Under the pieces are notes generated by a model. The model saw only the letters and a list, made by a program, of their open reading frames with translations, was not told where the DNA came from and searched no databases. Below, piece by piece: positions 1 through 64,000 of a stretch of DNA of 64,000 nucleotides. The stretch is from Amphibacillus jilinensis Y1. GTDB taxonomy: Bacteria; Bacillota; Bacilli; Bacillales; Amphibacillaceae. How positions within the stretch are numbered: the stretch's first letter is position 1; each line of letters begins with the position of its first letter. Where the stretch lies: assembly GCF_000306965.1 (NCBI RefSeq), contig NZ_JH976436.1:164057-228056 (forward strand), read 5' to 3'. Made by a program: the position numbers and the translations under genes.

Positions 1-841
1 CTTGGTTAATCATAAAATTAGGGTATTTATCTGCTGGCGTATACGTATCAAAACTAATAAAGTCAAGCGCTTTAGCAAATTTTTCATTATCCAAATCAAA
101 AAACATACTTGAATTATGCGTAACAGGAATATCAACATGTGAACGAATGATATTTGCTTGTTCTAGCGCAAATTCAGCAATTTTATCATGAGTAAACGTG
201 AGGTAATTCTGCAATAATGAACTATTATGTAAAAATGGTGTCGGTAAGGGTTGAACAACTTGAGCGAAATCTAAGTAGCGCTGACTCCATATGTCAGTCC
301 CCCATGCTTGATTTAGTACATTTATATCTGCATATTTCTGGTGTAACCATTCCGTCCATAGCGCCTTACAATGCTGACAGTAACATGGGCCAATATGACA
401 TTTGAACTCATTGTCTAACTGCACAGCAATGACATGATCATACCTTGCTACAATCTTAATTAATCGTTCTGTCATCATAGCTGCTCGTTTACGGAAAAAC
501 GGCTGATTTGTACAAATATGTTGTCTAGAACCATGATACATTTTTGACCGATCTTGATTTTGATGCAAACGTTCAGGATGCTGATCTGTCATCCAAACTG
601 GCGGGGTTGGGGTTGGGGTACAAACGATGACATCCATTTGATGTTCAGCTAAATCATCAAGCGTCTCGATTAATACCGTGAAATCAAACTGATCTTGTTT
701 TGGCTCAAAGGTAGACCAAGTAAACTCACCAATCCGAGCTAAATTCATGCCTATTCGTTTCATATGTTTAATATCTTTTTTTATTATTTCACGTTCCCAC
801 AACTCTGGATATAAAGCTGCACCATAATAGATTTTTTCCAT
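1..841 (-). CDS. Beta-galactosidase, GH42, N-terminal part (runs off the left edge)
   Basis: Glycoside hydrolase family 42 enzymes remove terminal beta-galactose from oligosaccharides, here plausibly from pectic galactan side chains. About 280 N-terminal residues are visible and the 3' end lies outside the window. The first residues (MEKIYYGAALYPELW) are the usual GH42 opening. The acid/base glutamate is in QLDNEF at about residue 145. Cys110 and the cluster at 153, 155 and 158 (CYCQHC) match the family's zinc site. There is no signal peptide, so it should be cytoplasmic. The ATG at 841 follows a GGAAG ribosome site. It starts 16 bases after a YesL-type gene, so the two are probably co-transcribed. 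Confidence 0.9.
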   Translation of the reverse strand, partial: MEKIYYGAALYPELWEREIIKKDIKHMKRIGMNLARIGEFTWSTFEPKQDQFDFTVLIETLDDLAEHQMDVIVCTPTPTPPVWMTDQHPERLHQNQDRSKMYHGSRQHICTNQPFFRKRAAMMTERLIKIVARYDHVIAVQLDNEFKCHIGPCYCQHCKALWTEWLHQKYADINVLNQAWGTDIWSQRYLDFAQVVQPLPTPFLHNSSLLQNYLTFTHDKIAEFALEQANIIRSHVDIPVTHNSSMFFDLDNEKFAKALDFISFDTYTPADKYPNFMINQ

Positions 842-857
842 ATAACGATCTTCCTTT

Positions 858-1499
858 CTATGATTCAATCGAGACTAAACCAGCTTGATTTTCTATCTTT
901 TTAAAGACTTTTAAGGCAATAGCCATCACCAGAGCACTTGGAATGCTAACTGAAAAAAATAAAATTAAACCCGGAAATGCCTTAAATAAAATGTAAGTTA
1001 ATAACATCGTCAGCCCGATTAACAAAGTATAGTGAAAGTAAGATATGCTTATTAATAACGCATATTTAAAATAGTTAATAAAACTTGTTTGATAATGTGT
1101 AAAAGCTGGGAAAATAAAAACCATCATCATTAAAAATAAACTTATCACTATTATATAGAGGACTAACAATACATATAAAGAAAACACATTCAAATAAGGT
1201 AATGTCATTATGCCAAAGCTGACCATAGTGACAATAACCATTAATAATAAACCTAATCCATTCGCTTTTAAAAAACTTTTTTTGTATTCATGATAAAAGA
1301 TGCGAAATATAGGTTGTTGCAAGTTGTTATCTCGATAAACTGTTCGCCATACATTAAACAATGAGGTAGTAGCTGGTGCCCAGCCAAATATGACTAAACC
1401 ACTTAAGGTAAACACGACCCAAAGCAGATTAAGCCATGCTAATAACATCACCCATTCAAATATATATTGAAAACTCGAGCGAATACCGATTTCTTTCAT
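858..1499 (-). CDS. YesL-type membrane protein (DUF624)
   Basis: This is a 213-residue integral membrane protein with about five hydrophobic segments. The pattern GWAPATTSLFNVWRTVYR near residue 40 is typical of the DUF624/YesL family. These proteins travel with oligosaccharide ABC importers and YesM/YesN regulators, but their biochemical role is unknown. I chose the ATG at 1499 over the one at 1508 because GGGGAGG lies at a normal distance from 1499 and touches 1508. The R1 repeat copy ends just upstream of this ribosome site. Similar genes occur at 12128 and 48276. Confidence 0.75.
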   Translation of the reverse strand: MKEIGIRSSFQYIFEWVMLLAWLNLLWVVFTLSGLVIFGWAPATTSLFNVWRTVYRDNNLQQPIFRIFYHEYKKSFLKANGLGLLLMVIVTMVSFGIMTLPYLNVFSLYVLLVLYIIVISLFLMMMVFIFPAFTHYQTSFINYFKYALLISISYFHYTLLIGLTMLLTYILFKAFPGLILFFSVSIPSALVMAIALKVFKKIENQAGLVSIES

Positions 1500-1521
1500 T
1501 ATAAACATCCCTCCCCATTAA

Positions 1522-1679
1522 ATAAAACAAACCTTCAATCAGTCGGTGTTGTCATTGTTCGCCGACTTGATTGGTAGTTAAGTAAATCAAAACATGAGAT
1601 TCTGTTATCTCCCGCCTAAACAGATGACCTTCGCTCTCTATTTTGAAGCAGGCGTTTTACGGACGGTTATCTGTGACAA
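1522..1679 (-). repeat. R1 intergenic repeat, full-length copy
   Basis: One copy of a dispersed family. Read on the minus strand it begins near 1679 with a form of TTTATCACAGATAACCGTCC, passes TTCAAAATAGAG, then a dyad (CAATCAAGTCGG paired with CCGACTGATTG), and ends GAAGGTTTGTTTTAT. It fills most of the 370-base gap between the permease at 1870 and the YesL gene. I see nothing else in 1680-1869. Confidence 0.75.
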
Positions 1680-1869
1680 CCGTCCATTTCACTGTTGGTT
1701 AATTTTGATCCTTAGTATTAAAGCCACAAATAACTACTGGAATTTTAGCCGTGTATCAAACGAACTGTATCACAGTAAAACTCACTAGAAATCCACTCAA
1801 GTTAGCGTGCTTTTTAATTTTCTTGATTCTAACAGAAGTCACTTTTCAATGGGGAGCAAACCTTTAATA

Positions 1870-2718
1870 TTATTTTAAGCCGGTTGTCGCAATCCCTTGT
1901 ACGAGATGCTTTTGAAAGAAAGCAAAGATCAGCAATTGAGGTAAGAGGGATAATGACGACATGGCCAAGAGCGGCCCCCAAGACGTACTTCCTTGTGTAT
2001 CCATAAAATTTCTTAATGCGATAGTAACTGTGTGAAGGCTAGCATCATTCAAGTAAATTAATGGCGCTAAAAAGTCGTCCCATGTCCACATAAAACAAAA
2101 TAAAGCGACAGTAACGAGAGCTGGTTTTAACAAGGGAAGAATAATGCGCCAATAAATACCTAGCTTTGAACAACCATCAACAATCGCCGCTTCATCTAGT
2201 TCACGAGGAATACCCCTAATAAATTGAATAAGCAAGAAAATAAAAAACGGTTGTCCTCCCATTAATCCTGGTAAGAGCAGAGGATAAAACGTGTTTACCC
2301 AACCCACCTCATTAAAGATAATATATTGGGGAATTAGGGTGATTTGTATCGGTAGCATAATCGTAGCCATTAAACAAGCAAACAATATATTTTTCATTTT
2401 AAATTCTAATCGAGCAAACCCATATGCCACTATACTTCCTGTTAATAAGGTTCCAATCACCACAATTGAAGTGATAATGACTGAATTTCTGAAATAGGTG
2501 GCAAAGCCAATTCCACCAAAGCCAGCCCAACCACTTGGATAGTTATCCCAGATAAATTCACTTGGCCACAATGACACTGCATTATTGAAGATTTCTGTTG
2601 CTGGCTTTAGAGAGCTAGCAATCATCCATAAAATTGGATAAATCATCACAATTCCGATAGCTATAACAAATACGTAAAAGATTATATCGCTAAGAAGGCG
2701 CTTGTTTCTGTTCATCAT
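1870..2718 (-). CDS. Sugar ABC transporter permease, MalG type
   Basis: Inner-membrane subunit of a carbohydrate importer of the CUT1 class. It has about 282 residues and six hydrophobic segments. The cytoplasmic coupling loop (ELDEAAIVDGCSKLGIYWRI, about residues 180-200) is the EAA motif that docks with the ATPase. A longer ATG at 2751 exists in frame, but AGGAGG sits just ahead of the ATG pair at 2718/2715, and the TAA of the previous permease overlaps this start as TAATG. It is the last gene of the operon binding protein, permease, permease. No ATPase is encoded nearby, so an MsmX-like shared ATPase is likely. Confidence 0.88.
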   Translation of the reverse strand: MMNRNKRLLSDIIFYVFVIAIGIVMIYPILWMIASSLKPATEIFNNAVSLWPSEFIWDNYPSGWAGFGGIGFATYFRNSVIITSIVVIGTLLTGSIVAYGFARLEFKMKNILFACLMATIMLPIQITLIPQYIIFNEVGWVNTFYPLLLPGLMGGQPFFIFLLIQFIRGIPRELDEAAIVDGCSKLGIYWRIILPLLKPALVTVALFCFMWTWDDFLAPLIYLNDASLHTVTIALRNFMDTQGSTSWGPLLAMSSLSLLPQLLIFAFFQKHLVQGIATTGLK

Positions 2719-3647
2719 TAACGTCCTCCTTCCGATTGATAAAACACCCAATACTTAGACGTCAAAAAGAAAACAAGAGTAATCACCGCAATAATAATTA
2801 AAAGGACCCAAGCCATTGCCGAAGCATAACCCATTCTTAAATATTCAAAAGCAGTTTCATATAAATATACCGCATAAAAAAGTGTTTCATCTAATGGGCC
2901 ACCTCCGGTAATTAAATAAGCCTGAGTAAATGTCATAAACCCTTGAATCGTTTGCATAACTAGATTAAAAAAGATAACAGGTGTTAACATGGGTAATGTA
3001 ATATTAAAGAATTGTCTCCATTTACTCGCTCCATCAACACTAGCTGCCTCATAAAGCTCAGTAGGAATTTGGCGTAATCCCGCCAAAAATATAATCATCG
3101 GTGAGCCAAATTGCCAAATGACAAGTAAAATAAGCACGGATAAAGCGGTGTCTGGATTCCCAATTAAATTGGCATCAGTAATATTCAATAACGATAATAT
3201 TTGAGTAACGGCTCCCTGGCGCCCAAACAGTTGCTTCCAAACGACCGCAATAGCTACACTGCCTCCAATAATAGACGGAATGTAATATACCGCTGAGAAA
3301 AACGAACTTCCTTTTCTCCCTGTATTGAAAAGCATTGCTAGCGCTAAAGCAAAAATAAGCTTAAGTGGTACCGATACAAACACAAAAGTAAAAGTAACTT
3401 CTAATGATTTTAAAAATCTAGCATCACTAAATAAGTTTCGATAATTAGCCAATCCTACCCAACTAGGGGAAGATAATAAATTATAATCTGTAAAAGACAA
3501 GTACAAAGAAGCTAGCATAGGGCCAAGAATTAAGAGAATAAAACCTATTAACCATGGCGAGATACTTAGAAAACCAGCCAAATGATCTGATTTATCACGA
3601 TTCGATGCTAAAGTTAAACTTGCTGGTATTTTTTTTGTTTTTGTCAT
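2718..3647 (-). CDS. Sugar ABC transporter permease, MalF type
   Basis: This 309-residue membrane protein pairs with the permease at 1870 to form the channel of a CUT1 oligosaccharide importer. Six hydrophobic segments are visible. The coupling loop is ELYEAASVDGASKWRQFFNI near residue 205. The start at 3647 follows GAGGTGGTGG. Its stop codon overlaps the next start, indicating translational coupling. A hairpin lies between this gene and the binding-protein gene before it. Confidence 0.9.
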   Translation of the reverse strand: MTKTKKIPASLTLASNRDKSDHLAGFLSISPWLIGFILLILGPMLASLYLSFTDYNLLSSPSWVGLANYRNLFSDARFLKSLEVTFTFVFVSVPLKLIFALALAMLFNTGRKGSSFFSAVYYIPSIIGGSVAIAVVWKQLFGRQGAVTQILSLLNITDANLIGNPDTALSVLILLVIWQFGSPMIIFLAGLRQIPTELYEAASVDGASKWRQFFNITLPMLTPVIFFNLVMQTIQGFMTFTQAYLITGGGPLDETLFYAVYLYETAFEYLRMGYASAMAWVLLIIIAVITLVFFLTSKYWVFYQSEGGR

Positions 3648-3706
3648 TATTCCACCACCTCATCGTTAGTAGCTACACGAGCTAATGTTTTCATCACTTC
3701 AATTAG

Positions 3707-3734
3707 AAGGGTGACCAGGCTATCAGTCACCCTT
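3707..3734 (-). other. Intercistronic hairpin after the binding-protein gene
   Basis: AAGGGTGAC pairs exactly with GTCACCCTT across a 10-base loop, just after the stop of the solute-binding protein. There is no long T tract, so it is more likely an mRNA 3'-end stabiliser or weak attenuator than a full terminator. A similar AGGGTG/CACCCT hairpin follows the other binding-protein gene at 7474-7496. Confidence 0.6.
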
Positions 3735-3745
3735 TTATTTATGAA

Positions 3746-5056
3746 TTAATTCAATACATTTTCTGCTTGTTGAACAAATTGGTTAGCTGCTTCTTCTGGG
3801 GTTAATTGATCATACTTTAACGATTCAACAATCCGACTAAAAGCACCACGCACTTCTGTTTCCCCCGGTGGTGAAAGTGGGTCAGCATCTGTCGTATAAT
3901 CAGCTACAACTTCAAGATAATCAAATGTCTTTTGAACGGGTTCAGACACTTTATCACTTAAATGTTCACGAACTGCTGAAGAAATCGGCACCCCTCGCTC
4001 AGCTTGCAGCACCTCATTTGCTTCCAAATCGTTTGTCATAAAATCGATAAATTTAGCCGCTGCTTCTTGTTGCGCCGAATGCGCAGTTATCGAGAAAGAC
4101 ATACTTGGTCGAATATAATTGGCATGCACGCCATCCCACGCTGGTAATACCGCTAAATCTAATTCATATTCTGTACCCTGTGAGATCCCTATAATTTGAT
4201 TACTTGCTGCTGTTTGCATAGCTGAAGAACCCTCTTGAACCATGGAGTTCCCCCCTTCGATATAAGACATCATAATATCGTGTGATGGTGCAGCACCATC
4301 AACGACCATTTCTTGAACCCATTCGAAATAATCAACCAAAACAGCTTCTTCAAAACCTAGTCCATTACCTTCTGTATTATAAAATGACATCCCATGTTGT
4401 CGAACATAATTATTTAATAGTTCATATTCTGCATTAGCAAAATCATAGCCGAAATATTCTTGACCTTCAGTTTCTAACGCATCTTTAATCGTTAAATTCA
4501 TTTCAAACAGATCATCATAGGAAAAGCCAGGTTCAAGGTCAAAACCGTGTTCTTCTAACATCTCAACATTATAGACAAGTGCTAACGCATTTGCCCCTGA
4601 TGCGACAGCTAAGACACGGTCGCCGTCATGGTTAATTTCTTGATAGACATCATCAACGTCGTCTAGATTAATCGTGCCCTCATCAATAAGCGGTGCCAAA
4701 TCAACCAATAAATCATTGCTGTTATACTCATTTAAATATGAATTATCCATCGCAATTACATCAGGCAGATTACTACCAGCCGCTTGGGTGTTTAACCTTT
4801 CCCAGTAGCCGTCCCATCCGGTGTACTCAGGCTGAACACTAATATCAGGATAAGTTGATTCAAATAATTCAATCGCTTCTAACGTCATATCATGGCGCTC
4901 TTGATTTCCCCACCAAGCGACACGTATCGTCGTTTCACTATTATCCTCTTGATCTCGATCTCCTTCTGCATTGGTGGTGTCATCTTGCTCAGCACCATTA
5001 CAAGCAACTAATAAAAATAAGACCAACAGCAACACATACCATAAATATTTCTTCAT
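3746..5056 (-). CDS. Sugar ABC transporter solute-binding lipoprotein (CUT1, extracellular family 1)
   Basis: Membrane-anchored receptor that captures an oligosaccharide for the permeases downstream. The 436-residue protein begins with a lipoprotein signal peptide (MKKYLWYVLLLVLFLLVAC) and a lipobox cysteine at residue 19. An acidic linker follows, then a typical family 1 fold (IRVAWWGNQERHD near residue 45). A longer frame begins at 5113, but the ATG at 5056 has the ribosome site AAAGGGGTGAT and starts the signal peptide exactly. It is the first gene of its operon and a catabolite-repression-like site lies 18 bases upstream. The substrate cannot be read from sequence; a pectin fragment is likely from context. 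Confidence 0.9.
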   Translation of the reverse strand: MKKYLWYVLLLVLFLLVACNGAEQDDTTNAEGDRDQEDNSETTIRVAWWGNQERHDMTLEAIELFESTYPDISVQPEYTGWDGYWERLNTQAAGSNLPDVIAMDNSYLNEYNSNDLLVDLAPLIDEGTINLDDVDDVYQEINHDGDRVLAVASGANALALVYNVEMLEEHGFDLEPGFSYDDLFEMNLTIKDALETEGQEYFGYDFANAEYELLNNYVRQHGMSFYNTEGNGLGFEEAVLVDYFEWVQEMVVDGAAPSHDIMMSYIEGGNSMVQEGSSAMQTAASNQIIGISQGTEYELDLAVLPAWDGVHANYIRPSMSFSITAHSAQQEAAAKFIDFMTNDLEANEVLQAERGVPISSAVREHLSDKVSEPVQKTFDYLEVVADYTTDADPLSPPGETEVRGAFSRIVESLKYDQLTPEEAANQFVQQAENVLN

Positions 5057-5073
5057 TTTAATCACCCCTTTAA

Positions 5074-5087
5074 AGTAATCGCTTACA
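5074..5087 (-). promoter_or_regulatory. Candidate cre (CcpA) site
   Basis: TGTAAGCGATTACT on the minus strand matches the commonly used cre consensus TGWAANCGNTNWCA at all but the last base. It lies directly upstream of the ribosome site of the sugar-binding protein gene, where CcpA binding would repress the operon when preferred sugars are present. The rest of 5057-5337 is AT-rich with no gene seen. Confidence 0.5.
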
Positions 5088-5337
5088 TAGTTGATTATAA
5101 AGAACAAATGCATGTGTTAGTAGATAAAAAAAGTTAAAAAACTATCGAAAAGTAATTGCTTTTTCAGTTTAAAACCCGAACTTGTCTTGATCAAAAACTG
5201 GACGTAGAACACCTATAAACAATGTTATTTTTTCATAGAAAAAAGCATATTTTATTGAAATATGCCCTAAGTAAATATTTAGACTATCAAATGCTGCTAT
5301 TCAGTTGTTAAAATGAACAACTAAAAGCAGATTTATT

Positions 5338-6222
5338 CTAACCTTTTACGGATCCAATCAATAAGCCTTTGGCAAAATGTTTTTGTAAAAATGGATACAC
5401 CATCATAATCGGCAATGTGGCAATCACAATGATTGCTAATTTCATCCCTTCTGCCGGTGGTACATAATCGGGATCCAAATTGCCTAACGCATTAGGGTCT
5501 GATGATATCGTCACTTGCCTTAACAATAATTGTAATGTCCATTTTGAACTATCGTTTAAATACAGTAACGGACTCATAAAATCATTCCAAATCGCCACGG
5601 CATAAAACAGTGCAAATGTCGCTATAATCGGTTTAGACAAAGGCAAAACAATCCGCCAAAAGATACCGATTTCAGATGCGCCATCAATTTTTGCGGATTC
5701 CTCTAATTCCACAGAAAAATTTTGAAAGAAATTTTTGATTATAATCAAATTAAAAGGATTAATCGCATTCGGCAAAATCAAAGCCCAATATGTATCTATT
5801 AATCCTAAACCTTGAACAACTAAAAAAGTAGGAATCATTCCTCCACTAAAAAGCATGGCAAAAATAACAATATTGATTAACAACTTTCTTCCACGTAATG
5901 CTCTTTTTGCTAATGGGTAAGCCATAGTAAACGTAAAAAAAAGTTGTACAGCTGTCCCTACTGCTGTTACACCAATTGTGATGACAATACTTCGAATAAA
6001 AGCCTCCGAAGTGAATATATACCGATAGGCTTCTAAAGTAAACGTCTCGGGAATGATAAAAAAAGCTCGTCGGGCAAGTTCAGATTCAGTCGCGAAAGAA
6101 CCAGCAACAACATAGATAAATGGTAATAACGTTACAATTGCTGCCACCGCTAAAAAGATAACATTAATCAGATCAAATACCCGACCAGGCTTGGTATTGT
6201 GTAGTTTATGCATATCACTCAT
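5338..6222 (-). CDS. Oligosaccharide ABC transporter permease, LplC/YtcP type
   Basis: Second membrane subunit of an importer of the LplABC class, related to the rhamnogalacturonan and oligogalacturonide systems of Bacillus. The 294-residue protein has six hydrophobic segments, the coupling loop ELEESAKIDGASEIGIFWRI near residue 190, and the C-terminal GLLIGSVKG ending typical of this subgroup. The ATG at 6222 (MSDMHKL) follows AGGAG with a 9-base spacer and is preferred to an in-frame ATG at 6252. A full R1 repeat separates it from its partner permease. Confidence 0.9.
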   Translation of the reverse strand: MSDMHKLHNTKPGRVFDLINVIFLAVAAIVTLLPFIYVVAGSFATESELARRAFFIIPETFTLEAYRYIFTSEAFIRSIVITIGVTAVGTAVQLFFTFTMAYPLAKRALRGRKLLINIVIFAMLFSGGMIPTFLVVQGLGLIDTYWALILPNAINPFNLIIIKNFFQNFSVELEESAKIDGASEIGIFWRIVLPLSKPIIATFALFYAVAIWNDFMSPLLYLNDSSKWTLQLLLRQVTISSDPNALGNLDPDYVPPAEGMKLAIIVIATLPIMMVYPFLQKHFAKGLLIGSVKG

Positions 6223-6294
6223 TATGAATAACTCCTTTCTTAAAGAAAACAAAGTGTGTCAGCTTGATTCCCATTCAATAGGTAAGCGAGCATA

Positions 6295-6438
6295 TCAAAA
6301 CGAACCTTCAATCAGTGGGGTTTTTCGTGCTTCTTCCACTGATTGATAGCTGAGTGAATCAGGACCTCTCCCCTAAATAGATCTGCTTACGTGCTATTTT
6401 GAAATAGGCGTTTTACAGACGGACATTATCTTTGATAA
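6295..6438 (-). repeat. R1 intergenic repeat, full-length copy
   Basis: Minus-strand orientation, between the two permeases of one transporter. It carries TATCAAAG...GTCTGTAAAACGCC at its leading edge (6438) and the dyad AATCAGTGG/CCACTGATT around 6310-6345, and ends GAAGGTTCGTTTTG. It is about 48 bases downstream of the stop of the LplB-type permease. Confidence 0.75.
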
Positions 6439-6486
6439 CTCCTTATTCGTAATTATTTTGATAACACCACTATTTTTTGTCGTTGG

Positions 6487-7449
6487 CTAAAATAGACCAC
6501 TCTCTTTATCTACCTTTTTAGCAATAAAATCCGTCGTTAAAATAAGAATAATGCCAACAATTGATTTAAATAGACCGACTGCTGTACTGTATGAATAGGA
6601 ACCCCTAGTAATCCCAACATTATAAACATACGTATCAAACACATCTGCAACTGACCGATTTAATGAATTCGTCATCAAGAAGATTTGATCAAAGCCCGTA
6701 CTAAGGACATTTCCCATCGTTAGAATGAGCATAATAACAACCGTTCCTCGAATAGCTGGTAACGTAATATGCCAGATGCGACGAAAACGACCCGCTCCAT
6801 CGACAATCGCTGCTTCATACTGTTCTGATGATACATTAGCTAAAGCAGCTAAAAAAATAATTGTTCCCCAACCTGTTCCTTTCCATATCCCTTGTAAGAT
6901 TATCATCGGTCTAAACCATTCTGGCTCGGCTAAAAAATTTATTCTTATACCAAAAATGGTCTCGACCATTTCAACGATCACTCCACCATTGATCGAAAAG
7001 AGTAGATGAGTTAAACCAACCACAATCGTCCATGATAAAAAATGCGGAATATAAATACAGGTCTGCACAAATTTCTTATACAATGCAAAACGCACTTCAT
7101 TTAATAAAATAGCTAAGAAAATCGGAGCAGGAAATGCGATTGCAATACTAAGAAACGAAATCCATAACGTATTCCCTAACAATCGTAAGAAATCAGGGCT
7201 ACTAAAGAATGCTGTAAAATGATCGAGGCCTACCCAACTACTTTCAGTTATCCCTAAATAAGGGACATAATTTTTAAAAGCAATAATAATCCCATACATT
7301 GGTGCATATCGAAAGACTAAAAAATATAAAACGCCCGGAATAAGTAATACATATAACCATTTATCCCTAAGCCACATTTGTTTAACTATTTCCACAAATG
7401 TTTTTCTGGGGAGCTGTTTATTCGCCTTTTGCAATAATAACGCTTTCAT
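6487..7449 (-). CDS. Oligosaccharide ABC transporter permease, LplB type
   Basis: First membrane subunit of the LplABC-class importer, about 320 residues with six hydrophobic segments. It has the family's cytoplasmic start (MWLRDKWLYVLLIPGVLYF), the phrase FRYAPMYGIIIAFKNY, and the coupling loop EQYEAAIVDGAGRFRRIWHI near residue 215. I prefer the second ATG (7449) to the one at 7455 because AGAAGG is only two bases from the first. It follows the binding protein gene at 7522 after a hairpin. Confidence 0.9.
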   Translation of the reverse strand: MKALLLQKANKQLPRKTFVEIVKQMWLRDKWLYVLLIPGVLYFLVFRYAPMYGIIIAFKNYVPYLGITESSWVGLDHFTAFFSSPDFLRLLGNTLWISFLSIAIAFPAPIFLAILLNEVRFALYKKFVQTCIYIPHFLSWTIVVGLTHLLFSINGGVIVEMVETIFGIRINFLAEPEWFRPMIILQGIWKGTGWGTIIFLAALANVSSEQYEAAIVDGAGRFRRIWHITLPAIRGTVVIMLILTMGNVLSTGFDQIFLMTNSLNRSVADVFDTYVYNVGITRGSYSYSTAVGLFKSIVGIILILTTDFIAKKVDKESGLF

Positions 7450-7473
7450 TCCCATTACCTTCTTTCTTTAATC

Positions 7474-7496
7474 AGGGTGACAAATGGTGCCACCCT
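7474..7496 (-). other. Intercistronic hairpin after the binding-protein gene
   Basis: AGGGTG pairs with CACCCT in the 70-base gap between the binding-protein stop and the permease start. No T tract follows. It may set the ratio of binding protein to permease, as the hairpin at 3707 may do in the other importer. Confidence 0.5.
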
Positions 7497-7521
7497 TATT
7501 TGAATGCGTTGTGAAAGTGGC

Positions 7522-9057
7522 TCAATTCATCTCATCATATAATTGTGTTAATTCATCGACAAGTTCTTGACCGCCACTACTGTACCATAGTTCAACAGCA
7601 GCTTCCCAACCACTTTCGTCGATTTGACCTGCAATATATTGAACCCTTGCATCCTCAATAATGTCATCCAATTGTGTACCCCTTGTCGAATACACTTCAG
7701 AAACTAATGGTGCTGCCTCATTAAACACCGCATAGTTTCCGTTATCTTCCATTAGCTGATACCTTTTTTGTGGCAATTCCCCCTCTGCTTTCATTCGATG
7801 CATCCCATCACCAAACATTGAAATTTGCTCCATTGTATAAGGGTTTAATGCTTGTGCCTCTTCTGTCTCAAGGGGAACAAGGTAACCTTCATCATCCAAT
7901 TGATAGTTAACGCCCTCAATACCATGATTAAGTAGATTAATTCCTTCAGGTGAACAAAGTACATCAAGGAAAGATAAGATTTCATGTAATTCTTCTTCTG
8001 TTTGAACACTAGTCTTTGGAATCGCTAAAAATCCTGCATAACCATCGGTAGGATGACCATATTCTTCACCATTAGGAGCGCGCAACGTTCCTGTTATTTC
8101 GACATAATATTGATCAGAATCATCACTTCCAGCTTCATCAACGAACAAATTATTAACTTGCATTGCTCGAGAATACGTATCGATAATAACGCCTCCAGCA
8201 CCATTAAACATGGCATTATTCCAATCATCAGGACTTAAGGTTGTGAAATCTGGATTGACCAGGCCTTGATCAACAATGTGCTTTGTCCAATCCAAAGCTT
8301 CCCGATATGCCTCCGTCTCAAATGCAGGTACAAACGTTCCATCTTCAACACCCCAAACATTAGGTGCACCAAACCAGATTGATAATGTGTCGAGACTACC
8401 ATACCAAGTTGGAATAATAAGACCATGTGTATCGTCAGCACCAGTATTATTAGGATCATCAAAGGTAAATGCATGAAGTACATCATAAAGCTCGTCAACC
8501 GATTCAGGCACGTCTAGCCCTAGGTGTTCAAGCCAATCTTTTCGAATAATCGCAGTCGAACGCATCACATCTCTTTCTCGATAAATACCATACACGCGAC
8601 CATTAACGGAAGCATTTCTTAAGATATCTTCGTTGTATTGACCAAGATATTGATAGTCATCTAAATAATCTGTTAATTCCCAAAACGCTCCAGCTTCTGC
8701 TGAATTTAAAAAACCAGGTGTTTTTCCAGTAATGACCATCACTTCTGGAATATCATTAGATGCTAAAGTGACATTCATCCGGTCTTCATATGAGACATTA
8801 GGAACCCAATTCATATTAACCTTTTTCCCAGTTAACTCCTCAGTTGCTTGTTCCCATTCATTGTCTGCTGGTGGTGCTGTCGTTTCAAAAGTAGGAGCCA
8901 TAATCTTAATCTCATCAAAATATACGACATTATCAGTGTCATTGTTACCATCAGGTTTGTCTTCACCAGAGGCTGGATCATTACTACAGCCAATCACGAT
9001 CATTAACATTAACAAAACTGAAATGACCAATAATTCCCTTTTTCCAAATGAACCCAT
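7522..9057 (-). CDS. Oligosaccharide-binding lipoprotein, LplA/YtcQ type
   Basis: Extracellular receptor of the LplABC-class importer. The 511-residue protein has a lipoprotein signal peptide with the lipobox VIGC at about residue 24, a very acidic linker, and the large bilobed fold of extracellular family 1 (about 500 residues is normal for LplA-type proteins). The start at 9057 follows AGGAG with a 10-base spacer. It heads the operon binding protein, LplB, LplC and lies downstream of the pectin-lyase operon. The cargo is probably an unsaturated rhamnogalacturonan or galacturonan oligosaccharide, inferred from neighbours. Confidence 0.9.
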   Translation of the reverse strand: MGSFGKRELLVISVLLMLMIVIGCSNDPASGEDKPDGNNDTDNVVYFDEIKIMAPTFETTAPPADNEWEQATEELTGKKVNMNWVPNVSYEDRMNVTLASNDIPEVMVITGKTPGFLNSAEAGAFWELTDYLDDYQYLGQYNEDILRNASVNGRVYGIYRERDVMRSTAIIRKDWLEHLGLDVPESVDELYDVLHAFTFDDPNNTGADDTHGLIIPTWYGSLDTLSIWFGAPNVWGVEDGTFVPAFETEAYREALDWTKHIVDQGLVNPDFTTLSPDDWNNAMFNGAGGVIIDTYSRAMQVNNLFVDEAGSDDSDQYYVEITGTLRAPNGEEYGHPTDGYAGFLAIPKTSVQTEEELHEILSFLDVLCSPEGINLLNHGIEGVNYQLDDEGYLVPLETEEAQALNPYTMEQISMFGDGMHRMKAEGELPQKRYQLMEDNGNYAVFNEAAPLVSEVYSTRGTQLDDIIEDARVQYIAGQIDESGWEAAVELWYSSGGQELVDELTQLYDEMN

Positions 9058-9126
9058 GAATCAACCACTCCTTTTTTTAACAGTTAGTTGAAACGATTAC
9101 TATACAACCATTTCACAAAACATATA

Positions 9127-9140
9127 TTAAAACGCTTACA
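9127..9140 (-). promoter_or_regulatory. Candidate cre (CcpA) site
   Basis: TGTAAGCGTTTTAA on the minus strand differs from the cre consensus at one defined position. It lies 70 bases upstream of the LplA-type gene, a normal place for catabolite control of its promoter. Confidence 0.45.
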
Positions 9141-9222
9141 AGTTTCCTGCAATGATAATTTTTTGCATTTGTGCTTTTCATAATTAACAGCGCATGTTTG
9201 GGCCAGAAACAGCTTGCATCTA

Positions 9223-9277
9223 GGTTATCTATCGAAATAAAGATAACCCGATAAGTCTTGATAGCGACGATGACTTA
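9223..9277. other. Two consecutive dyads upstream of the LplA-type gene
   Basis: GGTTATCT pairs with AGATAACC (9223-9230 and 9241-9248). Directly after it GATAAGTC pairs with GACTTATC (9249-9256 and 9270-9277), followed on the plus strand by TTTT. They may be operator half-sites, an untranslated leader structure, or old terminators. They lie in the 465-base gap between the lyase operon terminator and the LplA-type gene; no gene is visible there. Confidence 0.4.
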
Positions 9278-9334
9278 TCTTTTCAGAGATTATCTCATTG
9301 TGAACACTTTACACCGGCAAACAGAAACCCTGCC

Positions 9335-9386
9335 CTAAACGATAAAAATGAAGTGATCATAAATCAATCACTCCATTTTCGTTTAG
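9335..9386. terminator. Terminator of the pectin-lyase operon
   Basis: A long imperfect stem (CTAAACG plus AAAATGAAGTGAT, pairing with ATCACTCCATTTT plus CGTTTAG) sits 136 bases past the YetA-type gene. On the minus strand its second arm ends in ATTTTTAT. It can also work on the plus strand. Confidence 0.65.
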
Positions 9387-9522
9387 TCTTTTAAGTCATT
9401 TAGACATTTCCCAGGAAATATTTACGTTTTGCTACTCGCGATTTATTGAATAGTTAAGCTAACTAAGTGATAGCGCGTCCTTGTTTGGCTTTAGTATTTC
9501 TTCCATAGTGATTGGACCATCA

Positions 9523-12069
9523 CTATTTATTTATTACTGTTGAATCAAAATTGATTTGTAAATCCTCAGCAATATATTGTAAACAGATCATCACATTAAG
9601 GCTCCATTGCGAAACAAGGTTAGTCGTGATCCAATCTATTTCATTAACCGCCTGCCAACCTGTGAAAGTGGTTTCTTTAACTGGTAGCGAAATGCCACTC
9701 CGTTCCTGATCCAACAATAATGTCCAGGCTTGTCGCGAGAGATCACTGTCTTGTTTGCGATGCGCTGCATAACCAATCAGCCCACTTGCAAACATTGGCC
9801 AATGAAAATGCTGATTGGATAACATACCATTAGAGAACGCCTGTTTTTCTTGTTCTGTCATCGTATAAACCATGCCAAATTCAGCAATCATATCTTTAAA
9901 AACATCGTCTTCAAGTAAATCAGCGAGTTCTATCCATACTTGCGGAGCCCCAAATGCAATAACCATATGATAGCCCCCTTCATTGCCAGTTGACTGATAT
10001 ATTAACGTTGATGTGGTTGGATCGTACTTAAAAGTTGGTCCAGATAATAGACGATGGGGGGTCTGTTTAATAGTATTTAAACCTATATTAATTTTCTTAA
10101 GGTATTGTTGCTCTTTTTTTCTTTCCCACCTAGATAACCAGTTTGAACAAAAGGCAGTCCAGTCAGGACCAATGCGCGCATGCGTCAAATGATTATCTCG
10201 ATGGTAAAATTCTCGCATCGGATCCAATTTCGCTAACGCTTGATCAGCATCTTTTACCTCATCCAACAATTCAGCCATGCGCTGATCTGCCGTCAAATAA
10301 TAGTAATATTTATATAAGCAAGCCATACTTATCCGCACTTCTTTACAACCACAACCCCAATGACTAACATTATGTCTAGACCCTAACCCCTTGTATTCTC
10401 CAAAATGATAACGGTCCACTTCGCTGTTATGTCTTGTCATTGCTTCAATCATCCTGAATATATCAGCATCGCCCGTTCGAAAAAAACTATACCATAACCA
10501 TAAATTAGGTACCAACTCTGTATTCTGCCATGCATAGCCCCCAACATCATAAAACCATTGATGTCTTGCCTTGTCATAAGTATGCATAATATCACCATAA
10601 TCCCAGAAACCATACCAATTGCGTTGGCTAATTTCACTTTTATAAAATTGAATCAATCTGGCTAATTGATCTTCCAGAAACCGTTTCGCATTCGTTGTCT
10701 TATCAATCAATGGCCACATTCCTGTTGCACCTGTCTGATAATAATAAGCGGAATCTGCTACTAATAAATAAGGACTTTGGCTATATTCTGCTAAATTGAA
10801 TAAAGCTTGGTCAGATGGAACAGCAGAAAAAAAAGTTAAATAAGCCTCACTCGTATTCGCAATCCCCACTGGTGTTGCCCTATTTTCATCAAAACCTTCA
10901 TAGGCACTCTGCACATGGGTCGCGTTTGAATAATGTCTTAAATCCATCGGTTCTTGGTCAGGTGACCAAAACCAAACAGATAGCTTTGTTTGATGCTTAG
11001 CTAAGTCTTTAACTGCAAGTTGGCTTGGATACTTTTCATTAAAGTCTTTTAAAGCAATTGCCACACCACCCTGTTCACCACCGGCGTATAACAAACCTTT
11101 TGTGTTGTGGATGCTTGGAATTTTCAACCATGCGTTCGTTTGAGCTGTTCGCTTTTGATATTGACTGTACTGATATGACGTTTGTGTCAATTTAAAATCC
11201 TGCCATACTGCATGTTGCTCTGCTTGTACGCGTACATCATTAACAGTTGACATATTTACCATTTCTCCCTGAATTTGCCTTTGATAAAAGGAAGATTGCC
11301 TGTATCGCCTTGAAGTCAACAATTGTGCTGGCTCATTATAAACGCCTGAATTCGTTGCTACGCGCACATGTCGATTATAGACTGGACCAACTAACTCGGT
11401 AGACAATTGTAAACCTATTCCTTTAACAAAATCTTGTTCAGGATCCCCATTATAAAGGAATGTATGCACGATTTTTATTCTTTCAAGTTGATAATAAAAA
11501 ATAAGTCGAATAATAAATTTAAGCTTTTCATTCTCACCAAAAGTCCCTGTCACTTTAATCGTTACTTGGATATCTCCCTCGTGCTCAACTTGAACGCTAC
11601 TAATCTGTCCCAAGTGGTCTTGTTCGATAAATGAGCGACAATCTCCATTTTCATGAATGCTTTGCATAACAGCAACTACCTTGACCTGATTAGCTATCAT
11701 ATGACCATTTACGTCTATCACTCTATCAATAATCGAGGATCCATTTTTATTAAGATAGTAAATGAAGCCACCTGTATCAATAATGATTTGATCGTTTTGA
11801 TCTTTAATAACAATCCCCTGGTGATCTTGTTGTCTATCAGACTGCTGCTTGCTAAGTATCATGTGTTCAGAGGCATCTTGATTGATAACAGTAGCGTGAC
11901 CCGTCCATTTCAAGCTTCCATCAGGCCAATAGGCAGTTGGCCAACTCTGTATCGGATAATGATCAAGGGCAACGTCTGATATTGTTTTTCGTTCACCCTT
12001 TTTCCAAGGCAAACCAAACGTAACACCTGCTTTTACCTTTGGAGCCGATTCAAGCCATTTTAATTTCAT
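9523..12069 (-). CDS. yetA: YetA-type exo-rhamnogalacturonan lyase family protein (PL26-like)
   Basis: The opening KLKWLESAPKVKAGVTFGLPW and the 848-residue length match the YetA/PcRGLX family. Its fungal member is an exo-rhamnogalacturonan lyase (PL26), and its domains are an N-terminal RIFT barrel, a central beta sandwich and a C-terminal alpha/alpha toroid. The toroid region here is about residues 430-830, with aromatic-rich repeats such as HRLLSGPTFKYDPTTSTLIY. No signal peptide is present, so it would act on imported oligosaccharides. In B. subtilis yetA follows lplABCD; here the LplABC-type importer lies immediately downstream. Family assignment is strong, the exact reaction is inferred. 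The start at 12069 follows GGAGATG. Confidence 0.82.
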   Translation of the reverse strand: MKLKWLESAPKVKAGVTFGLPWKKGERKTISDVALDHYPIQSWPTAYWPDGSLKWTGHATVINQDASEHMILSKQQSDRQQDHQGIVIKDQNDQIIIDTGGFIYYLNKNGSSIIDRVIDVNGHMIANQVKVVAVMQSIHENGDCRSFIEQDHLGQISSVQVEHEGDIQVTIKVTGTFGENEKLKFIIRLIFYYQLERIKIVHTFLYNGDPEQDFVKGIGLQLSTELVGPVYNRHVRVATNSGVYNEPAQLLTSRRYRQSSFYQRQIQGEMVNMSTVNDVRVQAEQHAVWQDFKLTQTSYQYSQYQKRTAQTNAWLKIPSIHNTKGLLYAGGEQGGVAIALKDFNEKYPSQLAVKDLAKHQTKLSVWFWSPDQEPMDLRHYSNATHVQSAYEGFDENRATPVGIANTSEAYLTFFSAVPSDQALFNLAEYSQSPYLLVADSAYYYQTGATGMWPLIDKTTNAKRFLEDQLARLIQFYKSEISQRNWYGFWDYGDIMHTYDKARHQWFYDVGGYAWQNTELVPNLWLWYSFFRTGDADIFRMIEAMTRHNSEVDRYHFGEYKGLGSRHNVSHWGCGCKEVRISMACLYKYYYYLTADQRMAELLDEVKDADQALAKLDPMREFYHRDNHLTHARIGPDWTAFCSNWLSRWERKKEQQYLKKINIGLNTIKQTPHRLLSGPTFKYDPTTSTLIYQSTGNEGGYHMVIAFGAPQVWIELADLLEDDVFKDMIAEFGMVYTMTEQEKQAFSNGMLSNQHFHWPMFASGLIGYAAHRKQDSDLSRQAWTLLLDQERSGISLPVKETTFTGWQAVNEIDWITTNLVSQWSLNVMICLQYIAEDLQINFDSTVINK

Positions 12070-12127
12070 TTTTCATCTCCATTTCTGTCGTATTGAACGC
12101 TCTGATAACGTGGATAATCAACATCAG

Positions 12128-12778
12128 CTAACTCAATGACTCTATGTCTTTATCAAGCACCATCTGATCATTTCGAATAAAGCAAGAATAACTAATGCCC
12201 ATGATGCCATACGCTAAGCTGCTCATTGTCAACAGCAATGAGAAAGGAAACAAACGATAAGTTAGATAACCAATCAACATAAGCCAAACTAGATTTAATA
12301 CTGTTGGGACGGGGTGAGCAAGGGCGACTATCCACGATTTTAAGTAGTATACTTTAAGCGGTAGTTGATAGTGTACATATAAAGGGAACAAGTACGTTAA
12401 GATAATCACGGCTACAAATGATAACACGACAGTTGCTACCTGAATAAATTGAAAAACAATTTCACTTCGTGCGCTTGCATAACGATAATTAACAAGAAAG
12501 ATAAAGAAAAGTACGATCAAGGAGAGCCCAATCAGATTACCAGTTATAAAATGGCGTTTATAAGCTGTAAAATAATGCTTAAAAATATCCCGATCTGATC
12601 CTAATTCTTTCCTTAACCATTTGCGATTGACATGATAAAGAGCAAGTGTACTTGGACCAATCCCAAATAAAATGCCGCCAATCAAACTAAAGGTGGTCCA
12701 TAATAAGTTCAAGTAAACGAGTCGATAAATAAATTCGAAGCCAAGATAAACTTTCCCTAATGAACGATAGTGACTCAA
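12128..12778 (-). CDS. YesL-type membrane protein (DUF624)
   Basis: A 216-residue membrane protein of the same family as the genes at 858 and 48276, with the shared pattern GPSTLALYHVNRKWLRKELGS near residue 45 and about five hydrophobic segments. The start is TTG at 12778, placed 6 bases after GGGGAGG, with no better start nearby. It lies 19 bases from the YesU-type gene upstream and 58 bases from the YetA-type gene downstream, in one operon. Its function is unknown; family members accompany pectin and other polysaccharide loci. Confidence 0.75.
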   Translation of the reverse strand: MSHYRSLGKVYLGFEFIYRLVYLNLLWTTFSLIGGILFGIGPSTLALYHVNRKWLRKELGSDRDIFKHYFTAYKRHFITGNLIGLSLIVLFFIFLVNYRYASARSEIVFQFIQVATVVLSFVAVIILTYLFPLYVHYQLPLKVYYLKSWIVALAHPVPTVLNLVWLMLIGYLTYRLFPFSLLLTMSSLAYGIMGISYSCFIRNDQMVLDKDIESLS

Positions 12779-12797
12779 TTAAATACCTCCCCTCTTA

Positions 12798-13496
12798 TCA
12801 TTTTGTTTTTTTAATGGCCTGAGACACAAAAAATTGGCGATAAGCTGCTTTTAAAGGTGCCATTTGCCTGAAACCAATTTTACCGTTCTCATAAATGGGA
12901 CCATAAGTGTTACCATCATCTTCCCATTCTAAAACAACTAAATCATTAACTGAAAATTGAATAATTTCTTGATATTTTACTAGTCTTAACTTATAGGACG
13001 CTATTACATCAGCAACAGTTGGTATCGGGTCTGCCCCCTGACTCACAAGATGAAAGCCTGCGCTTTTTCTAAGATTACATGTGCAAAACATACGCTCTTG
13101 CTCCCATTTACGCCTAAAGTAAGATAGATGAAAGGTATTGATGGCGCCGGAATGGTATTCAGGATAATGCCCCTGACGAGCCGGTAACTCTGGTGAAAAA
13201 ATATCATCTCCTGTTTTATCAGTGGCTGCAAAAAATAACATCGCTAACCCAGGCTCTTGAATCGGCTCGAATTCCCATTCAATCATAATTTGATCAGGAA
13301 AATCATGCACGCACCATAATACCCAATGAGCAAAATCGCCATGTTGGTCTGAATCCTTACTACTTTCAAGGACTAAGCGCTGATTTATAAAGTTTAATTT
13401 AACCGGACCTTCCGCCTTAAAATCTTTTAAATCTTCTTGATCCATTAATCGATTTTGATAAAGGACATCACCTTTAGTAAAGTGATATTTATTCAT
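12798..13496 (-). CDS. YesU-type protein (DUF1961)
   Basis: This 232-residue soluble protein has the features of the DUF1961/YesU family: a beta-rich, lectin-like fold with WEFEPIQEPGLAMLFFAA, YPEYHSGAINTFHLSYFRR and CNLRKSAGFHLVSQGADP. YesU belongs to the rhamnogalacturonan cluster of B. subtilis. Its activity is not established to my knowledge; a carbohydrate-binding or lyase-like role is possible from the fold. The start at 13496 follows AGAGGTGAG. It sits in the operon PL11, YesS, YesU, YesL, YetA. Confidence 0.75.
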   Translation of the reverse strand: MNKYHFTKGDVLYQNRLMDQEDLKDFKAEGPVKLNFINQRLVLESSKDSDQHGDFAHWVLWCVHDFPDQIMIEWEFEPIQEPGLAMLFFAATDKTGDDIFSPELPARQGHYPEYHSGAINTFHLSYFRRKWEQERMFCTCNLRKSAGFHLVSQGADPIPTVADVIASYKLRLVKYQEIIQFSVNDLVVLEWEDDGNTYGPIYENGKIGFRQMAPLKAAYRQFFVSQAIKKTK

Positions 13497-13549
13497 ACAC
13501 TCACCTCTGCCTTCTAGAGTATCATTATCGTTTTATTGATTGTTTAACG

Positions 13550-15832
13550 TTAGAGATGAAATAACTCTATCGCACTCACCTCCTGATTACTTTGACGAAA
13601 TTGACCTGGTGTCATTGTTGTATGTTTTTTGAAAATACGATTAAAGTAACTGTGGCGATAGCCAACTGAGCTTGATATTTCTTGTATTTTCATTGAAGTC
13701 TCAACTAACAATTGCTTTGCGATTTCTATCCGATGCGATGTCAAATAATCAATGAAATTAATTCCTTTCCCTTGCTTAAACCACTTACTTAACGTATACG
13801 TATTAACCCCACATTGATTCGCACATTGATCCAAGGAAATATCATACATGTAATTGCTATGAATATAGTCAAGTGCCTTCTTGATAATGACATCTTGTTT
13901 GGTCATGACTTTGTCCTTTACAGCTTTTACGTAAGGTGTGATCACATGATTTATTAACGTTGTCTTTAAGCACTCAATGTCATAACTGTGGATTAATGCT
14001 TTTAAAATATTTTTCCCTTCAAATAATTCAAATGGATAAAAACCCTCCTTTAGCATTTGCAATTGCACCGCACTATATAGCTGAATGCAGCTATATTGAA
14101 TGGCGCGTTCATCTCGCTTACACAACACAGCGATAAATTGATCTATTAAGACATTAATTTTCGTTTGATCACCTAAGTCAATTGCTTCTATAAGCTTTTG
14201 CTCAATATGAAAAGGATAAAGATCCCCTTGTATTTGTGTAGCCTCAAATGTTTCAGGCATTCTAATTAATGTGGTTTGATCATGTTCAAGTTTCGTATAT
14301 TTCTTCTGTCGTATTTGTTCAACAACACCAATTAATCCTCTTAGATCTGGAACAGTTTGACTTAAAAACATGACCGTTAACTCATGTTTCCCACTCGCCC
14401 TCACACTTTTTTCCATTACATTCAATTGTTGCTCTAATATATGAGTGTCGTCGAACAAAAAAATGATCCCCACGAATCGATCGTTAAAAGGAATCAGATA
14501 AAAAGAGCAACTAAAACAATGCTCAATTAAATCAATCATCAGCTGTTGCTGCTTTTTATTGATGGTCTCGACATCAAGGTAACGTATGTGCTTCTCCGTT
14601 AACTTAACATGATATTGCGCAAGGCGCGCACTCAATTCCCGCTCAGTCTGATCTTCTAAGAAACCTTCGATCAGTTGGAAAAAGAAATTGCTGATTAATT
14701 TATTGTTTAATCCATCCACGCGATTTTCTAACATATCCTTTTCTTGATTGAGCTTATGCCAGTTCGATTCGATCAAATCAAAGCCATCATTCTTACTTAA
14801 AGGATTCCCTTTTATAACCGCTAACAGTTTGTCAATCGGACGATAAATCGATCGAAACGTCACATTAGCAATTATAAACGAAAGAAAGAGGCCCACTAAG
14901 CTAATCACGATAATCGTTTGTGATAGTTGATTGATTGGTTCAGTAATAAAAGAAATCGGTACGACCGACATATAGATCCAGTCCGCATTCACGCGATTTA
15001 TCGTTCCAGAAGTAACAGAATAATTAATCTCTGACCAAGTGGTGGTAAAAGAGTCGTCTTCAATTCCTTGGTTAATAACAACCTCATCAAAAAAGGCTGC
15101 ACTTTTCTCATTTGACGAGATCATCATGCCGGTTTCTTGATCAATTAGAAAAGAGAAACCATCACTTGAAAGGCTAAGTCCATCAACCATTTGCATAACC
15201 ATTTCTCTATTTAACTCAACAATAAAAGAGGCACTGTGGTGATCACGTTCTTCATTAAATGCTGGCATATTTTTAACGAGTACTAATGGAAACAAATGAT
15301 GATCAGACTCGCCTTTTAATAAATGACGATCCCAAAAAAAGTTGTCTTGACTTAATAGAAAATGTTGATAGTTTGCAAGTTGGTCTTCGTTAACCCAACG
15401 GAATTGCGGGTTAAAAACAATCGGTTGATCAGCATTAATAAACAAACTGATGCTCTCAATTAAACTATTGCCATTTTGCTTAGAAAATAAAGAATCAGTA
15501 ATTTCTCGCGCATGTTGATATTGATCTTGAAAATTAATTCGATCTAACTGATCAGTAAAAAGATGTTCATGTGACCAATAATTTAGATTCACCTCCAAGC
15601 TTTGCATCTGAGAATCAATATAATCAACTTGATTAATAATTTGCTCCTCATGTGTAGCGATCATTTCATCTTTTAAATGTCTCGCTCCAAAAAAATAAAT
15701 TGTCGCTCCGATTAATAAGCTGGGTATACAAAGAATAAGTAAGAGGACGACAATACTTTTTTTATAGTAGTCATCCATGACAGAATCGGTATTTAACAAC
15801 TGACGCCGAATATGGTTTAATTTTTTTTTCAT
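13550..15832 (-). CDS. Membrane-bound AraC-family regulator, YesS type
   Basis: A 760-residue one-component sensor and transcription factor. A transmembrane helix (about residues 25-48) is followed by an extracellular sensing region, a second helix near residue 300, a long linker, and a C-terminal AraC DNA-binding domain in about the last 100 residues (DISLDQCANQCGVNTYTLSK and IQEISSSVGYRHSYFNRIFK). YesS in B. subtilis activates rhamnogalacturonan genes, and here the gene sits inside such an operon. The ATG at 15832 has GGAAGGTGG just upstream; an ATG at 15847 has no ribosome site. It begins 19 bases after the PL11 lyase stop. Confidence 0.88.
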   Translation of the reverse strand: MKKKLNHIRRQLLNTDSVMDDYYKKSIVVLLLILCIPSLLIGATIYFFGARHLKDEMIATHEEQIINQVDYIDSQMQSLEVNLNYWSHEHLFTDQLDRINFQDQYQHAREITDSLFSKQNGNSLIESISLFINADQPIVFNPQFRWVNEDQLANYQHFLLSQDNFFWDRHLLKGESDHHLFPLVLVKNMPAFNEERDHHSASFIVELNREMVMQMVDGLSLSSDGFSFLIDQETGMMISSNEKSAAFFDEVVINQGIEDDSFTTTWSEINYSVTSGTINRVNADWIYMSVVPISFITEPINQLSQTIIVISLVGLFLSFIIANVTFRSIYRPIDKLLAVIKGNPLSKNDGFDLIESNWHKLNQEKDMLENRVDGLNNKLISNFFFQLIEGFLEDQTERELSARLAQYHVKLTEKHIRYLDVETINKKQQQLMIDLIEHCFSCSFYLIPFNDRFVGIIFLFDDTHILEQQLNVMEKSVRASGKHELTVMFLSQTVPDLRGLIGVVEQIRQKKYTKLEHDQTTLIRMPETFEATQIQGDLYPFHIEQKLIEAIDLGDQTKINVLIDQFIAVLCKRDERAIQYSCIQLYSAVQLQMLKEGFYPFELFEGKNILKALIHSYDIECLKTTLINHVITPYVKAVKDKVMTKQDVIIKKALDYIHSNYMYDISLDQCANQCGVNTYTLSKWFKQGKGINFIDYLTSHRIEIAKQLLVETSMKIQEISSSVGYRHSYFNRIFKKHTTMTPGQFRQSNQEVSAIELFHL

Positions 15833-15851
15833 AAAACCACCTTCCACTTAC

Positions 15852-17684
15852 TTATTTTTTTCGAATTAAGTGAACAGGAGGGACAGGAATAGTCATGTGT
15901 GATTGATCAAAACCAATATAAAAACTTGGATGTGGCGGTTGATTATAGGCAACATTTTGCCAAGCAATCGCTACTCGATATTGACTATCGTGCATTAATG
16001 TGTAAAGACGGTGTTCACTTAGATCAGTTGTTGTGTATACTCGAAGTGCACTCGAATCTTCAAGTCGCCATATCACCTCTTCGCGCCAATCACCAAATAA
16101 ATCAGCCTGTAAATTAGGATTACCTTTTGTACCGTTATTAGATAAAGTGCCGTCAGCTCTTAGTAATAAATCAGCTGTATGCGTTTCCCAATTCCACTTG
16201 TGAATCGTACCCACACCCGCTTCAATATTGCAATCATATTGATGATCTAAGATTTCTCTTCCTAGATCGCCGTCCCACCAAATCACGAAATTAGCTGGTA
16301 ATACAGGTCCATCAATAGCTTTACCTTTACAAGTATAAAAACTTTCCGTTCCTTCAACACGCAGATGCCCCTCAGGTGCATACCCCCACAGTTGAGCCCC
16401 CGGATACCTTGGATCAATATCAGCAGCCACACCTCGACCGATATCCTCTGACGCTGAAGGGATACTGAACAGCACTTTCCCCGTCTTCGCATCATGCAAT
16501 TCAAAACCATGTTGGTGTGGACTCTCTTCATGTGTCATAAATATTTCTAATCCAGGATTATCTAAATCAAAATCACCAACGTGCAAGGCATCACCGTGCC
16601 CGAATCCTGTTGAGTATAATAATGAACCATCATGATCAATAACAGCTGATCCGTAAACGATTTCATCGAAACCATCTTGATCAACATCAGCTACACTTAA
16701 TGAATGCGCGCCTTGACCTGCTAGTTCCGGTTGATTTTGATCAGAGTCGATGCACCAACGCTCGACTAACTTTTTATTCATAACATCATAGGCTACAACA
16801 ACTGCTCGTGTATAATAACCTCTACAAACGATGGCACTTGCCTTTTCTCCATTTAAATAAGCAACGCCTGCTAAATACCGGTCAATTCGGTTACCATCAA
16901 AATCCCCCCAACTCCCAGGTGCGCCACGATCCGGTTTATAATCTACTGTGTCTAAGGCTTGCCCTGTTTCTCCATCGAAAAGCGTTAAAAATTCAGGACC
17001 ATCAAGGATAAAGCCTTGATCATTACGATAATCTTTGTTGATATCACCAATTACTTGGCCTTTACCATCAACCGTTCCATCAGCCGTCTTACAAATAAGC
17101 TCCGCCACACCATCACCATCAAAATCATAGACAAGAAACTGCGTATAATGCGCACCAGATCGAATATTGCCCCCTAAATCAATCCGCCATAATTTCTTAC
17201 CTTCTAGTGTGTAACAATCCAAATAGGTAGGGCCGGTATAGCCTGAATGAGCATTATCTTTCGCATTGCTTGGATACCATTTCACAAATATTTCATATCG
17301 ACCATCACCTGTTACATCTCCTATGGATAAGTCATTAGCCGAATACGTATAATGTTCTCCAGATAGTGTTATTCCATCAGCCGGCTTATCTAAAGGGATA
17401 TCAAAAAAAGGATTTTCCAAAACAGACGCCGGTGATGACTGCTCATACTGATCACCTGTAATAGCTACCACTGTATATTGACTATCTATTTTACCTGCTC
17501 GATCTAAATAATTACTATTCTGTTCTTGATTAACCGTTGCAATCAATTGACCATCCCGATGAATTTGATAAGTTGTTGTCAAATATTCATTAATGGCAAT
17601 TCGCCAACTCAAAAAGACGCCTTTATCAGTTTGAACAGCTATTAACCCACGATCTAAATCTTCTAAATTTCTTTTTTTAGCCAT
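15852..17684 (-). CDS. yesX: Rhamnogalacturonan lyase, PL11, cytoplasmic YesX type
   Basis: PL11 enzymes cleave the rhamnose-galacturonate bond of rhamnogalacturonan I by beta-elimination, leaving an unsaturated sugar. The 610-residue chain begins with a short beta domain (about residues 1-90) followed by an eight-bladed propeller rich in calcium-binding aspartate turns (DVTGDGRYEIFV, YDFDGDGVAELI, DVDQDGFDEIVY). Length and lack of a signal peptide match YesX, the exo-acting cytoplasmic form, rather than secreted YesW. The ATG at 17684 follows AAGGAGG. A full R1 repeat lies between it and the GH35 gene upstream. Confidence 0.92.
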   Translation of the reverse strand: MAKKRNLEDLDRGLIAVQTDKGVFLSWRIAINEYLTTTYQIHRDGQLIATVNQEQNSNYLDRAGKIDSQYTVVAITGDQYEQSSPASVLENPFFDIPLDKPADGITLSGEHYTYSANDLSIGDVTGDGRYEIFVKWYPSNAKDNAHSGYTGPTYLDCYTLEGKKLWRIDLGGNIRSGAHYTQFLVYDFDGDGVAELICKTADGTVDGKGQVIGDINKDYRNDQGFILDGPEFLTLFDGETGQALDTVDYKPDRGAPGSWGDFDGNRIDRYLAGVAYLNGEKASAIVCRGYYTRAVVVAYDVMNKKLVERWCIDSDQNQPELAGQGAHSLSVADVDQDGFDEIVYGSAVIDHDGSLLYSTGFGHGDALHVGDFDLDNPGLEIFMTHEESPHQHGFELHDAKTGKVLFSIPSASEDIGRGVAADIDPRYPGAQLWGYAPEGHLRVEGTESFYTCKGKAIDGPVLPANFVIWWDGDLGREILDHQYDCNIEAGVGTIHKWNWETHTADLLLRADGTLSNNGTKGNPNLQADLFGDWREEVIWRLEDSSALRVYTTTDLSEHRLYTLMHDSQYRVAIAWQNVAYNQPPHPSFYIGFDQSHMTIPVPPVHLIRKK

Positions 17685-17720
17685 TATCTATGCCTCCTTA
17701 TTAAATATGATCAATCTGAA

Positions 17721-17915
17721 ATAAATCGAACCTTCTACCAGCGGGCGGAGGGCTACAAGATGTAGGTCGTGCAGACGTGGCGGTCTTAGTCTACGATCTT
17801 ATCCACCGACTGATTATTCATTGAGTGAATAGCCTCCGCTATCACCCACCTCAATAGATTTACTTTTTTCCTCTATTTTGAGATGATTGTTTTACGGACG
17901 GTTATCCTTGATAAA
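17721..17915 (-). repeat. R1 intergenic repeat, full-length copy overlapping the GH35 stop codon
   Basis: Minus-strand orientation. The leading edge lies inside the last codons of the GH35 gene, and the repeat supplies the ending KDNRP and the TAA stop. The middle contains the GACGTGGCGGTCTTAGTCTA module shared with the copies at 22374 and 42541, and the arms carry the CAGCGGGCGG / CCACCGACTG dyad. Confidence 0.75.
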
Positions 17916-19670
17916 TTGAATCGTTTCTGCAGCCTCACCCTCTGTCTCAAAAATGATAAGCTGGTTTTCTCCAGTTATTAGCTTTGATGCGGGAACATAG
18001 AGACTACGCTGCGGTCCCTGTTTCCAAAAACGTCCTAAATTAAACTGATTAAGAAAAACAACGCCCTTACCCCAACCTGGTAACGTTAAATAAGTATCTG
18101 ATAACTGATCAACATTAAATATAATTTTATAGAAAGCCGGCTGACCCTTATGGTAGCCTTTGTTAAAATCTAATTCATCTAAGTTCGTTAATGGTAACGG
18201 ATAGTGCTCCCAACCGGTGTGAAAATACTCATCTAACATCACACCTTTATTAATTCCTTTTCTTTGTTGATCTAAATATCGGCCAAAATTCGCTCGCCCC
18301 ATATTCTCTACTAAAATATCAAGCTGATCATTTGATCCATCAGACAAATTTAACGTTTGTTTCATGTTGAATGTCTCTTGATAGGCAGTAAATTGATGTT
18401 CTTTATTTAAAAACACTTGAGCGCGATCATTTGTATCAAGTAACTTGATCGTTTGCCTCCCCGTTTGTTCAGCTAATTCACTGCGATATAATACATAGCC
18501 ATAAGCTTGATCAAGCGACTCCATTGTTACCGGGTGTTTGTGATAAACAGGTTGTGAAAGTACATCAATCACTTGAAATAAGCTAACCTTTTCAGAAACA
18601 GGCCATGTTCCAAGAGCCTTAACGTTCACTTGCTCATAATCAAGAGGAAGTTTGTTTTTTTGACCAGTGATTGTTTCAATCGTTTGTTTAAAAACATAAA
18701 ATTTTTCAGTTAATTCCCCTGCTTCATTGATTGGTGCCTGATAATCATAAGAGGTTGTAGCAGGTGCATATGTTTCAGTTATATAGCTATCAACCACTTT
18801 CTCATAATAATTAGCCCCATTCATAAAGCCAAAATTCGTACCACCATGAGCCATATATATATTAATATGACCGATCGCTAACATGTCTTTTAAATCTTGA
18901 TTGAGCTCTGATAATGATTGAACTTGATATTCACCACCCCAAACATTAAACCAGCCAACCCAGAATTCCATACACATGAGGGGACGGTTGGAAATAATAG
19001 TTTTTAATGCATCAAGTCGTTGCTTTAAATTCGCTCCACAATTAACAGTCGGGAGCGCCTTTTCCGGAATCGATCCTGCTTGTAAAATACTTGCTCGTGT
19101 GCTATCCGATGTTACCAGTGGAACGGTGATCCCAAGCTCTTCCATCATGTCAGCTAAGATAAGCAAATACTCTTTATCATTACAGTAATAGCCATACTCA
19201 TTTTCTACTTGAATTAAAATAATCGGACCACCGTTGTTGATTTGGTACGGCGCAATAAGCGGGATAAGCGTCTCATAATATGATCTAACATGCTCTAAAA
19301 AGGGGCGATAACAACTTCTCACCTTCATATTTGGATCTTTAAGCAACCAGGCTGGTAAACCGCCAAATTCCCATTCAGCACATATATAAGGCGATGGACG
19401 AAGGATGATATATAAATTAAGTTGCTGAGCAAGTTCAAAAAATTTGATCAGGTCATATGCGCCTGAAAAGTGAAATTCACCTTTCTTAGGTTCATGAACA
19501 TTCCATGCTACATAAGTTTCTACCGTGTTACAGCCCATCGCTTTTATCTTCTTCAAACGATCGTACCAGCTATCTGGATCAACTCTAAAGTAATGAATCG
19601 CACCCGAAATAATTTTTATCGGTTTTGCGTTGAGGTAAAAATCTTCTCGTATTTCTAAAGCATTTAGCAT
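17892..19670 (-). CDS. Beta-galactosidase, GH35
   Basis: Hydrolyses terminal beta-galactosyl residues, here probably from galactan side chains of rhamnogalacturonan. The 592-residue chain contains the family signature GGPIILIQVENEYGYY with acid/base Glu158, and the nucleophile Glu235 in MEFWVGWFNVWGG. C-terminal beta-sandwich domains end in GRFWKQGPQRSLYVP. No signal peptide. The reading frame stays open up to 19823, but the ATG at 19670 (MLNALEIRED) has AAGGAGATAATTAAA upstream and aligns with the family start. The final residues are encoded by an R1 repeat, so the native C terminus may have been replaced. Confidence 0.92.
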   Translation of the reverse strand: MLNALEIREDFYLNAKPIKIISGAIHYFRVDPDSWYDRLKKIKAMGCNTVETYVAWNVHEPKKGEFHFSGAYDLIKFFELAQQLNLYIILRPSPYICAEWEFGGLPAWLLKDPNMKVRSCYRPFLEHVRSYYETLIPLIAPYQINNGGPIILIQVENEYGYYCNDKEYLLILADMMEELGITVPLVTSDSTRASILQAGSIPEKALPTVNCGANLKQRLDALKTIISNRPLMCMEFWVGWFNVWGGEYQVQSLSELNQDLKDMLAIGHINIYMAHGGTNFGFMNGANYYEKVVDSYITETYAPATTSYDYQAPINEAGELTEKFYVFKQTIETITGQKNKLPLDYEQVNVKALGTWPVSEKVSLFQVIDVLSQPVYHKHPVTMESLDQAYGYVLYRSELAEQTGRQTIKLLDTNDRAQVFLNKEHQFTAYQETFNMKQTLNLSDGSNDQLDILVENMGRANFGRYLDQQRKGINKGVMLDEYFHTGWEHYPLPLTNLDELDFNKGYHKGQPAFYKIIFNVDQLSDTYLTLPGWGKGVVFLNQFNLGRFWKQGPQRSLYVPASKLITGENQLIIFETEGEAAETIQFIKDNRP

Positions 19671-19690
19671 TTTAATTATCTCCTTAACTA

Positions 19691-19704
19691 AGAAAGCGCT
19701 TCCA
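19691..19704 (-). promoter_or_regulatory. Candidate cre (CcpA) site
   Basis: TGGAAGCGCTTTCT on the minus strand contains the perfect core GAAGCGCTTTC and lies 20 bases before the GH35 start codon. It is one of the clearest catabolite-control candidates in the window. Confidence 0.5.
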
Positions 19705-19903
19705 ATATTTATTTTTAGTATATGCCTGCCAACAAAATAAATCAATACAAAAAAAGAAAAAACAACTAAAAACAAAATATTTTTTATTTTACACAAGTAT
19801 AGTATGAGGCTGGAACGAAACAAAAATGATTGTCTAAAACACGTACGGTTCTTTCAAAAAGTCATTGCAATATGAAATAGACGCGCTTTCTGCGGGCACG
19901 GCC

Positions 19904-20901
19904 CATAGCCGTCAAGCTAAGCAGTAAGGTTTAAATAGATAAAAAATACGTTACCCTAGCGGATAAGAAACATTTATCTGGAGGGGTTTACGATGCATTT
20001 CACGAAGAAAATTGAGCCATTTATTCAAGCTGTTCATCAGGTGTTATCTGTTTCTGAGATACGTCAATGGGCGCGTGAAACAGGTTTTGTTCAACGTAAA
20101 AATAAATGAATGCCAGAGGATTTCTTAAGTATCTGTGCCTTTTTACAACAAACAGTGGGCGCTGAAGGATTGAGCAAGCTGTGCGCAACGATCACGCGGT
20201 TATCTGGAACGGATATTTCTAAACAAGGTTTACATCAACGTTTCAACGAGAAAGGTGTTGCTTTTTTGAAGGGTATTTTTCTTCAGTTAGCTGAGCAGCA
20301 AAATCTTGTTGCACGTCCGTTATCTATCGATGATTTATTTTCTCGTATACGTATCTTAGACGCTACTTCTTTTGGTATACCTACAAAGGATCCTTCTCAC
20401 CCGGATGGCGCTAAAATTCAATTAGAATATGAACTATATCAAGGGAATTTTCTGCATACATTGCTTTACTCCCAAACAGATAGTGACCAATATGCGGCAC
20501 GAGAATTGGCGGATAAGATTGAACCAGGAGATCTTATGGTACGAACAATGAATGCAGAACGGTTTGAATGCCATTTATACGGTACGTTAATTCATATCCT
20601 TCTATCGTCTATGGTCGCCTTTCAATGTCGGGCTTATCTCTATCAAAAGCATCAGATTGAGGGGAGCGAGTACAAGTGTATCGATCATGCGAAAAGTGCG
20701 AACGAGGAGGATCAGCGCGAGCCCGCGGAAAGCGAATGCCTGGATCGTAAATCAAATGCAAGTTTAACAGAGCGATATTTTTTAAAAAAATAAATTAGCT
20801 TTCACTATACATGTGCTTAATTGGAAAATAATTTAATTTTGTGTAAAAATTATTAATTCCATACTTTTTTTAAATAATTCCCCCTTAGCTTGACGGCTAT
20901 G
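19904..20901 (+). mobile_element. IS4-type insertion sequence, internally deleted (998 bp)
   Basis: The ends are an 18-base perfect inverted repeat, CATAGCCGTCAAGCTAAG at 19904-19921 and its complement at 20884-20901. They are flanked on both sides by the identical 10-base target duplication GGGCACGGCC (19894-19903 and 20902-20911). The exact duplication shows the element moved here as a unit. The transposase inside is broken, so movement probably needed a helper element elsewhere, or decay came later. Confidence 0.85.
19993..20793 (+). pseudogene. IS4-family transposase remnant (nonsense codon plus internal deletion)
   Basis: The frame begins with ATG at 19993 (MHFTKKIEPFIQAVHQVL), 12 bases after GGAGGGG. 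It meets an in-frame TGA at 20107 and continues in the same frame from ATG 20110. The first catalytic aspartate is visible in ILDATSFGIPTK. After EPGDLMVR, near 20540, the sequence jumps to NAERFECHLYGTLIHI, which in intact IS4 proteins follows the third catalytic residue. Roughly 200 residues are missing, including the remaining acidic catalytic residues. About 265 residues remain against some 450-480 in intact relatives, so it cannot be an active transposase. Confidence 0.85.
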
Positions 20902-21027
20902 GGGCACGGCCTCAGCTAACTTTAGAAGCAAAACCCGCTTCTAAAGTCGATCTTCGGACACGTGCTATTCCCGCAAGCGTCTCCTCTATTTCAATTGCTA
21001 TAAAACGTGTGGTATATACAGATAAAT

Positions 21028-21069
21028 TAGCCGAGCAAAAATAGTATATTAACTTTTTTTGTTCGGCTA
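21028..21069. other. Stem-loop downstream of the GH105 gene
   Basis: TAGCCGAGCAAAAA pairs with TTTTTGTTCGGCTA around a short AT-rich loop. It may end transcripts from the GH105 operon (minus strand) or from the IS element (plus strand). The T run is inside the stem rather than after it, so terminator strength is uncertain. Confidence 0.5.
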
Positions 21070-21140
21070 TTATATTAAGACATTTATTTTGTACCAAACT
21101 CTTGGAGATACGGCTTTCGTCTTTAAATCAATTGAAATGC

Positions 21141-21173
21141 AACAAACCTTTAATCAGTGATTTCTATGATAAA
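21141..21173 (-). repeat. R1 repeat, minimal copy with both edges joined
   Basis: Only the two edges remain: AACAAACCTTTAATCAGTG followed within a few bases by CTATGATAAA. It looks like an internal deletion of a full copy and lies about 80 bases beyond the GH105 stop, in the same orientation as that gene. Confidence 0.5.
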
Positions 21174-21252
21174 TTCCTTGATCTCAATGATATTTGGTCG
21201 TTTACCGCAAGCTATTCATTTATTAATCATAATTTATATATTCCAGATTACA

Positions 21253-22344
21253 CTAAATATAAACATATAAATATTCAGTTAAACACAATATCGCTAACGA
21301 TTGGCCATAAGGCATTGTTGTCTGCTCAATTTGGCGATAAAACTCTAAATCCTCTCCCATCCCTGTACCAATTGATACTTTCTCTAATGCGCCTTCTTTA
21401 TTGATTTCATTTATTATCCCTTTAATCGCCCTTTGTGCCACTGGTAAATAACTTTTTGAAAGGTAGCGTTTGCGAATTCCCTTTAAAATACCATAACAAA
21501 AACCCGCAGAGGCAGACGCTTCTAAATATGATGTTGAATCATCAACTAACGTATGCCATAACCCACACTCATTTTGATGTAGTGCTAACGCCTCCACTTG
21601 ACGTTCAAAGGTATGAACGAGATAGTCATGGAGTGCTTCTCCTTCTGTTAAATCAAGTAATTCAATGATTTCAGGAATTGCAATGGTGGCCCAACAATTC
21701 CCCCTCCCCCATAAAGCAGAAGCAAAATTATGGTGTCCTTCAAAGGTCCAGCCATGAAACCATAATCCCGTCTTTTTGTCAGCCAAGTATTTAATATGCA
21801 ACAGGAATTGTTTTTTCGCTTCTTCAATGTAGGATAGGCGATTTAATAATTTACCGATTTTAGCTAACGGCAAAACTGTCATCATTAATGTATCTGCCCA
21901 AAGTTGATTTTTGTTTTCCGGGCCATAAGTCATGTGTTGGAGCCCATCTTCATCTGTTCGCGGCATATCATACATGACCCAATCTGCCCATTGCTCTAGG
22001 TACGGTAAGTATTCGGTCACACGTTCTTCTTCATACAAATAGGCCATCGTCAAAAGAGGTGACATTGTATTGACATTTTTCGGTGGAGAGCCTTCGAGCA
22101 AACGTTGACTAAACCAATCTTTAAGGATACGAATCGCCGTCTCACTTCTAGTCATTTTCCAATATTGATATAGACCGTATAGCCCTACACCTTGAGGCCA
22201 ATTCCAAACATGCCAACTTTTATCGTCGACAATTAAACCATCAAAATCTAATAGAAATTCACCAGTCTCATCTTTAATCTCCGATAAATTTGCAGCTAAT
22301 TTTTCAATCTTACGCATAATTAATTCTTTACTCAATTGATCCAC
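21253..22344 (-). CDS. Unsaturated rhamnogalacturonyl hydrolase, GH105 (YesR/YteR type)
   Basis: Removes the unsaturated galacturonate from the non-reducing end of oligosaccharides made by PL11 and PL26 lyases, releasing the ketouronate that enters the kdu/kdg pathway. The 363-residue protein shows the alpha/alpha-barrel family pattern, including the catalytic aspartate in NQLWADTLMMTVLPLAKIG at about residue 152 and HGWTFEGHHNFASALWGRGN near 200. No signal peptide. The start is GTG at 22344, seven bases after TGGAGG, which decides against the internal ATG. It follows the isomerase-like gene with an R1 repeat between. Confidence 0.9.
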   Translation of the reverse strand: MDQLSKELIMRKIEKLAANLSEIKDETGEFLLDFDGLIVDDKSWHVWNWPQGVGLYGLYQYWKMTRSETAIRILKDWFSQRLLEGSPPKNVNTMSPLLTMAYLYEEERVTEYLPYLEQWADWVMYDMPRTDEDGLQHMTYGPENKNQLWADTLMMTVLPLAKIGKLLNRLSYIEEAKKQFLLHIKYLADKKTGLWFHGWTFEGHHNFASALWGRGNCWATIAIPEIIELLDLTEGEALHDYLVHTFERQVEALALHQNECGLWHTLVDDSTSYLEASASAGFCYGILKGIRKRYLSKSYLPVAQRAIKGIINEINKEGALEKVSIGTGMGEDLEFYRQIEQTTMPYGQSLAILCLTEYLYVYI

Positions 22345-22373
22345 GATCTCGCCTCCATCTGTTAAATCGATTT

Positions 22374-22596
22374 ATAAAACGAACCTTCAATCAGTGGGCC
22401 GAGGACTAAAGGACGTGGTGGTCTTAGTCTGTAATCCTTCTTAAAGACGTGGCGATTTTATTTTAGTCTACGATCTTACTCGCCCACTAATTCGTTATTG
22501 ACTGAATCAGGACATTAACGTCCGTTACCGCCACCTCCATTGTTACCTTTGTCCTCTATTTTGAGTCGGTGTTTTACGGTGGTTATCCGTGATAAA
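22374..22596 (-). repeat. R1 intergenic repeat, longest copy, overlapping a stop codon
   Basis: Minus-strand orientation. The leading edge TTTATCACGGATAACC provides the codons for YHG and the TAA stop of the isomerase-like gene at 22583. It holds two copies of the GACGTGGC module and the AATCAGTGGGC / GCCCACTAATT dyad, and ends GAAGGTTCGTTTTAT, 30 bases before the GH105 start. Confidence 0.75.
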
Positions 22597-23416
22597 TTTG
22601 TGTCAACTTTGCTATACTTTGGTTAATATACGGTTCTTTCGTTTCTTCTAATAATATTGGAATCATCGGCTTAGCAGCTTTAATCTTAGTAAACAAATGA
22701 GCATAATTAAACTGACCGTGTCCAACGGGCACAATGTGAAGCTGATCTTCTTTTATTTGAAAATCTTTTGCGTGGATAATAGCGATCCGATCGCCAAACA
22801 ATGAAAAGGCCTCATCAATTATTGACATTTGTCTTTGATAATTATCAATTGTTAAGTAGTTAACCGGATCAAATATAACCTGAAGGTGATTAGATCTCAC
22901 TTTATCTATTAAACGCTTCATTAACTGCGGCGTATAAATAGGATGATTAACACCACCTTCAATACCAACGACGACACCAAATCGTTCAGCTTCTTCAACT
23001 AAGATTTGTACGCTGTCAACCACTTTTAAAAAAGCAGCTTCGGTAAAATTATCGGTTGTATAACCCATTTGCGAATGAACATTTCCGGTTTCTGATCCAA
23101 CGATACTGCAACCAAAATCATGCGCTAAACGAAGATGGGCTTTAAAGTAACCCAACGCTTGCTCACGTTGCTCTAAATCTGGATCAATCATGTTAATATA
23201 ACAGCCTAATACGGCAATATTAATCTTTTTCTCGTGGAAAACATTTGCAATATACTTAGCCAAACCTGTGTTTAAACTTGCTGTGGAAATCTTCCATTCT
23301 TTTACTGATTTCTTTAAAGCAAGTTGAATAGAGTTAATCTCTTTTTGATTAAGCTTTTGAGCCAAATCTGAGATATCTTTGTTTTCAACATCATGTGCTC
23401 TTATCCCTACGTTCAT
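22583..23416 (-). CDS. Sugar phosphate isomerase/epimerase-like TIM-barrel protein
   Basis: A 277-residue protein of the AP-endonuclease family 2 superfamily, which includes xylose isomerase-like sugar isomerases and epimerases. Metal-site residues appear in VVVGIEGGVNHPIYTP (Glu near 145), QVIFDPVNYL, AIIHAKDF and LLEETKEP. The substrate is not evident; overlap with a rhamnose mutarotase gene suggests a role with rhamnose or another pectin sugar. The ATG at 23416 (MNVGIRAHD) follows AAGGAGGAG and overlaps the rhaM stop by 26 bases. The last codons and stop come from an R1 repeat. Confidence 0.75.
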   Translation of the reverse strand: MNVGIRAHDVENKDISDLAQKLNQKEINSIQLALKKSVKEWKISTASLNTGLAKYIANVFHEKKINIAVLGCYINMIDPDLEQREQALGYFKAHLRLAHDFGCSIVGSETGNVHSQMGYTTDNFTEAAFLKVVDSVQILVEEAERFGVVVGIEGGVNHPIYTPQLMKRLIDKVRSNHLQVIFDPVNYLTIDNYQRQMSIIDEAFSLFGDRIAIIHAKDFQIKEDQLHIVPVGHGQFNYAHLFTKIKAAKPMIPILLEETKEPYINQSIAKLTQIYHG

Positions 23417-23741
23417 TATGCTCCTCCTTTTCAATATGAAACATTTCAGAAAGCTCAACTGTTTTTGGACGACGGTCTGAATTGGTCTCCATGATTGGTG
23501 CCATGTAATCCCACCATTTTTTATTAATTGGATCAGTAGCTAGCTGCTCCCATCTTAATTCATCTTCCACCTCAAGGTAGGCAAATAAATCACTTGTTTC
23601 ATGATCTAAATAAATGGCATACTTGATCACACCATGATTTTTCATTAACTGAAGCAATTCTGGCCATAGATCCTGATGGCGTTGATGATAGGTCTCATGT
23701 TGATCCGGATACACTTTCATCTTAAATGCTTTTCTAAACAT
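23391..23741 (-). CDS. rhaM: L-rhamnose mutarotase
   Basis: Interconverts alpha and beta L-rhamnopyranose, supplying the anomer used by rhamnose isomerase. The protein shows the family pattern FRKAFKMKVYPDQHETYHQRH, the catalytic histidine region, YLEVEDELRWEQLA and a WWDYMAPIM core. At 116 residues it is about 12 longer than the usual 104 because of a charged tail after MFHIE that runs into the next gene. The ATG at 23741 follows GGAGGGG with good spacing. L-rhamnose is released when rhamnogalacturonan is broken down, so the gene fits this cluster. Confidence 0.85.
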   Translation of the reverse strand: MFRKAFKMKVYPDQHETYHQRHQDLWPELLQLMKNHGVIKYAIYLDHETSDLFAYLEVEDELRWEQLATDPINKKWWDYMAPIMETNSDRRPKTVELSEMFHIEKEEHNERRDKST

Positions 23742-23766
23742 GATTAGCCCCTCCATCAAAAAATAT

Positions 23767-23840
23767 TGAAAACCCTTACATCATTATATATAATAAAGAT
23801 AATTATTTCTATATAAAAAACTAAATTTCTTTATAAGAAA
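23767..23840. promoter_or_regulatory. Divergent regulatory region between rhaM and the YesM-type kinase
   Basis: The 120-base gap drives genes in both directions. TGAAAACCCTTACA (23767-23780) resembles a cre site but has lost the central CG. TTTCTTTATAAGAAA (23826-23840) is an inverted repeat of TTTCTT/AAGAAA around three bases, and nearly the same 15-mer lies upstream of kdgA at 31576-31590. It is a candidate operator for a shared regulator such as the IclR protein at 27297. Confidence 0.4.
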
Positions 23841-23863
23841 TCAACTATTTTGGAGGCAACTAT

Positions 23864-25573
23864 GTGAAACTGTTCAAGAAGTATTCTTATAAAAACATTT
23901 TATTTTTTAGTTTATCCGTGTTTTTATTTTCCGTTTTAATGATAATCATTTACGTCAATTATCACGTATCCGTTAATGAAATAATCAATTTAACAGCAAC
24001 ACAGCAACAAACAAATCTTGATCTGATTAGTCAAAACATTGATGAAAAATTACGTTCAATTGAAAACAATTCTGTTGTTTTAGCGAGACAAAGCAGTTTG
24101 AATCAAGTTATAAATGGAAATAGAACGTACCACCAAGTCTATACGCTTACAACTGATTTTTCGAATTCAGTATATAGCAATGGCTCACTTCATTCGATCG
24201 AAATTTATTTAAATGATGCACCTACAAATAATATCCAAAATCCCGTTCGTTATTATGAACTCGATCAAGTTAATGGATTGGACTGGATCGACTCATTGGA
24301 CAATCTATCTGCATCTTGGATTGGTATTCAAACAGTTGCAATGATCACGGGTGAAGAGCCTGTTATTAGCCATGCACGTGCAATTAAAAATTCTCGAGGA
24401 CAAACGCAAGCAATTGTTATTCTAAACCTTGACCCATTAATTGTTGAAAGTTGGCTTCGCTCCTATTCAAATGCCTCCACCCTTTATTTAGTTAATGAAC
24501 ATTCACATGTATTAGCCAGTACTGACCATCAAGGAATTGGTGAAAACTACCACCCAACAGTTCCTTTACATACAACAAGTGATCCTTTTTTGGTTGAACA
24601 GGAGCAATTAATTGTATCTACTGAACTCGTTCCCTATCAGTGGAATTTAATTGGGGTCACACCTTATCAACAATTAACTGCACCTAGTAAAAAAGTGGCT
24701 CAACATTTATTAATCATGAGCACACTATTAATTATATTGACCTTTTTTGGCATTCGATTTTTAACGAGACATCTAACACAGCCTATCCACCAGCTTACAG
24801 ATTTGATGAATAACTATCAACTTACGCGGACGATGCAAAATATACCTAATGACTATCAAAATGAATTTGCTCAGCTTTTTAACGGTTATCAAAACCTTAT
24901 TAAAAGAAATGAGCGCTTGCATCATTCATTGATTAAAAAATATCGACAGCACAAACGAGCAGAGTTAAAAGCACTACAAGCAAATATTAATCCCCATTTT
25001 TTATATAATACATTAGATCAACTCAATTGGCGCGCAATTGAACGTGGTGATGATGATATGAGTTTGATGATTGAATTACTTGGTGATATGTTAAGAACTG
25101 GGTTATCAAATGGTGAAAGTATTTTGACGCTTGAGGAAGAGATCAACTATGTTAAAAAATATTTACAACTGCAATCGATTAAGTATAATCATGCCTTTCA
25201 ATATACGATTGATCTCGACGAACACATTAAAGATGTTTGCATACCAAAATTAACTTTACAGCCCTTTGTCGAAAATGCAATTATTCACGGCTTTCAAGAA
25301 ACGATAGATGGTAAAATTAGCATTAATATTTTTCAACGAAATAACCAAGTATTTATTTCAATCCGAGACAACGGTGTTGGAGCCACTTCATTTTCTAAAA
25401 GTAAACAAAAAGTAAAGACTGGCGGGTATGGGATTAAAAATGTGAGAGAACGATTAAATAACTATTTCAATTATAAGGCCACTATAATGATTTCGAATCG
25501 CGAACAAGGAGGAGTAGAGGTGCAATTAACCTTTCCGGTTATAAGGGATAAGAAGGCATTATCATTTATTTAA
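23864..25573 (+). CDS. Sensor histidine kinase, YesM type
   Basis: Membrane sensor of a two-component system controlling pectin or oligosaccharide genes. The 569-residue protein has a transmembrane helix at about residues 14-33, an extracellular sensor region, a second helix near 285-303, a HAMP region, the YesM-type phosphoacceptor motif KALQANINPHFLYNTLDQL (His near 381) and a C-terminal ATPase domain with VENAIIHGF and RDNGVGA. The start is GTG at 23864, seven bases after GGAGG; the overlapping ATG is out of frame. The response regulator follows 42 bases later. Confidence 0.92.
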   Translation: MKLFKKYSYKNILFFSLSVFLFSVLMIIIYVNYHVSVNEIINLTATQQQTNLDLISQNIDEKLRSIENNSVVLARQSSLNQVINGNRTYHQVYTLTTDFSNSVYSNGSLHSIEIYLNDAPTNNIQNPVRYYELDQVNGLDWIDSLDNLSASWIGIQTVAMITGEEPVISHARAIKNSRGQTQAIVILNLDPLIVESWLRSYSNASTLYLVNEHSHVLASTDHQGIGENYHPTVPLHTTSDPFLVEQEQLIVSTELVPYQWNLIGVTPYQQLTAPSKKVAQHLLIMSTLLIILTFFGIRFLTRHLTQPIHQLTDLMNNYQLTRTMQNIPNDYQNEFAQLFNGYQNLIKRNERLHHSLIKKYRQHKRAELKALQANINPHFLYNTLDQLNWRAIERGDDDMSLMIELLGDMLRTGLSNGESILTLEEEINYVKKYLQLQSIKYNHAFQYTIDLDEHIKDVCIPKLTLQPFVENAIIHGFQETIDGKISINIFQRNNQVFISIRDNGVGATSFSKSKQKVKTGGYGIKNVRERLNNYFNYKATIMISNREQGGVEVQLTFPVIRDKKALSFI

Positions 25574-25615
25574 TCACGCCAAGTAAACATTGTTTTCTAC
25601 AAAGGAGGAGCAAAG

Positions 25616-27178
25616 ATGGAATGGACAATTGTTATTGTAGATGATGATAAACAAGTTATTCATGGAATAGAATCGACAATTTCTCATATAAACACCCCTT
25701 GTAAAGTCGTTGGTACCGCAACAAATGGTGAAACGGGCGCAGAAATGATTTTAGCAAAACAACCCGATCTTGTCATTACTGATATTTATATGCCTAAAAT
25801 GGATGGTATTGAAATGATCAAAGTACTTCGCCAACATCAATTCTTAAATGAGATTATTATCTTAAGTGGCTATTCCGAATTCAAACACGCTCAACAAGCT
25901 TTAAAGTTAAAAATCGCCGATTATCTCTCAAAACCAGCATCAAGAACAACGATTATATCTACGATTGAATCAGTCTTGCATCAACTTGAAAATAATCGTA
26001 AAGCTCAGCAGAATTATCAACAATATAAAACAAAAGTAAAGCAATATGATAGATATATAACAGAGGAATTAATTGAATTAGCCATTAAAGGACAACTTAA
26101 TTTAACAACGTTACAGATGAATCAACAAAAAATCATTAATCAATGGGATTCGTGCCTTCACCTTCCAATTAAAATGAACTTCACATTTCTCAATCAAAAC
26201 AATGGATTAGCACAGCATGATCAGCTAATGCATTTCGCGATTGCTAACATTATTAAAGATACGTTATATGATTTTGCATTCGATTATCATTATATTGAAA
26301 TTGATCGGATTAATAGTATTTTGTGTTTACATACAACGTCAGATCAACATATCGCATTATCCAATCAAGTTCAAGCCATTTTAAATAAAATAGAAGTAAA
26401 TTTACATCAACTGTTACCTGTTAAACTAGACATTGTTCTAGCTGACTATGTCAGCACATGGACTGAGACACTTTCTGAAATTCATAGTCTTTTAATGAAA
26501 GCAGCACAGCAACAATCATTTACGAAAGAAATCACACCACTAAAAAAACAATTGGCTCAGGCTATTCGCTCCACTGATCTTCAATTGATACAGAAAACAC
26601 TAGAGAATTTCTTTGGTAAAATTAGTGACCAAGCTTTTTTACCATCGATCGCTCTACATGTCGGTATTGAATTATGGACCATATTTAAATATGAGTTACA
26701 AGACAATGGAATCAAAATAGCTAGTCAAGTCGATGCTCCTTTTAATTTATACCAACAATTTGTCCAATTTCGCTCTTGGCAAGAATTAGATCAATTTTTT
26801 AAGCAATTACTCGAACGTTTAAGTAAAGAAGCGCTTTTTCAAAATAATATTCGACACTCTAAATTAATCGAAGAGGTTTTGTGCTATATTGAAAATCATC
26901 TCTCAGATCCGATCACACTGAGTGAAATTGCCGAAAACCTATATATTTCAAGAAATTATTTAGGGCAACTTTTTAAAAATAAAATGAAAATCACCTTTAA
27001 AGCATATTTAACTCAAGTACGGATCGAGCATGCTCGTAAATTATTACTAACTGGGAATTATATGATCTATGAAGTTGCTGAAGCTGTTGGTTTTGATAAT
27101 CCTGCTTACTTTACTGCCGTTTTCAAAAAAGAAATTGGCTATTCACCATCTCAACTTATCCAAGAAGATATCAAGTAA
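25616..27178 (+). CDS. AraC-family response regulator, YesN type
   Basis: Partner of the kinase at 23864. The receiver domain occupies about residues 1-125, with the acidic pocket VDDDK and the phosphorylated aspartate in LVITDIYMPKMDG near residue 55. A middle region of unknown fold follows, and an AraC DNA-binding domain fills the last 100 residues (ITLSEIAENLYISRNYLGQL and IYEVAEAVGFDNPAYFTAVF). Length is 520 residues. A clear GGAGGAG precedes the ATG. It probably activates the neighbouring minus-strand pectin operon and importers. Confidence 0.92.
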   Translation: MEWTIVIVDDDKQVIHGIESTISHINTPCKVVGTATNGETGAEMILAKQPDLVITDIYMPKMDGIEMIKVLRQHQFLNEIIILSGYSEFKHAQQALKLKIADYLSKPASRTTIISTIESVLHQLENNRKAQQNYQQYKTKVKQYDRYITEELIELAIKGQLNLTTLQMNQQKIINQWDSCLHLPIKMNFTFLNQNNGLAQHDQLMHFAIANIIKDTLYDFAFDYHYIEIDRINSILCLHTTSDQHIALSNQVQAILNKIEVNLHQLLPVKLDIVLADYVSTWTETLSEIHSLLMKAAQQQSFTKEITPLKKQLAQAIRSTDLQLIQKTLENFFGKISDQAFLPSIALHVGIELWTIFKYELQDNGIKIASQVDAPFNLYQQFVQFRSWQELDQFFKQLLERLSKEALFQNNIRHSKLIEEVLCYIENHLSDPITLSEIAENLYISRNYLGQLFKNKMKITFKAYLTQVRIEHARKLLLTGNYMIYEVAEAVGFDNPAYFTAVFKKEIGYSPSQLIQEDIK

Positions 27179-27296
27179 AGCATAACAATCTGATCACTCA
27201 TTCCGATAAAGATAGTGACAAATAAAAAAGTGGCAGACGAACAACTTTTTGATATACTTGTGGATAATATTTTCATCATAATATGGAGGTCTTTAT

Positions 27297-28058
27297 ATGG
27301 CACAAACGAAACCACCTTATGGAAGTGTACTAATAAAAGCTGATCACATTCTTGAGTTTTTATCACGTCACAATAATCCACAAAGGTTAAGTGATATTGC
27401 AAAACAAACCGAATTAACCAATCCAACTGCTTTAAAAATTTTAAATACATTACTATTAATCGGATATGTCCAAAAAGACCCTGATACTAAAATGTTCAGT
27501 CTAGGTCCACGTTTAATTAAATATGCAAATAAAAGCTTACACCAAATCAGCATTAAGCAAATTGCTCAACCGCATCTTGAGCAATTACAAAAAGTAACAA
27601 CGGAAACTGTCCATCTTGGCATCTACGAATTAGATCATATTAAATATATATCAAAAATTGAAAGTAAAAAACCCGTCTCTCTTTACTCAGAAATCGGAAA
27701 GTCAATCCCTTTGTACTGTTCTGCGATGGGAAAAGCGGTATTAGCTGATTTCACCGATCAACAGATTGAACACTACATTGATCATAATCCACTTATTAAA
27801 AAAACAGAAAATACAATTGTAACAACGCATGCACTTTATCAAGAAATTAACAAAATTAGAACACAAGGTTATGCATTTGATGATGGAGAACATGATTTTG
27901 AAGTATTCTGTATCGGTAGCAGCATAACGGTTGACGGAAAAAACTACGGGGCAATCAGCGTCAGTTTACCCAAATACCGGTTAACAGATGAAATTTTAGC
28001 GGATCTGATTAGCAACATCCTAATATGTAAAACTAATATTATTGAAGAACTAACGTAA
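27297..28058 (+). CDS. IclR-family transcriptional regulator, probable controller of the kdg/kdu genes
   Basis: A 253-residue regulator with an N-terminal winged helix-turn-helix (about residues 8-70: HNNPQRLSDIAKQTELTNPT) and a C-terminal effector domain with the IclR features SLYSEIGKSIPLYCSAMGKAVLA and FDDGEHDFEVFCIGSSI. IclR proteins beside kduD, kduI, kdgK and kdgA commonly respond to 2-keto-3-deoxygluconate or its phosphate, so a KdgR-like role is likely by context. The ATG follows GGAGG. It lies 118 bases after the response regulator and converges on the kduD operon. Confidence 0.85.
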   Translation: MAQTKPPYGSVLIKADHILEFLSRHNNPQRLSDIAKQTELTNPTALKILNTLLLIGYVQKDPDTKMFSLGPRLIKYANKSLHQISIKQIAQPHLEQLQKVTTETVHLGIYELDHIKYISKIESKKPVSLYSEIGKSIPLYCSAMGKAVLADFTDQQIEHYIDHNPLIKKTENTIVTTHALYQEINKIRTQGYAFDDGEHDFEVFCIGSSITVDGKNYGAISVSLPKYRLTDEILADLISNILICKTNIIEELT

Positions 28059-28097
28059 ACAAGTAAAGAGCTATCTTCGAATGGCTCTTTACTTGTT
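28058..28097. terminator. Hairpin terminator after the IclR-family gene
   Basis: AACAAGTAAAGAGC pairs exactly with GCTCTTTACTTGTT across a 12-base loop, starting at the IclR stop codon. It lies between converging genes. A clear T tract after the stem is missing on the plus strand. Confidence 0.6.
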
Positions 28098-28130
28098 CAT
28101 ACTTATGAAGAGATGCGTGGTTAATTCGCT

Positions 28131-28185
28131 AATAAAACGCACTTTTAATTAGTGGGCATTTTTACGGACGGTTAGCTGTGATAAA
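28131..28185 (-). repeat. R1 repeat, shortened copy
   Basis: Both edges are kept (TTTTTATCACAGCTAACC at 28185 and GTGCGTTTTATT at 28131) with most of the middle lost. It lies 41 bases after the kduD stop, in the same orientation as kduD. Confidence 0.65.
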
Positions 28186-28226
28186 AAGAGATACATCTTC
28201 CATCCATTATTAAAATGTGTTACACC

Positions 28227-29009
28227 TTATCTCGCCAACCATCCACCATCAATCGCTAAAATGTGGCCATTGACATAATCTGACGCTGGGCTTGCTAAAA
28301 ATACAACGGTTCCCATTAAATCTGCCGGTTGCGCCCATCTACCAGCTGGGATTCGCGAGAGAATTTCTTGATTGCGTTTCTGATCAGCTCGAATCGGGGC
28401 TGTATTGGCTGTCGCTACATAACCCGGTGCAATCGCGTTGATTTGAATATTGTGTTCGGCTAGTTCATTAGCAAATGACTTTGTTACGCCAGCAACAGCA
28501 TGTTTGCTCGCGGTATATGGTGGCACAAATTTCCCACCTTGAAAAGTTAACATCGAACAAATATTTATGATTTTACCACTTTTTTGTTTTACCATCGCTT
28601 GAGCTACTTGTTGACTTAATAAGTAAACCGCATTTAAATTAATCTCGATCACAGCATCCCAATCTTCTGGTTTATATTCTAATAATGGAGCACGGCGTAT
28701 CGTTCCGGCATTATTAACAAGTATATCAACTTGACCATAAACATCGAGACAGGTGTCAACAACTGCTTTAATTTGATTGCGATCAGTTAAGTCCGCTTGA
28801 AAAAATTCAACCTTTCTTCCTTCTGCTTCAATTAATTCTCGTGTTTCTTGCCAATCCTGATCATAGCTCACGACAAATACATCTGCACCTGCTTTAGCTA
28901 AGGCAACGGCATAGCCTTGACCTAATCCTGTATTTCCACCTGTGACAATTGCTACCTTGTCTTTTACTGAAAACAAATCAAGTGAGAAGTCCTTTAATGA
29001 TTCTACCAT
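28227..29009 (-). CDS. kduD: 2-dehydro-3-deoxy-D-gluconate 5-dehydrogenase
   Basis: Reduces 2,5-diketo-3-deoxygluconate to 2-keto-3-deoxygluconate with NAD(P)H, after KduI. The 260-residue protein is a short-chain dehydrogenase with the cofactor loop TGGNTGLGQG near residue 23, the NNAG motif, and catalytic Tyr/Lys in YTASK near residue 165. The N-terminal SLDLFSVKDKVAIVTGG matches KduD proteins. The ATG follows AGGAGG. It is last in the operon kdgA-kdgK-kduI-kduD and 23 bases after kduI. Confidence 0.93.
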   Translation of the reverse strand: MVESLKDFSLDLFSVKDKVAIVTGGNTGLGQGYAVALAKAGADVFVVSYDQDWQETRELIEAEGRKVEFFQADLTDRNQIKAVVDTCLDVYGQVDILVNNAGTIRRAPLLEYKPEDWDAVIEINLNAVYLLSQQVAQAMVKQKSGKIINICSMLTFQGGKFVPPYTASKHAVAGVTKSFANELAEHNIQINAIAPGYVATANTAPIRADQKRNQEILSRIPAGRWAQPADLMGTVVFLASPASDYVNGHILAIDGGWLAR

Positions 29010-29032
29010 TCTCCCTACCTCCTATTAAAAGA

Positions 29033-29863
29033 TTATTTTAAACGACTCATTTCAATGTGATCCATATCGTCATAAGTAATGTTTTCACCACACATCCCCC
29101 AAATAAATGTATAGTTATTCGTTGCAACTCCGGTATGAATCGACCAGCTTGGTGAGATAACCGCTTGTTCATTAGATAGTACGAGGTGCCGCGTTTCTTC
29201 TGGCTTTCCCATAAAATGAAATGCACGCGTATCTGCTTCCATATCAAAATATAAATATACTTCCATCCGACGCTCATGGGTGTGAGCAGGCATCGTATTC
29301 CACGCACTGCCTTTCCCTAGCACCGTATAACCCATTTGCAACTGGCAACTTTCACAATTATTTGGATGAATATACTGATAAATTTTACGTTCATTTAGCG
29401 TTTCGGCCGCACCTTTTTCTAGTGGTGTCATTTTATTAATGTCTAACTTTACCGTTGGGTATTTATGATGTGCTGGTGTTGAATTTAAATAAAATTTAGC
29501 GGGTTGGCTTGCGTCCTTAGAACGGAACAAAATATCTTTTGTCCCTTTTCCAACATAAAGACCATCACGATGGTTTATTTCGTATGTTTCACCATCAAGC
29601 ACAACAAATCCGTCACCACCAATATTAATAATGCCGAGCTCACGTCTTTCTAAAAAAAAGTTGACACCAAGCTCTTTATCTAACTTAATCGTTAAGTCTT
29701 TAGACGCTGGTGTTGCTCCGCCAAAAATCATCCGATCATGATGTGTATAAGTTAGCGTGACTTCACCAGGTTTAAAAATGGTTTCTACTAAAAATTGCTG
29801 CCTCAATTCCTCTGTAGTTAATCGTTTTATCCCTTCAGGATCTGTCGCATAACGTGTTTCCAT
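29033..29863 (-). CDS. kduI: 5-dehydro-4-deoxy-D-glucuronate isomerase
   Basis: Converts the open-chain form of unsaturated galacturonate (5-keto-4-deoxyuronate) to 2,5-diketo-3-deoxygluconate. The 276-residue cupin protein begins METRYATDPEGIKRLTTEEL, the usual KduI start. The metal-binding histidines and glutamate lie in MPAHTHERRMEVYLYF near residues 195-205, with a further histidine in SIHTGVATNNYTFIWGM. Length equals the family norm. The ATG follows GGAGG. It receives the product of the GH105 enzyme. Confidence 0.95.
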   Translation of the reverse strand: METRYATDPEGIKRLTTEELRQQFLVETIFKPGEVTLTYTHHDRMIFGGATPASKDLTIKLDKELGVNFFLERRELGIINIGGDGFVVLDGETYEINHRDGLYVGKGTKDILFRSKDASQPAKFYLNSTPAHHKYPTVKLDINKMTPLEKGAAETLNERKIYQYIHPNNCESCQLQMGYTVLGKGSAWNTMPAHTHERRMEVYLYFDMEADTRAFHFMGKPEETRHLVLSNEQAVISPSWSIHTGVATNNYTFIWGMCGENITYDDMDHIEMSRLK

Positions 29864-29885
29864 TGCTTATCATTCCTCCACCTTA

Positions 29886-30896
29886 TTATCTTGAAATTTG
29901 ATTACCATGACTCAACATATTAATGACTTCCGCTTCAGTTATCAAGTTGGCATCACCGTGAATCGTGTGTTTCAGCACAGAAGCAGCTGTCGCAAACGAT
30001 ACAATTGCATTAGGTTCCCATTGATGAATTAGACCATGAAGAATCCCTGCTACAAATGCATCACCTCCCCCAACTCGATCAATGATATGATCAATATGAT
30101 AGACTTCAGATTGATATAATCCTTCATCCGAATAGAGATACCCCGTTAGCTTATTTTGTGACGCCGAACTATTTTCACGTCGAGTCGACATGCACCATTG
30201 TAAATTCGAGTAATCATTTTTTAATTGACGATAATATTGACGTAGTTTTTCCTCGTAGCCTAACTCATCTGGTAACTTGGGATAATTTAATAAATAAATC
30301 ATGTCTAATTCAGCACAAGAGCAAATATCTACATATGGCAACAATCGTTTAATTACAGTTCCCGCTTGTTTTTGCGACCATAACTTTGCTCGATAATTGA
30401 AATCAAAACTAATCAGCACACCACGACTTTTCGCTTCAGAAAAAAGTTGTTCAACAACCTCTACCATATTTGCTGATAGTGCAGGGGTAATACCTGTAAC
30501 ATGAAGTAAGTATGCGTTTTCAAAAATAGCGTCATAATTCAGTTCTTCAATCGTTAAGCTTGAGAAACTCGAATATTTTCGATCATAAACAACTTGTGAT
30601 CCACGGTTTCCGGCACCGACTTCAAGATAATAGGTCCCTAGACGCTCACCACCATATTGGATCTCGGCCGTTGATATATTTAGTGATTTTAAATAATGCA
30701 TGACCCCCTTACCCAAGGCGTGATCAGGTAGCTTGCTAACAAACGACGTTTCATGACTAAATTGAGCTAAGGAAATAGCCACATTGGCTTCAGCACCACC
30801 ATAATTTAGTTGTAATTGTTTAGCTTGGGTTAAACGTTCTCCTTGTTTAGTCGACAAACGCGCTAAAATCTCTCCAAAAGTAACGACTTTTTTCAT
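29886..30896 (-). CDS. kdgK: 2-dehydro-3-deoxygluconokinase
   Basis: Phosphorylates 2-keto-3-deoxygluconate with ATP to give KDPG. It is a PfkB/ribokinase-family protein of 336 residues, with the N-terminal pattern VTFGEILARLS, the sugar-binding GGAEANVAISLAQFS, and the C-terminal ATP and catalytic motif VGGGDAFVAGILHG near residue 277. The start codon overlaps the kdgA stop in ATGA, so translation is coupled. 22 bases separate it from kduI. Confidence 0.93.
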   Translation of the reverse strand: MKKVVTFGEILARLSTKQGERLTQAKQLQLNYGGAEANVAISLAQFSHETSFVSKLPDHALGKGVMHYLKSLNISTAEIQYGGERLGTYYLEVGAGNRGSQVVYDRKYSSFSSLTIEELNYDAIFENAYLLHVTGITPALSANMVEVVEQLFSEAKSRGVLISFDFNYRAKLWSQKQAGTVIKRLLPYVDICSCAELDMIYLLNYPKLPDELGYEEKLRQYYRQLKNDYSNLQWCMSTRRENSSASQNKLTGYLYSDEGLYQSEVYHIDHIIDRVGGGDAFVAGILHGLIHQWEPNAIVSFATAASVLKHTIHGDANLITEAEVINMLSHGNQISR

Positions 30897-31543
30897 GATT
30901 TAACACTTCCCAAAGTATTGACCTTTGAGACATAACGTTCAGCTTGCTCTGTGATCGCTTGATAAGAACCGAGCTTTTTCAATGACGTTAAATTACTTCC
31001 AATTCCAACCGCAACCGCACCATTTTCAAACCAATCAAGCAGATTGTTAAGATCAACGCCGCCGGTCGGCATAATTTGCAGATCAGGTAACGGACCTTTA
31101 ACTGATTTAATATAAGAAGGACCAGCCAATTCACCTGGAAATAATTTAATCAAATCAATCCCCGCTTTGACGGCTGCCTGCATTTCTGTTATCGTCATAC
31201 ACCCTGGCAAATAAGGAATATGATAAGTATGACATAGCACTGCAGTATCTTGATCGAAACTTGGGCTAACAACAAATTGTGCACCTGCCAAAATTGCCAC
31301 TCTAGCCGTTTCAGCGTCTAACACGGTTCCCGCACCAATAACCATGTCAGAATCTGAATAAGTTGATGCCAACTGTTTAATTACTACAGCGGCATCGTTG
31401 AGGGTAAACGTTTGCTCGATCGCTTTAATTCCCCCTGCAAAACACGCTTGTGCAATCTGCTCTGCTTCCTGCGCTGAATCCCCGCGTACAACAGCTACAA
31501 GTTTGGCCTCGGTCAACTTTGAGAGTATTTGATATTTTTTCAA
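30893..31543 (-). CDS. kdgA: KDPG aldolase (2-dehydro-3-deoxyphosphogluconate aldolase)
   Basis: Splits KDPG into pyruvate and glyceraldehyde 3-phosphate, the end of the pectin pathway. The 216-residue TIM barrel carries VAVVRGDSAQEAEQ, IGAGTVLDAET, the Schiff-base lysine in LIKLFPGEL near residue 132 and the phosphate loop MPTGGVDL. I place the start at the TTG at 31543, seven bases after AGAAGG; a GTG at 31549 is too close to that site. It is the first gene of the kdg/kdu operon, with a candidate operator and cre site upstream. Confidence 0.92.
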   Translation of the reverse strand: MKKYQILSKLTEAKLVAVVRGDSAQEAEQIAQACFAGGIKAIEQTFTLNDAAVVIKQLASTYSDSDMVIGAGTVLDAETARVAILAGAQFVVSPSFDQDTAVLCHTYHIPYLPGCMTITEMQAAVKAGIDLIKLFPGELAGPSYIKSVKGPLPDLQIMPTGGVDLNNLLDWFENGAVAVGIGSNLTSLKKLGSYQAITEQAERYVSKVNTLGSVKS

Positions 31544-31575
31544 TATCACACCTTCTTTCTTATTTGGAAATTAAT

Positions 31576-31620
31576 TTTATTATAAAGAAACTTTAAGTTT
31601 ATTATAGCTAAACGCTTACA
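31576..31620 (-). promoter_or_regulatory. Regulatory region upstream of kdgA: shared palindrome and cre-like site
   Basis: On the minus strand TTTCTTTATAATAAA (31576-31590) matches the palindrome before the YesM-type kinase gene except for one base. TGTAAGCGTTTAGC (31607-31620) resembles a cre site with two mismatches. Both lie within 80 bases of the kdgA start. I see nothing else in 31621-31778 except a small dyad AATTAGG/CCTAATT near 31740. Confidence 0.4.
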
Positions 31621-31778
31621 TTTTTTCAACCAAAAACTTGATATTTTAAATACTTTGCTATGCGACTTTTTAGATTAGGACAAAACTTTGCAATGCGTAT
31701 GTGTACTGATTGACTTATTTCATTGTTAAATAATTAGCAATTAGGTGATACCCTAATTACGTTAAATAAAGTTATTAA

Positions 31779-32315
31779 TATTATCATAAAGGTAGTGACC
31801 AAGAGGATTTTCACTTTCTTCGTATCCTTGTAGCCTTAAAAGGGGATCGCTTTTCTGATGCACATGTTTTACTACTAGAGTCTAGTAATAGAATAAATAT
31901 TGATAATATCGGATTTTATTGCTTTTATCAACTTTGGTGGCTTACGTATGCATTATGTGTAAAAGACTTTAAACTCGTTTTAGAGAAAATAAGTATATTA
32001 GAACAATTCTTTATAGAGCATCCTCTACAAAGAGAATATGGTTTATTTTTACTGTTGAAAGGATTTTATTATTTAAAAAATAATAAAACTAAGTTGGGCG
32101 TTGATCTAATTATCCAATCTTTTAATGTTATAGAACAAACAAAGTTTGTTCTACAAACACTTGTACTACTCTATATTGCTGATATACTGTTAAAGCATTT
32201 CCACCAAAAAAATGTTGATGAATTTATCTCATTAAAAAAAGAAGACATTTATGAAAAATATAATCTAATAATGATTAAAAAAAGAATAAATAGTAAATTT
32301 GAACATTCGCTCTGA
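31779..32315 (+). pseudogene. Decayed helical-repeat (TPR-like) protein, N-terminus missing
   Basis: One frame is open from 31779 to 32315 (about 178 residues) but has no plausible start. The only ATG with any length, at 32055, cuts through a helix pair. The sequence is made of amphipathic helices, for example FLRILVALKGDRFSDAHVLL and REYGLFLLLKGFYYLKNNK, in a pattern reminiscent of the TPR-type domains of peptide-sensing regulators (Rap/PlcR/AimR group). The DNA-binding part expected in front is absent. Identification is tentative; the loss of the 5' part is clear. It stands just before the MFS gene on the same strand. Confidence 0.45.
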
Positions 32316-32374
32316 TATTCTTCTGACATTGAACTGATATCATTGATAACAGTTAGTTGGAAGGAATGAAGTGT

Positions 32375-33655
32375 ATGACTCAAAATTTATTAAGAAAAGA
32401 TAAAACGATATGGAATAATTCCATATTCATTAAACTTTTTGCTTCTTATTCTATCTCTATGTTTGGACATTGGTTTGACAGAGTTGCTCAAGTAGTTTTA
32501 TTTGGCTATGTATGGAAATCAACTCCGATGGTTATTGCATTAATTCCTGTTGCTTATGCTTTGCCACAAGTCATACTTGGTCAGTTTGTTGGGGGAATAA
32601 TAGAACGAAATCATAAAGTAAAAATAATGCTTTTTGCTGATTTGTTATCTGCGGGGTTGACTTTAATCCTGTTTTTTACAAATACCGCCTTAATGGCACT
32701 TATTATTATATCACTAAGGGCTGCGGTCAATGTCGTCCATAATCCAGCACAACAAGGCCTTATTAAGTTAATTGTTAATGAAAACTTAATTATAAAAGCA
32801 GTTACTTTAAATGGTACAGTTAATCAGCTATCAAAATTTATTGGACCTTTTATTGGAGCAGGGTTAATTGGGTTAACTTCTCCAAAACTCTGTATTCTTA
32901 TAAATGCCATTGCATTCATCGTATCTGCGCTTTTTTTACTATTAATTTTATTGAATAAAGACATGATAGAACAAACTAAATCAACAAAAACAGACCAACC
33001 TTCTAAAGGACCGTTTTGGAATGACTGGTTACAAAGCTGGAAAATTGTTTTGCACAGTAAGATTGTTTTTATTAGTTTGTTAGCAACTTTTATTGGTCAA
33101 TCGATCATTCAAATGGTGGACATTCAATTTCCAATATTATTTCGAAATTTAGCCCCAACTTTACCTGAGTTAACTGGTTGGTTAATGGGCGCGTCTGGTT
33201 TAGGTGCCTTAGTTATGATAATTAGTTTAAATCAGATGCGTGAGCTGAGAAAGTTTGGATATCTTATGGGTACAAGTATGTTATTAATCGGAGTAGGCTT
33301 TGGGGGCATAGGTTTTCTTCGAGAGGGTTTTACTATCTTATTACCTATAATTCTATGCTTTATTGCAGGTTTAGGTGTTGGACTATTAACAATTACTTTT
33401 CAATATATTATTCAAACAGAGCCAAAAGAATATGAAGTTGGACGCGTTTCTGCCATTAGTAATTCTGTAATGAACATTTCAGTCTTGACGTCACCTATAA
33501 TTGGTGGATTACTTATACCATATTTAGGAATCAGCCTTATTTACATTATTTCAGGATTAACTTTAGCGATTTTCGGAATGAGCTTAATGTTGGGGAGTTC
33601 TTTGCTCTTCAAAGAAGATGTAAAAGAAGATGGCAAAGAAATTGTTGCTGAATAG
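32375..33655 (+). CDS. MFS transporter, macrolide-efflux-like
   Basis: A membrane transporter of 426 residues with about twelve hydrophobic segments, resembling the MefA/enterobactin-exporter branch of the major facilitator superfamily (early FASYSISMFGHWFDRVAQV, DLLSAGLTLILFF, NPAQQGLIKLIVNENLIIKA). These usually export drugs, siderophores or small peptides; the cargo here is not known. I use the ATG at 32375, about ten bases after GGAAGG; in-frame TTG (32357) and ATG (32366) lie too close to or inside that site. It converges on the peptide cassette. Confidence 0.8.
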   Translation: MTQNLLRKDKTIWNNSIFIKLFASYSISMFGHWFDRVAQVVLFGYVWKSTPMVIALIPVAYALPQVILGQFVGGIIERNHKVKIMLFADLLSAGLTLILFFTNTALMALIIISLRAAVNVVHNPAQQGLIKLIVNENLIIKAVTLNGTVNQLSKFIGPFIGAGLIGLTSPKLCILINAIAFIVSALFLLLILLNKDMIEQTKSTKTDQPSKGPFWNDWLQSWKIVLHSKIVFISLLATFIGQSIIQMVDIQFPILFRNLAPTLPELTGWLMGASGLGALVMIISLNQMRELRKFGYLMGTSMLLIGVGFGGIGFLREGFTILLPIILCFIAGLGVGLLTITFQYIIQTEPKEYEVGRVSAISNSVMNISVLTSPIIGGLLIPYLGISLIYIISGLTLAIFGMSLMLGSSLLFKEDVKEDGKEIVAE

Positions 33656-33747
33656 AAACATGTTTCTCTCCACAATATTTTCTTTACAATCTGACGATGT
33701 TAATGTGTTACATTTTCGTTTTATTCAGTATTAGCCTATGAGAATAG

Positions 33748-33819
33748 AAAAAGAGGGATCCGGAAAGTTTATATAAGTTTTAAGAAATTTAAGATGTGCG
33801 GGTTTCCGAAATTACCCTC
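33748..33819 (-). terminator. Possible terminator of the peptide-cassette operon
   Basis: On the minus strand GAGGG and CGGAAA pair with TTTCCG and CCCTC around a loop of about 36 bases, followed by TTTTTC. It lies 75 bases after the 85-residue ORF. The large loop makes this tentative. Confidence 0.35.
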
Positions 33820-33893
33820 CCTAAATTAAAGCTTTTACTAAAATTCTATTTTTAAATGTTAGTTTAGATCTAATGACTCGCTAAATTTGCGTT

Positions 33894-34151
33894 TCACCTC
33901 AGGCAACCTACGCCTACTTGCCCAGCATTTCCTCTTTTCCAATCAACACCAAAGAATCTATAGCCACGTCTCATACACCAAATAGATGCTGCTGTCACTA
34001 CCACAATAGCTAGTGCTGCTAGAACAATCAGTGCTACAATAGCCCATAGAGGGGGAGCATTATATCCTTCAATTCGATCGTACACTTTTTGAATCAAGTT
34101 ATCTTTGAACCTCTCTTTTCTAAAGTACATTTGCACCATTGCATTCGTCAT
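33894..34151 (-). CDS. Small one-helix peptide, candidate precursor of a secreted peptide
   Basis: I do not recognise this 85-residue protein. It has a charged N-terminal third (residues 1-32), one strong transmembrane helix (about 34-57, PLWAIVALIVLAALAIVVV), and a basic, glycine- and aromatic-rich tail with two cysteines (CMRRGYRFFGVDWKRGN and GVGC, positions 59 and 83). AAGGAGGTGA stands five bases before the ATG, close to a perfect ribosome site, and the start overlaps the protease gene's stop in ATGA, so it is very likely translated. As last gene after an M50-like protease and ABC exporter genes, it could be a bacteriocin or signal precursor cut within the membrane; that is inference. 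Confidence 0.65.
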   Translation of the reverse strand: MTNAMVQMYFRKERFKDNLIQKVYDRIEGYNAPPLWAIVALIVLAALAIVVVTAASIWCMRRGYRFFGVDWKRGNAGQVGVGCLR

Positions 34152-34678
34152 TTGATCTCACCTCCTTTCATTAAATCAGTGATTCCTTTAACAATCATGG
34201 CTCCATCTCCAGATATGGGGAAAAAACTAATTATATGAAATCCATAGCAAACTGCCAATAACAATAAAGAGATGCTAGTTGGCATTATATATGACCTAAG
34301 AAGAAGTAATGTTATCGAAATCAGCGTGCATAAAAGTGGCCCTGAACAAGCAACTACTATTGAAAGTAATCCTTTTATCGGTTTTAAAGGAACAATTTCG
34401 AATGTAAACCAATTAACTTGTATTCTGACATATCTATTGTTTGATATTTTCTTTATAACTAACAGGTGCATATACTCATGAATACTTAGGGATAATACGA
34501 CACCTACAAGATAGACAGGGAAAAATAACCAAATTTTTGAGTTAATAAATAAACCAACGAATACTGTTAAAAGAAAGAGAACAAAGAAAAGATAATTCGC
34601 CCATTTCAGATAATGACAAACGTATTGAACAACTTTAATAAAGCTTAACTGTTGGATATCGATGGTATGATCTATCAT
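34148..34678 (-). CDS. Membrane-embedded metalloprotease, M50 (site-2 protease) like
   Basis: A 176-residue integral membrane protein with the zinc motif HEYMH (about residues 67-71) inside a hydrophobic segment and a second motif FFPISGDGAM near residue 154, corresponding to the DG motif of site-2 proteases that supplies the third zinc ligand. No PDZ domain is present. Such enzymes cut single transmembrane helices, and a one-helix peptide is encoded immediately downstream, making that peptide the natural substrate candidate. Start and stop overlap both neighbours (TAATG before, ATGA after). Distantly related M50 proteins occur in the YydFGHIJ peptide system of B. subtilis. Confidence 0.72.
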   Translation of the reverse strand: MIDHTIDIQQLSFIKVVQYVCHYLKWANYLFFVLFLLTVFVGLFINSKIWLFFPVYLVGVVLSLSIHEYMHLLVIKKISNNRYVRIQVNWFTFEIVPLKPIKGLLSIVVACSGPLLCTLISITLLLLRSYIMPTSISLLLLAVCYGFHIISFFPISGDGAMIVKGITDLMKGGEIK

Positions 34679-34983
34679 TATGCTGATACTTGTTTACGTT
34701 TAATATTTAAGTAGATAATTGATAGCATATAATAAAGAATACCTACTAATAAAATCGTCAGCCAAACAGGTTGTAATCGATTATAGTTCAGACCAAATTG
34801 CATATATAAATCCCAATCTGGCGAGTTCTCGTTGATGTCTAGAAAGATAGCTCCGAAATAAGTAGTATCATACCCTATATGTTCACTACTAAATAACAAA
34901 TGTATAAAACTAATCACTAAAATCGTCAACGTTGTGAGAACAGAAGCAACTAAACAGCTAAAGATTAGTTTGATTTTTCGCAT
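34678..34983 (-). CDS. Small membrane protein of the peptide cassette
   Basis: A 101-residue protein with two transmembrane helices (about 8-30 and 72-92) and an acidic outside loop (GAIFLDINENSPDWDLYMQF). I do not recognise a family. AAAGGAGGAAG precedes the ATG, and it overlaps the permease gene by 26 bases. An accessory or immunity role is possible from size and position only. Confidence 0.6.
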   Translation of the reverse strand: MRKIKLIFSCLVASVLTTLTILVISFIHLLFSSEHIGYDTTYFGAIFLDINENSPDWDLYMQFGLNYNRLQPVWLTILLVGILYYMLSIIYLNIKRKQVSA

Positions 34984-36403
34984 AAATCACTTCCTCCTTT
35001 AATTTTTCTAAACCAACCCAACTCACATAAACCATAAAAAGATATATTCCTCCCATAATTATTTGGTTATAAATCTCGGATAAACCTAGAAATTGTAATA
35101 ATAGTGTCATGGCCCCAGCAATAATTACCATAACCAGTACACCTACAAATGGCGAGAATGGATTCTCTTTTTTTCCCGGAAATAAAATTCCGATTAATGT
35201 AGAAAAAATATTGGCTAGAAAAAGGCTCAAAAATATGGACAGTGTTTCATTTATAGAAAATATCGTCTGATAAAAAAACAATTGAATCATCAATATTGGT
35301 ACTGATATAAGTAATAAAAACAAGAATTGGCTAAAAATCATGCAGCTGTAGTCTTTGATAGCACTGTACTTCAATTGAAAGTATATTATTCGAATACGAT
35401 CTGTTTGACTGTACATATACAGCCCTGTTGTTACATTCAAAAATAGCGCGTGCAAAGGGTTCATTATTTCAGATAAAAGAAAAAATGCTGATAAACAGTA
35501 GACAATAGTAACCGTTACGTAATTCTCAACTCGACGCGTAAGTTGCATGAAATATATATTTAATAAACCTAAAACGTTAATCAGTGGAAGTTTAAGCTTA
35601 ATATAGAGATTATCCTCTGTATGTAGCTCGTTAGGAATATGCAAAATAGTAAATATTAATATAACAGATAACAACGCAAATACGAGTGCAGACCATGTGA
35701 AACCAACCATATTATGAAGCTCTACAAACCCTTGAGACCAGTGGCGAAAATCCCCTAAGTTCTGGACGGGCATAACAGCATTCATACTATCACGATATAA
35801 AAAATAGAGGAGTCCTGTGAAAAGCAAGAGCGATATAAACGATTTTAATTTAGTTAATTTTAAAAGTTCTAAAATACGTATGACTAGAACATAGAGTAAT
35901 TGAAGGAATAAGTGTCCGATTATGCTGTTAAAAGCAATAATACAGATTAAGAGTGTGAGATAAGAAAAGCTAGAGCGTAATAAAATAGCAATTATATAAG
36001 ACAAGGAAACCGAAGCAATTACTGTTAATGACATGATTAATTCAAACAGTAAAAATGAAACACTGCGTTCTTGATTAGTCACGGGGAGTTGAGAGGTTAT
36101 TTTTAAAAAAGAACCTCGTTTCAAAAAAAGCATTTTAATAAGTAGGAAAGAAACCGCAGTCCATACAATAATGTTTAAACTTTGCATTTGGATAAGATAA
36201 TACAAAAAATCTACTTCTTCTGTCACAAATGAGTCATCAAAAAAATGATAGAGAAAAATAGTTGTTCCTATTGTCAAAACAATGGCGGCTATGCCTGCAG
36301 CAACTCGAAATAACCTTTCTTTTAAAATCCCGACACTTAATACCTTACGAATGAAAAAGAGATAGTATAATTTTTGTAAATTAAAAATATTCTGTAATTT
36401 CAT
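34958..36403 (-). CDS. ABC transporter membrane subunit, large multi-spanning
   Basis: A 481-residue protein with about twelve hydrophobic segments, a likely double-length ABC-2-type permease partnered by the ATPase upstream. A cytoplasmic loop near residues 85-115 (KRGSFLKITSQLPVTNQERSVSF) resembles the coupling region of exporters that act on peptides or lipids. It overlaps the ATPase gene by 23 bases and the next gene by 26, showing tight coupling. GAGGAT precedes the ATG. Export of, or immunity to, the product of the 85-residue gene is the simplest reading. Confidence 0.7.
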   Translation of the reverse strand: MKLQNIFNLQKLYYLFFIRKVLSVGILKERLFRVAAGIAAIVLTIGTTIFLYHFFDDSFVTEEVDFLYYLIQMQSLNIIVWTAVSFLLIKMLFLKRGSFLKITSQLPVTNQERSVSFLLFELIMSLTVIASVSLSYIIAILLRSSFSYLTLLICIIAFNSIIGHLFLQLLYVLVIRILELLKLTKLKSFISLLLFTGLLYFLYRDSMNAVMPVQNLGDFRHWSQGFVELHNMVGFTWSALVFALLSVILIFTILHIPNELHTEDNLYIKLKLPLINVLGLLNIYFMQLTRRVENYVTVTIVYCLSAFFLLSEIMNPLHALFLNVTTGLYMYSQTDRIRIIYFQLKYSAIKDYSCMIFSQFLFLLLISVPILMIQLFFYQTIFSINETLSIFLSLFLANIFSTLIGILFPGKKENPFSPFVGVLVMVIIAGAMTLLLQFLGLSEIYNQIIMGGIYLFMVYVSWVGLEKLKEEVIYAKNQTNL

Positions 36404-37115
36404 TTTTCATATCCTCATAGTTAATTAACTTTTTAAAAACGTTTATTAAACTGCCATTTCCTTTGACAATCTTAGACACCGCACTATCAACAGCGACTCT
36501 GCCTTTATGAATTAAAATTACTCGCTCTCCAATTTCTTCAACGAGCTCCAAATCATGTGTACAAAAGATTGTTGCTCCACCTTTATGTTGATAACGATTC
36601 AGTAAAAGTTTGGTAGCTTCTTTTGCTTCAACGTCAATTCCATTTAATGTTTCATCAATAATGAGAAGTGGTGCATCGATTAAAAATGCACTTAGAAGTT
36701 GAATTTTTTTCTTCATACCGTGAGAATATTCTTCTATCAGCTTATCTAGCTTGGTGTCTAAGGAATAATAATTAGCTAGTCGCGTCATTGCTTCTTGATT
36801 TAATATCACTTCGTACATATTACACAACATCTTGATATACTCAAACCCTGTTAAAAACTCTGGCAAATAATCTTCACTTGATAAGTAAACAACTGTTTTT
36901 TTGACTAATGGAAGATGATGAGGCACACCATCAACCATGATTTGACCTTCTTGAATTTTTAGCAAGTCCGTTATTAACTTGATAAGCGTTGTTTTCCCAC
37001 TGCCATTTGGGCCGGCAATTGTTAAAAACTCCCCTTTATCCAATTGGAAGCTAATCGTATCTAACACCTTATTTTTTTTGTCATATGAATAATTCAAATC
37101 ATTAATAGCTAACAT
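36381..37115 (-). CDS. ABC transporter ATPase of the peptide cassette
   Basis: A 244-residue ATP-binding subunit with Walker A GPNGSGKTT (about residues 35-43), Q-loop near 77, a variant signature YSHGMKKK in place of LSGGQ, Walker B LLIIDETLNGID and the switch histidine in THDLELVEE. This variant is common in ABC-2 and bacitracin-type exporters. It is the first gene of a five-gene overlapping operon. The ribosome site is AAGGTGAT before 37115. Confidence 0.88.
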   Translation of the reverse strand: MLAINDLNYSYDKKNKVLDTISFQLDKGEFLTIAGPNGSGKTTLIKLITDLLKIQEGQIMVDGVPHHLPLVKKTVVYLSSEDYLPEFLTGFEYIKMLCNMYEVILNQEAMTRLANYYSLDTKLDKLIEEYSHGMKKKIQLLSAFLIDAPLLIIDETLNGIDVEAKEATKLLLNRYQHKGGATIFCTHDLELVEEIGERVILIHKGRVAVDSAVSKIVKGNGSLINVFKKLINYEDMKNEITEYF

Positions 37116-37297
37116 CCAATTATCACCTTCAATTCTCCTTGTAATAAATTCAATTTAAAGTAAATATTTATTTGTTAATTACTAAAATAAGTATATTACA
37201 CATATTACCTATAAACAAGATCATTTGTAAAAATTTAATAAATAATTCAATAATATAACATTTAAGTGTATGCTATATTTTTAAAAATCATGTCATT

Positions 37298-37327
37298 AAA
37301 AAAACTGACTTAGATGCCAGTTTTTTT
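37298..37327. terminator. Rho-independent terminator between the sugar and peptide regions
   Basis: AAAAAAACTG pairs with CAGTTTTTTT, giving a T run in both directions. On the minus strand it ends the transcript carrying the 203-residue gene at 37431. The gap 37116-37430 otherwise holds an AT-rich promoter region for the ABC ATPase and a partial R1 repeat. Confidence 0.65.
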
Positions 37328-37382
37328 GATCATGTTTTGTTATCGTGCAAAGAAAGGAGTCTTCCTTTATGAATAGTCTTTC

Positions 37383-37446
37383 AAATAGATGAGCTCTACA
37401 CTTTTTTTGAAGCGGGCGTTTTACGGGCGGTTATCTCTGTGATAAA
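37383..37446 (-). repeat. R1 repeat, leading half only, overlapping a stop codon
   Basis: TTTATCACAGAGATAACC on the minus strand supplies the codons for LSQR and the TAA stop of the 203-residue gene, followed by GCCCGTAAAACGCCCGCTTC. The trailing half with the dyad is missing. Confidence 0.65.
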
Positions 37447-38042
37447 TACTCAATTAAAGCTTGACTTTCTTCTTTATTCCTTCCAGATCCAGGAACGAAA
37501 AGATATGTATCATGAAAGGTTTGATGGTCTTTAAAAAAGAGCAAATTAGCTGTCGGTATACCATAAGCAACACCATCTATTTTCAACCATTCATGTCTTA
37601 GATCAAGCTGATTATGATTAATCAGATCGTCTAATCGAGCAATAATATTTTCATCGATTAATTGTTCAGCAAAAGGCGCGTTAGTGATTAGCAAATCAAC
37701 CTGTCCGACACCAATTGTCATCGCTAAACGTTCTAACATTTCGTAACTGTCACCTTCCATAACACCAGCTTGGTGCTGGATATACTCAAACAAAATGTCA
37801 AAATCATTATCGGTATGCAAAAGTAGCTGCTCTTCAACCGACGTCAACTCTTCTATAGTCGCTTCACTTACGACGGTGATACCTAATGGCTGATCACCTT
37901 TCGTTAACAAACCGTCTATCAACATCCACGTAAATACTAGCAGAAAAATTGAACCAATGATATGAAGCTTATAGTATTCCCAAATGTACGCGACCTTTTC
38001 TCTTACCGTCATCCCTTTTAGCGCATCTCTTAGCTTGACCAT
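37431..38042 (-). CDS. Membrane-anchored protein resembling part of a solute-binding protein
   Basis: This 203-residue protein is not a family I can name. It has a cytoplasmic N terminus, one transmembrane helix (about residues 27-47) and an outside domain. The phrases VDLLITNAPFAEQLIDENIIARLDDLIN and GVAYGIPTANLL resemble the lobe of sugar-binding proteins, but half the usual length is missing and there is no lipobox. GAGGTGG precedes the ATG. It follows the alpha-xylosidase gene by 57 bases, so it may be an accessory of the oligosaccharide importer or its sensor. The stop lies in an R1 repeat, so a longer original C terminus cannot be excluded. Confidence 0.6.
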   Translation of the reverse strand: MVKLRDALKGMTVREKVAYIWEYYKLHIIGSIFLLVFTWMLIDGLLTKGDQPLGITVVSEATIEELTSVEEQLLLHTDNDFDILFEYIQHQAGVMEGDSYEMLERLAMTIGVGQVDLLITNAPFAEQLIDENIIARLDDLINHNQLDLRHEWLKIDGVAYGIPTANLLFFKDHQTFHDTYLFVPGSGRNKEESQALIEYLSQR

Positions 38043-38099
38043 GTCCCACCTCGCTAAACGATATTAGAGGGCGAGCATACTAAACATGCCCGCCAATCC

Positions 38100-40415
38100 T
38101 TACAATGTTAATGTTAATTTATTAATACCTTTAGCAACCGCCACTTTAACACCTGTTTCTGTTGTTTCTAATTGCCCTACCGTTGTTGACCGTATCTGTT
38201 CGTTACTTATCACTTCTACAGTAAAGGGTTCTTCAGTCTGAGAAGTCGTTATCTCAATTGAATCATTTTCTTTTACAACGGAGAAGCGCTTACACAAGAT
38301 TCCTGCACTATTATAAATAGGTAACTCTACCCTGCTATTGTCTTGTAATTGATAGAGTCGTAATGTAATAGATGCTGCATAATCATATACAGGTTGGGTC
38401 TGATCACTTCCAATCGGCAAAATCGTGTTTTCTCGAACAAAGAGTGGCAAACTATAATAGTCATAGTGGGTTTTAACCCATGAACCACCTTCGATAACTT
38501 CCCCTGATAATAAATGTGTCCAAGTTCCTGCAGGTAAGTAAAATGAGCCAAGACCCATCTCATTAAAAATCGGTGCAACTAGTAAGCGATCACCTAGCAT
38601 ATATTGTCGGTCTAACGCCTCTGTTAGTGGATCTTCAGGGAATTCAAGCAGCATAGAACGCATAATCGGAATACCTGATTGACTGTTCTCAACAGCATGA
38701 CGATACAAATAAGGCATCAGGCGATTTTTAAGTTCAGTAAAATGGCGTGCGACAGCAACTGCTTCATCATCAAAGCGCCATGGTACACGATAAGAGGCAC
38801 TTCCATGAAATCGACTATGACTTGACAATAACCCAAATGCTGTCCATCGTTTAAACACATCAGCTGAAGCAGTGTTTTCAAAACCACCAATATCGTGACT
38901 CCAATAGCCAAAACCCGAAGTCGTCAAAGATAATCCACCACGCAAGCTTTCTGCCATGGCTTCATAAGTTGAGTCACAATCGCCACCCCAATGGACGGGG
39001 AACTTTTGACTACCAGCTGTAGCCGAACGAGCGAACACAATCGCTTCTTGTTCACCTTTTACTTCTTTTAATAAATCAAAAACAACTTGATTATAAAGGT
39101 GTGCATAATAGTTATGCATTTTTTCTGAATTTGAGCCATCATGATAAATAACATCAGTAGGAATTCGCTCACCAAAATCGGTTTTGAATGCATCAACACC
39201 CATATCAGTCAATTGTCTTAAATGCCCCTGAAACCATTGCACTGCATCTCGATTTGTAAAATCAACAATCCCCATACCCGCTTGCCAACGATCCCATTGC
39301 CATGTGTCACCATTCGGCTTTTTTATTAAATAACCTTTTTGATGTGCTTCGTGAAATAATGGTGATTTCTGAGCAATATATGGATTAATCCAAACACAAA
39401 TCTTTAAGCCTTTATCCTTTAATCGCTTTAACATCCCTTTTGGATCAGGGAAGTTGTCACGATCCCAAATAAAATTAGTCCATTCAAACCCCTCCATCCA
39501 GAAACAATCAAAATGGAACACACTTAATGGAATCCCACGTTCTGCCATTCCATCAACAAAATGTGTAACGGTTTCTTCATTGTAGTCAGTGGTAAAGGAT
39601 GTCGATAACCAGAGCCCGAATGACCAAGCAGGTGGTAATGCAGGACGTCCCGTCAGAGCCGTATAACGACGAATCACGTCTTTCGGCGCCGGTCCATTAA
39701 TAAAATAATAGTCTAATGATTCACCTTCAACACTGAATTGAGCACGTGATACTAACTCTGAACCTAACTCGAAACTGACTCTTTCCGGATGATTGACAAA
39801 AATGCCATAGCCTTTACTCGATAAATAAAAAGGAATATTTTTATAAGATTGTTCTGAGCTTGTGCCACCGTCCTCATTCCAAATCTCTACAGATTGACCG
39901 TTTTTGACGAACGGGGTAAACCGCTCACCTAGACCATATAAATGTTCGCCGACACTCAATTTAAGTTGACCGCGCATATAAGGTTGCTGATCCGGGCCTT
40001 CGATCCATGCTAATCCTTTTTGATCAGCAACAGTTAATTGACCGGCGACATTGTCAAAAATCATTTGAAAATCTTGCTTATTCAGCTTAAGTGTCAGCGC
40101 ACCACTTGAAAAGATCAGTTGTTGATCTGTTTCATCTATCTGTAAAACTTGATTTCGATTAGCAACAGCATAATTGGGATACTTCTCCTTCTCACCTTGG
40201 TAATGCCACGTTTGAACACGAATAACATCGTCCAGTGGTGCCGTTAATTTAATCGTTAAAAGCGGTCCATCTAGTGTATCGCCACGATGATTAATATATT
40301 TACATGGTGCAAATAGGGTTAGGGCTTTTTCTTCTACTTTAAAATCATATATCTCTTTGGGAAAATGAATATGATAACCTTCTTTTACTAACCAATTGCC
40401 ATCAGTGAATTTCAT
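38100..40415 (-). CDS. yicI: Alpha-xylosidase, GH31 (YicI type)
   Basis: Removes alpha-1,6-linked xylose from the non-reducing end of xyloglucan oligosaccharides. The 771-residue protein keeps the YicI active site with a constant offset of three: nucleophile Asp413 in FKTDFGERIP, acid/base Asp479 in WGGDCDS, and the xylose-specifying residues Phe274, Cys304, Phe305, Trp342 and Lys411 (YicI 277, 307, 308, 345, 414). This argues for alpha-xylosidase rather than alpha-glucosidase. No signal peptide. GCGGAGGAG precedes the ATG, and the GH42 gene ends 18 bases upstream. Confidence 0.93.
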   Translation of the reverse strand: MKFTDGNWLVKEGYHIHFPKEIYDFKVEEKALTLFAPCKYINHRGDTLDGPLLTIKLTAPLDDVIRVQTWHYQGEKEKYPNYAVANRNQVLQIDETDQQLIFSSGALTLKLNKQDFQMIFDNVAGQLTVADQKGLAWIEGPDQQPYMRGQLKLSVGEHLYGLGERFTPFVKNGQSVEIWNEDGGTSSEQSYKNIPFYLSSKGYGIFVNHPERVSFELGSELVSRAQFSVEGESLDYYFINGPAPKDVIRRYTALTGRPALPPAWSFGLWLSTSFTTDYNEETVTHFVDGMAERGIPLSVFHFDCFWMEGFEWTNFIWDRDNFPDPKGMLKRLKDKGLKICVWINPYIAQKSPLFHEAHQKGYLIKKPNGDTWQWDRWQAGMGIVDFTNRDAVQWFQGHLRQLTDMGVDAFKTDFGERIPTDVIYHDGSNSEKMHNYYAHLYNQVVFDLLKEVKGEQEAIVFARSATAGSQKFPVHWGGDCDSTYEAMAESLRGGLSLTTSGFGYWSHDIGGFENTASADVFKRWTAFGLLSSHSRFHGSASYRVPWRFDDEAVAVARHFTELKNRLMPYLYRHAVENSQSGIPIMRSMLLEFPEDPLTEALDRQYMLGDRLLVAPIFNEMGLGSFYLPAGTWTHLLSGEVIEGGSWVKTHYDYYSLPLFVRENTILPIGSDQTQPVYDYAASITLRLYQLQDNSRVELPIYNSAGILCKRFSVVKENDSIEITTSQTEEPFTVEVISNEQIRSTTVGQLETTETGVKVAVAKGINKLTLTL

Positions 40416-40433
40416 TGTCTCTCCTCCGCTTCT

Positions 40434-42467
40434 CTATTCTTGTCTTTTTAATACGAGCACACCATGACCCTCAATCGTCGATAAACCATCATAGCATTGG
40501 TCATTTAAAAGATCAGCATAACGATACTCTCCTGTAAGAAAATGCGCTTGGTCATGATTATGATTGATAACAAACAGAAAACGTTGATCAACGTTTTCTC
40601 TAGCACAAACTTCGACACCAGGATCAGACACAAGGGTAGGTGTTAATTGCTTTTCATCTTGAAGGGTAGCCACGAAATCATCAATAAACCGTTGTTCAGG
40701 ACTCGAGGCGATATAATAAGCCTGACCTTTTCCAAATGCATTTCGAGTTAATGCAGGCATTCCAGCATAAAAATCAGATTGATAAGTGGCGAGCACTTCT
40801 GCTCCTTTACTATGAATTAAATCAAACAATATACTACAGGTGTATTTTCCTGATAACTTTCCGTAGGGTTTATCAAAAGTCATCTGATTTTTCACCGTTG
40901 GGTCAAGTGCATCAATTTCCTCAACCCAAATCCCAACAAGTTCTCTAAGTTCACCAGGGTAGCCGCCTAATGTAACCAAATCCGTTTCATTAACAATTCC
41001 ACTAAAAAAAGTGGTAACAAACGTGCCACCATTTGTGACAAATGTTTTTAATCGATCAGCATGGCCTTCTTTAACCATATAAAGAACAGGAGCAATGACA
41101 ATGTCATATTGGTTTAAATCTGTTTCAACACCAATCATGTCGACGGGAATGTTACGCTCATAAAAGGCACGATAGTATTTGTGTACTTCTTCGACATAAT
41201 CAAGCGCAATCGATGGACCGCTGGACAAATCAATCGCCCAACGATTCTCCCAATCAAAGATAATGGCTACCTTAGCTTTAACACGAGTTCCCATCGTTTG
41301 GTCACCTAATGTTTGCAATTCTTGCCCTAATTGGGCACATTCTTTAAAAACACGGGTATGTTCATGACCAACATGTTCAATGACAGCACCATGATACTTC
41401 TCAGTAGCTCCACGAGAACGACGAAGTTGAAAAAACATGACTGTATCTGCCCCATGAGCAATCGCTTGATAACTCCATAATCGCATGATACCAGGACGTT
41501 TTAGTGCATTATAAGCTTGCCAATTTTGCTGTGAAGGGGTTTGTTCCATTAACATAAATGGCTGACCGTCTTTTAAACCGCGCATTAAATCATGGGTCAT
41601 CGCTGTCATACTAATCGGTGTCTGAATCGATGGATAGTTATCCCATGAGATGATATCAATTTCCTTGGCCCATTTAAAGTAGTCTAGTTCTTGATATAAT
41701 CCCATTAAGTTCGTCGTTACAGGAATATCACTAACGTATTTCTTAATTTGATCGCGCTCTAATTTGTACGATTCTAACAAGCTATCCGATTGAAATCGAC
41801 GATAATCGAGTGACATCCCTTGAAAATTACTGTTCTGACCGTTTTGCCATTCTTCGGATAAGCCACTTGGCGCAACAATCTCATCCCACTGGTAAAAAGT
41901 ATGCCCCCAAAACGCCGTGTTCCAAGCTTTATTTAGTGCATCAAGTGTTTGATAGCGTTGTTTTAACCAAACCCTAAATTGCTTTTCGCACTGATCACAG
42001 TAGCAATAACCACTATACTCGTTTGAGACATGCCATGCGACAATGGCCGGATGACCGTGATAGCGTACCGCTATTTTCTCTGCTAAACGAGAAGCATACT
42101 TTAAATAGGTTGGACTATTTGGACATGAATGATGTCTCCCCCCATATTTACGCTTTCTTCCATCAAAATCTACTCTGCTAATATCCGGATAGTGCTTTGC
42201 CATCCAAGCAGGATGCGCAGCCGTACCTGTTGCCAAACAAACATAAATACCAGCTTGATATAAACGATCAATCGTTTGATCTAAATCGGAAAAATCATAC
42301 GTTGATTCATCTCGTTGAATAAGTGCCCAACCAAAAACATTGATCGTAGCTACATCAATACCAGCTTTTTTAAACATCCGCTGATCTTCTACCCATGTTT
42401 CAGTATCCCACTGCTCGGGATTATAATCACCACCATACCAAATTTTATTTAACCGTTCATTTAGCAT
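40434..42467 (-). CDS. Beta-galactosidase, GH42
   Basis: Removes terminal beta-galactose, here probably the xyloglucan L side chain. The complete 677-residue protein has the acid/base Glu150 in WHVSNEYSGYC, the nucleophile in FMLMEQTPSQQNW near residue 312, and the zinc cysteines 115, 155, 157 and 160. A trimerisation-type domain (FDWENRWAIDLSSGPSIAL) and a small C-terminal beta domain follow. No signal peptide. AGGAGG precedes the ATG at 42467. A strong hairpin lies 36 bases upstream. It is distinct from the partial GH42 at the left edge, to which it is only moderately similar. Confidence 0.93.
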   Translation of the reverse strand: MLNERLNKIWYGGDYNPEQWDTETWVEDQRMFKKAGIDVATINVFGWALIQRDESTYDFSDLDQTIDRLYQAGIYVCLATGTAAHPAWMAKHYPDISRVDFDGRKRKYGGRHHSCPNSPTYLKYASRLAEKIAVRYHGHPAIVAWHVSNEYSGYCYCDQCEKQFRVWLKQRYQTLDALNKAWNTAFWGHTFYQWDEIVAPSGLSEEWQNGQNSNFQGMSLDYRRFQSDSLLESYKLERDQIKKYVSDIPVTTNLMGLYQELDYFKWAKEIDIISWDNYPSIQTPISMTAMTHDLMRGLKDGQPFMLMEQTPSQQNWQAYNALKRPGIMRLWSYQAIAHGADTVMFFQLRRSRGATEKYHGAVIEHVGHEHTRVFKECAQLGQELQTLGDQTMGTRVKAKVAIIFDWENRWAIDLSSGPSIALDYVEEVHKYYRAFYERNIPVDMIGVETDLNQYDIVIAPVLYMVKEGHADRLKTFVTNGGTFVTTFFSGIVNETDLVTLGGYPGELRELVGIWVEEIDALDPTVKNQMTFDKPYGKLSGKYTCSILFDLIHSKGAEVLATYQSDFYAGMPALTRNAFGKGQAYYIASSPEQRFIDDFVATLQDEKQLTPTLVSDPGVEVCARENVDQRFLFVINHNHDQAHFLTGEYRYADLLNDQCYDGLSTIEGHGVLVLKRQE

Positions 42468-42502
42468 GCATATACCTCCTGTTATGTAAAGTTCAGAACA
42501 GC

Positions 42503-42537
42503 TTGAGCCTGGTTTCCAAATTGGAAAGCAGGCTCAA
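42503..42537. other. Strong stem-loop in the leader of the GH42-GH31 operon
   Basis: TTGAGCCTG and TTTCCAA pair with TTGGAAA and CAGGCTCAA, 16 pairs with one mismatch and a one-base centre. On the minus strand the T run comes before the stem, not after, so it does not look like a terminator for the upstream gene. It may stabilise the mRNA or be an operator. Confidence 0.5.
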
Positions 42538-42540
42538 AAA

Positions 42541-42709
42541 ATAAAACAAACCTTCAATAATGGGCGGAGAGCTACAAGATGTAGCTCATTTAGACGTGGC
42601 CCTACAGGACGCGGCGATCTTAGTCTGTAATCCTTCTAAAAGACGTGGCGTTTTTAGTCTACGATCTTACTCGCCCACTGATTGTTAGTTGAGTGAATCA
42701 GGACCATTT
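42541..42709 (-). repeat. R1 intergenic repeat, leading edge missing
   Basis: Minus-strand orientation, starting 12 bases after the binding-protein stop. It keeps the CAATCAGTGGGCG / CGCCCATTATT dyad, several GACGTGGC modules and the trailing GAAGGTTTGTTTTAT, but lacks the TTTATCACAG edge seen in other copies. Confidence 0.7.
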
Positions 42710-42720
42710 ATTCCTTAAAA

Positions 42721-44415
42721 CTAGTTAACTTCTCCACCCCATAATTCAAGTATGTTTTGCGTCAACTTTGTCATCTCTTGGTTTAATTTCTCTACATTAG
42801 CGGTTTCAAGTTCATCAAGCATCGCATTCCAAAGGTCATCAAAATCTTCTGGATCAGCTAAAATCGCTTGGGTAATTCGTTGTTCGGTAATATCATCAGC
42901 CCGCTGCTGGATAATCGCAATATCTGAGCCTGCTGGAATTGAGAAATTGTATGCTGCACCGTGATTAGATAGTTGCAATTCATCTTGGGGTGGGAACCAA
43001 TCAATCCAAAGCTCCATATCATATTCTGCTAACACTTCTTTTTCCACATCAAGCTGATTTTCAATCACTTGTTCTCGTGTATTTACAGTAATCGACTGAC
43101 CATTGGAATCGACAGCTCCTGTTCCCCAATTCGGGAACGGATGAATATAGTAACCAAAGCCGGTTTCTTTCGAGAAATTCCCGTCTGTATTCATTCGTTC
43201 ACGAACCTCATCGAATAATACACGTTGTCCATCTACTATTTCATAATGTTCACCTTCAATCCCCCAGTTCAATAGGATTTGTGCTTCTTCTGAGGCCATC
43301 CAATTTAGAAAATCAAAAGCTAAGTCAGGATGTTCACTTGTAGACGAAATCGCAATCCCCCAACCTCCGGCAAAACCATAATCTTTTAAGGCTTGATGGA
43401 CATGATCTTCACTTAACGTGACCGGTAATGGTGCATAAGTGCGTTCTTCCATATCATCTTCTATTAATGCAAAACGCGCATCATTTATATTCCAATCTTG
43501 ATCAGCAACCGCTAATACTCTTCCGGAAGAGATTTTAGAAATATAAGTATCCTGTGTATGGGTAAAGGATTCAGGATCCAATAAGCCTTTTACATTCATA
43601 CCATTTAACCATTGAAAATAGTCACGGTATTCTGGTTCTAAAAATTTGTAAATTGTTTCTCCAGTGTTGGTATCAACCGACCATTGGCCATCATCTGGAA
43701 AACCACCAGCAAAGCCTGCTGGGTTGCCAACTGTAATAAGCCAGCGCCAATCACTACCTTGTAACGCTAATGGAATCGTCTTTTGTCCATTAATTTCTGG
43801 ATACATTTCAGTATATTCTGTTAAGGCATCTTCAAATTCTTCTAACGTGGTGATCTCTGGATGACCTAGTTCACGAAGGACATCTAATTGGATTTGGAAG
43901 GTACCTGATGTTTCTAATGGTTCATCGTGTACGCCATAAGTTCCTACATTATAAATATTAGGATCATCAACTGAATTGCGCAAACGATCTAATTGGTCGC
44001 CATACATCGCCTTTAAATGATCGCCGCGTTCTTCAATCATTTCATCGAGCTTAATGACACCGCCCGCGTCAATTAACATCCCTATATCACCTTTAGCAAA
44101 AATCAGGTCTGGATAATCCCCACTGGCAATCATTAATGGAATCGTTTCGTCATTTCCACCGACTGGATAATCAATATCTAAAATCACGCCCGTTGCTTCA
44201 GTGATTTTTTCTGCAACAGGGTCATCAAACGATTTATCTTCACCATCTTCATTATAGAAAGTAAGTGTCACCGGTTCGTCAGAGCTCGGTGTTTCCTCTG
44301 TTGATCCGCCGTCATCACCATCTGTGTTGGTTTCTTCATTATCACCTCCACATCCTGCTAAGAAAAGGAGACCTGACACGAATAACAAGATAAAAATTGA
44401 TAATGTCTTTTTCAT
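42721..44415 (-). CDS. Oligosaccharide-binding lipoprotein, LplA type
   Basis: Receptor for the importer at 44465-46405. The 564-residue protein has a lipoprotein signal peptide with lipobox FLAGC at about residue 22, an acidic linker (NEETNTDGDDGGSTEE), and a large family 1 fold. With this enzyme set the ligand is probably a xyloglucan oligosaccharide. GGAGGG precedes the ATG. Unlike the other importers in the window, the binding protein is the last gene of its operon, 49 bases after the permease, and it is followed by an R1 repeat. Confidence 0.88.
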   Translation of the reverse strand: MKKTLSIFILLFVSGLLFLAGCGGDNEETNTDGDDGGSTEETPSSDEPVTLTFYNEDGEDKSFDDPVAEKITEATGVILDIDYPVGGNDETIPLMIASGDYPDLIFAKGDIGMLIDAGGVIKLDEMIEERGDHLKAMYGDQLDRLRNSVDDPNIYNVGTYGVHDEPLETSGTFQIQLDVLRELGHPEITTLEEFEDALTEYTEMYPEINGQKTIPLALQGSDWRWLITVGNPAGFAGGFPDDGQWSVDTNTGETIYKFLEPEYRDYFQWLNGMNVKGLLDPESFTHTQDTYISKISSGRVLAVADQDWNINDARFALIEDDMEERTYAPLPVTLSEDHVHQALKDYGFAGGWGIAISSTSEHPDLAFDFLNWMASEEAQILLNWGIEGEHYEIVDGQRVLFDEVRERMNTDGNFSKETGFGYYIHPFPNWGTGAVDSNGQSITVNTREQVIENQLDVEKEVLAEYDMELWIDWFPPQDELQLSNHGAAYNFSIPAGSDIAIIQQRADDITEQRITQAILADPEDFDDLWNAMLDELETANVEKLNQEMTKLTQNILELWGGEVN

Positions 44416-44464
44416 AATTACCCTCCATTTTTTAAATACTTATTTATATTAATTTTCATTAATA

Positions 44465-45349
44465 TCATGTTTTTACTGCACCTAGCGTTAATCCAGTAAC
44501 AAAATAGCGTTGTAAAAATGGATAGACAAGTAAGATCGGTACTGTGGCTATAATGGTAATTGCCATCTGAATCGACTGGGGATTAGTTTGACCGGCAATG
44601 ATCTCTGCATTAGCTGATGTTACATCACCACTTTGAATATTCGTGTTATCCAGTATTTTCATTAGTTCAAACTGCAATGTCGATAAATTTGCATTGCCAC
44701 GAGCGTATAAATACGTATCAAACCAGCTATTCCATTGTTGTACCGCTAAGAATAATGAAATTGTTGCAACAACGGGTAAACTTAATGGAATAATGATTTT
44801 CCAAAAAATAGTGAAATCATTAGCACCATCCATTTTTGCTGATTCGGTTAATGCAATTGGAATACCATCCATAAATGATCGAATCACAATGACGTTAAAA
44901 GCCGATAATAGCAGTGGTAAAATGTAAACTAAGAAGTTATTCATTAAACCTAATTCACGAATCAACATATATTCCGGTATTAAACCACCACTAACAAACA
45001 TGGTAATGACAAGAATGATACTAATCGGGACATTAAAAATAAAATCTCGTCGACTTAAAGTATACGCTAACATGGTACTCGCAATAATGCCTGTTACCGT
45101 TCCAACGACTGTTCTCAATACTGACATGCCAAAGGCTGACCATAAATTATTCCTTCCACCGAATATCTCTTGATAGTTGGCCCATGTAAATTGACGCGGA
45201 TAAATATGAAGCCCGCCTCTTGCTGTATCTGTCGCATCATTGAGAGAAATAGCCAAAATATTCAAAAACGGGTACAGTGTCACAATAATGACACCGATCA
45301 TTAAAATGAGTAAAACAATATCAAAAACCGTTATCCGGCGCTTTTTCAT
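44465..45349 (-). CDS. Oligosaccharide ABC transporter permease, LplC type
   Basis: A 294-residue membrane subunit with six hydrophobic segments, the start RRITVFDIVLLILMIGVIIV, the coupling loop ALTESAKMDGANDFTIFWKI near residue 180 and the characteristic ending GLTLGAVKT. It is related to the LplC-type permease at 5338 and works with the LplB-type partner 43 bases upstream. The ATG at 45349 follows GAGGGGAG. No ATPase gene is nearby, as is usual for this class. Confidence 0.9.
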   Translation of the reverse strand: MKKRRITVFDIVLLILMIGVIIVTLYPFLNILAISLNDATDTARGGLHIYPRQFTWANYQEIFGGRNNLWSAFGMSVLRTVVGTVTGIIASTMLAYTLSRRDFIFNVPISIILVITMFVSGGLIPEYMLIRELGLMNNFLVYILPLLLSAFNVIVIRSFMDGIPIALTESAKMDGANDFTIFWKIIIPLSLPVVATISLFLAVQQWNSWFDTYLYARGNANLSTLQFELMKILDNTNIQSGDVTSANAEIIAGQTNPQSIQMAITIIATVPILLVYPFLQRYFVTGLTLGAVKT

Positions 45350-45391
45350 GATGATACTCCCCTCTCAAAAGAACCTCTGTCTAAAATTTAA

Positions 45392-46405
45392 TTAAAACAC
45401 ACGACCTTCTCCTACTTTTTTTGCTACACTATTTGCAACCACAATAAGAATAACGCTAATAACAGATTTAAAAATCCCAATCGCCGTCCCAAATGAATAG
45501 CGGAACATGCCAATACCGTAATTCAGAGCATATAAGTCAATAACAAGTGCACGTTCACTGACAATATTGTTTCCTAATAACATTTGTTTTTCAAATCCGA
45601 TGTTGATTAGATTACCGATATTAAGAATCAATAATACGATAATGACAGGTCGGATACTCGGCAAAGTGATATGCCACATCTGTCGCCATCTTGATGCACC
45701 ATCCACTTTAGCTGCCTCATAAAGTTGTGGATCTGTACCTGCCATAGCAGCAAAATAGATAATCGCATTCCAGCCCGTTGATTTCCAAACCTCAGCAGCC
45801 GTCACCACACCCCAAAACATCCCTGGTCTTGCCATAAAATTAATTGGTGAATCAACTAATCCGATTGAAGTTAACAGATTATTAACAGGACCACTTATTG
45901 ATAGCATGGTCGTGACAATATTTGCTACAATCACCCACGAAACAAAGTGAGGTAAATAAGAGATGGTCTGCGTTAATTTTTTTAATTTGGTAAATCGCAT
46001 TTCATTTAACAATAAAGCAAAGGTGATCGCTGCTAACGTACCGAATACTAATCCTAAAATCCCCATACCGATCGTATTTTCTAATGCACGATAAAAAGTA
46101 GGTTCATTAAATAAATCTCTAAAATGCTTTAGACCAACCCAGCTTTGTTCAAAGAAGCTATTCTGTGGTTGATAATCTTGAAATGCCATTGTCCAACCCA
46201 AAACAGGTAGGTAACGAAAGACGATTAACCAAATAACAAAGGGTAATGACATAAGAAGAAGCGCTTTTTGGTTCTTTAACCGCTGCCAACCATTTTTCTC
46301 ACCAGGCGATCGTTTAGGTTGCTTTCCCTTCTTTCCCGTTTGATTAATCGTTGGTGTAACAGGCATATTCACTTCCGGGGTAACTGGTAATAAGTTTTTA
46401 CTCAT
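45392..46405 (-). CDS. Oligosaccharide ABC transporter permease, LplB type
   Basis: A 337-residue permease with an extended, basic, proline-rich cytoplasmic N terminus (about 45 residues, PVTPEVNMPVTPTINQTGKK), then six hydrophobic segments, the phrase FRYLPVLGWTMAFQDYQPQN and the coupling loop QLYEAAKVDGASRWRQMWHI. The frame is open to 46483, but the ATG at 46405 has AGGGAGAGAG upstream. First gene of the importer operon; a good cre-like site lies 55 bases before the start. Confidence 0.9.
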   Translation of the reverse strand: MSKNLLPVTPEVNMPVTPTINQTGKKGKQPKRSPGEKNGWQRLKNQKALLLMSLPFVIWLIVFRYLPVLGWTMAFQDYQPQNSFFEQSWVGLKHFRDLFNEPTFYRALENTIGMGILGLVFGTLAAITFALLLNEMRFTKLKKLTQTISYLPHFVSWVIVANIVTTMLSISGPVNNLLTSIGLVDSPINFMARPGMFWGVVTAAEVWKSTGWNAIIYFAAMAGTDPQLYEAAKVDGASRWRQMWHITLPSIRPVIIVLLILNIGNLINIGFEKQMLLGNNIVSERALVIDLYALNYGIGMFRYSFGTAIGIFKSVISVILIVVANSVAKKVGEGRVF

Positions 46406-46459
46406 TATTTCTCTCTCCCTTGCTTTACTCGCTTTAACCCTTGCTACAATTATTATATA

Positions 46460-46473
46460 AGTAAACGCTTTCA
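46460..46473 (-). promoter_or_regulatory. Candidate cre (CcpA) site
   Basis: TGAAAGCGTTTACT on the minus strand matches the cre consensus except for the last base. It lies upstream of the xyloglucan-type importer and would couple it to catabolite repression. Confidence 0.55.
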
Positions 46474-46544
46474 ATAAAAACATAACTATCTAGACATAAA
46501 AACAAGCAAAAATTAGACGTCTTATATTTCCCCAGTAGTAAACC

Positions 46545-46640
46545 CGTGAATCAGGACATTATCGTCCGCATCACTCACCTAAATAGATTACCTCTGTTTT
46601 CTATTTTGAGGGGGATTTACGGACACTATCTGTGATAAAT
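46545..46640 (-). repeat. R1 repeat, leading half
   Basis: Starts at 46640 as TTTATCACAGATAGTGTCCG directly at the T run of the DUF4340 terminator, continues with CTCAAAATAGA and AATCTATTTAGG, and ends in TGTCCTGATTCACG. The trailing dyad is missing. Confidence 0.65.
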
Positions 46641-46671
46641 AAAAACACACCCAGCAAGATATGTGGATGTG
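46636..46671 (-). terminator. Terminator of the DUF4340 gene
   Basis: On the minus strand CACATCCA pairs with TGGGTGTG (one G-T pair) across a 10-base loop, followed by TTTTTATTTA. It begins about 22 bases after the DUF4340 stop. The R1 repeat begins in its T tract. Confidence 0.65.
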
Positions 46672-46692
46672 CTTCCGGTGAACGTTGTATCG

Positions 46693-48021
46693 TCATTGAA
46701 CAATGTCAGCCATCGTGTTTAGCATCATATTGACGTCTTCTTTTTTGACAAGGAAATCACTTGTTCCATCAATAAAAGCAGCATAATGGTCTGTGTCATA
46801 GTTAACGAACGCTAGAGAAATGGTTTTTTCACCTTCACTTGTTAATAAGGTCGATTGAACAACAACCTCTGGCTCTTGGTAACTTGGATCATCAACGAGG
46901 CCTGCCACCGTTAATCCTGCCAATGTTTTATAGCCCTCTCGAACCTGTTGTTCATCGATCTGCTTATCATCTGCTTCAAACTGGAACGCCACTTGTTCAT
47001 GGTGATTGATTGTAATGTTAATGTTATGATCTGCTGAAGTAATGATTAATTCACTGATCAAGTCCAGCGCTAAAATTTTTATGTAACCGTCATGGTATGC
47101 CTGTGCAGGGTGACTGAATGCGTCTAAAATATCGTTTGAAATGGTAAAAACTTGGTCATCTTGATCACGTTTTGCATAATAACTTTCTGTCGTAGCAGGA
47201 TCACCAATAATTAATCGAGAACTACCCTCTCCATAAATAAAATCAATGGTGAAATGACTATCATCTAATCCATATGATGAAAAATCGGTGACCTGTTCTG
47301 CAACCAATTGGTCTATTGATAAATTATAGATACTATCAAGTAACACCTCAATCCGTGAGTATCGAGCATGGTAATGGAGCTGGAACGGTTTTTCAACAAA
47401 CCAGCCAGTAATATTTGCTCGCGTTTCTTCCTCTGGATAAGGACTGTTTTTCGTTAAATGAATCACTTCTGTGCCATTATCAATCCTAATATGTTCAACG
47501 TCAGCCGCTTCCCAACTAAAGATAGACGTATCCAAAAAAGCATCGACATAAAAGGGAACCGCTTCGATCAGTGCGCGTTCTACAAGATAAATCGTTTCAC
47601 GCTGTCGATCTTCAACATAATAACCGGAAGTGTCCGAACTTAGTGCCCCAATCATTAATCGTTGTTCTTCACCATTTTGATAATATAGCCGTACACTTAA
47701 CTGTGGCGTCTCCAATCCCGTTTCTTTCCTACTTAAATCTATTTCTTCTCCAACCCAATTCGATAAATTGGTGATCGTTTCGTTAACTTGCTCTTGTTTG
47801 GTTTGTTCTAAACGCCCTTGCACGACCCATTCTTGATTGACCCACTCAATCTCAAATCCATGCTCCCCATTAACAACAAAGCTTGTTACCTGATCATTTG
47901 GGTCAATGAGTTGAGTCGCTTGGACGTCATCATTGAAGGCAAACACCAGCCAAATCATTAATGTCGAAACAGTGATAACAATCATACTTATTATTAGTTT
48001 CAAACATGTGATTTTCTTCAT
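46693..48021 (-). CDS. DUF4340-domain membrane-anchored protein
   Basis: A 442-residue protein with an N-terminal transmembrane or signal helix (about residues 8-28) and an outside region made of repeated DUF4340-like units: VNGEHGFEIEWVNQEWVV, then LSVRLYYQNGEEQRLMIGAL and HFTIDFIYGEGSSRLIIGD, each a short ligand-like beta pattern followed by GYYVE or SYYAKR. The role is unknown. DUF4340 proteins are usually next to Gld-type gliding or ABC genes, which are absent here. The ATG at 48021 is preferred; the frame also allows GTG at 48030, which lies inside the ribosome site AGAGGTG. It has its own terminator. Confidence 0.7.
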   Translation of the reverse strand: MKKITCLKLIISMIVITVSTLMIWLVFAFNDDVQATQLIDPNDQVTSFVVNGEHGFEIEWVNQEWVVQGRLEQTKQEQVNETITNLSNWVGEEIDLSRKETGLETPQLSVRLYYQNGEEQRLMIGALSSDTSGYYVEDRQRETIYLVERALIEAVPFYVDAFLDTSIFSWEAADVEHIRIDNGTEVIHLTKNSPYPEEETRANITGWFVEKPFQLHYHARYSRIEVLLDSIYNLSIDQLVAEQVTDFSSYGLDDSHFTIDFIYGEGSSRLIIGDPATTESYYAKRDQDDQVFTISNDILDAFSHPAQAYHDGYIKILALDLISELIITSADHNINITINHHEQVAFQFEADDKQIDEQQVREGYKTLAGLTVAGLVDDPSYQEPEVVVQSTLLTSEGEKTISLAFVNYDTDHYAAFIDGTSDFLVKKEDVNMMLNTMADIVQ

Positions 48022-48275
48022 GGTTAGCACCTCTTTTGCTTATCTTTTCTGATCAATTCTGCACTTGTTGTTGATTGTTTATCACCCATTCAATTATAGT
48101 CAGCTTCAAAAGAAACCGTAATGAATGAATACAAACGCTTTTTATGGCACATGCTTATTATATTAGTAACCGTTCACAAAAAACACCTGTCTATTTAGAC
48201 ATAAAAATCATAGAAAATAAGAGATCTGTTATCTTCTGCAAATTAACTTAATCTCCAGCTTTCATTAGGCGACTG

Positions 48276-48947
48276 TTAGTTATCATTTTTAGAAAATTCT
48301 TGCTCCAATTGTTTAAATACGGTTTGCATATTGTACATCATAAAAAAACCAATTAAACTCATTAAAAATAGCACTGCTATCCCAGGATAAGCATAAAAGA
48401 TAATACCGAATGCGACGATTGTTGATAGATTTAATAAAGTTGTCTTTAAATATTTGAAAATTGCATAGGTTGAAATAACGAAAAGATTCTTTAACTTCAC
48501 TTCAAATTTCGTCAAAATAGGGAAGGTGTAACACATTAACACTAAACAAACCGCAATAAACATTAAGAAAATAGGTGCTAACATTGGCATATAGAGATTA
48601 GCATAATGGATATCAATAATTAAAATAACGATAATCGTCCATTGAACAAACCAATATTTCCACGCTAATTTAAAATTCTGACCAAAAAAGCGCCAAAAAT
48701 CTTTAGTAGGCTCGATTATTTTTTCATTGACTAGCTTATCCATTGTTTTTAATAAAGCAGCAAATCCCGGACCAAATGGTATTAAAGCAAGATAAAAAAG
48801 CAAAATATTTTGCACCGTAAACTCAGCGAGATAAAAAACCATCATAAACGGGCTAATTAATAACATAAAGTAAAGATTGGTTACAAAAAATGCATAAATA
48901 TAATTTACCATGCGATAAATAGGACGATCGATTATTGTTTTAGTCAT
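48276..48947 (-). CDS. YesL-type membrane protein (DUF624)
   Basis: A 223-residue membrane protein with five to six hydrophobic segments and the family pattern IPFGPGFAALLKTMDKLVNEK. It is the third YesL-type gene in the window and follows the YesN-type regulator by 21 bases, the same neighbourhood as in B. subtilis yesLMN. The ATG at 48947 has GAGGTGGAG upstream; a longer frame to 48965 includes that ribosome site. Function unknown. Confidence 0.75.
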   Translation of the reverse strand: MTKTIIDRPIYRMVNYIYAFFVTNLYFMLLISPFMMVFYLAEFTVQNILLFYLALIPFGPGFAALLKTMDKLVNEKIIEPTKDFWRFFGQNFKLAWKYWFVQWTIIVILIIDIHYANLYMPMLAPIFLMFIAVCLVLMCYTFPILTKFEVKLKNLFVISTYAIFKYLKTTLLNLSTIVAFGIIFYAYPGIAVLFLMSLIGFFMMYNMQTVFKQLEQEFSKNDN

Positions 48948-48968
48948 AACGTTTCTCCACCTCATCTA

Positions 48969-50480
48969 TTAAGTATGTTGTTCTTGCGCTTTCTTTTGAT
49001 ATTCTTTCGGACTCATTCCAACATATTTTTTGAATTTTTTATAAAAGTAATCCATATTACTATAACCGACTAGCTCAGAAACTTTATAAACTTTATAAGG
49101 TTTATCAGAAAGAATCTGTTTCGCTTTTTCTATTCGAATCCGTTCTAGATAAACATGAAAGTATTCACCTGTATGTTTTTTAAACTTCTTCCCTAAATAG
49201 GAACTATTATAATTAAATAAGTCTGCCAATCGTTTCAAACTTAATTCTTGATAATAATACTGATCAATATACATGGTGATTTTTCCAATGTTATTTTCAG
49301 GTGTAACAACAAAACCCTCAATCTGCTTGGTAACGGTCCACCATTCTTTCAATAAGCGATTAATTAAGGCTTCCAGATTATTTGAATGATAGATGATAGC
49401 CAACCATTCATTCTTGTTAGGTAAATCCAGCTCTGGGTATTGCTTTTTGATCCGTTGCAATATAGACAAGACAAATTCAATCATTTCTGCTTGCACCCTA
49501 GCTTTCTCAAGTGCACAGCCTTGGAAATACTCGATAATTAATGTCGCTTGTTGCTCCAACGCTTGATAATCTTTAAATTCAAGTGCCTGAATCATTTTTG
49601 CTCCGATCAACTCACCATCAAAGGCTGGCACCGTTTCCTTAGCTTTCAAGGGATATTTAAATAACTGATCAGTACTAAAACTGTACGATCGATCTTGCAA
49701 ATCTTTAATTTGTCTAACCGCTGCCGGCGTTTGTAGGAGGGTTTGATACTGTGCTGATAAATAAACCGATAGCTTTGAATTGAACTGTCGTTTACAAACA
49801 TGAAAAAGTTGGTTAATTTCACCTTCTATTTCTTGCTCCAATTGCTTATTAAAAAACAAGTACATCATTGAATCTTTAATAATTAGTTTTTTAAAGGCAT
49901 AATCGGTTGTCGCTAACTGCTGCTTTAGCGCTAGTCCATCCTTCGATCGATTAAAAGAAAAACAAGCGATTTGAAACGGGCCTTGATAGCGCCCGATATT
50001 AGGAAAGTTATTTTCATGTTCAATCCGTCCTTCAATTAAGGCTTTCCAGGCCTCTTCTTCAGACAAATCGTGATAAGCTGTTAACTGTGATGATACTTTG
50101 CGTTCATCTGCAATGACTGCTCTTATTTCAACTAAAATCTCAATTAACTCCTGCTCATCAATCGGTTTTAACAAATAAGAATGAATCCCTAACTTAATCG
50201 ATTCACGTGCATAATTAAAACTTGAGTACCCAGAAAGTATGACAAACTTTGCATCACACCCCGCTTGTTTAGCTTGTTTGATAAATTCCATACCTGACGT
50301 ACCGGGCATACGAATATCAACAAAGATAAGATCTGGTTTTGTCGCATCAATCAATTGCAAGCCATCACGTGCATTTTCACCATCACCAGAAATGGTAAAA
50401 CCATAATCTTCCCAACTGATTACATGTTTCATGCCTTCACGAATAATCGGCTCATCATCAATTAATAAAACTTTATACAC
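48969..50480 (-). CDS. AraC-family response regulator, YesN type
   Basis: Response regulator of 503 residues. The receiver domain spans about residues 1-120 with IDDEP and the phosphorylated aspartate in LIFVDIRMPGTSG near residue 55. A middle region follows, and an AraC domain occupies the last 100 residues (LSLKRLADLFNYNSSYLGKK, VYKVSELVGYSNMDYFYKKF). The start is GTG at 50480 after GGGGGGAG. It pairs with the kinase 37 bases upstream and probably activates the xyloglucan-type operons. Confidence 0.92.
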   Translation of the reverse strand: MYKVLLIDDEPIIREGMKHVISWEDYGFTISGDGENARDGLQLIDATKPDLIFVDIRMPGTSGMEFIKQAKQAGCDAKFVILSGYSSFNYARESIKLGIHSYLLKPIDEQELIEILVEIRAVIADERKVSSQLTAYHDLSEEEAWKALIEGRIEHENNFPNIGRYQGPFQIACFSFNRSKDGLALKQQLATTDYAFKKLIIKDSMMYLFFNKQLEQEIEGEINQLFHVCKRQFNSKLSVYLSAQYQTLLQTPAAVRQIKDLQDRSYSFSTDQLFKYPLKAKETVPAFDGELIGAKMIQALEFKDYQALEQQATLIIEYFQGCALEKARVQAEMIEFVLSILQRIKKQYPELDLPNKNEWLAIIYHSNNLEALINRLLKEWWTVTKQIEGFVVTPENNIGKITMYIDQYYYQELSLKRLADLFNYNSSYLGKKFKKHTGEYFHVYLERIRIEKAKQILSDKPYKVYKVSELVGYSNMDYFYKKFKKYVGMSPKEYQKKAQEQHT

Positions 50481-50517
50481 CGATCTCCCCCCTTTAATTT
50501 ATTTACCGATTTAACAC

Positions 50518-52293
50518 TTATTTTACTATTGGAAGTGTGAGTGTGACGATTGTGCCTTGGTTGAGTTGACTAGAAATCTGTAATCCATAGACTTTACCAT
50601 AGTATAATTGAATCCGTTGATGAACATTTCTAATGCCAATCTTTTTACCATCATCACCTTCCCCTTCATCAAGACAATCTAGAATCTTTGCTAAACTAGT
50701 ATTTGACATGCCAACGCCATCATCTTGAACGACAATTTTCATACAGTCTTGCTCACGAAAAGCATTAATTTGCAAATTCCCCATACCTTCCTTTGCCTCC
50801 AACCCATGAATAATGGCATTTTCAATAAGTGGTTGAATTAATAGAGGGAAAATTCTACAGCTCGATATTTGCTCATCTATATCAATCGTATACGTTAATT
50901 TATTTCCAAAGCGCATGACTTGAATCTCTAAATAAGTTGAAATAATCTCAATTTCATTTACGAGTGGAATAGGTCGGTCTGTCCGTTCCAAGGCAGACCG
51001 CATCATTTTACTTAATTTTTGAATTAAGACAGCTACTTCTTTATCTTTATTAACAATCGCCTTCATTCGGATCATTTCTAGTGTGTTATATAAAAAGTGT
51101 GGGTTAATTTGACTTGATAGCATTTTAAACTCAGATTCTTTTTGCTGACGACGCCAACGTTCCTCTTTTATTTTATGAACATAAACTTCGTCAATAAGCT
51201 GTTGAATACTTTGTGATGTTCGATATAATTCATCATATGCTTCTCCAATCTCATCCTTACCAGCAATAGCAGGCTTAATATTAAATGTGCCGTGAGCCAC
51301 TTTTGCCATGGCCATCTTTAACGTTTTGATTCGTGAATTAAAAATTTTAATAAATATTTGAAAGGCAACAATTGAAATCGCGAGTGCACCAACCATCATC
51401 CAATAGCCACGGTTAAAGATTTGATTCGGCTCTTCCATTAAACTTTCCACTGGAATAATCGTCGCAATTTGGAACTCATTAACGAGTGTTTTATTTGGTT
51501 TTAAACGATGAAGATTCACTTTAACATCTTCACCACGGTAACGATGGTCAAACAATATATTATCCGGATCTTCTTGTTCAGGAACAGCAGAAATAAAGCC
51601 AGGATATCGGTACATTAAATTATCATCTCGGTTATAAACGATTTCTTGTTCATCAAGAATAATAAAGACATCATGGATCTCACTATCAACCATCTCTTTT
51701 AATTTATCTGTCGATAAGTATATTGCTAGCACACCTAACAGTTGATTTTCTTGATCATAAACAGAGCGCGTTAAAGTAAGGAAGCGTTCATTCGTCCAGT
51801 GTTCACGCTTAACCATCCATGAAATTCTGCCTTGGTTATCAACGGCTTGTTGATACCATTCTTCTTCAGTAAACGCTACACTCGCATGTATGAAATGTGA
51901 GTTAGTGATCATTGGGCGTTTCATATAAAATTGGATATTGTCAATTTCATCATAGTATTTAATATAATCTTCAACGATCGGATATCTTGAATAAGCATTG
52001 TACATGTCTAATGTACTTTCATAGTCTGTATTTAATAAATCATCCATATCACGACTTAAATAAATCAAATCGGAAATATGGGTCATTCGATTTAATACCG
52101 TCTCTAATTGAATCTCTATTTTATCTAGATTAGATTCTGTTTCAAAAATAGCATTATTCAACATGACATCACGCATCGCTAAGTTCAAGTAGGCGCCAAC
52201 AAATATTAATGGAATAGCTGTGACAATCAGATAAATCCCCATTAGTTTGTAGCTAATCTTTAAGTCTAATATTTTTCGCCAAAGCCACCTCAT
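50518..52293 (-). CDS. Sensor histidine kinase, YesM type
   Basis: A 591-residue membrane kinase. Helices at about residues 16-36 and 297-316 frame an extracellular sensor domain, followed by a HAMP region, the phosphoacceptor motif SSQINPHFLYNTLEMI (His near 401) and an ATPase domain with IENAIIHGLE and QDDGVGM. It is paired with the YesN-type regulator downstream. The start follows GAGGAG with a rather long spacer of 11 bases. The signal is unknown; location suggests a xyloglucan-derived sugar reported through the binding protein. Confidence 0.92.
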   Translation of the reverse strand: MRWLWRKILDLKISYKLMGIYLIVTAIPLIFVGAYLNLAMRDVMLNNAIFETESNLDKIEIQLETVLNRMTHISDLIYLSRDMDDLLNTDYESTLDMYNAYSRYPIVEDYIKYYDEIDNIQFYMKRPMITNSHFIHASVAFTEEEWYQQAVDNQGRISWMVKREHWTNERFLTLTRSVYDQENQLLGVLAIYLSTDKLKEMVDSEIHDVFIILDEQEIVYNRDDNLMYRYPGFISAVPEQEDPDNILFDHRYRGEDVKVNLHRLKPNKTLVNEFQIATIIPVESLMEEPNQIFNRGYWMMVGALAISIVAFQIFIKIFNSRIKTLKMAMAKVAHGTFNIKPAIAGKDEIGEAYDELYRTSQSIQQLIDEVYVHKIKEERWRRQQKESEFKMLSSQINPHFLYNTLEMIRMKAIVNKDKEVAVLIQKLSKMMRSALERTDRPIPLVNEIEIISTYLEIQVMRFGNKLTYTIDIDEQISSCRIFPLLIQPLIENAIIHGLEAKEGMGNLQINAFREQDCMKIVVQDDGVGMSNTSLAKILDCLDEGEGDDGKKIGIRNVHQRIQLYYGKVYGLQISSQLNQGTIVTLTLPIVK

Positions 52294-52368
52294 CTTGCTT
52301 ACAACTCCTCTATTTAGGCAAATCTAGATCTAGTCTTTGTCCAGGTTTGATGCTAATGCCATGCATTT

Positions 52369-54642
52369 TTATAGCTCGATTTCAATATGACTAGGCTGAT
52401 TCTTATCCAATTGGATAACAGCTTCAGCTTGCGTTTGACCGTGAATGTTAGCTTCTGGGAATAAGGGTAGCTTTACTTTTAACTGATGGTCCAGGCAACT
52501 GACGAGTGTTAGTTTAATCACACGTTCAGTTAAATGCCAAGCTAAATCGACAACCTCTATTTGATCTGGCAATTTCACGCCTTTAATAACACCACGATCT
52601 AAGTCAACCGGCAAGGCTTGGAGTAAATATAATGTGTCATGATGATAGTCGACTAACATTTCATGTATCACCTGCGGAAAGGCACCATTGCCATCGACAT
52701 TGAATACTTCCAAGTTATGATAATGACTCATCATTAATGAAGGGTAGAAACAATTATTTTTAATCACAAGCATGATAACTTCTTTTACTAGTTCCGGCAT
52801 ATGAAATTGAGTCGCACATAATGCGGTGTGCATACGTCCATGTGTTGATGTTGTATCACCATCATCGTTTAATAACCAAGCATCCAACCGTTTTTGAAAC
52901 GCCTGACGACTTGCTTCAAACAGAATTGGATCTGTCTCCGCTGTAAATTCACGACTTTGAAAAATCGGATATAAATGAGAAAAATGACGATGATTATAGT
53001 TTTCAGCCTTCGCTGGAGTTGACCATTCTTTTAGAGCACCATCTTCATTGATCTGATACGCTGGTAATTTATCAAGCATTTGACGCCATTTTGCTATTTT
53101 TTCTGAATCAATGGCTAGCACTTGATAGCCCTCAATTAAATGGGTCAACACTTCTTTAGCGACGGCAATATCTTGTGTCGCGTTATCACCACAGCCATTC
53201 TCGGCAGAATATGAAGGAATAAAGCGGTAGTTACCATTTGGATCTTCAACTAAGAAATCTTCATAAAACTTAGCGACTTCTTCAAGATAAGGGAGTGTTA
53301 CCTGTTGTAAAAACTGTTGATCACCAGTATAGCGATAATACTGATAATACCAATGTCCAATCCAACCAGCCCCACATGTCCAAAAATGAAGTGGCCATTC
53401 TAGATTCCAGTGAAGATGTTGTCCACAATTACTTGCATGAACAGGTATCATAATGCCCTTACAACCATAATAATACTTGGCATTTTCCTTAAACCCAGGT
53501 AATAACGAATCAATCAGCTTAAATAAGCCATGTAGCCCTTCGGAAAGATTACTTGATAAGGCAGAAGCAATTGATAATTGTACATTGGTATCGAAAGTAT
53601 AATCGCCACTCCAAGCCGGTTCAAACGTACCACTCCATATCCCTTGTAAATTGGGGGTCGACTCACCTGAGCTACATATATACATAAATCGACTGGCATC
53701 GTAAACTTTTTCAACAAATACTTTAGACAAATTCGGTTGTTGTTTTGCTTCTTCTAGCAAAGTTGTAAAATTCTTAGCTCTTTCATCGTTATCTGCTAGA
53801 TCTAATTGAACACGGTCGAATTTTTCTTGATGAATCCGTTGGTGGGCTTGATATAAGAGTTGAAATGATGCTGGTTGATCTGCTAACCATTGATCGGATA
53901 AATTGGGTATAATCCTTATAAGTAATCTGACTTTATGGGTATTTGTTATCGTTATCACTTGCCCTTGATTATCAATTGAAGCATGCGGTGCAATAATTTG
54001 CCCTAAAACCGTATAACCACCACTTCTTTTTGTATATTGATATTGCCATTTAAAATGATTATCTTGAATATAAAAGCTCCCATCTAGTTGTGGTATTTTG
54101 TAAATATCTCGTTTAAGCTTTAATTTAAGTGTTCGATTAAAATTTTCAATTTGATAAACAATCAAATGATCTGCTTGCGAAACAAAAGCTCGACTTTGAT
54201 AGTCGTCATCGTCACCTCGATAACTAACAACCATTTCACCGGTTTGATAATTTAAGCTTCGCTGATAATGATCGACTGCTTTCACACCTGTTTCAATAAA
54301 TAAATGAAAGGCCGGATGATAAGGATCACTCATCGTTAAACCTTGATACCCTCTTGCCCGTGCTTGTTGATAATGAAAAGCTTTCCCCGCTTGATATCCT
54401 TGTTCAGTTATGATTTTTCTTAAATCGGATAACACGTCACTTAAATGAGGCACCGCAAATGGATGCCCCATCGGTAAAAATAATTTGTAATGATTACCGA
54501 TCAAGGTTTCCCGAATCGGATCGCCATATGTAATTAAACCCATCTTCCCGTTACCTGTTAGATAACCTTCTTCCCACTTGTCTGCTGGTTTATCATGCCA
54601 TATTCCCTTTAGTGGAAGCTGGTGCTCACGTTTTTTTGTCAT
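52369..54642 (-). CDS. GH95-like glycoside hydrolase (alpha-L-fucosidase/galactosidase family), divergent
   Basis: The 757-residue chain has the family's N-terminal domain (WEEGYLTGNGKMGLITYGDP), PNLQGIWSGTFEPAWSGDYTFDTN and YRFIPSYSAENG, typical landmarks of GH95 enzymes that remove L-fucose or L-galactose from plant glycans. In characterised members the catalytic region reads close to LNINxQMNYWPAE; here it is FDTNVQLSIASAL, so one asparagine is replaced by aspartate and the WPAE part is lost. Substrate or mechanism may therefore differ. No signal peptide. The ATG at 54642 follows GAGGAG with 8 bases. It fits the fucosylated side chain of xyloglucan. Confidence 0.75.
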   Translation of the reverse strand: MTKKREHQLPLKGIWHDKPADKWEEGYLTGNGKMGLITYGDPIRETLIGNHYKLFLPMGHPFAVPHLSDVLSDLRKIITEQGYQAGKAFHYQQARARGYQGLTMSDPYHPAFHLFIETGVKAVDHYQRSLNYQTGEMVVSYRGDDDDYQSRAFVSQADHLIVYQIENFNRTLKLKLKRDIYKIPQLDGSFYIQDNHFKWQYQYTKRSGGYTVLGQIIAPHASIDNQGQVITITNTHKVRLLIRIIPNLSDQWLADQPASFQLLYQAHQRIHQEKFDRVQLDLADNDERAKNFTTLLEEAKQQPNLSKVFVEKVYDASRFMYICSSGESTPNLQGIWSGTFEPAWSGDYTFDTNVQLSIASALSSNLSEGLHGLFKLIDSLLPGFKENAKYYYGCKGIMIPVHASNCGQHLHWNLEWPLHFWTCGAGWIGHWYYQYYRYTGDQQFLQQVTLPYLEEVAKFYEDFLVEDPNGNYRFIPSYSAENGCGDNATQDIAVAKEVLTHLIEGYQVLAIDSEKIAKWRQMLDKLPAYQINEDGALKEWSTPAKAENYNHRHFSHLYPIFQSREFTAETDPILFEASRQAFQKRLDAWLLNDDGDTTSTHGRMHTALCATQFHMPELVKEVIMLVIKNNCFYPSLMMSHYHNLEVFNVDGNGAFPQVIHEMLVDYHHDTLYLLQALPVDLDRGVIKGVKLPDQIEVVDLAWHLTERVIKLTLVSCLDHQLKVKLPLFPEANIHGQTQAEAVIQLDKNQPSHIEIEL

Positions 54643-54687
54643 GACTTCTACTCCTCGTATCATCAGTTTTCGTTACTGTTTGAACCC

Positions 54688-54815
54688 ATAAAGCGAACCT
54701 ACACTCAGCGAGCGCTTTATCCGATGGGACGTTGCGTGAATCAGGTCATGTGCGGACGTTATCACCCACCACAATAAATTGGGTCTACGCTCTATTTGAT
54801 GGTGGATTGATGGAC
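54688..54815 (-). repeat. R1 repeat, degenerate copy
   Basis: Minus-strand orientation between the GH95 start and the ROK gene. Trailing AGGTTCGCTTTATG at 54688, ACATGACCTGATTCACGC and a TCAAATAGAGCG block are recognisable; the leading edge is eroded. Confidence 0.55.
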
Positions 54816-54868
54816 AAAAAGGTTTGCACAGACTTATTAATACCTCCGTCATCAGTAAAAAAATTAAT

Positions 54869-54882
54869 TGATAGCGCTTTCA
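54869..54882. promoter_or_regulatory. Candidate cre (CcpA) site
   Basis: TGATAGCGCTTTCA has one mismatch to the cre consensus and a perfect AGCGCT core. It lies between two R1 copies in the region upstream of both the GH95 and the ROK gene. Confidence 0.45.
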
Positions 54883-55035
54883 TAAACAACCCTTCAATTA
54901 GTGGGCGTTTGCGTTCTCCCCCCACAGGTGGATCTTTGTGTGAATCACAGGACATGTGCACCGTTAACTCCTTGCCCAATAGCTGAAATACGCTCGATTT
55001 TGAGGCGGACGTTTGATTGACGATTCTCTATAATG
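54882..55035 (-). repeat. R1 repeat, full-length but diverged copy
   Basis: Minus-strand orientation, a second copy directly behind the one at 54688. GAAGGGTTGTTTATG at 54882 and a CCTGTGATTCAC block are clear, with CCTCAAAATCGAGCG near 55000. Together with the other copy it fills most of the 540-base gap 54643-55182. Confidence 0.6.
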
Positions 55036-55081
55036 AATGGATGACCTAATGTTTTTCTTTCAAATTATAGCAAGCCTCGTT

Positions 55082-55108
55082 AACTTTGTCCATATGACAA
55101 ACAAAGTT
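55082..55108. promoter_or_regulatory. Candidate ROK (XylR-like) operator
   Basis: AACTTTGT and ACAAAGTT form an exact inverted repeat 11 bases apart, 75 bases upstream of the ROK regulator gene. XylR-type repressors bind palindromes with GTTTGTT-like arms, so autoregulation is plausible. Confidence 0.4.
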
Positions 55109-55182
55109 TATAGAATTGTCGCTACAATTATGATACAGTATTTATATACTAATAATTTTATAAAGATAGTGAGTGAATAAAT

Positions 55183-56358
55183 ATGAATCGAACTTGGAAT
55201 CAGTACGTCGTCAAGCAAGAGAATAAAACATTAGTTTTATCAACGATTATCGAGCAAACCCCCATATCTAGAGCAAGTGTAGCACAAGTTACTGGTTTAA
55301 ATAAAGGGACAGTCTCATCTCTTGTAAGTGAACTAATTGATGAGGAGCTCGTCGAAGAATCCGGGCCTGGTGAATCAAATGGTGGCAGACGGCCTGTTAT
55401 GCTTTTATTTAATGGAAAAGCAGGTTATTCTTTAGCCATTGACCTTGGTGTTGATTATTTATTGGGGACCATTATCGATTTAGATGGTAACATTTTTTAT
55501 GAAAAAAAACGTCAACTCCAATCAACTGATTTCGATGTGGTATTTCCATTTCTTACTGATTTCATCAAACATTTAATGGCACAAGTACCAAAAAGTCGTT
55601 ATGGAATTATCGGGATTGGTGTCGGTGTTCCAGCAGTCATTAGTAACCAAGGGGAAATTTTATTAGCTCCTAACTTGAATTGGAAGAAGATTAAACTCAA
55701 AGAACAACTAGAGCAACAGTTTAATTTGCCGATCTATATTGAAAATGAGGCGAATGCCGGTGCGTATGGTGAAATGCGTTACGGCTTTGAACAAACGCCA
55801 AAACATATGGTTTATGCAAGTATCGGGATCGGCATTGGCGTAGGAATGATTCTTGATGGACAATTGTATAGTGGTTTAAATGGCTTTGCAGGTGAAGCAG
55901 GACACATGACGGTAGTAAAGGATGGACGCACTTGCCGTTGTGGCAATCTTGGCTGTTGGGAACGCTATGCTTCTGAACAAGCGCTTATCGATGAAGCGAT
56001 TGATCGGAAATTAATTGAACACAATCAAGAAGAACCTTTTCATAATCTGATTGAATTAGCCGATCAACACAATCAAGCAGCCATTGATCTTTTTAAAGAA
56101 ATCGGCACCTACATTGGCATTGGATTAACGAATACAATTAATATCTTCAATCCAGAACATGTGGTGATTGGCAACCAACTTATTGATGCGGAACAATGGA
56201 TTGCCCCAACGATTGAAGCTTATATCAATGAGCATACCATTGGCTTTCATCAAAATGACCTTAAAGTTAGTTTCGCTAAACTACAAGCTTATTCGACTGT
56301 TTTAGGTATGGCAGCATTCACCATTGAAGGGTTCTTACTTAAGCAGCGAGATGCTTGA
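55183..56358 (+). CDS. ROK-family transcriptional repressor (XylR-like)
   Basis: A 391-residue regulator with an N-terminal winged helix (about residues 10-70, SRASVAQVTGLNKGTVSSLV) and a C-terminal ROK sugar-sensing domain. The ATPase-like phosphate motif LGVDYLLGTIIDLDGN and the zinc signature CRCGNLGCWE near residue 255 are intact. XylR proteins release DNA when they bind xylose or a related sugar; xylose would be freed by the GH31 enzyme of this locus. No strong ribosome site is seen (GTGAGTG lies near). It is divergent from the GH95 gene. Confidence 0.85.
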   Translation: MNRTWNQYVVKQENKTLVLSTIIEQTPISRASVAQVTGLNKGTVSSLVSELIDEELVEESGPGESNGGRRPVMLLFNGKAGYSLAIDLGVDYLLGTIIDLDGNIFYEKKRQLQSTDFDVVFPFLTDFIKHLMAQVPKSRYGIIGIGVGVPAVISNQGEILLAPNLNWKKIKLKEQLEQQFNLPIYIENEANAGAYGEMRYGFEQTPKHMVYASIGIGIGVGMILDGQLYSGLNGFAGEAGHMTVVKDGRTCRCGNLGCWERYASEQALIDEAIDRKLIEHNQEEPFHNLIELADQHNQAAIDLFKEIGTYIGIGLTNTINIFNPEHVVIGNQLIDAEQWIAPTIEAYINEHTIGFHQNDLKVSFAKLQAYSTVLGMAAFTIEGFLLKQRDA

Positions 56359-56370
56359 CTAGACGCAAGA

Positions 56371-56418
56371 AGATCAAAAAGAGAACTGAACACAAGTGTT
56401 CAGTTCTCTTTTTGATCT
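56371..56418. terminator. Bidirectional terminator between the ROK gene and hpf
   Basis: A 23-base perfect inverted repeat (56371-56393 and 56396-56418) contains AAAAAG on one arm and CTTTTT on the other, so it can end transcripts arriving from either side. Confidence 0.85.
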
Positions 56419-56444
56419 ATTATTTCTAAGTATATACTTTACTT

Positions 56445-57002
56445 TTAGTTTGGCTCAATTAAACCATATTTACCATCATGTCGGCGATAAACAACATTTG
56501 TATCACCTGATTCTGCATTTGTAAAGACATAGAAACTGTGACCTAACATATCCATTTGAAGAACGGCTTCCTCAGAATCCATCGGCTTAAGGTCAAAACG
56601 TTTAGTACGTACAATGTCAAGACCCTCATCTTCAAACGTTTCACTGCTTTCATCAATTAAATCTTTCTCCATCTCAGCAAAAACATGTTTAGGTGCACCT
56701 TTTTGACGTGTTCTTCGATTGATCTTTGTTTTATACTTTCGGATTTGACGCTCTAACTTATCTACTACTAAATCAATTGCTGCATATAAATCCGTGTGCT
56801 TTTCCTCTGCTCTAAGTAGTAAATTAGGCATTGGGATTGTAACCTCAATCTCTTGCTCGTCATTATAGACACTTAAATTAACATTTACATCTGATGTTGG
56901 AGGTGTTTGGAAATAGCGCTCTAATTTGCTAACTTTTTTCTCAATATAGCTTTTTATAGCTCCAGTCACCTCGATGTTTTCTCCACGAATGTTATATTTC
57001 AT
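56445..57002 (-). CDS. hpf: Ribosome hibernation promoting factor, long form
   Basis: Binds the 30S subunit and, through its C-terminal domain, links two 70S ribosomes into inactive 100S dimers in stationary phase. The 185-residue protein has the N-terminal YfiA/HPF fold (about 1-100, MKYNIRGENIEVTGAIKSYI and the basic KTKINRRTRQKG), a linker, and the dimerising domain (about 125-185, VVYRRHDGKYGLIEP). Length fits the long form of Firmicutes. GGAGG stands before the ATG. In B. subtilis hpf lies directly after fliT; here an amino-acid transporter operon separates them. Confidence 0.95.
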   Translation of the reverse strand: MKYNIRGENIEVTGAIKSYIEKKVSKLERYFQTPPTSDVNVNLSVYNDEQEIEVTIPMPNLLLRAEEKHTDLYAAIDLVVDKLERQIRKYKTKINRRTRQKGAPKHVFAEMEKDLIDESSETFEDEGLDIVRTKRFDLKPMDSEEAVLQMDMLGHSFYVFTNAESGDTNVVYRRHDGKYGLIEPN

Positions 57003-57179
57003 AAAAGTGTCCTCCTTTCTATATCTATAATTCTCTATTACCCTTAAAATGTCCTGCCTAAACCTTAATATGTAACCGTTTTTTAATATTTATGAATTGA
57101 CTTAAAAATTATGCCATGATATGATTAAACCTCATTATTCTGATTAAATAACTCAGAATTGAACGAGGGGGAAAATAAA

Positions 57180-58058
57180 ATGAAAAAACATTATTTACTA
57201 GCTACCTTTATCGGGTTGCTGTTGACCGGATTAATAGCTTGTAGTATTGATAATAATGAAGTGGAAGATAGTCAAAGACCGACAAATAAACAAGATACAG
57301 AAGGTGATGACTCATGGTCGGCAGTTGAAGAAGCTGGCGTACTTGTGGTCGGAACATCAGGCACTTATGCGCCCGTTACTTTTTTTGATGAAGATAATGA
57401 ACTGACAGGATTTGATGTTGAATTATCAAGAGCAATAGCCGATTATTTAGAAATAGATATTGAATTCTCGACAATGGATTTTGACGGCATTCTACCTGCC
57501 CTTCGTAATGGTCAAATTAATATGGCTATTAACGACTTTGCCATAACAGAAGAGCGCCTTGAAACATTTGACTTCACCGATCCATATAAATACTCTTACG
57601 GCTCTATTATCATTCGTACTGATGATCTTGATGATTATCAAGATGCACATGATTTGGAAGGTGTGCCTGTTGCTTTAGGGTCATTAACAAGTAATTATGC
57701 ACGTTTTGCTGAACATATTGGGGCAGATGGCGTTGCATACGATGGAGGTGTTGAGGCTATATTAAGAGATATTCTAAATGGTAATCAAGACGCTTATTTA
57801 AACGATCGATTAGTGTTACAACGAACCATTGAAGAATTTGGTGATGACGGGCTCACTGTAGCTGATCAAGTCAAATACCATGCTACGGAAAGTGCAATTC
57901 CTGTCTTACAAGGTAATGATGCACTTGTCGACAAATTAAATGAGGCGATTAACGCACTAAGAGAAGACGGGACAATAGCAAAATTATCTGAAGCATTTTT
58001 AGGTGAAGATGCCTCAGCACCCGTTAATTCATCCGAAGTTGTTGAATTCGACTTTTAA
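57180..58058 (+). CDS. Amino-acid ABC transporter substrate-binding lipoprotein
   Basis: Receptor of a polar amino-acid importer (SBP family 3). The 292-residue protein has a lipoprotein signal peptide (MKKHYLLATFIGLLLTGLIAC, lipobox cysteine near 21), an acidic linker, and the family pattern GTYAPVTFFDEDNELTGFDVELSRAIADYL. The aspartate in ARFAEHIGADGV-type loops and a GSLTSNYAR region follow. Ligand class (cystine, glutamine or arginine) is not decided by sequence. GAGGGGG precedes the ATG; an in-frame TTG at 57159 is not needed. Confidence 0.88.
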   Translation: MKKHYLLATFIGLLLTGLIACSIDNNEVEDSQRPTNKQDTEGDDSWSAVEEAGVLVVGTSGTYAPVTFFDEDNELTGFDVELSRAIADYLEIDIEFSTMDFDGILPALRNGQINMAINDFAITEERLETFDFTDPYKYSYGSIIIRTDDLDDYQDAHDLEGVPVALGSLTSNYARFAEHIGADGVAYDGGVEAILRDILNGNQDAYLNDRLVLQRTIEEFGDDGLTVADQVKYHATESAIPVLQGNDALVDKLNEAINALREDGTIAKLSEAFLGEDASAPVNSSEVVEFDF

Positions 58059-58063
58059 AAACA

Positions 58064-58166
58064 TTTATCACAGATCCCCCCTGCAAATAGAGAAAATCTA
58101 TTAAGGAGGGTAATGTTCGACTAACAATTAGTCCGAGGAGAACGACAGCATCCACTGATTGAAATG
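58064..58166 (+). repeat. R1 repeat, plus-strand copy after a plus-strand gene
   Basis: TTTATCACAGATCCCCCC begins five bases after the stop of the binding-protein gene, followed by AAATAGAGAAAATCTATTAAGG and, at the trailing side, CCACTGATTGAAATG. It is the only plus-strand copy and follows the only plus-strand gene with an adjacent copy. Confidence 0.6.
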
Positions 58167-58223
58167 TCGCGTGATGAGATCTTGAAAAACAACAATTATT
58201 AATATAGATGTTACTATTTAGCA

Positions 58224-58343
58224 GGGGAGATATGTGTAGACTCCTTTGGGAGTAGCGTGAGCTTGAGATCCACTTTGACAAGTGGTTTTGACTTGGCAAA
58301 GTTAGCTCAAGCCACGCCCACGGAAAGCGGAACATATTTCCCC
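58224..58343. repeat. R2 palindromic repeat, intact copy
   Basis: 120 bases bounded by GGGGAGATATGT and ACATATTTCCCC (11 of 12 pair). Inside, CGTGAGCTTGAG pairs with CTCAAGCCACG around two small hairpins. The minus strand contains GCTTTCCGTGGGCGTGGC, close to the R2 copy split by the IS element at 19874. Confidence 0.65.
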
Positions 58344-58431
58344 TACCCGTCTAAAACGAAAGGTTTATCCCTATGCTTTCTTGGAAATTCAGATGAGAAA
58401 GTTGAGTGACTAACTTAAAATCAATGCACTG

Positions 58432-58474
58432 GGTGATTGACTGAGACGTTGTTTCCTCGGTCAATCACCTTTTT
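58432..58474 (+). terminator. Terminator inside the amino-acid transporter cluster
   Basis: GGTGATTGACTGAG pairs with CTCGGTCAATCACC (one G-T pair), followed by TTTTTCTTT. It stands between the binding-protein gene and the permease gene, 70 bases before the latter, so the permease and ATPase may depend on read-through or on another promoter. The 490-base gap 58059-58545 holds this plus the two repeats. Confidence 0.75.
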
Positions 58475-58545
58475 CTTTACATGCAAAAACGAACACATTT
58501 CCACGGATACGTCTGTTGGAATCATACAGTAAAGGAGGAATAACA

Positions 58546-59247
58546 ATGTTTGATTGGTTTTATCAAATACAGTGGGAATATCTTTATAACCCAGAACTCG
58601 CTTGGCAATCTGTCCCTTTGCTAATGGAAGGCTTAAAAGTCACTATGATTATTGCACTATTTAGCATGTTTTTTGCTCTTGTACTTGGTTTGCTGATTGG
58701 AGTAGCCCGAATGTCAAAGTTTTGGCTATTTAAATTACCAGCAAAATTTTATATTTCTTTTATGCGTGGCACGCCTTTACTTGTGTTTATCTTTATTCTA
58801 TATTACGGTCTCCCTGTGATCGGCATCCAGTTTAACAGCCCAATTGTAGCAGGAATTGTTGGTATTAGTTTAAATTTTGCAGCGTATAATGCCGAAGTGA
58901 TTCGTTCTGCAATTATGTCTGTTCCACGTGGGCAATGGGAAGCAGCTCAGTCATTGCAAATGAATTACCCACAACTGATGCGACGCATTATTATTCCCCA
59001 GGCCACACGTATTGCATTACCACCTACATTTAATATTTTTATGGATATCGTAAAAGGGACGTCGCTCGCTTCTGTTATTACTGTCCATGAACTGCTCTAT
59101 TCAGCCCGTATTGTTGCTGGACGCACCTACGAAAGTATGACAATGTATATTACAGCAGCACTTATTTATTGGAGCGTTTGTGTGGTTATTGGTTTTTTCC
59201 AACAATACCTTGAACGTCGTTACAATCGCTATCTGAATAAACAATGA
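58546..59247 (+). CDS. Amino-acid ABC transporter permease
   Basis: Membrane subunit of the polar amino-acid importer. The 233-residue protein has five hydrophobic segments, the family pattern [20 protein letters not shown] near residue 85, [20 protein letters not shown] with the coupling loop [20 protein letters not shown] near 140. AAAGGAGGA precedes the ATG at 58546; a TTG 30 bases earlier in frame lies before that site. It is followed by the ATPase 10 bases downstream. Confidence 0.92.
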
Positions 59248-59257
59248 AAGGTGTGAG

Positions 59258-60004
59258 ATGATGATAAATGTTAGTAATTTAAAGAAAAATTTTGATCAAT
59301 TAACCGTACTTGAGTCCATCAACTTTTCAGTAACCAAAGGAGAAGTGGTTTGCTTAATCGGCCCATCAGGCTCCGGTAAAACAACACTGTTAAGATGTCT
59401 AAACCTTTTAGAAAAGCCAGATGATGGAACGATTCAAATTCATCAAGATCAGCTCAGCTTTTCAGGGGCACCTTTAAAAACAAAAGAGCTGATACGTTTG
59501 CGCAAATATACGGGCATGGTATTTCAAGGCTTTCACCTTTTCCCTCATAAGACCGTGATGGAAAATATTATTGAAGCACCCTTAATTGTAAAAAAATACA
59601 CAAAAAAGAGATTAGTCGAACAAGGTGCACAATTACTTAAAAAGGTAGGTATGCTTGATCATAAGGATAAATATCCGGATTCATTATCTGGCGGTCAACA
59701 ACAAAGAGCTGCTATAGCTCGTGCTTTAATGATGGAACCAGAAGTCATGTTATTCGATGAACCAACATCTGCTTTAGATCCTCAGCTTGTTCGAGAGGTA
59801 TTAAAAGTGATTGAAAGCTTAGCAAAGGAAGGACAAACGATGATCATTGTCACACATGAAATGAACTTCGCTCGTCGCATTGCTGATAAGGTTTTATTTA
59901 TGGACGAAGGATTTATCATTGAGGAAGGATCAGCTGAGCAAGTGCTTGACCATCCAAACGAACCACGAACGCAAGCTTTCCTACAGCTCCTTGACGATGA
60001 ATAA
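59258..60004 (+). CDS. Amino-acid ABC transporter ATPase
   Basis: Energises the importer above. The 248-residue subunit has Walker [10 protein letters not shown] (about 33-41), [14 protein letters not shown] after the Q-loop, signature [15 protein letters not shown], Walker [13 protein letters not shown] and switch [10 protein letters not shown]. This is the GlnQ/ArtM/TcyN branch. ATG at 59258 and 59261 are adjacent; AAAGGTG lies 4 or 7 bases upstream, slightly favouring the second. Confidence 0.93.
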
Positions 60005-60033
60005 TACACGTATTACTAATTGTATATTTTAAG

Positions 60034-60187
60034 AACGCTTATCTGTGATAAAGCGAACCTTCAATTAGTGAGGACGTTTTCCAACCAGTGATTGGTGGTT
60101 AAGTGAATCAGGACATTGGCGACTGTTAACGCCCACCTTACTCACTATTTACAGGCAGGCATTTTATGGAGGCCTATCTGTAATAAA
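60034..60187 (-). repeat. R1 repeat, full copy with the edge of a second copy attached
   Basis: A full minus-strand copy runs from 60187 (TTTTATTACAGATAGG) to GAAGGTTCGCTTTA at 60052, with the CCAATCACTGG / CTAATTG dyad. It is followed at once by another leading edge, TTTATCACAGATAAGCG (60034-60052). It lies about 180 bases after the fliT stop. I see nothing else in 60188-60320. Confidence 0.7.
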
Positions 60188-60321
60188 AGTGAATACAAGA
60201 CTCACTTAAATTTAGCAAATGGTAGCATCGCTCGCATCACCTAATAGCTTACTGTTGTTAAATCTTGCGTTAATGACATAATAGACTTTCTAAATTCTCT
60301 CTCTAATACTACCTTACGCAG

Positions 60322-60363
60322 AAAAGGCTTAAATGTTTGTTAAAGCAAACATTTAAGCCTTTT
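60322..60363. terminator. Terminator of the flaG-fliD-fliS-fliT operon
   Basis: AAAAGGCTTAAATGTTTG pairs exactly with CAAACATTTAAGCCTTTT across six bases, directly at the fliT stop. The stem's own T run serves the minus strand, and the complement serves the plus strand. Confidence 0.85.
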
Positions 60364-60365
60364 CC

Positions 60366-60719
60366 TTACTTCTTCTTATCCCAATATGAGCCATCATTTG
60401 TTGCAACATTTCGATAAGGATCCAGATATTGCTTGGTTGATGTCGTTTTCTTTTTATTATTACGAATATCACTTTTAAGTTCTAAAAACAAATGGTTAAG
60501 CCTTAATTGAATCACTTTATCTTGCTCCATAATATCAAGACCCAATTGTTGTTCTTCTTTAGTATAAGGAGGTTGAATAGCCTTTAACAACTGTTCACGG
60601 CGATCAAGTTTTTCCTGAACCTCAAGTAAGATTTGATCACGGTTCTTAGCTGAAACAGGTTGTTCAATTAATGCCGCTAAAGCTTCTGTTACATCTTTCA
60701 AATCCGTTAGTGCTTCCAT
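60366..60719 (-). CDS. fliT: FliT-like flagellar chaperone
   Basis: In Bacillus the gene after fliS encodes FliT, a small helical chaperone for the filament cap protein FliD. This 117-residue protein is fully helical and charged (MEALTDLKDVTEALAALIEQ, KLDRREQLLKAIQPPYTKEE), matching that profile though the family is poorly conserved. I place the start at the ATG at 60719, which overlaps the fliS stop as TAATG; the frame is open further into fliS. No strong ribosome site, so translation is probably coupled. Confidence 0.75.
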   Translation of the reverse strand: MEALTDLKDVTEALAALIEQPVSAKNRDQILLEVQEKLDRREQLLKAIQPPYTKEEQQLGLDIMEQDKVIQLRLNHLFLELKSDIRNNKKKTTSTKQYLDPYRNVATNDGSYWDKKK

Positions 60720-61117
60720 TAGGCTTTCGCACCTTGTGTATATTGCTGGGTTCGTGTTTGCTTTAACACTTCTTTCCATGTATCACGAAATTCTTCTACG
60801 ACACGATTAGCTTCCATTAGTGATTCTAAATCATTTTTAATGTTGGCTTGGATTAAACAATGATTAACATAATCATAGAGTGGCAACATTTCTTTCGCAA
60901 TTGGCGCACCTTGATCTAACGTCACCATAAGTTCGTTAATGATATTTTGTGCTTTTTGTATATTTGTGTTTTTTAATTGAATATCGCCCTGTTCAATACC
61001 TTTTTTAGCATATTTAATAAATTTCAAGCAACCGTTATAGAGCATTAATGTTAATTCCCCAGGAGAGGCTGTATTAACCGAATTATTCTTGTATGCTTGA
61101 TAGTGTTGTTGCACCAT
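60719..61117 (-). CDS. fliS: Flagellar export chaperone FliS
   Basis: Binds flagellin in the cytoplasm and prevents early polymerisation. The 132-residue helical protein has the family patterns QQHYQAYKNNSVNTASPGELTLMLYNGCLKFI, the FliS hallmark, and YDYVNHCLIQANIKNDLESL. GGAGTG precedes the ATG. It lies 30 bases after fliD. No flagellin gene is seen in the window. Confidence 0.95.
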   Translation of the reverse strand: MVQQHYQAYKNNSVNTASPGELTLMLYNGCLKFIKYAKKGIEQGDIQLKNTNIQKAQNIINELMVTLDQGAPIAKEMLPLYDYVNHCLIQANIKNDLESLMEANRVVEEFRDTWKEVLKQTRTQQYTQGAKA

Positions 61118-61147
61118 TAAAAGACACTCCTTATCTTATTGCATCAC

Positions 61148-62668
61148 TTACATTTGATTAAACTGTTGGAACATATAATTAGATTGATCATTCATTTGTT
61201 GAATCGCACGTTCCATTGCGGTAAACTGTCGCCAATAGCGATCTTCTGTTTGTTGCAAACGTCTTTGAAAATCGACCATGCGTGTGTCCATTTCCTTTAG
61301 ACGACGTCCTAATGAATATTGCTCTAAATTCGATGTACTACGACCCGCACGCTCATTAATTTGTTTTGCTGTCCGATCAACAGCATCATCTAAGCGTTGG
61401 GCAATCCCTCTTGATCCATCATCAGAATTGTTGGTAAATAAGCTTTGAACAGCACGAGAGTCCGTTCTAAGTGCGTCACGCAATTTATCTTCATCAATCT
61501 CTAACTTACCACCATCCATGTAATTAGATGTCGTAGTAATCCCTATTTGTGACAAATGGTTAAATGCGCCATCCGTTTCAACAACGCTATTCAAGCTTGA
61601 GCGCATTCGACTTAAAGAGGTCGTTAAAATTGAACTACTTCTAAGCATACCACTTTTTGCTTGCTCTTCCCACTGTTCAATCTCAGACTCTGACATTTCT
61701 CTTCTTTGTTCAGTTGTTAATGGCGGATAATCACGATTACGTTTTTCTGTTGTCTTTCCATTAACAAACTCAACAAGCTCATTATATTTCTCTACAAACT
61801 TCGTAATCGATTCTACTGATTTATCAACATCGTTATCAACAGTAATATAAGCTGGAGAATCCATCACATTGGTAAAGTTATAGTTAATTCCGTTTAAAGT
61901 TGCTGAATTCGTTGTTGATGAAAAACCTGTTACACCATTATAACTATATTCAGCATTTGTTCCACCTGTTTCACCATCTTGGGTTAGCCCCAATACTTCT
62001 GTGAAGAAATTACTTGATTCATTGCCATCAAAATCAAATTCAATCTCATAGCCACCTTGATTATGATCACCTGTCTTAATTGTTTCCATCACGACTTTAT
62101 CAGAATTCGCATCATAGAAAGCGCGCACACCATTATTCTGATCTGTTATTTTTTTCAAAATATCATTAAGCGAATCGCCTTCATCGATAGTAATCTCGTG
62201 GGTTTCTTCGCCATTATGATAGGTCTTAAAACTAATCGTTTCAGGAAGCTCACTTATATCACCATTTAAGTTGCCCAGTTGGCTTGCCAAATCATCAGAT
62301 GCGTCAATCTTCGTTCCACCAGAAATACCTTGTTGAGATGCGTTGATCGCATTTCTCGCTAATTGTGTGACTTGAATACTATAGCTTCCGGGTTCAACAC
62401 CTGAAGATGCTGTAGCAGAAATTGCATCTGGTTGTGAAGAAATAGCTGTTTTACTATTATACGTACTCGGTCGCTTCATAACATCATCTAATAGTAAATT
62501 TAACTCTGCATATAGTGCATTAACTTCACGATAAGCATCACGTTCCCATTCTAACAAGGTTTTATCCTGTTCCATCTTATCTAATGGTATACGTTCTGCC
62601 GCCATTAAATCTGCAACAATACCATCAATATCCATTCCAGTTGCTAATCCACCGATTCTCATACCCAT
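61148..62668 (-). CDS. fliD: Flagellar hook-associated protein 2 (filament cap) FliD
   Basis: Forms the cap at the filament tip that guides flagellin assembly. The 506-residue protein has the N-terminal pattern MRIGGLATGMDIDGIVADLMAAERIPLDKM and the conserved C-terminal coiled region (about 440-506, RQLQQTEDRYWRQFTAMERAI-type helix). The central domains (about 80-350) are variable and exposed. The start at 62668 follows AAGAGGTG. It sits 16 bases after flaG. Confidence 0.95.
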   Translation of the reverse strand: MGMRIGGLATGMDIDGIVADLMAAERIPLDKMEQDKTLLEWERDAYREVNALYAELNLLLDDVMKRPSTYNSKTAISSQPDAISATASSGVEPGSYSIQVTQLARNAINASQQGISGGTKIDASDDLASQLGNLNGDISELPETISFKTYHNGEETHEITIDEGDSLNDILKKITDQNNGVRAFYDANSDKVVMETIKTGDHNQGGYEIEFDFDGNESSNFFTEVLGLTQDGETGGTNAEYSYNGVTGFSSTTNSATLNGINYNFTNVMDSPAYITVDNDVDKSVESITKFVEKYNELVEFVNGKTTEKRNRDYPPLTTEQRREMSESEIEQWEEQAKSGMLRSSSILTTSLSRMRSSLNSVVETDGAFNHLSQIGITTTSNYMDGGKLEIDEDKLRDALRTDSRAVQSLFTNNSDDGSRGIAQRLDDAVDRTAKQINERAGRSTSNLEQYSLGRRLKEMDTRMVDFQRRLQQTEDRYWRQFTAMERAIQQMNDQSNYMFQQFNQM

Positions 62669-62684
62669 TTCTTAACACCTCTTC

Positions 62685-63044
62685 TTAAATTTTTTCGTCA
62701 ACAATTAATCCCATAAACTCAGCCATAGCTGCATACATATCTAACATTTGCTCAGGCGGAATTTCTCTAATAATTTCATCAGTTGATGAATCTACAACCC
62801 TTACATAATATTTCTCTAGTTTTTCATGCATTTCAAACTTAATCGATGTTCTAACAGGCTCTAGAAATTCATTAAGCCCTTCAACCATGCTTTCCAATTC
62901 GACACGATCGACAATTTCTGCATGACTACTAACAATGGTTGAGCGAGCTTGATGAGTTGCTTTCTCTCCTGCTTCGCTCACAAGATCGTTTTGGCCCGAT
63001 CTTTGTGTTAAGCTCGCTCCAGGAACTATTCTACCGACATCCAT
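62685..63044 (-). CDS. flaG: FlaG-family protein
   Basis: FlaG proteins (YvyC in B. subtilis) lie before fliD and influence filament length. The 119-residue protein has a variable N-terminal half and the conserved C-terminal domain IKFEMHEKLEKYYVRVVDSSTDEIIREIPPEQMLDMYAAM (given in parts: FEMHEKLEKYYVRVVD, then EIIREIPPEQMLDM). GAGGAG lies 11 bases before the ATG at 63044, a somewhat long spacer. A sigma-D-like promoter stands 38 bases upstream, so it heads the late flagellar operon. Confidence 0.88.
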   Translation of the reverse strand: MDVGRIVPGASLTQRSGQNDLVSEAGEKATHQARSTIVSSHAEIVDRVELESMVEGLNEFLEPVRTSIKFEMHEKLEKYYVRVVDSSTDEIIREIPPEQMLDMYAAMAEFMGLIVDEKI

Positions 63045-63081
63045 CGCAATGCCATCTCCTCTACATGTTTACTTTTCCTTT

Positions 63082-63108
63082 ATATCGACACATCTCAAAA
63101 ATTATTAA
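63082..63108 (-). promoter_or_regulatory. Sigma-D-type flagellar promoter
   Basis: On the minus strand TTAA, a 15-base spacer and GTCGATAT match the motility sigma factor consensus TAAA-N15-GCCGATAT with two changes. It is 38 bases before flaG and would drive flaG-fliD-fliS-fliT. Confidence 0.6.
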
Positions 63109-63204
63109 CTTTTTTTATTGATTTTTATGGAAATCGATTGAGAGTAGCTGGACTAGAAGGCTTAGACGGAGTCTAGTACCTTGAATTGAATGGCTTATGG
63201 AATA

Positions 63205-63297
63205 TCATTTAAAAAACCAAAATAGAATAGGAATCATTAATATAATAATTGTTCCTCCAGCAGTTAGGAATATAACTTTAATTAATTTTTTTTTCAA
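63205..63297 (-). CDS. Possible 30-residue single-helix peptide
   Basis: A short frame begins with TTG at 63297, a few bases after AGGTGGTG, and reads MKKKLIKVIFLTAGGTIIIL then MIPILFWFFK before TGA. Three lysines followed by one hydrophobic helix is typical of small membrane peptides. There is no family match I can name, and the weak start codon makes this tentative. It lies upstream of the flaG promoter. Confidence 0.35.
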   Translation of the reverse strand: MKKKLIKVIFLTAGGTIIILMIPILFWFFK

Positions 63298-63456
63298 GAA
63301 AAAACACCACCTATAAGGATTATTTTAAATGTAATACTATCATTGTTTTTAAAATATTCCTATCTCAGTATATGAGCCACTTTTGGTCAACCTTCGCGAT
63401 CACGTATCTATTTAGATAGTCAAAATATTGAAGAACATATAAAAAATAAATAGAAT

Positions 63457-63726
63457 ATGTGGATATATATCGGGAGACCAACATGTCCAGAATGTGAGAA
63501 ACTTTCTCCTGTTTTAAAAGAAGGTCTTGAAGAAAACAACAAACATGTTTATTATTACAACACTGATAAAGCAAGCGAAGAAAATGAACAAGAAATGATT
63601 ACCTTGCTTGAAAAGTTAGAAGTTAAATTAGTTCCTACCATAATTCACTTAAAAGAAGGTGAAATTATAAAAACCAGTGTCGGTTATCAAGATAAGACTA
63701 GTCTGGAAAAATTGTTGATTGAGTAG
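63457..63726 (+). CDS. Thioredoxin-fold protein, probably interrupted by an upstream stop
   Basis: The 89-residue product has a thioredoxin-like redox motif CPEC in RPTCPECEKLSPVLKEGLEE and the cis-proline segment VKLVPTIIHLKEGE. It resembles the small bacteriocin-transport accessory thioredoxins of Gram-positives. No ribosome site precedes the ATG. The same frame reads IEEHIKNK, a TAG at 63451, then NMWIYIGRP, and stays open before that TAG back to 63376. This looks like a longer protein broken by one nonsense change, losing its N-terminal membrane anchor. It may be a pseudogene. Confidence 0.55.
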   Translation: MWIYIGRPTCPECEKLSPVLKEGLEENNKHVYYYNTDKASEENEQEMITLLEKLEVKLVPTIIHLKEGEIIKTSVGYQDKTSLEKLLIE

Positions 63727-63774
63727 AAATTCTATCTATAAGGATTTCTTAGTTTATTGATATGATAAACTATG

Positions 63775-63865
63775 GGCGTTGCCAGCAACCTTTCATTACC
63801 TTTGCTACTTTTTGATTAGTCATCATTAATAGTGGAATTTTTATTGGGCTGGCAAAGCCTTTTTT
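63775..63865 (+). other. Long-range stem ending in a T tract after the thioredoxin-like gene
   Basis: GGC and TTGCCAGC (63775-63786) pair with GCTGGCAA and GCC (63848-63859) around a 61-base loop, followed by TTTTTT. It may be a terminator with a structured loop, or a leader RNA, although no plus-strand gene follows within the window. Confidence 0.4.
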
Positions 63866-63902
63866 CTATGCTCATTACAATAGCAAGATTCTAAAGTTTT
63901 CT

Positions 63903-63948
63903 TTCTATTTTGAGCTGAGTGTTTTATGGACGGTTACCTATGATAAAA
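63903..63948 (-). repeat. R1 repeat, leading half
   Basis: TTTTATCATAGGTAACCGTC begins five bases after the stop codon of the partial gene at the right edge and continues into CATAAAAC and CTCAAAATAGAAAG. Orientation matches that gene. Confidence 0.6.
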
Positions 63949-63952
63949 AGCG

Positions 63953-64000
63953 CTATTTTCCCTTTATTAATTTGCCTTGTTCCATCCGATACACGCTGTC
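63953..64000 (-). CDS. C-terminal end of a gene entering from the right
   Basis: Only 15 codons are visible (DSVYRMEQGKLIKGK then TAG). The form resembles the end of an ABC transporter ATPase, where a D-x-V-x-x-M-x-x-G-x-I pattern follows the switch region, but so few residues do not allow a firm call. Confidence 0.3.
   Translation of the reverse strand, partial: DSVYRMEQGKLIKGK

Follow-up and report, generated by a model that had tools for sequence, protein, structure and literature searches.

A probable TMcin biosynthetic gene cluster of a divergent branch in Amphibacillus jilinensis

Introduction

TMcins are antibacterial peptides whose membrane helix is retained in the mature product and which form pores in rival bacteria (Dickey et al., Nat Commun 2025, PMC12328743); they are also described by Nur et al. 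(bioRxiv 2026, PMC13252029). According to the paper describing them, their gene cluster is unlike any known one and had been missed by genome mining. It consists of tmcB, encoding an ATPase; tmcC, a permease; tmcE, a two-helix escort protein; tmcP, a DUF3267 site-2-type protease; and tmcA, the precursor (PMC12328743; PMC13252029). The class is very recent and few members have been studied so far.

The experimentally studied member is TMcin-G1905 (pCT545) of Staphylococcus aureus (PMC12328743; PMC13252029). Its TmcP, which carries H68EYMH and D158, cuts on the N-terminal side of the helix and so takes off a leader of 45 residues, in a reaction that requires TmcE, and TmcBC exports the product. 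The mature peptide starts with AWFVV, keeps its helix and forms pores (PMC12328743). The two conserved cysteines, C25 and C50 in the mature sequence, are joined by a disulfide, and the predicted structure is a helix followed by two strands. A DsbA-like gene, tmcD, is reported in staphylococcal clusters and stated to be missing elsewhere (PMC13252029).

Results

A cassette of five overlapping genes

The window, a 64,000-nucleotide stretch of Amphibacillus jilinensis Y1 (contig NZ_JH976436.1), contains five intact minus-strand genes that overlap in succession (Table 1). The ATPase and permease genes share 23 nt (36381-36403), the permease and 101-residue protein genes 26 nt (34958-34983), the latter and the protease gene a single nucleotide (34678, in TAATG), and the protease and 85-residue protein genes 4 nt (34148-34151, ATGA). 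The ATG of the last gene is preceded by AAAGGAGGTGAG, in agreement with the near-perfect ribosome site assigned to it in the first-pass annotation. Hydropathy analysis gives no membrane segment in the ATPase, 10 in the permease, two in the 101-residue protein, four in the protease and one in the 85-residue protein. The permease, previously described as having 12 helices, is multi-span, and the count by hydropathy is 10 as against 12 in the published TmcC; the other features noted earlier, namely the two-helix protein, the HEYMH and DG motifs of the protease and the one-helix protein with Cys59 and Cys83, are confirmed. Scans for consensus promoters and terminators gave results no better than shuffled sequence.

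Table 1. The cassette and its surrounding segment, in window positions
Feature	Position	Strand	Basis
tmcB-like ABC ATPase, 244 aa	36381..37115	-	PF00005 (E 4.5e-24), motifs, identity to relatives
tmcC-like multi-span permease, 481 aa	34958..36403	-	classical-only profile (285 bits), plasmid homologues
tmcE-like two-helix escort protein, 101 aa	34678..34983	-	TM segments, classical-only profile, alignment with relatives
tmcP-like DUF3267/S2P-clan intramembrane protease, 176 aa	34148..34678	-	H67EYMH, D158, profiles, AF2 fold
tmcA-like precursor, 85 aa	33894..34151	-	invariant residues, classical-only profile, AF2 model
Low-GC segment with MFS transporter and cassette	31652..37441		other content at the corresponding locus of G006, a genome of the same genus

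The cassette matches the TMcin cluster gene for gene

When the window proteins were scanned against Pfam and NCBIfam, the ATPase was the only cassette protein assigned to a family; weak matches below cut-off to Ferric_reduct and RAMP were ascribed to composition noise and rejected. The route to the TMcin literature was DUF3267, the Pfam family matched by the Gracilibacillus orthologue of the protease (PF11667, E 8.3e-11); the window TmcP alone has no Pfam match. Profiles were built from distant members alone, outside the clade of the window (classical-only profiles). They were run against a background of 873 stop-to-stop ORFs, drawn from the window itself, from two loci of its clade and from a region of a congeneric genome. 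Against this background, the window tmcA scores 31 bits (E 7.9e-9, the top hit among the 873 ORFs), tmcE 69 bits (E 1.5e-20), tmcP 71 bits and tmcC 285 bits. Window genes and their clade relatives rank at the top, and the best unrelated ORF reaches at most 9.2 bits. Because the classical-only profiles single out the window genes, a chance likeness between small membrane proteins is ruled out. We consider it very probable that the five-gene cassette is a TMcin biosynthetic gene cluster. Within this known class the cassette belongs to a divergent branch, with the core gene set intact. The first-pass annotation had suggested a distinct bacteriocin or signalling system: a bacteriocin is indeed probable, but the system is not a distinct one, as the TMcin cluster was published in 2025.

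The individual components fit this assignment. The ATPase has a Walker A motif, GPNGSGKT, at position 35 and a Walker B motif, LLIIDE, at 150-155, and is 48-64% identical to the ATPases of the relatives. Homologues of the permease, for which no Pfam or NCBIfam family was found, are encoded on S. epidermidis plasmid pHOB2 and a Roseburia plasmid. The 101-residue protein has two TM segments and aligns with its counterparts in the relatives. For the protease, an S2P fold is supported: the TmcP family profile matches the Methanocaldococcus jannaschii S2P structure 3b4r (E 4.2e-6), and the AF2 model (pTM 0.83) has its best fold matches in 3b4r, then SpoIVFB. In Foldseek the E values to S2P are 0.008-0.014 with TM-scores of 0.43-0.48 on the query, so that the fold match is supportive, not decisive. 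Together with H67EYMH and D158-G, these matches bear out the earlier reading, in which a protease of the S2P type is encoded next to a one-TM precursor.

Relatives are rare and spread over Bacillota

Relatives were sought with the protease in 161 genomes of the family, with a permease profile in 399 genomes of the order, and, across 84,980 GTDB species represented by one genome each, by a pattern-based scan. Besides the window, six or more genomes or plasmids, all in Bacillota, have the five-gene order with the 85-residue gene conserved beside the protease; this synteny, with the gene-for-gene TMcin match, supports the original reading of a peptide maturation and export cassette. Intact copies are present in Oceanobacillus sp. 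J11TS1 (L011/L018), Gracilibacillus dipsosauri (L013/L022), Lentibacillus saliphilus (L012/L023) and two further genomes, G189 (L024) and G797 (L032). In Alkalihalobacillus pseudalcaliphilus (L021) the cassette is present and a stretch of Ns in tmcC leaves the permease partly read; in G623 (L033) the permease is broken and there are two tmcA copies. Weak M50 matches elsewhere were rejected: six-frame reading revealed no cassette at L007-L009, and L010 is a broken frame within the genome of the window itself. The cassette is rare, matched in at least 4 of 400 genomes at class level and at least 1 of 399 at phylum level, the latter being the window's own; these counts are lower bounds, mostly with four candidates scored per genome.

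Peptide toxin genes often occur in tandem copies. Tandem tmcA genes are seen in G189 (L024:10544-11125, identical) and in G623 (L033:2906-3543, nearly identical).

Plasmid searches with the permease identified pHOB2 of S. epidermidis and a plasmid of Roseburia sp. 831b, both of which carry a homologous small gene, whereas a tblastn search of plasmids with the 85-residue protein as the single query gave no match. The cassettes of these two plasmids, Gracilibacillus and Lentibacillus share with the window all five components and the W, C, W, G and C of tmcA. The Roseburia cluster differs from the window in its split order, tmcA-E-P being followed by a thioredoxin/DsbD-like gene, with tmcBC lying farther along. 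A gene pair for an Xre regulator and a membrane protein accompanies the Bacillaceae and S. epidermidis copies; no such pair adjoins the window cassette. pHOB2 (L025, NZ_CP018844.1) is a 9.3-kb mobilizable plasmid of S. epidermidis strain 14.1.R1, on which the cassette and regulatory pair are the sole annotated genes apart from those for replication and mobilisation and unnamed ones. This strain is reported to have exceptional antimicrobial activity against P. acnes, tentatively credited by its authors to a type VII system. The TMcin-like cassette, which the consulted passages of their account do not mention, would be an alternative source of that activity, with no causal link implied.

The Oceanobacillus cassette (L011:7711-16094) lies between a ComQ-like polyprenyl synthase gene and a ComP/ComA-like kinase-regulator pair, which suggests quorum control. 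No ComX gene was recognised in this locus; directly upstream of the cassette is a 75-residue ORF (L011:12370-12597), without a Pfam match, that ends in AATYGWQCRNA. This setting bears on the question of whether the peptide is itself a cell-cell signal, freed by the S2P protease and the ABC exporter. In enterococci, Eep and PptAB combine such a protease with an ABC exporter for pheromone release, and the window cassette could follow the same logic. However, the cassettes have no conserved receptor gene next to them, the characterised relative kills, and a product that retains its helix is ill suited to receptor signalling. We therefore regard a pheromone system as very unlikely.

The window belongs to a divergent clade

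In a tree computed from the concatenated tmcB and tmcC sequences, the window forms a group with the copies from Oceanobacillus, Siminovitchia and Pseudogracilibacillus; the branch separating this group from the rest is long and has full support. Over tmcB and tmcC, identity is 53-54% between the window and members of this clade and 31-39% across its border. The clade also differs at the predicted N-terminus of the product, which reads A/G-P-P-L/F-W as against A/G-W in the classical members, among them the S. epidermidis, Roseburia, Gracilibacillus and Lentibacillus cassettes. The window holds a new, divergent TMcin member.

The product is predicted to keep its helix

TmcA of the window has a single TM segment by hydropathy (residues 37-55), flanked by W36 and W58; the latter is F or Y in the two clade relatives. 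W36, C59, W71, G77 and C83 are invariant in the alignment, with Cys59 at the end of the helix and Cys83 near the C-terminus in every tmcA examined. The AF2 model of the 85-residue protein, of moderate confidence (mean pLDDT 70), shows a helix at 35-61 and strands at 66-70 and 80-84. The mature S. aureus TMcin, with its A-W start and C25/C50, aligns to W36, C59 and C83. At the start of TMcin-G1905 (Ala-Trp), all classical members have [D/N]-[A/G]-W, whereas the clade of the window has N-[A/G]-P-P-[L/F]-W; the [DN]-[AG] pair, which corresponds to the known cleavage site, is shared by all members examined, the window included. From this alignment, the cut is predicted between Asn31 and Ala32, giving a leader of residues 1-31 and a mature peptide of residues 32-85. 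The latter would be 54 residues long, retain its helix, contain six Lys/Arg and a single Asp, and have a monoisotopic mass of 5,808.17 with the disulfide.

A different product had been proposed at first, a soluble, disulfide-closed C-terminal bacteriocin of about 27 residues released by cleavage within or after the helix. S2P enzymes do cut single helices, and the C-terminal tail is bracketed by two cysteines. Nevertheless, in the characterised TMcin the cut lies N-terminal of the helix, which stays in the product, and the cut pair is conserved in the window. The short peptide is extremely improbable, and we continue with the 54-residue, helix-containing product. The earlier guess of a disulfide between Cys59 and Cys83 agrees with the TMcin; this disulfide is likely, closing a loop with a predicted two-stranded sheet. 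R61, R62 and R65 directly follow the helix, which weakens the positive-inside case for a C-terminus on the outside. By analogy, pore-forming antimicrobial activity is predicted for this divergent member; TmcA identity to the classical members is only about 22-28%, so the activity could have diverged.

Genomic setting and thiol oxidation

In a genome of the same genus, G006 (L045), both flanks of the segment are syntenic and 80-88% identical. The middle is unaligned: the counterpart of 31,652-37,441 is replaced by a segment with a 697-residue gene, and tmcA is absent in G006. The GC content in the window is 0.27-0.35 over most of the segment and about 0.38-0.42 in the flanks. Because the flanks are syntenic, the segment is replaced in G006 and its GC is low, horizontal acquisition of the cassette, or else its loss from G006, is probable. 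An MFS efflux-type transporter gene (32357-33655) shares the segment with the cassette; none was seen beside the cassettes of the relatives.

No tmcD was recognised among the ORFs neighbouring the cassette, a gene not required outside staphylococci. The host genome encodes one DsbA-like thioredoxin-fold protein (Thioredoxin_4), away from the cassette, and a DsbB was not found in it, so that disulfide formation is not assured. DsbB and thioredoxin genes lie near the cassette in G189 (L024:5254-6164), as does a thioredoxin/DsbD-like gene in the Roseburia cluster (L026:1314-2819); these thiol-oxidation genes fit a disulfide in the product.

A possible role of tmcBCE in immunity from orphan loci

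Siminovitchia thermophila (L019:2242-5231) and Pseudogracilibacillus auburnensis (L014/L020; L020:9289-11851) have full-length tmcB, tmcC and tmcE and a truncated tmcP, with different breakpoints in the two species; tmcA was not detected in either genome with a close-relative query. Between the two, dN/dS is 0.32 for tmcB, 0.15 for tmcC and 0.26 for tmcE, from few changes. The 85-residue protein might instead be a structural component of the transporter or protease complex, as its co-conservation with both could indicate, but this has next to no probability, since tmcA is lost in these two genomes with intact tmcBCE, occurs in tandem copies in two others, and has a homologue that is a secreted antimicrobial in S. 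aureus.

The orphan loci suggest that tmcBCE confers immunity and that they are possibly immunity-only loci. This reading is kept as a hypothesis because the truncations are undated and perhaps not independent, and the counts of changes are small. A wider proposal is that the clade of the window, whose member here has a more basic hairpin, is a functionally distinct TMcin subclass and that tmcBCE doubles as the immunity system; if true, this is why tmcBCE was kept in at least two genomes after the loss of tmcA and truncation of tmcP. We put it forward as a doubtful possibility. Self-immunity is stated as not studied in the 2026 preprint (PMC13252029), and the orphan tmcBCE loci offer a direct test of this question.

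Discussion

For the cassette itself, the analysis shows gene content and order, homology of each component, the catalytic motifs, the two conserved cysteines and a predicted fold of a helix and a hairpin; for cleavage, disulfide formation, escort, export and pore formation, we infer the course of events by analogy with the S. aureus relative. The 85-residue TmcA would enter the producer membrane via its single helix. TmcE may hold it and offer it to TmcP, the four-helix DUF3267 site-2-type metalloprotease, which would cut off the leader at the predicted site. On the outer side, one disulfide between Cys59 and Cys83 would close a small beta-hairpin. TmcB and TmcC would then pull the peptide out of the membrane and release it, and in neighbouring Gram-positive cells it may insert, oligomerise and form pores.

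The Bacillus subtilis epipeptide system YydFGHIJ, to which the first-pass annotation likened the locus, also has genes for an M50-type protease and an ABC exporter alongside that of a small peptide. The likeness holds as a loose functional parallel and goes no further: the precursor architecture differs, and no radical SAM epimerase gene is present among the five cassette genes and the two adjoining genes scanned.

The closest described system is TMcin-G1905. The window differs from it in low sequence identity, in having neither tmcD (DsbA) nor an HTH regulatory pair adjoining, in a predicted leader of 31 rather than 45 residues, and in three extra residues, P-P-L/F, that separate the predicted new N-terminus from the conserved Trp. 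The two have in common the core operon tmcB-C-E-P-A, a one-helix precursor with two conserved cysteines and a predicted helix and two-stranded sheet, a DUF3267 S2P-clan protease with HEYMH and D158, a two-helix escort protein and an ABC exporter; as an intact, divergent cluster in another lineage, the cassette broadens the range of sequences for structure-function work on TMcins.
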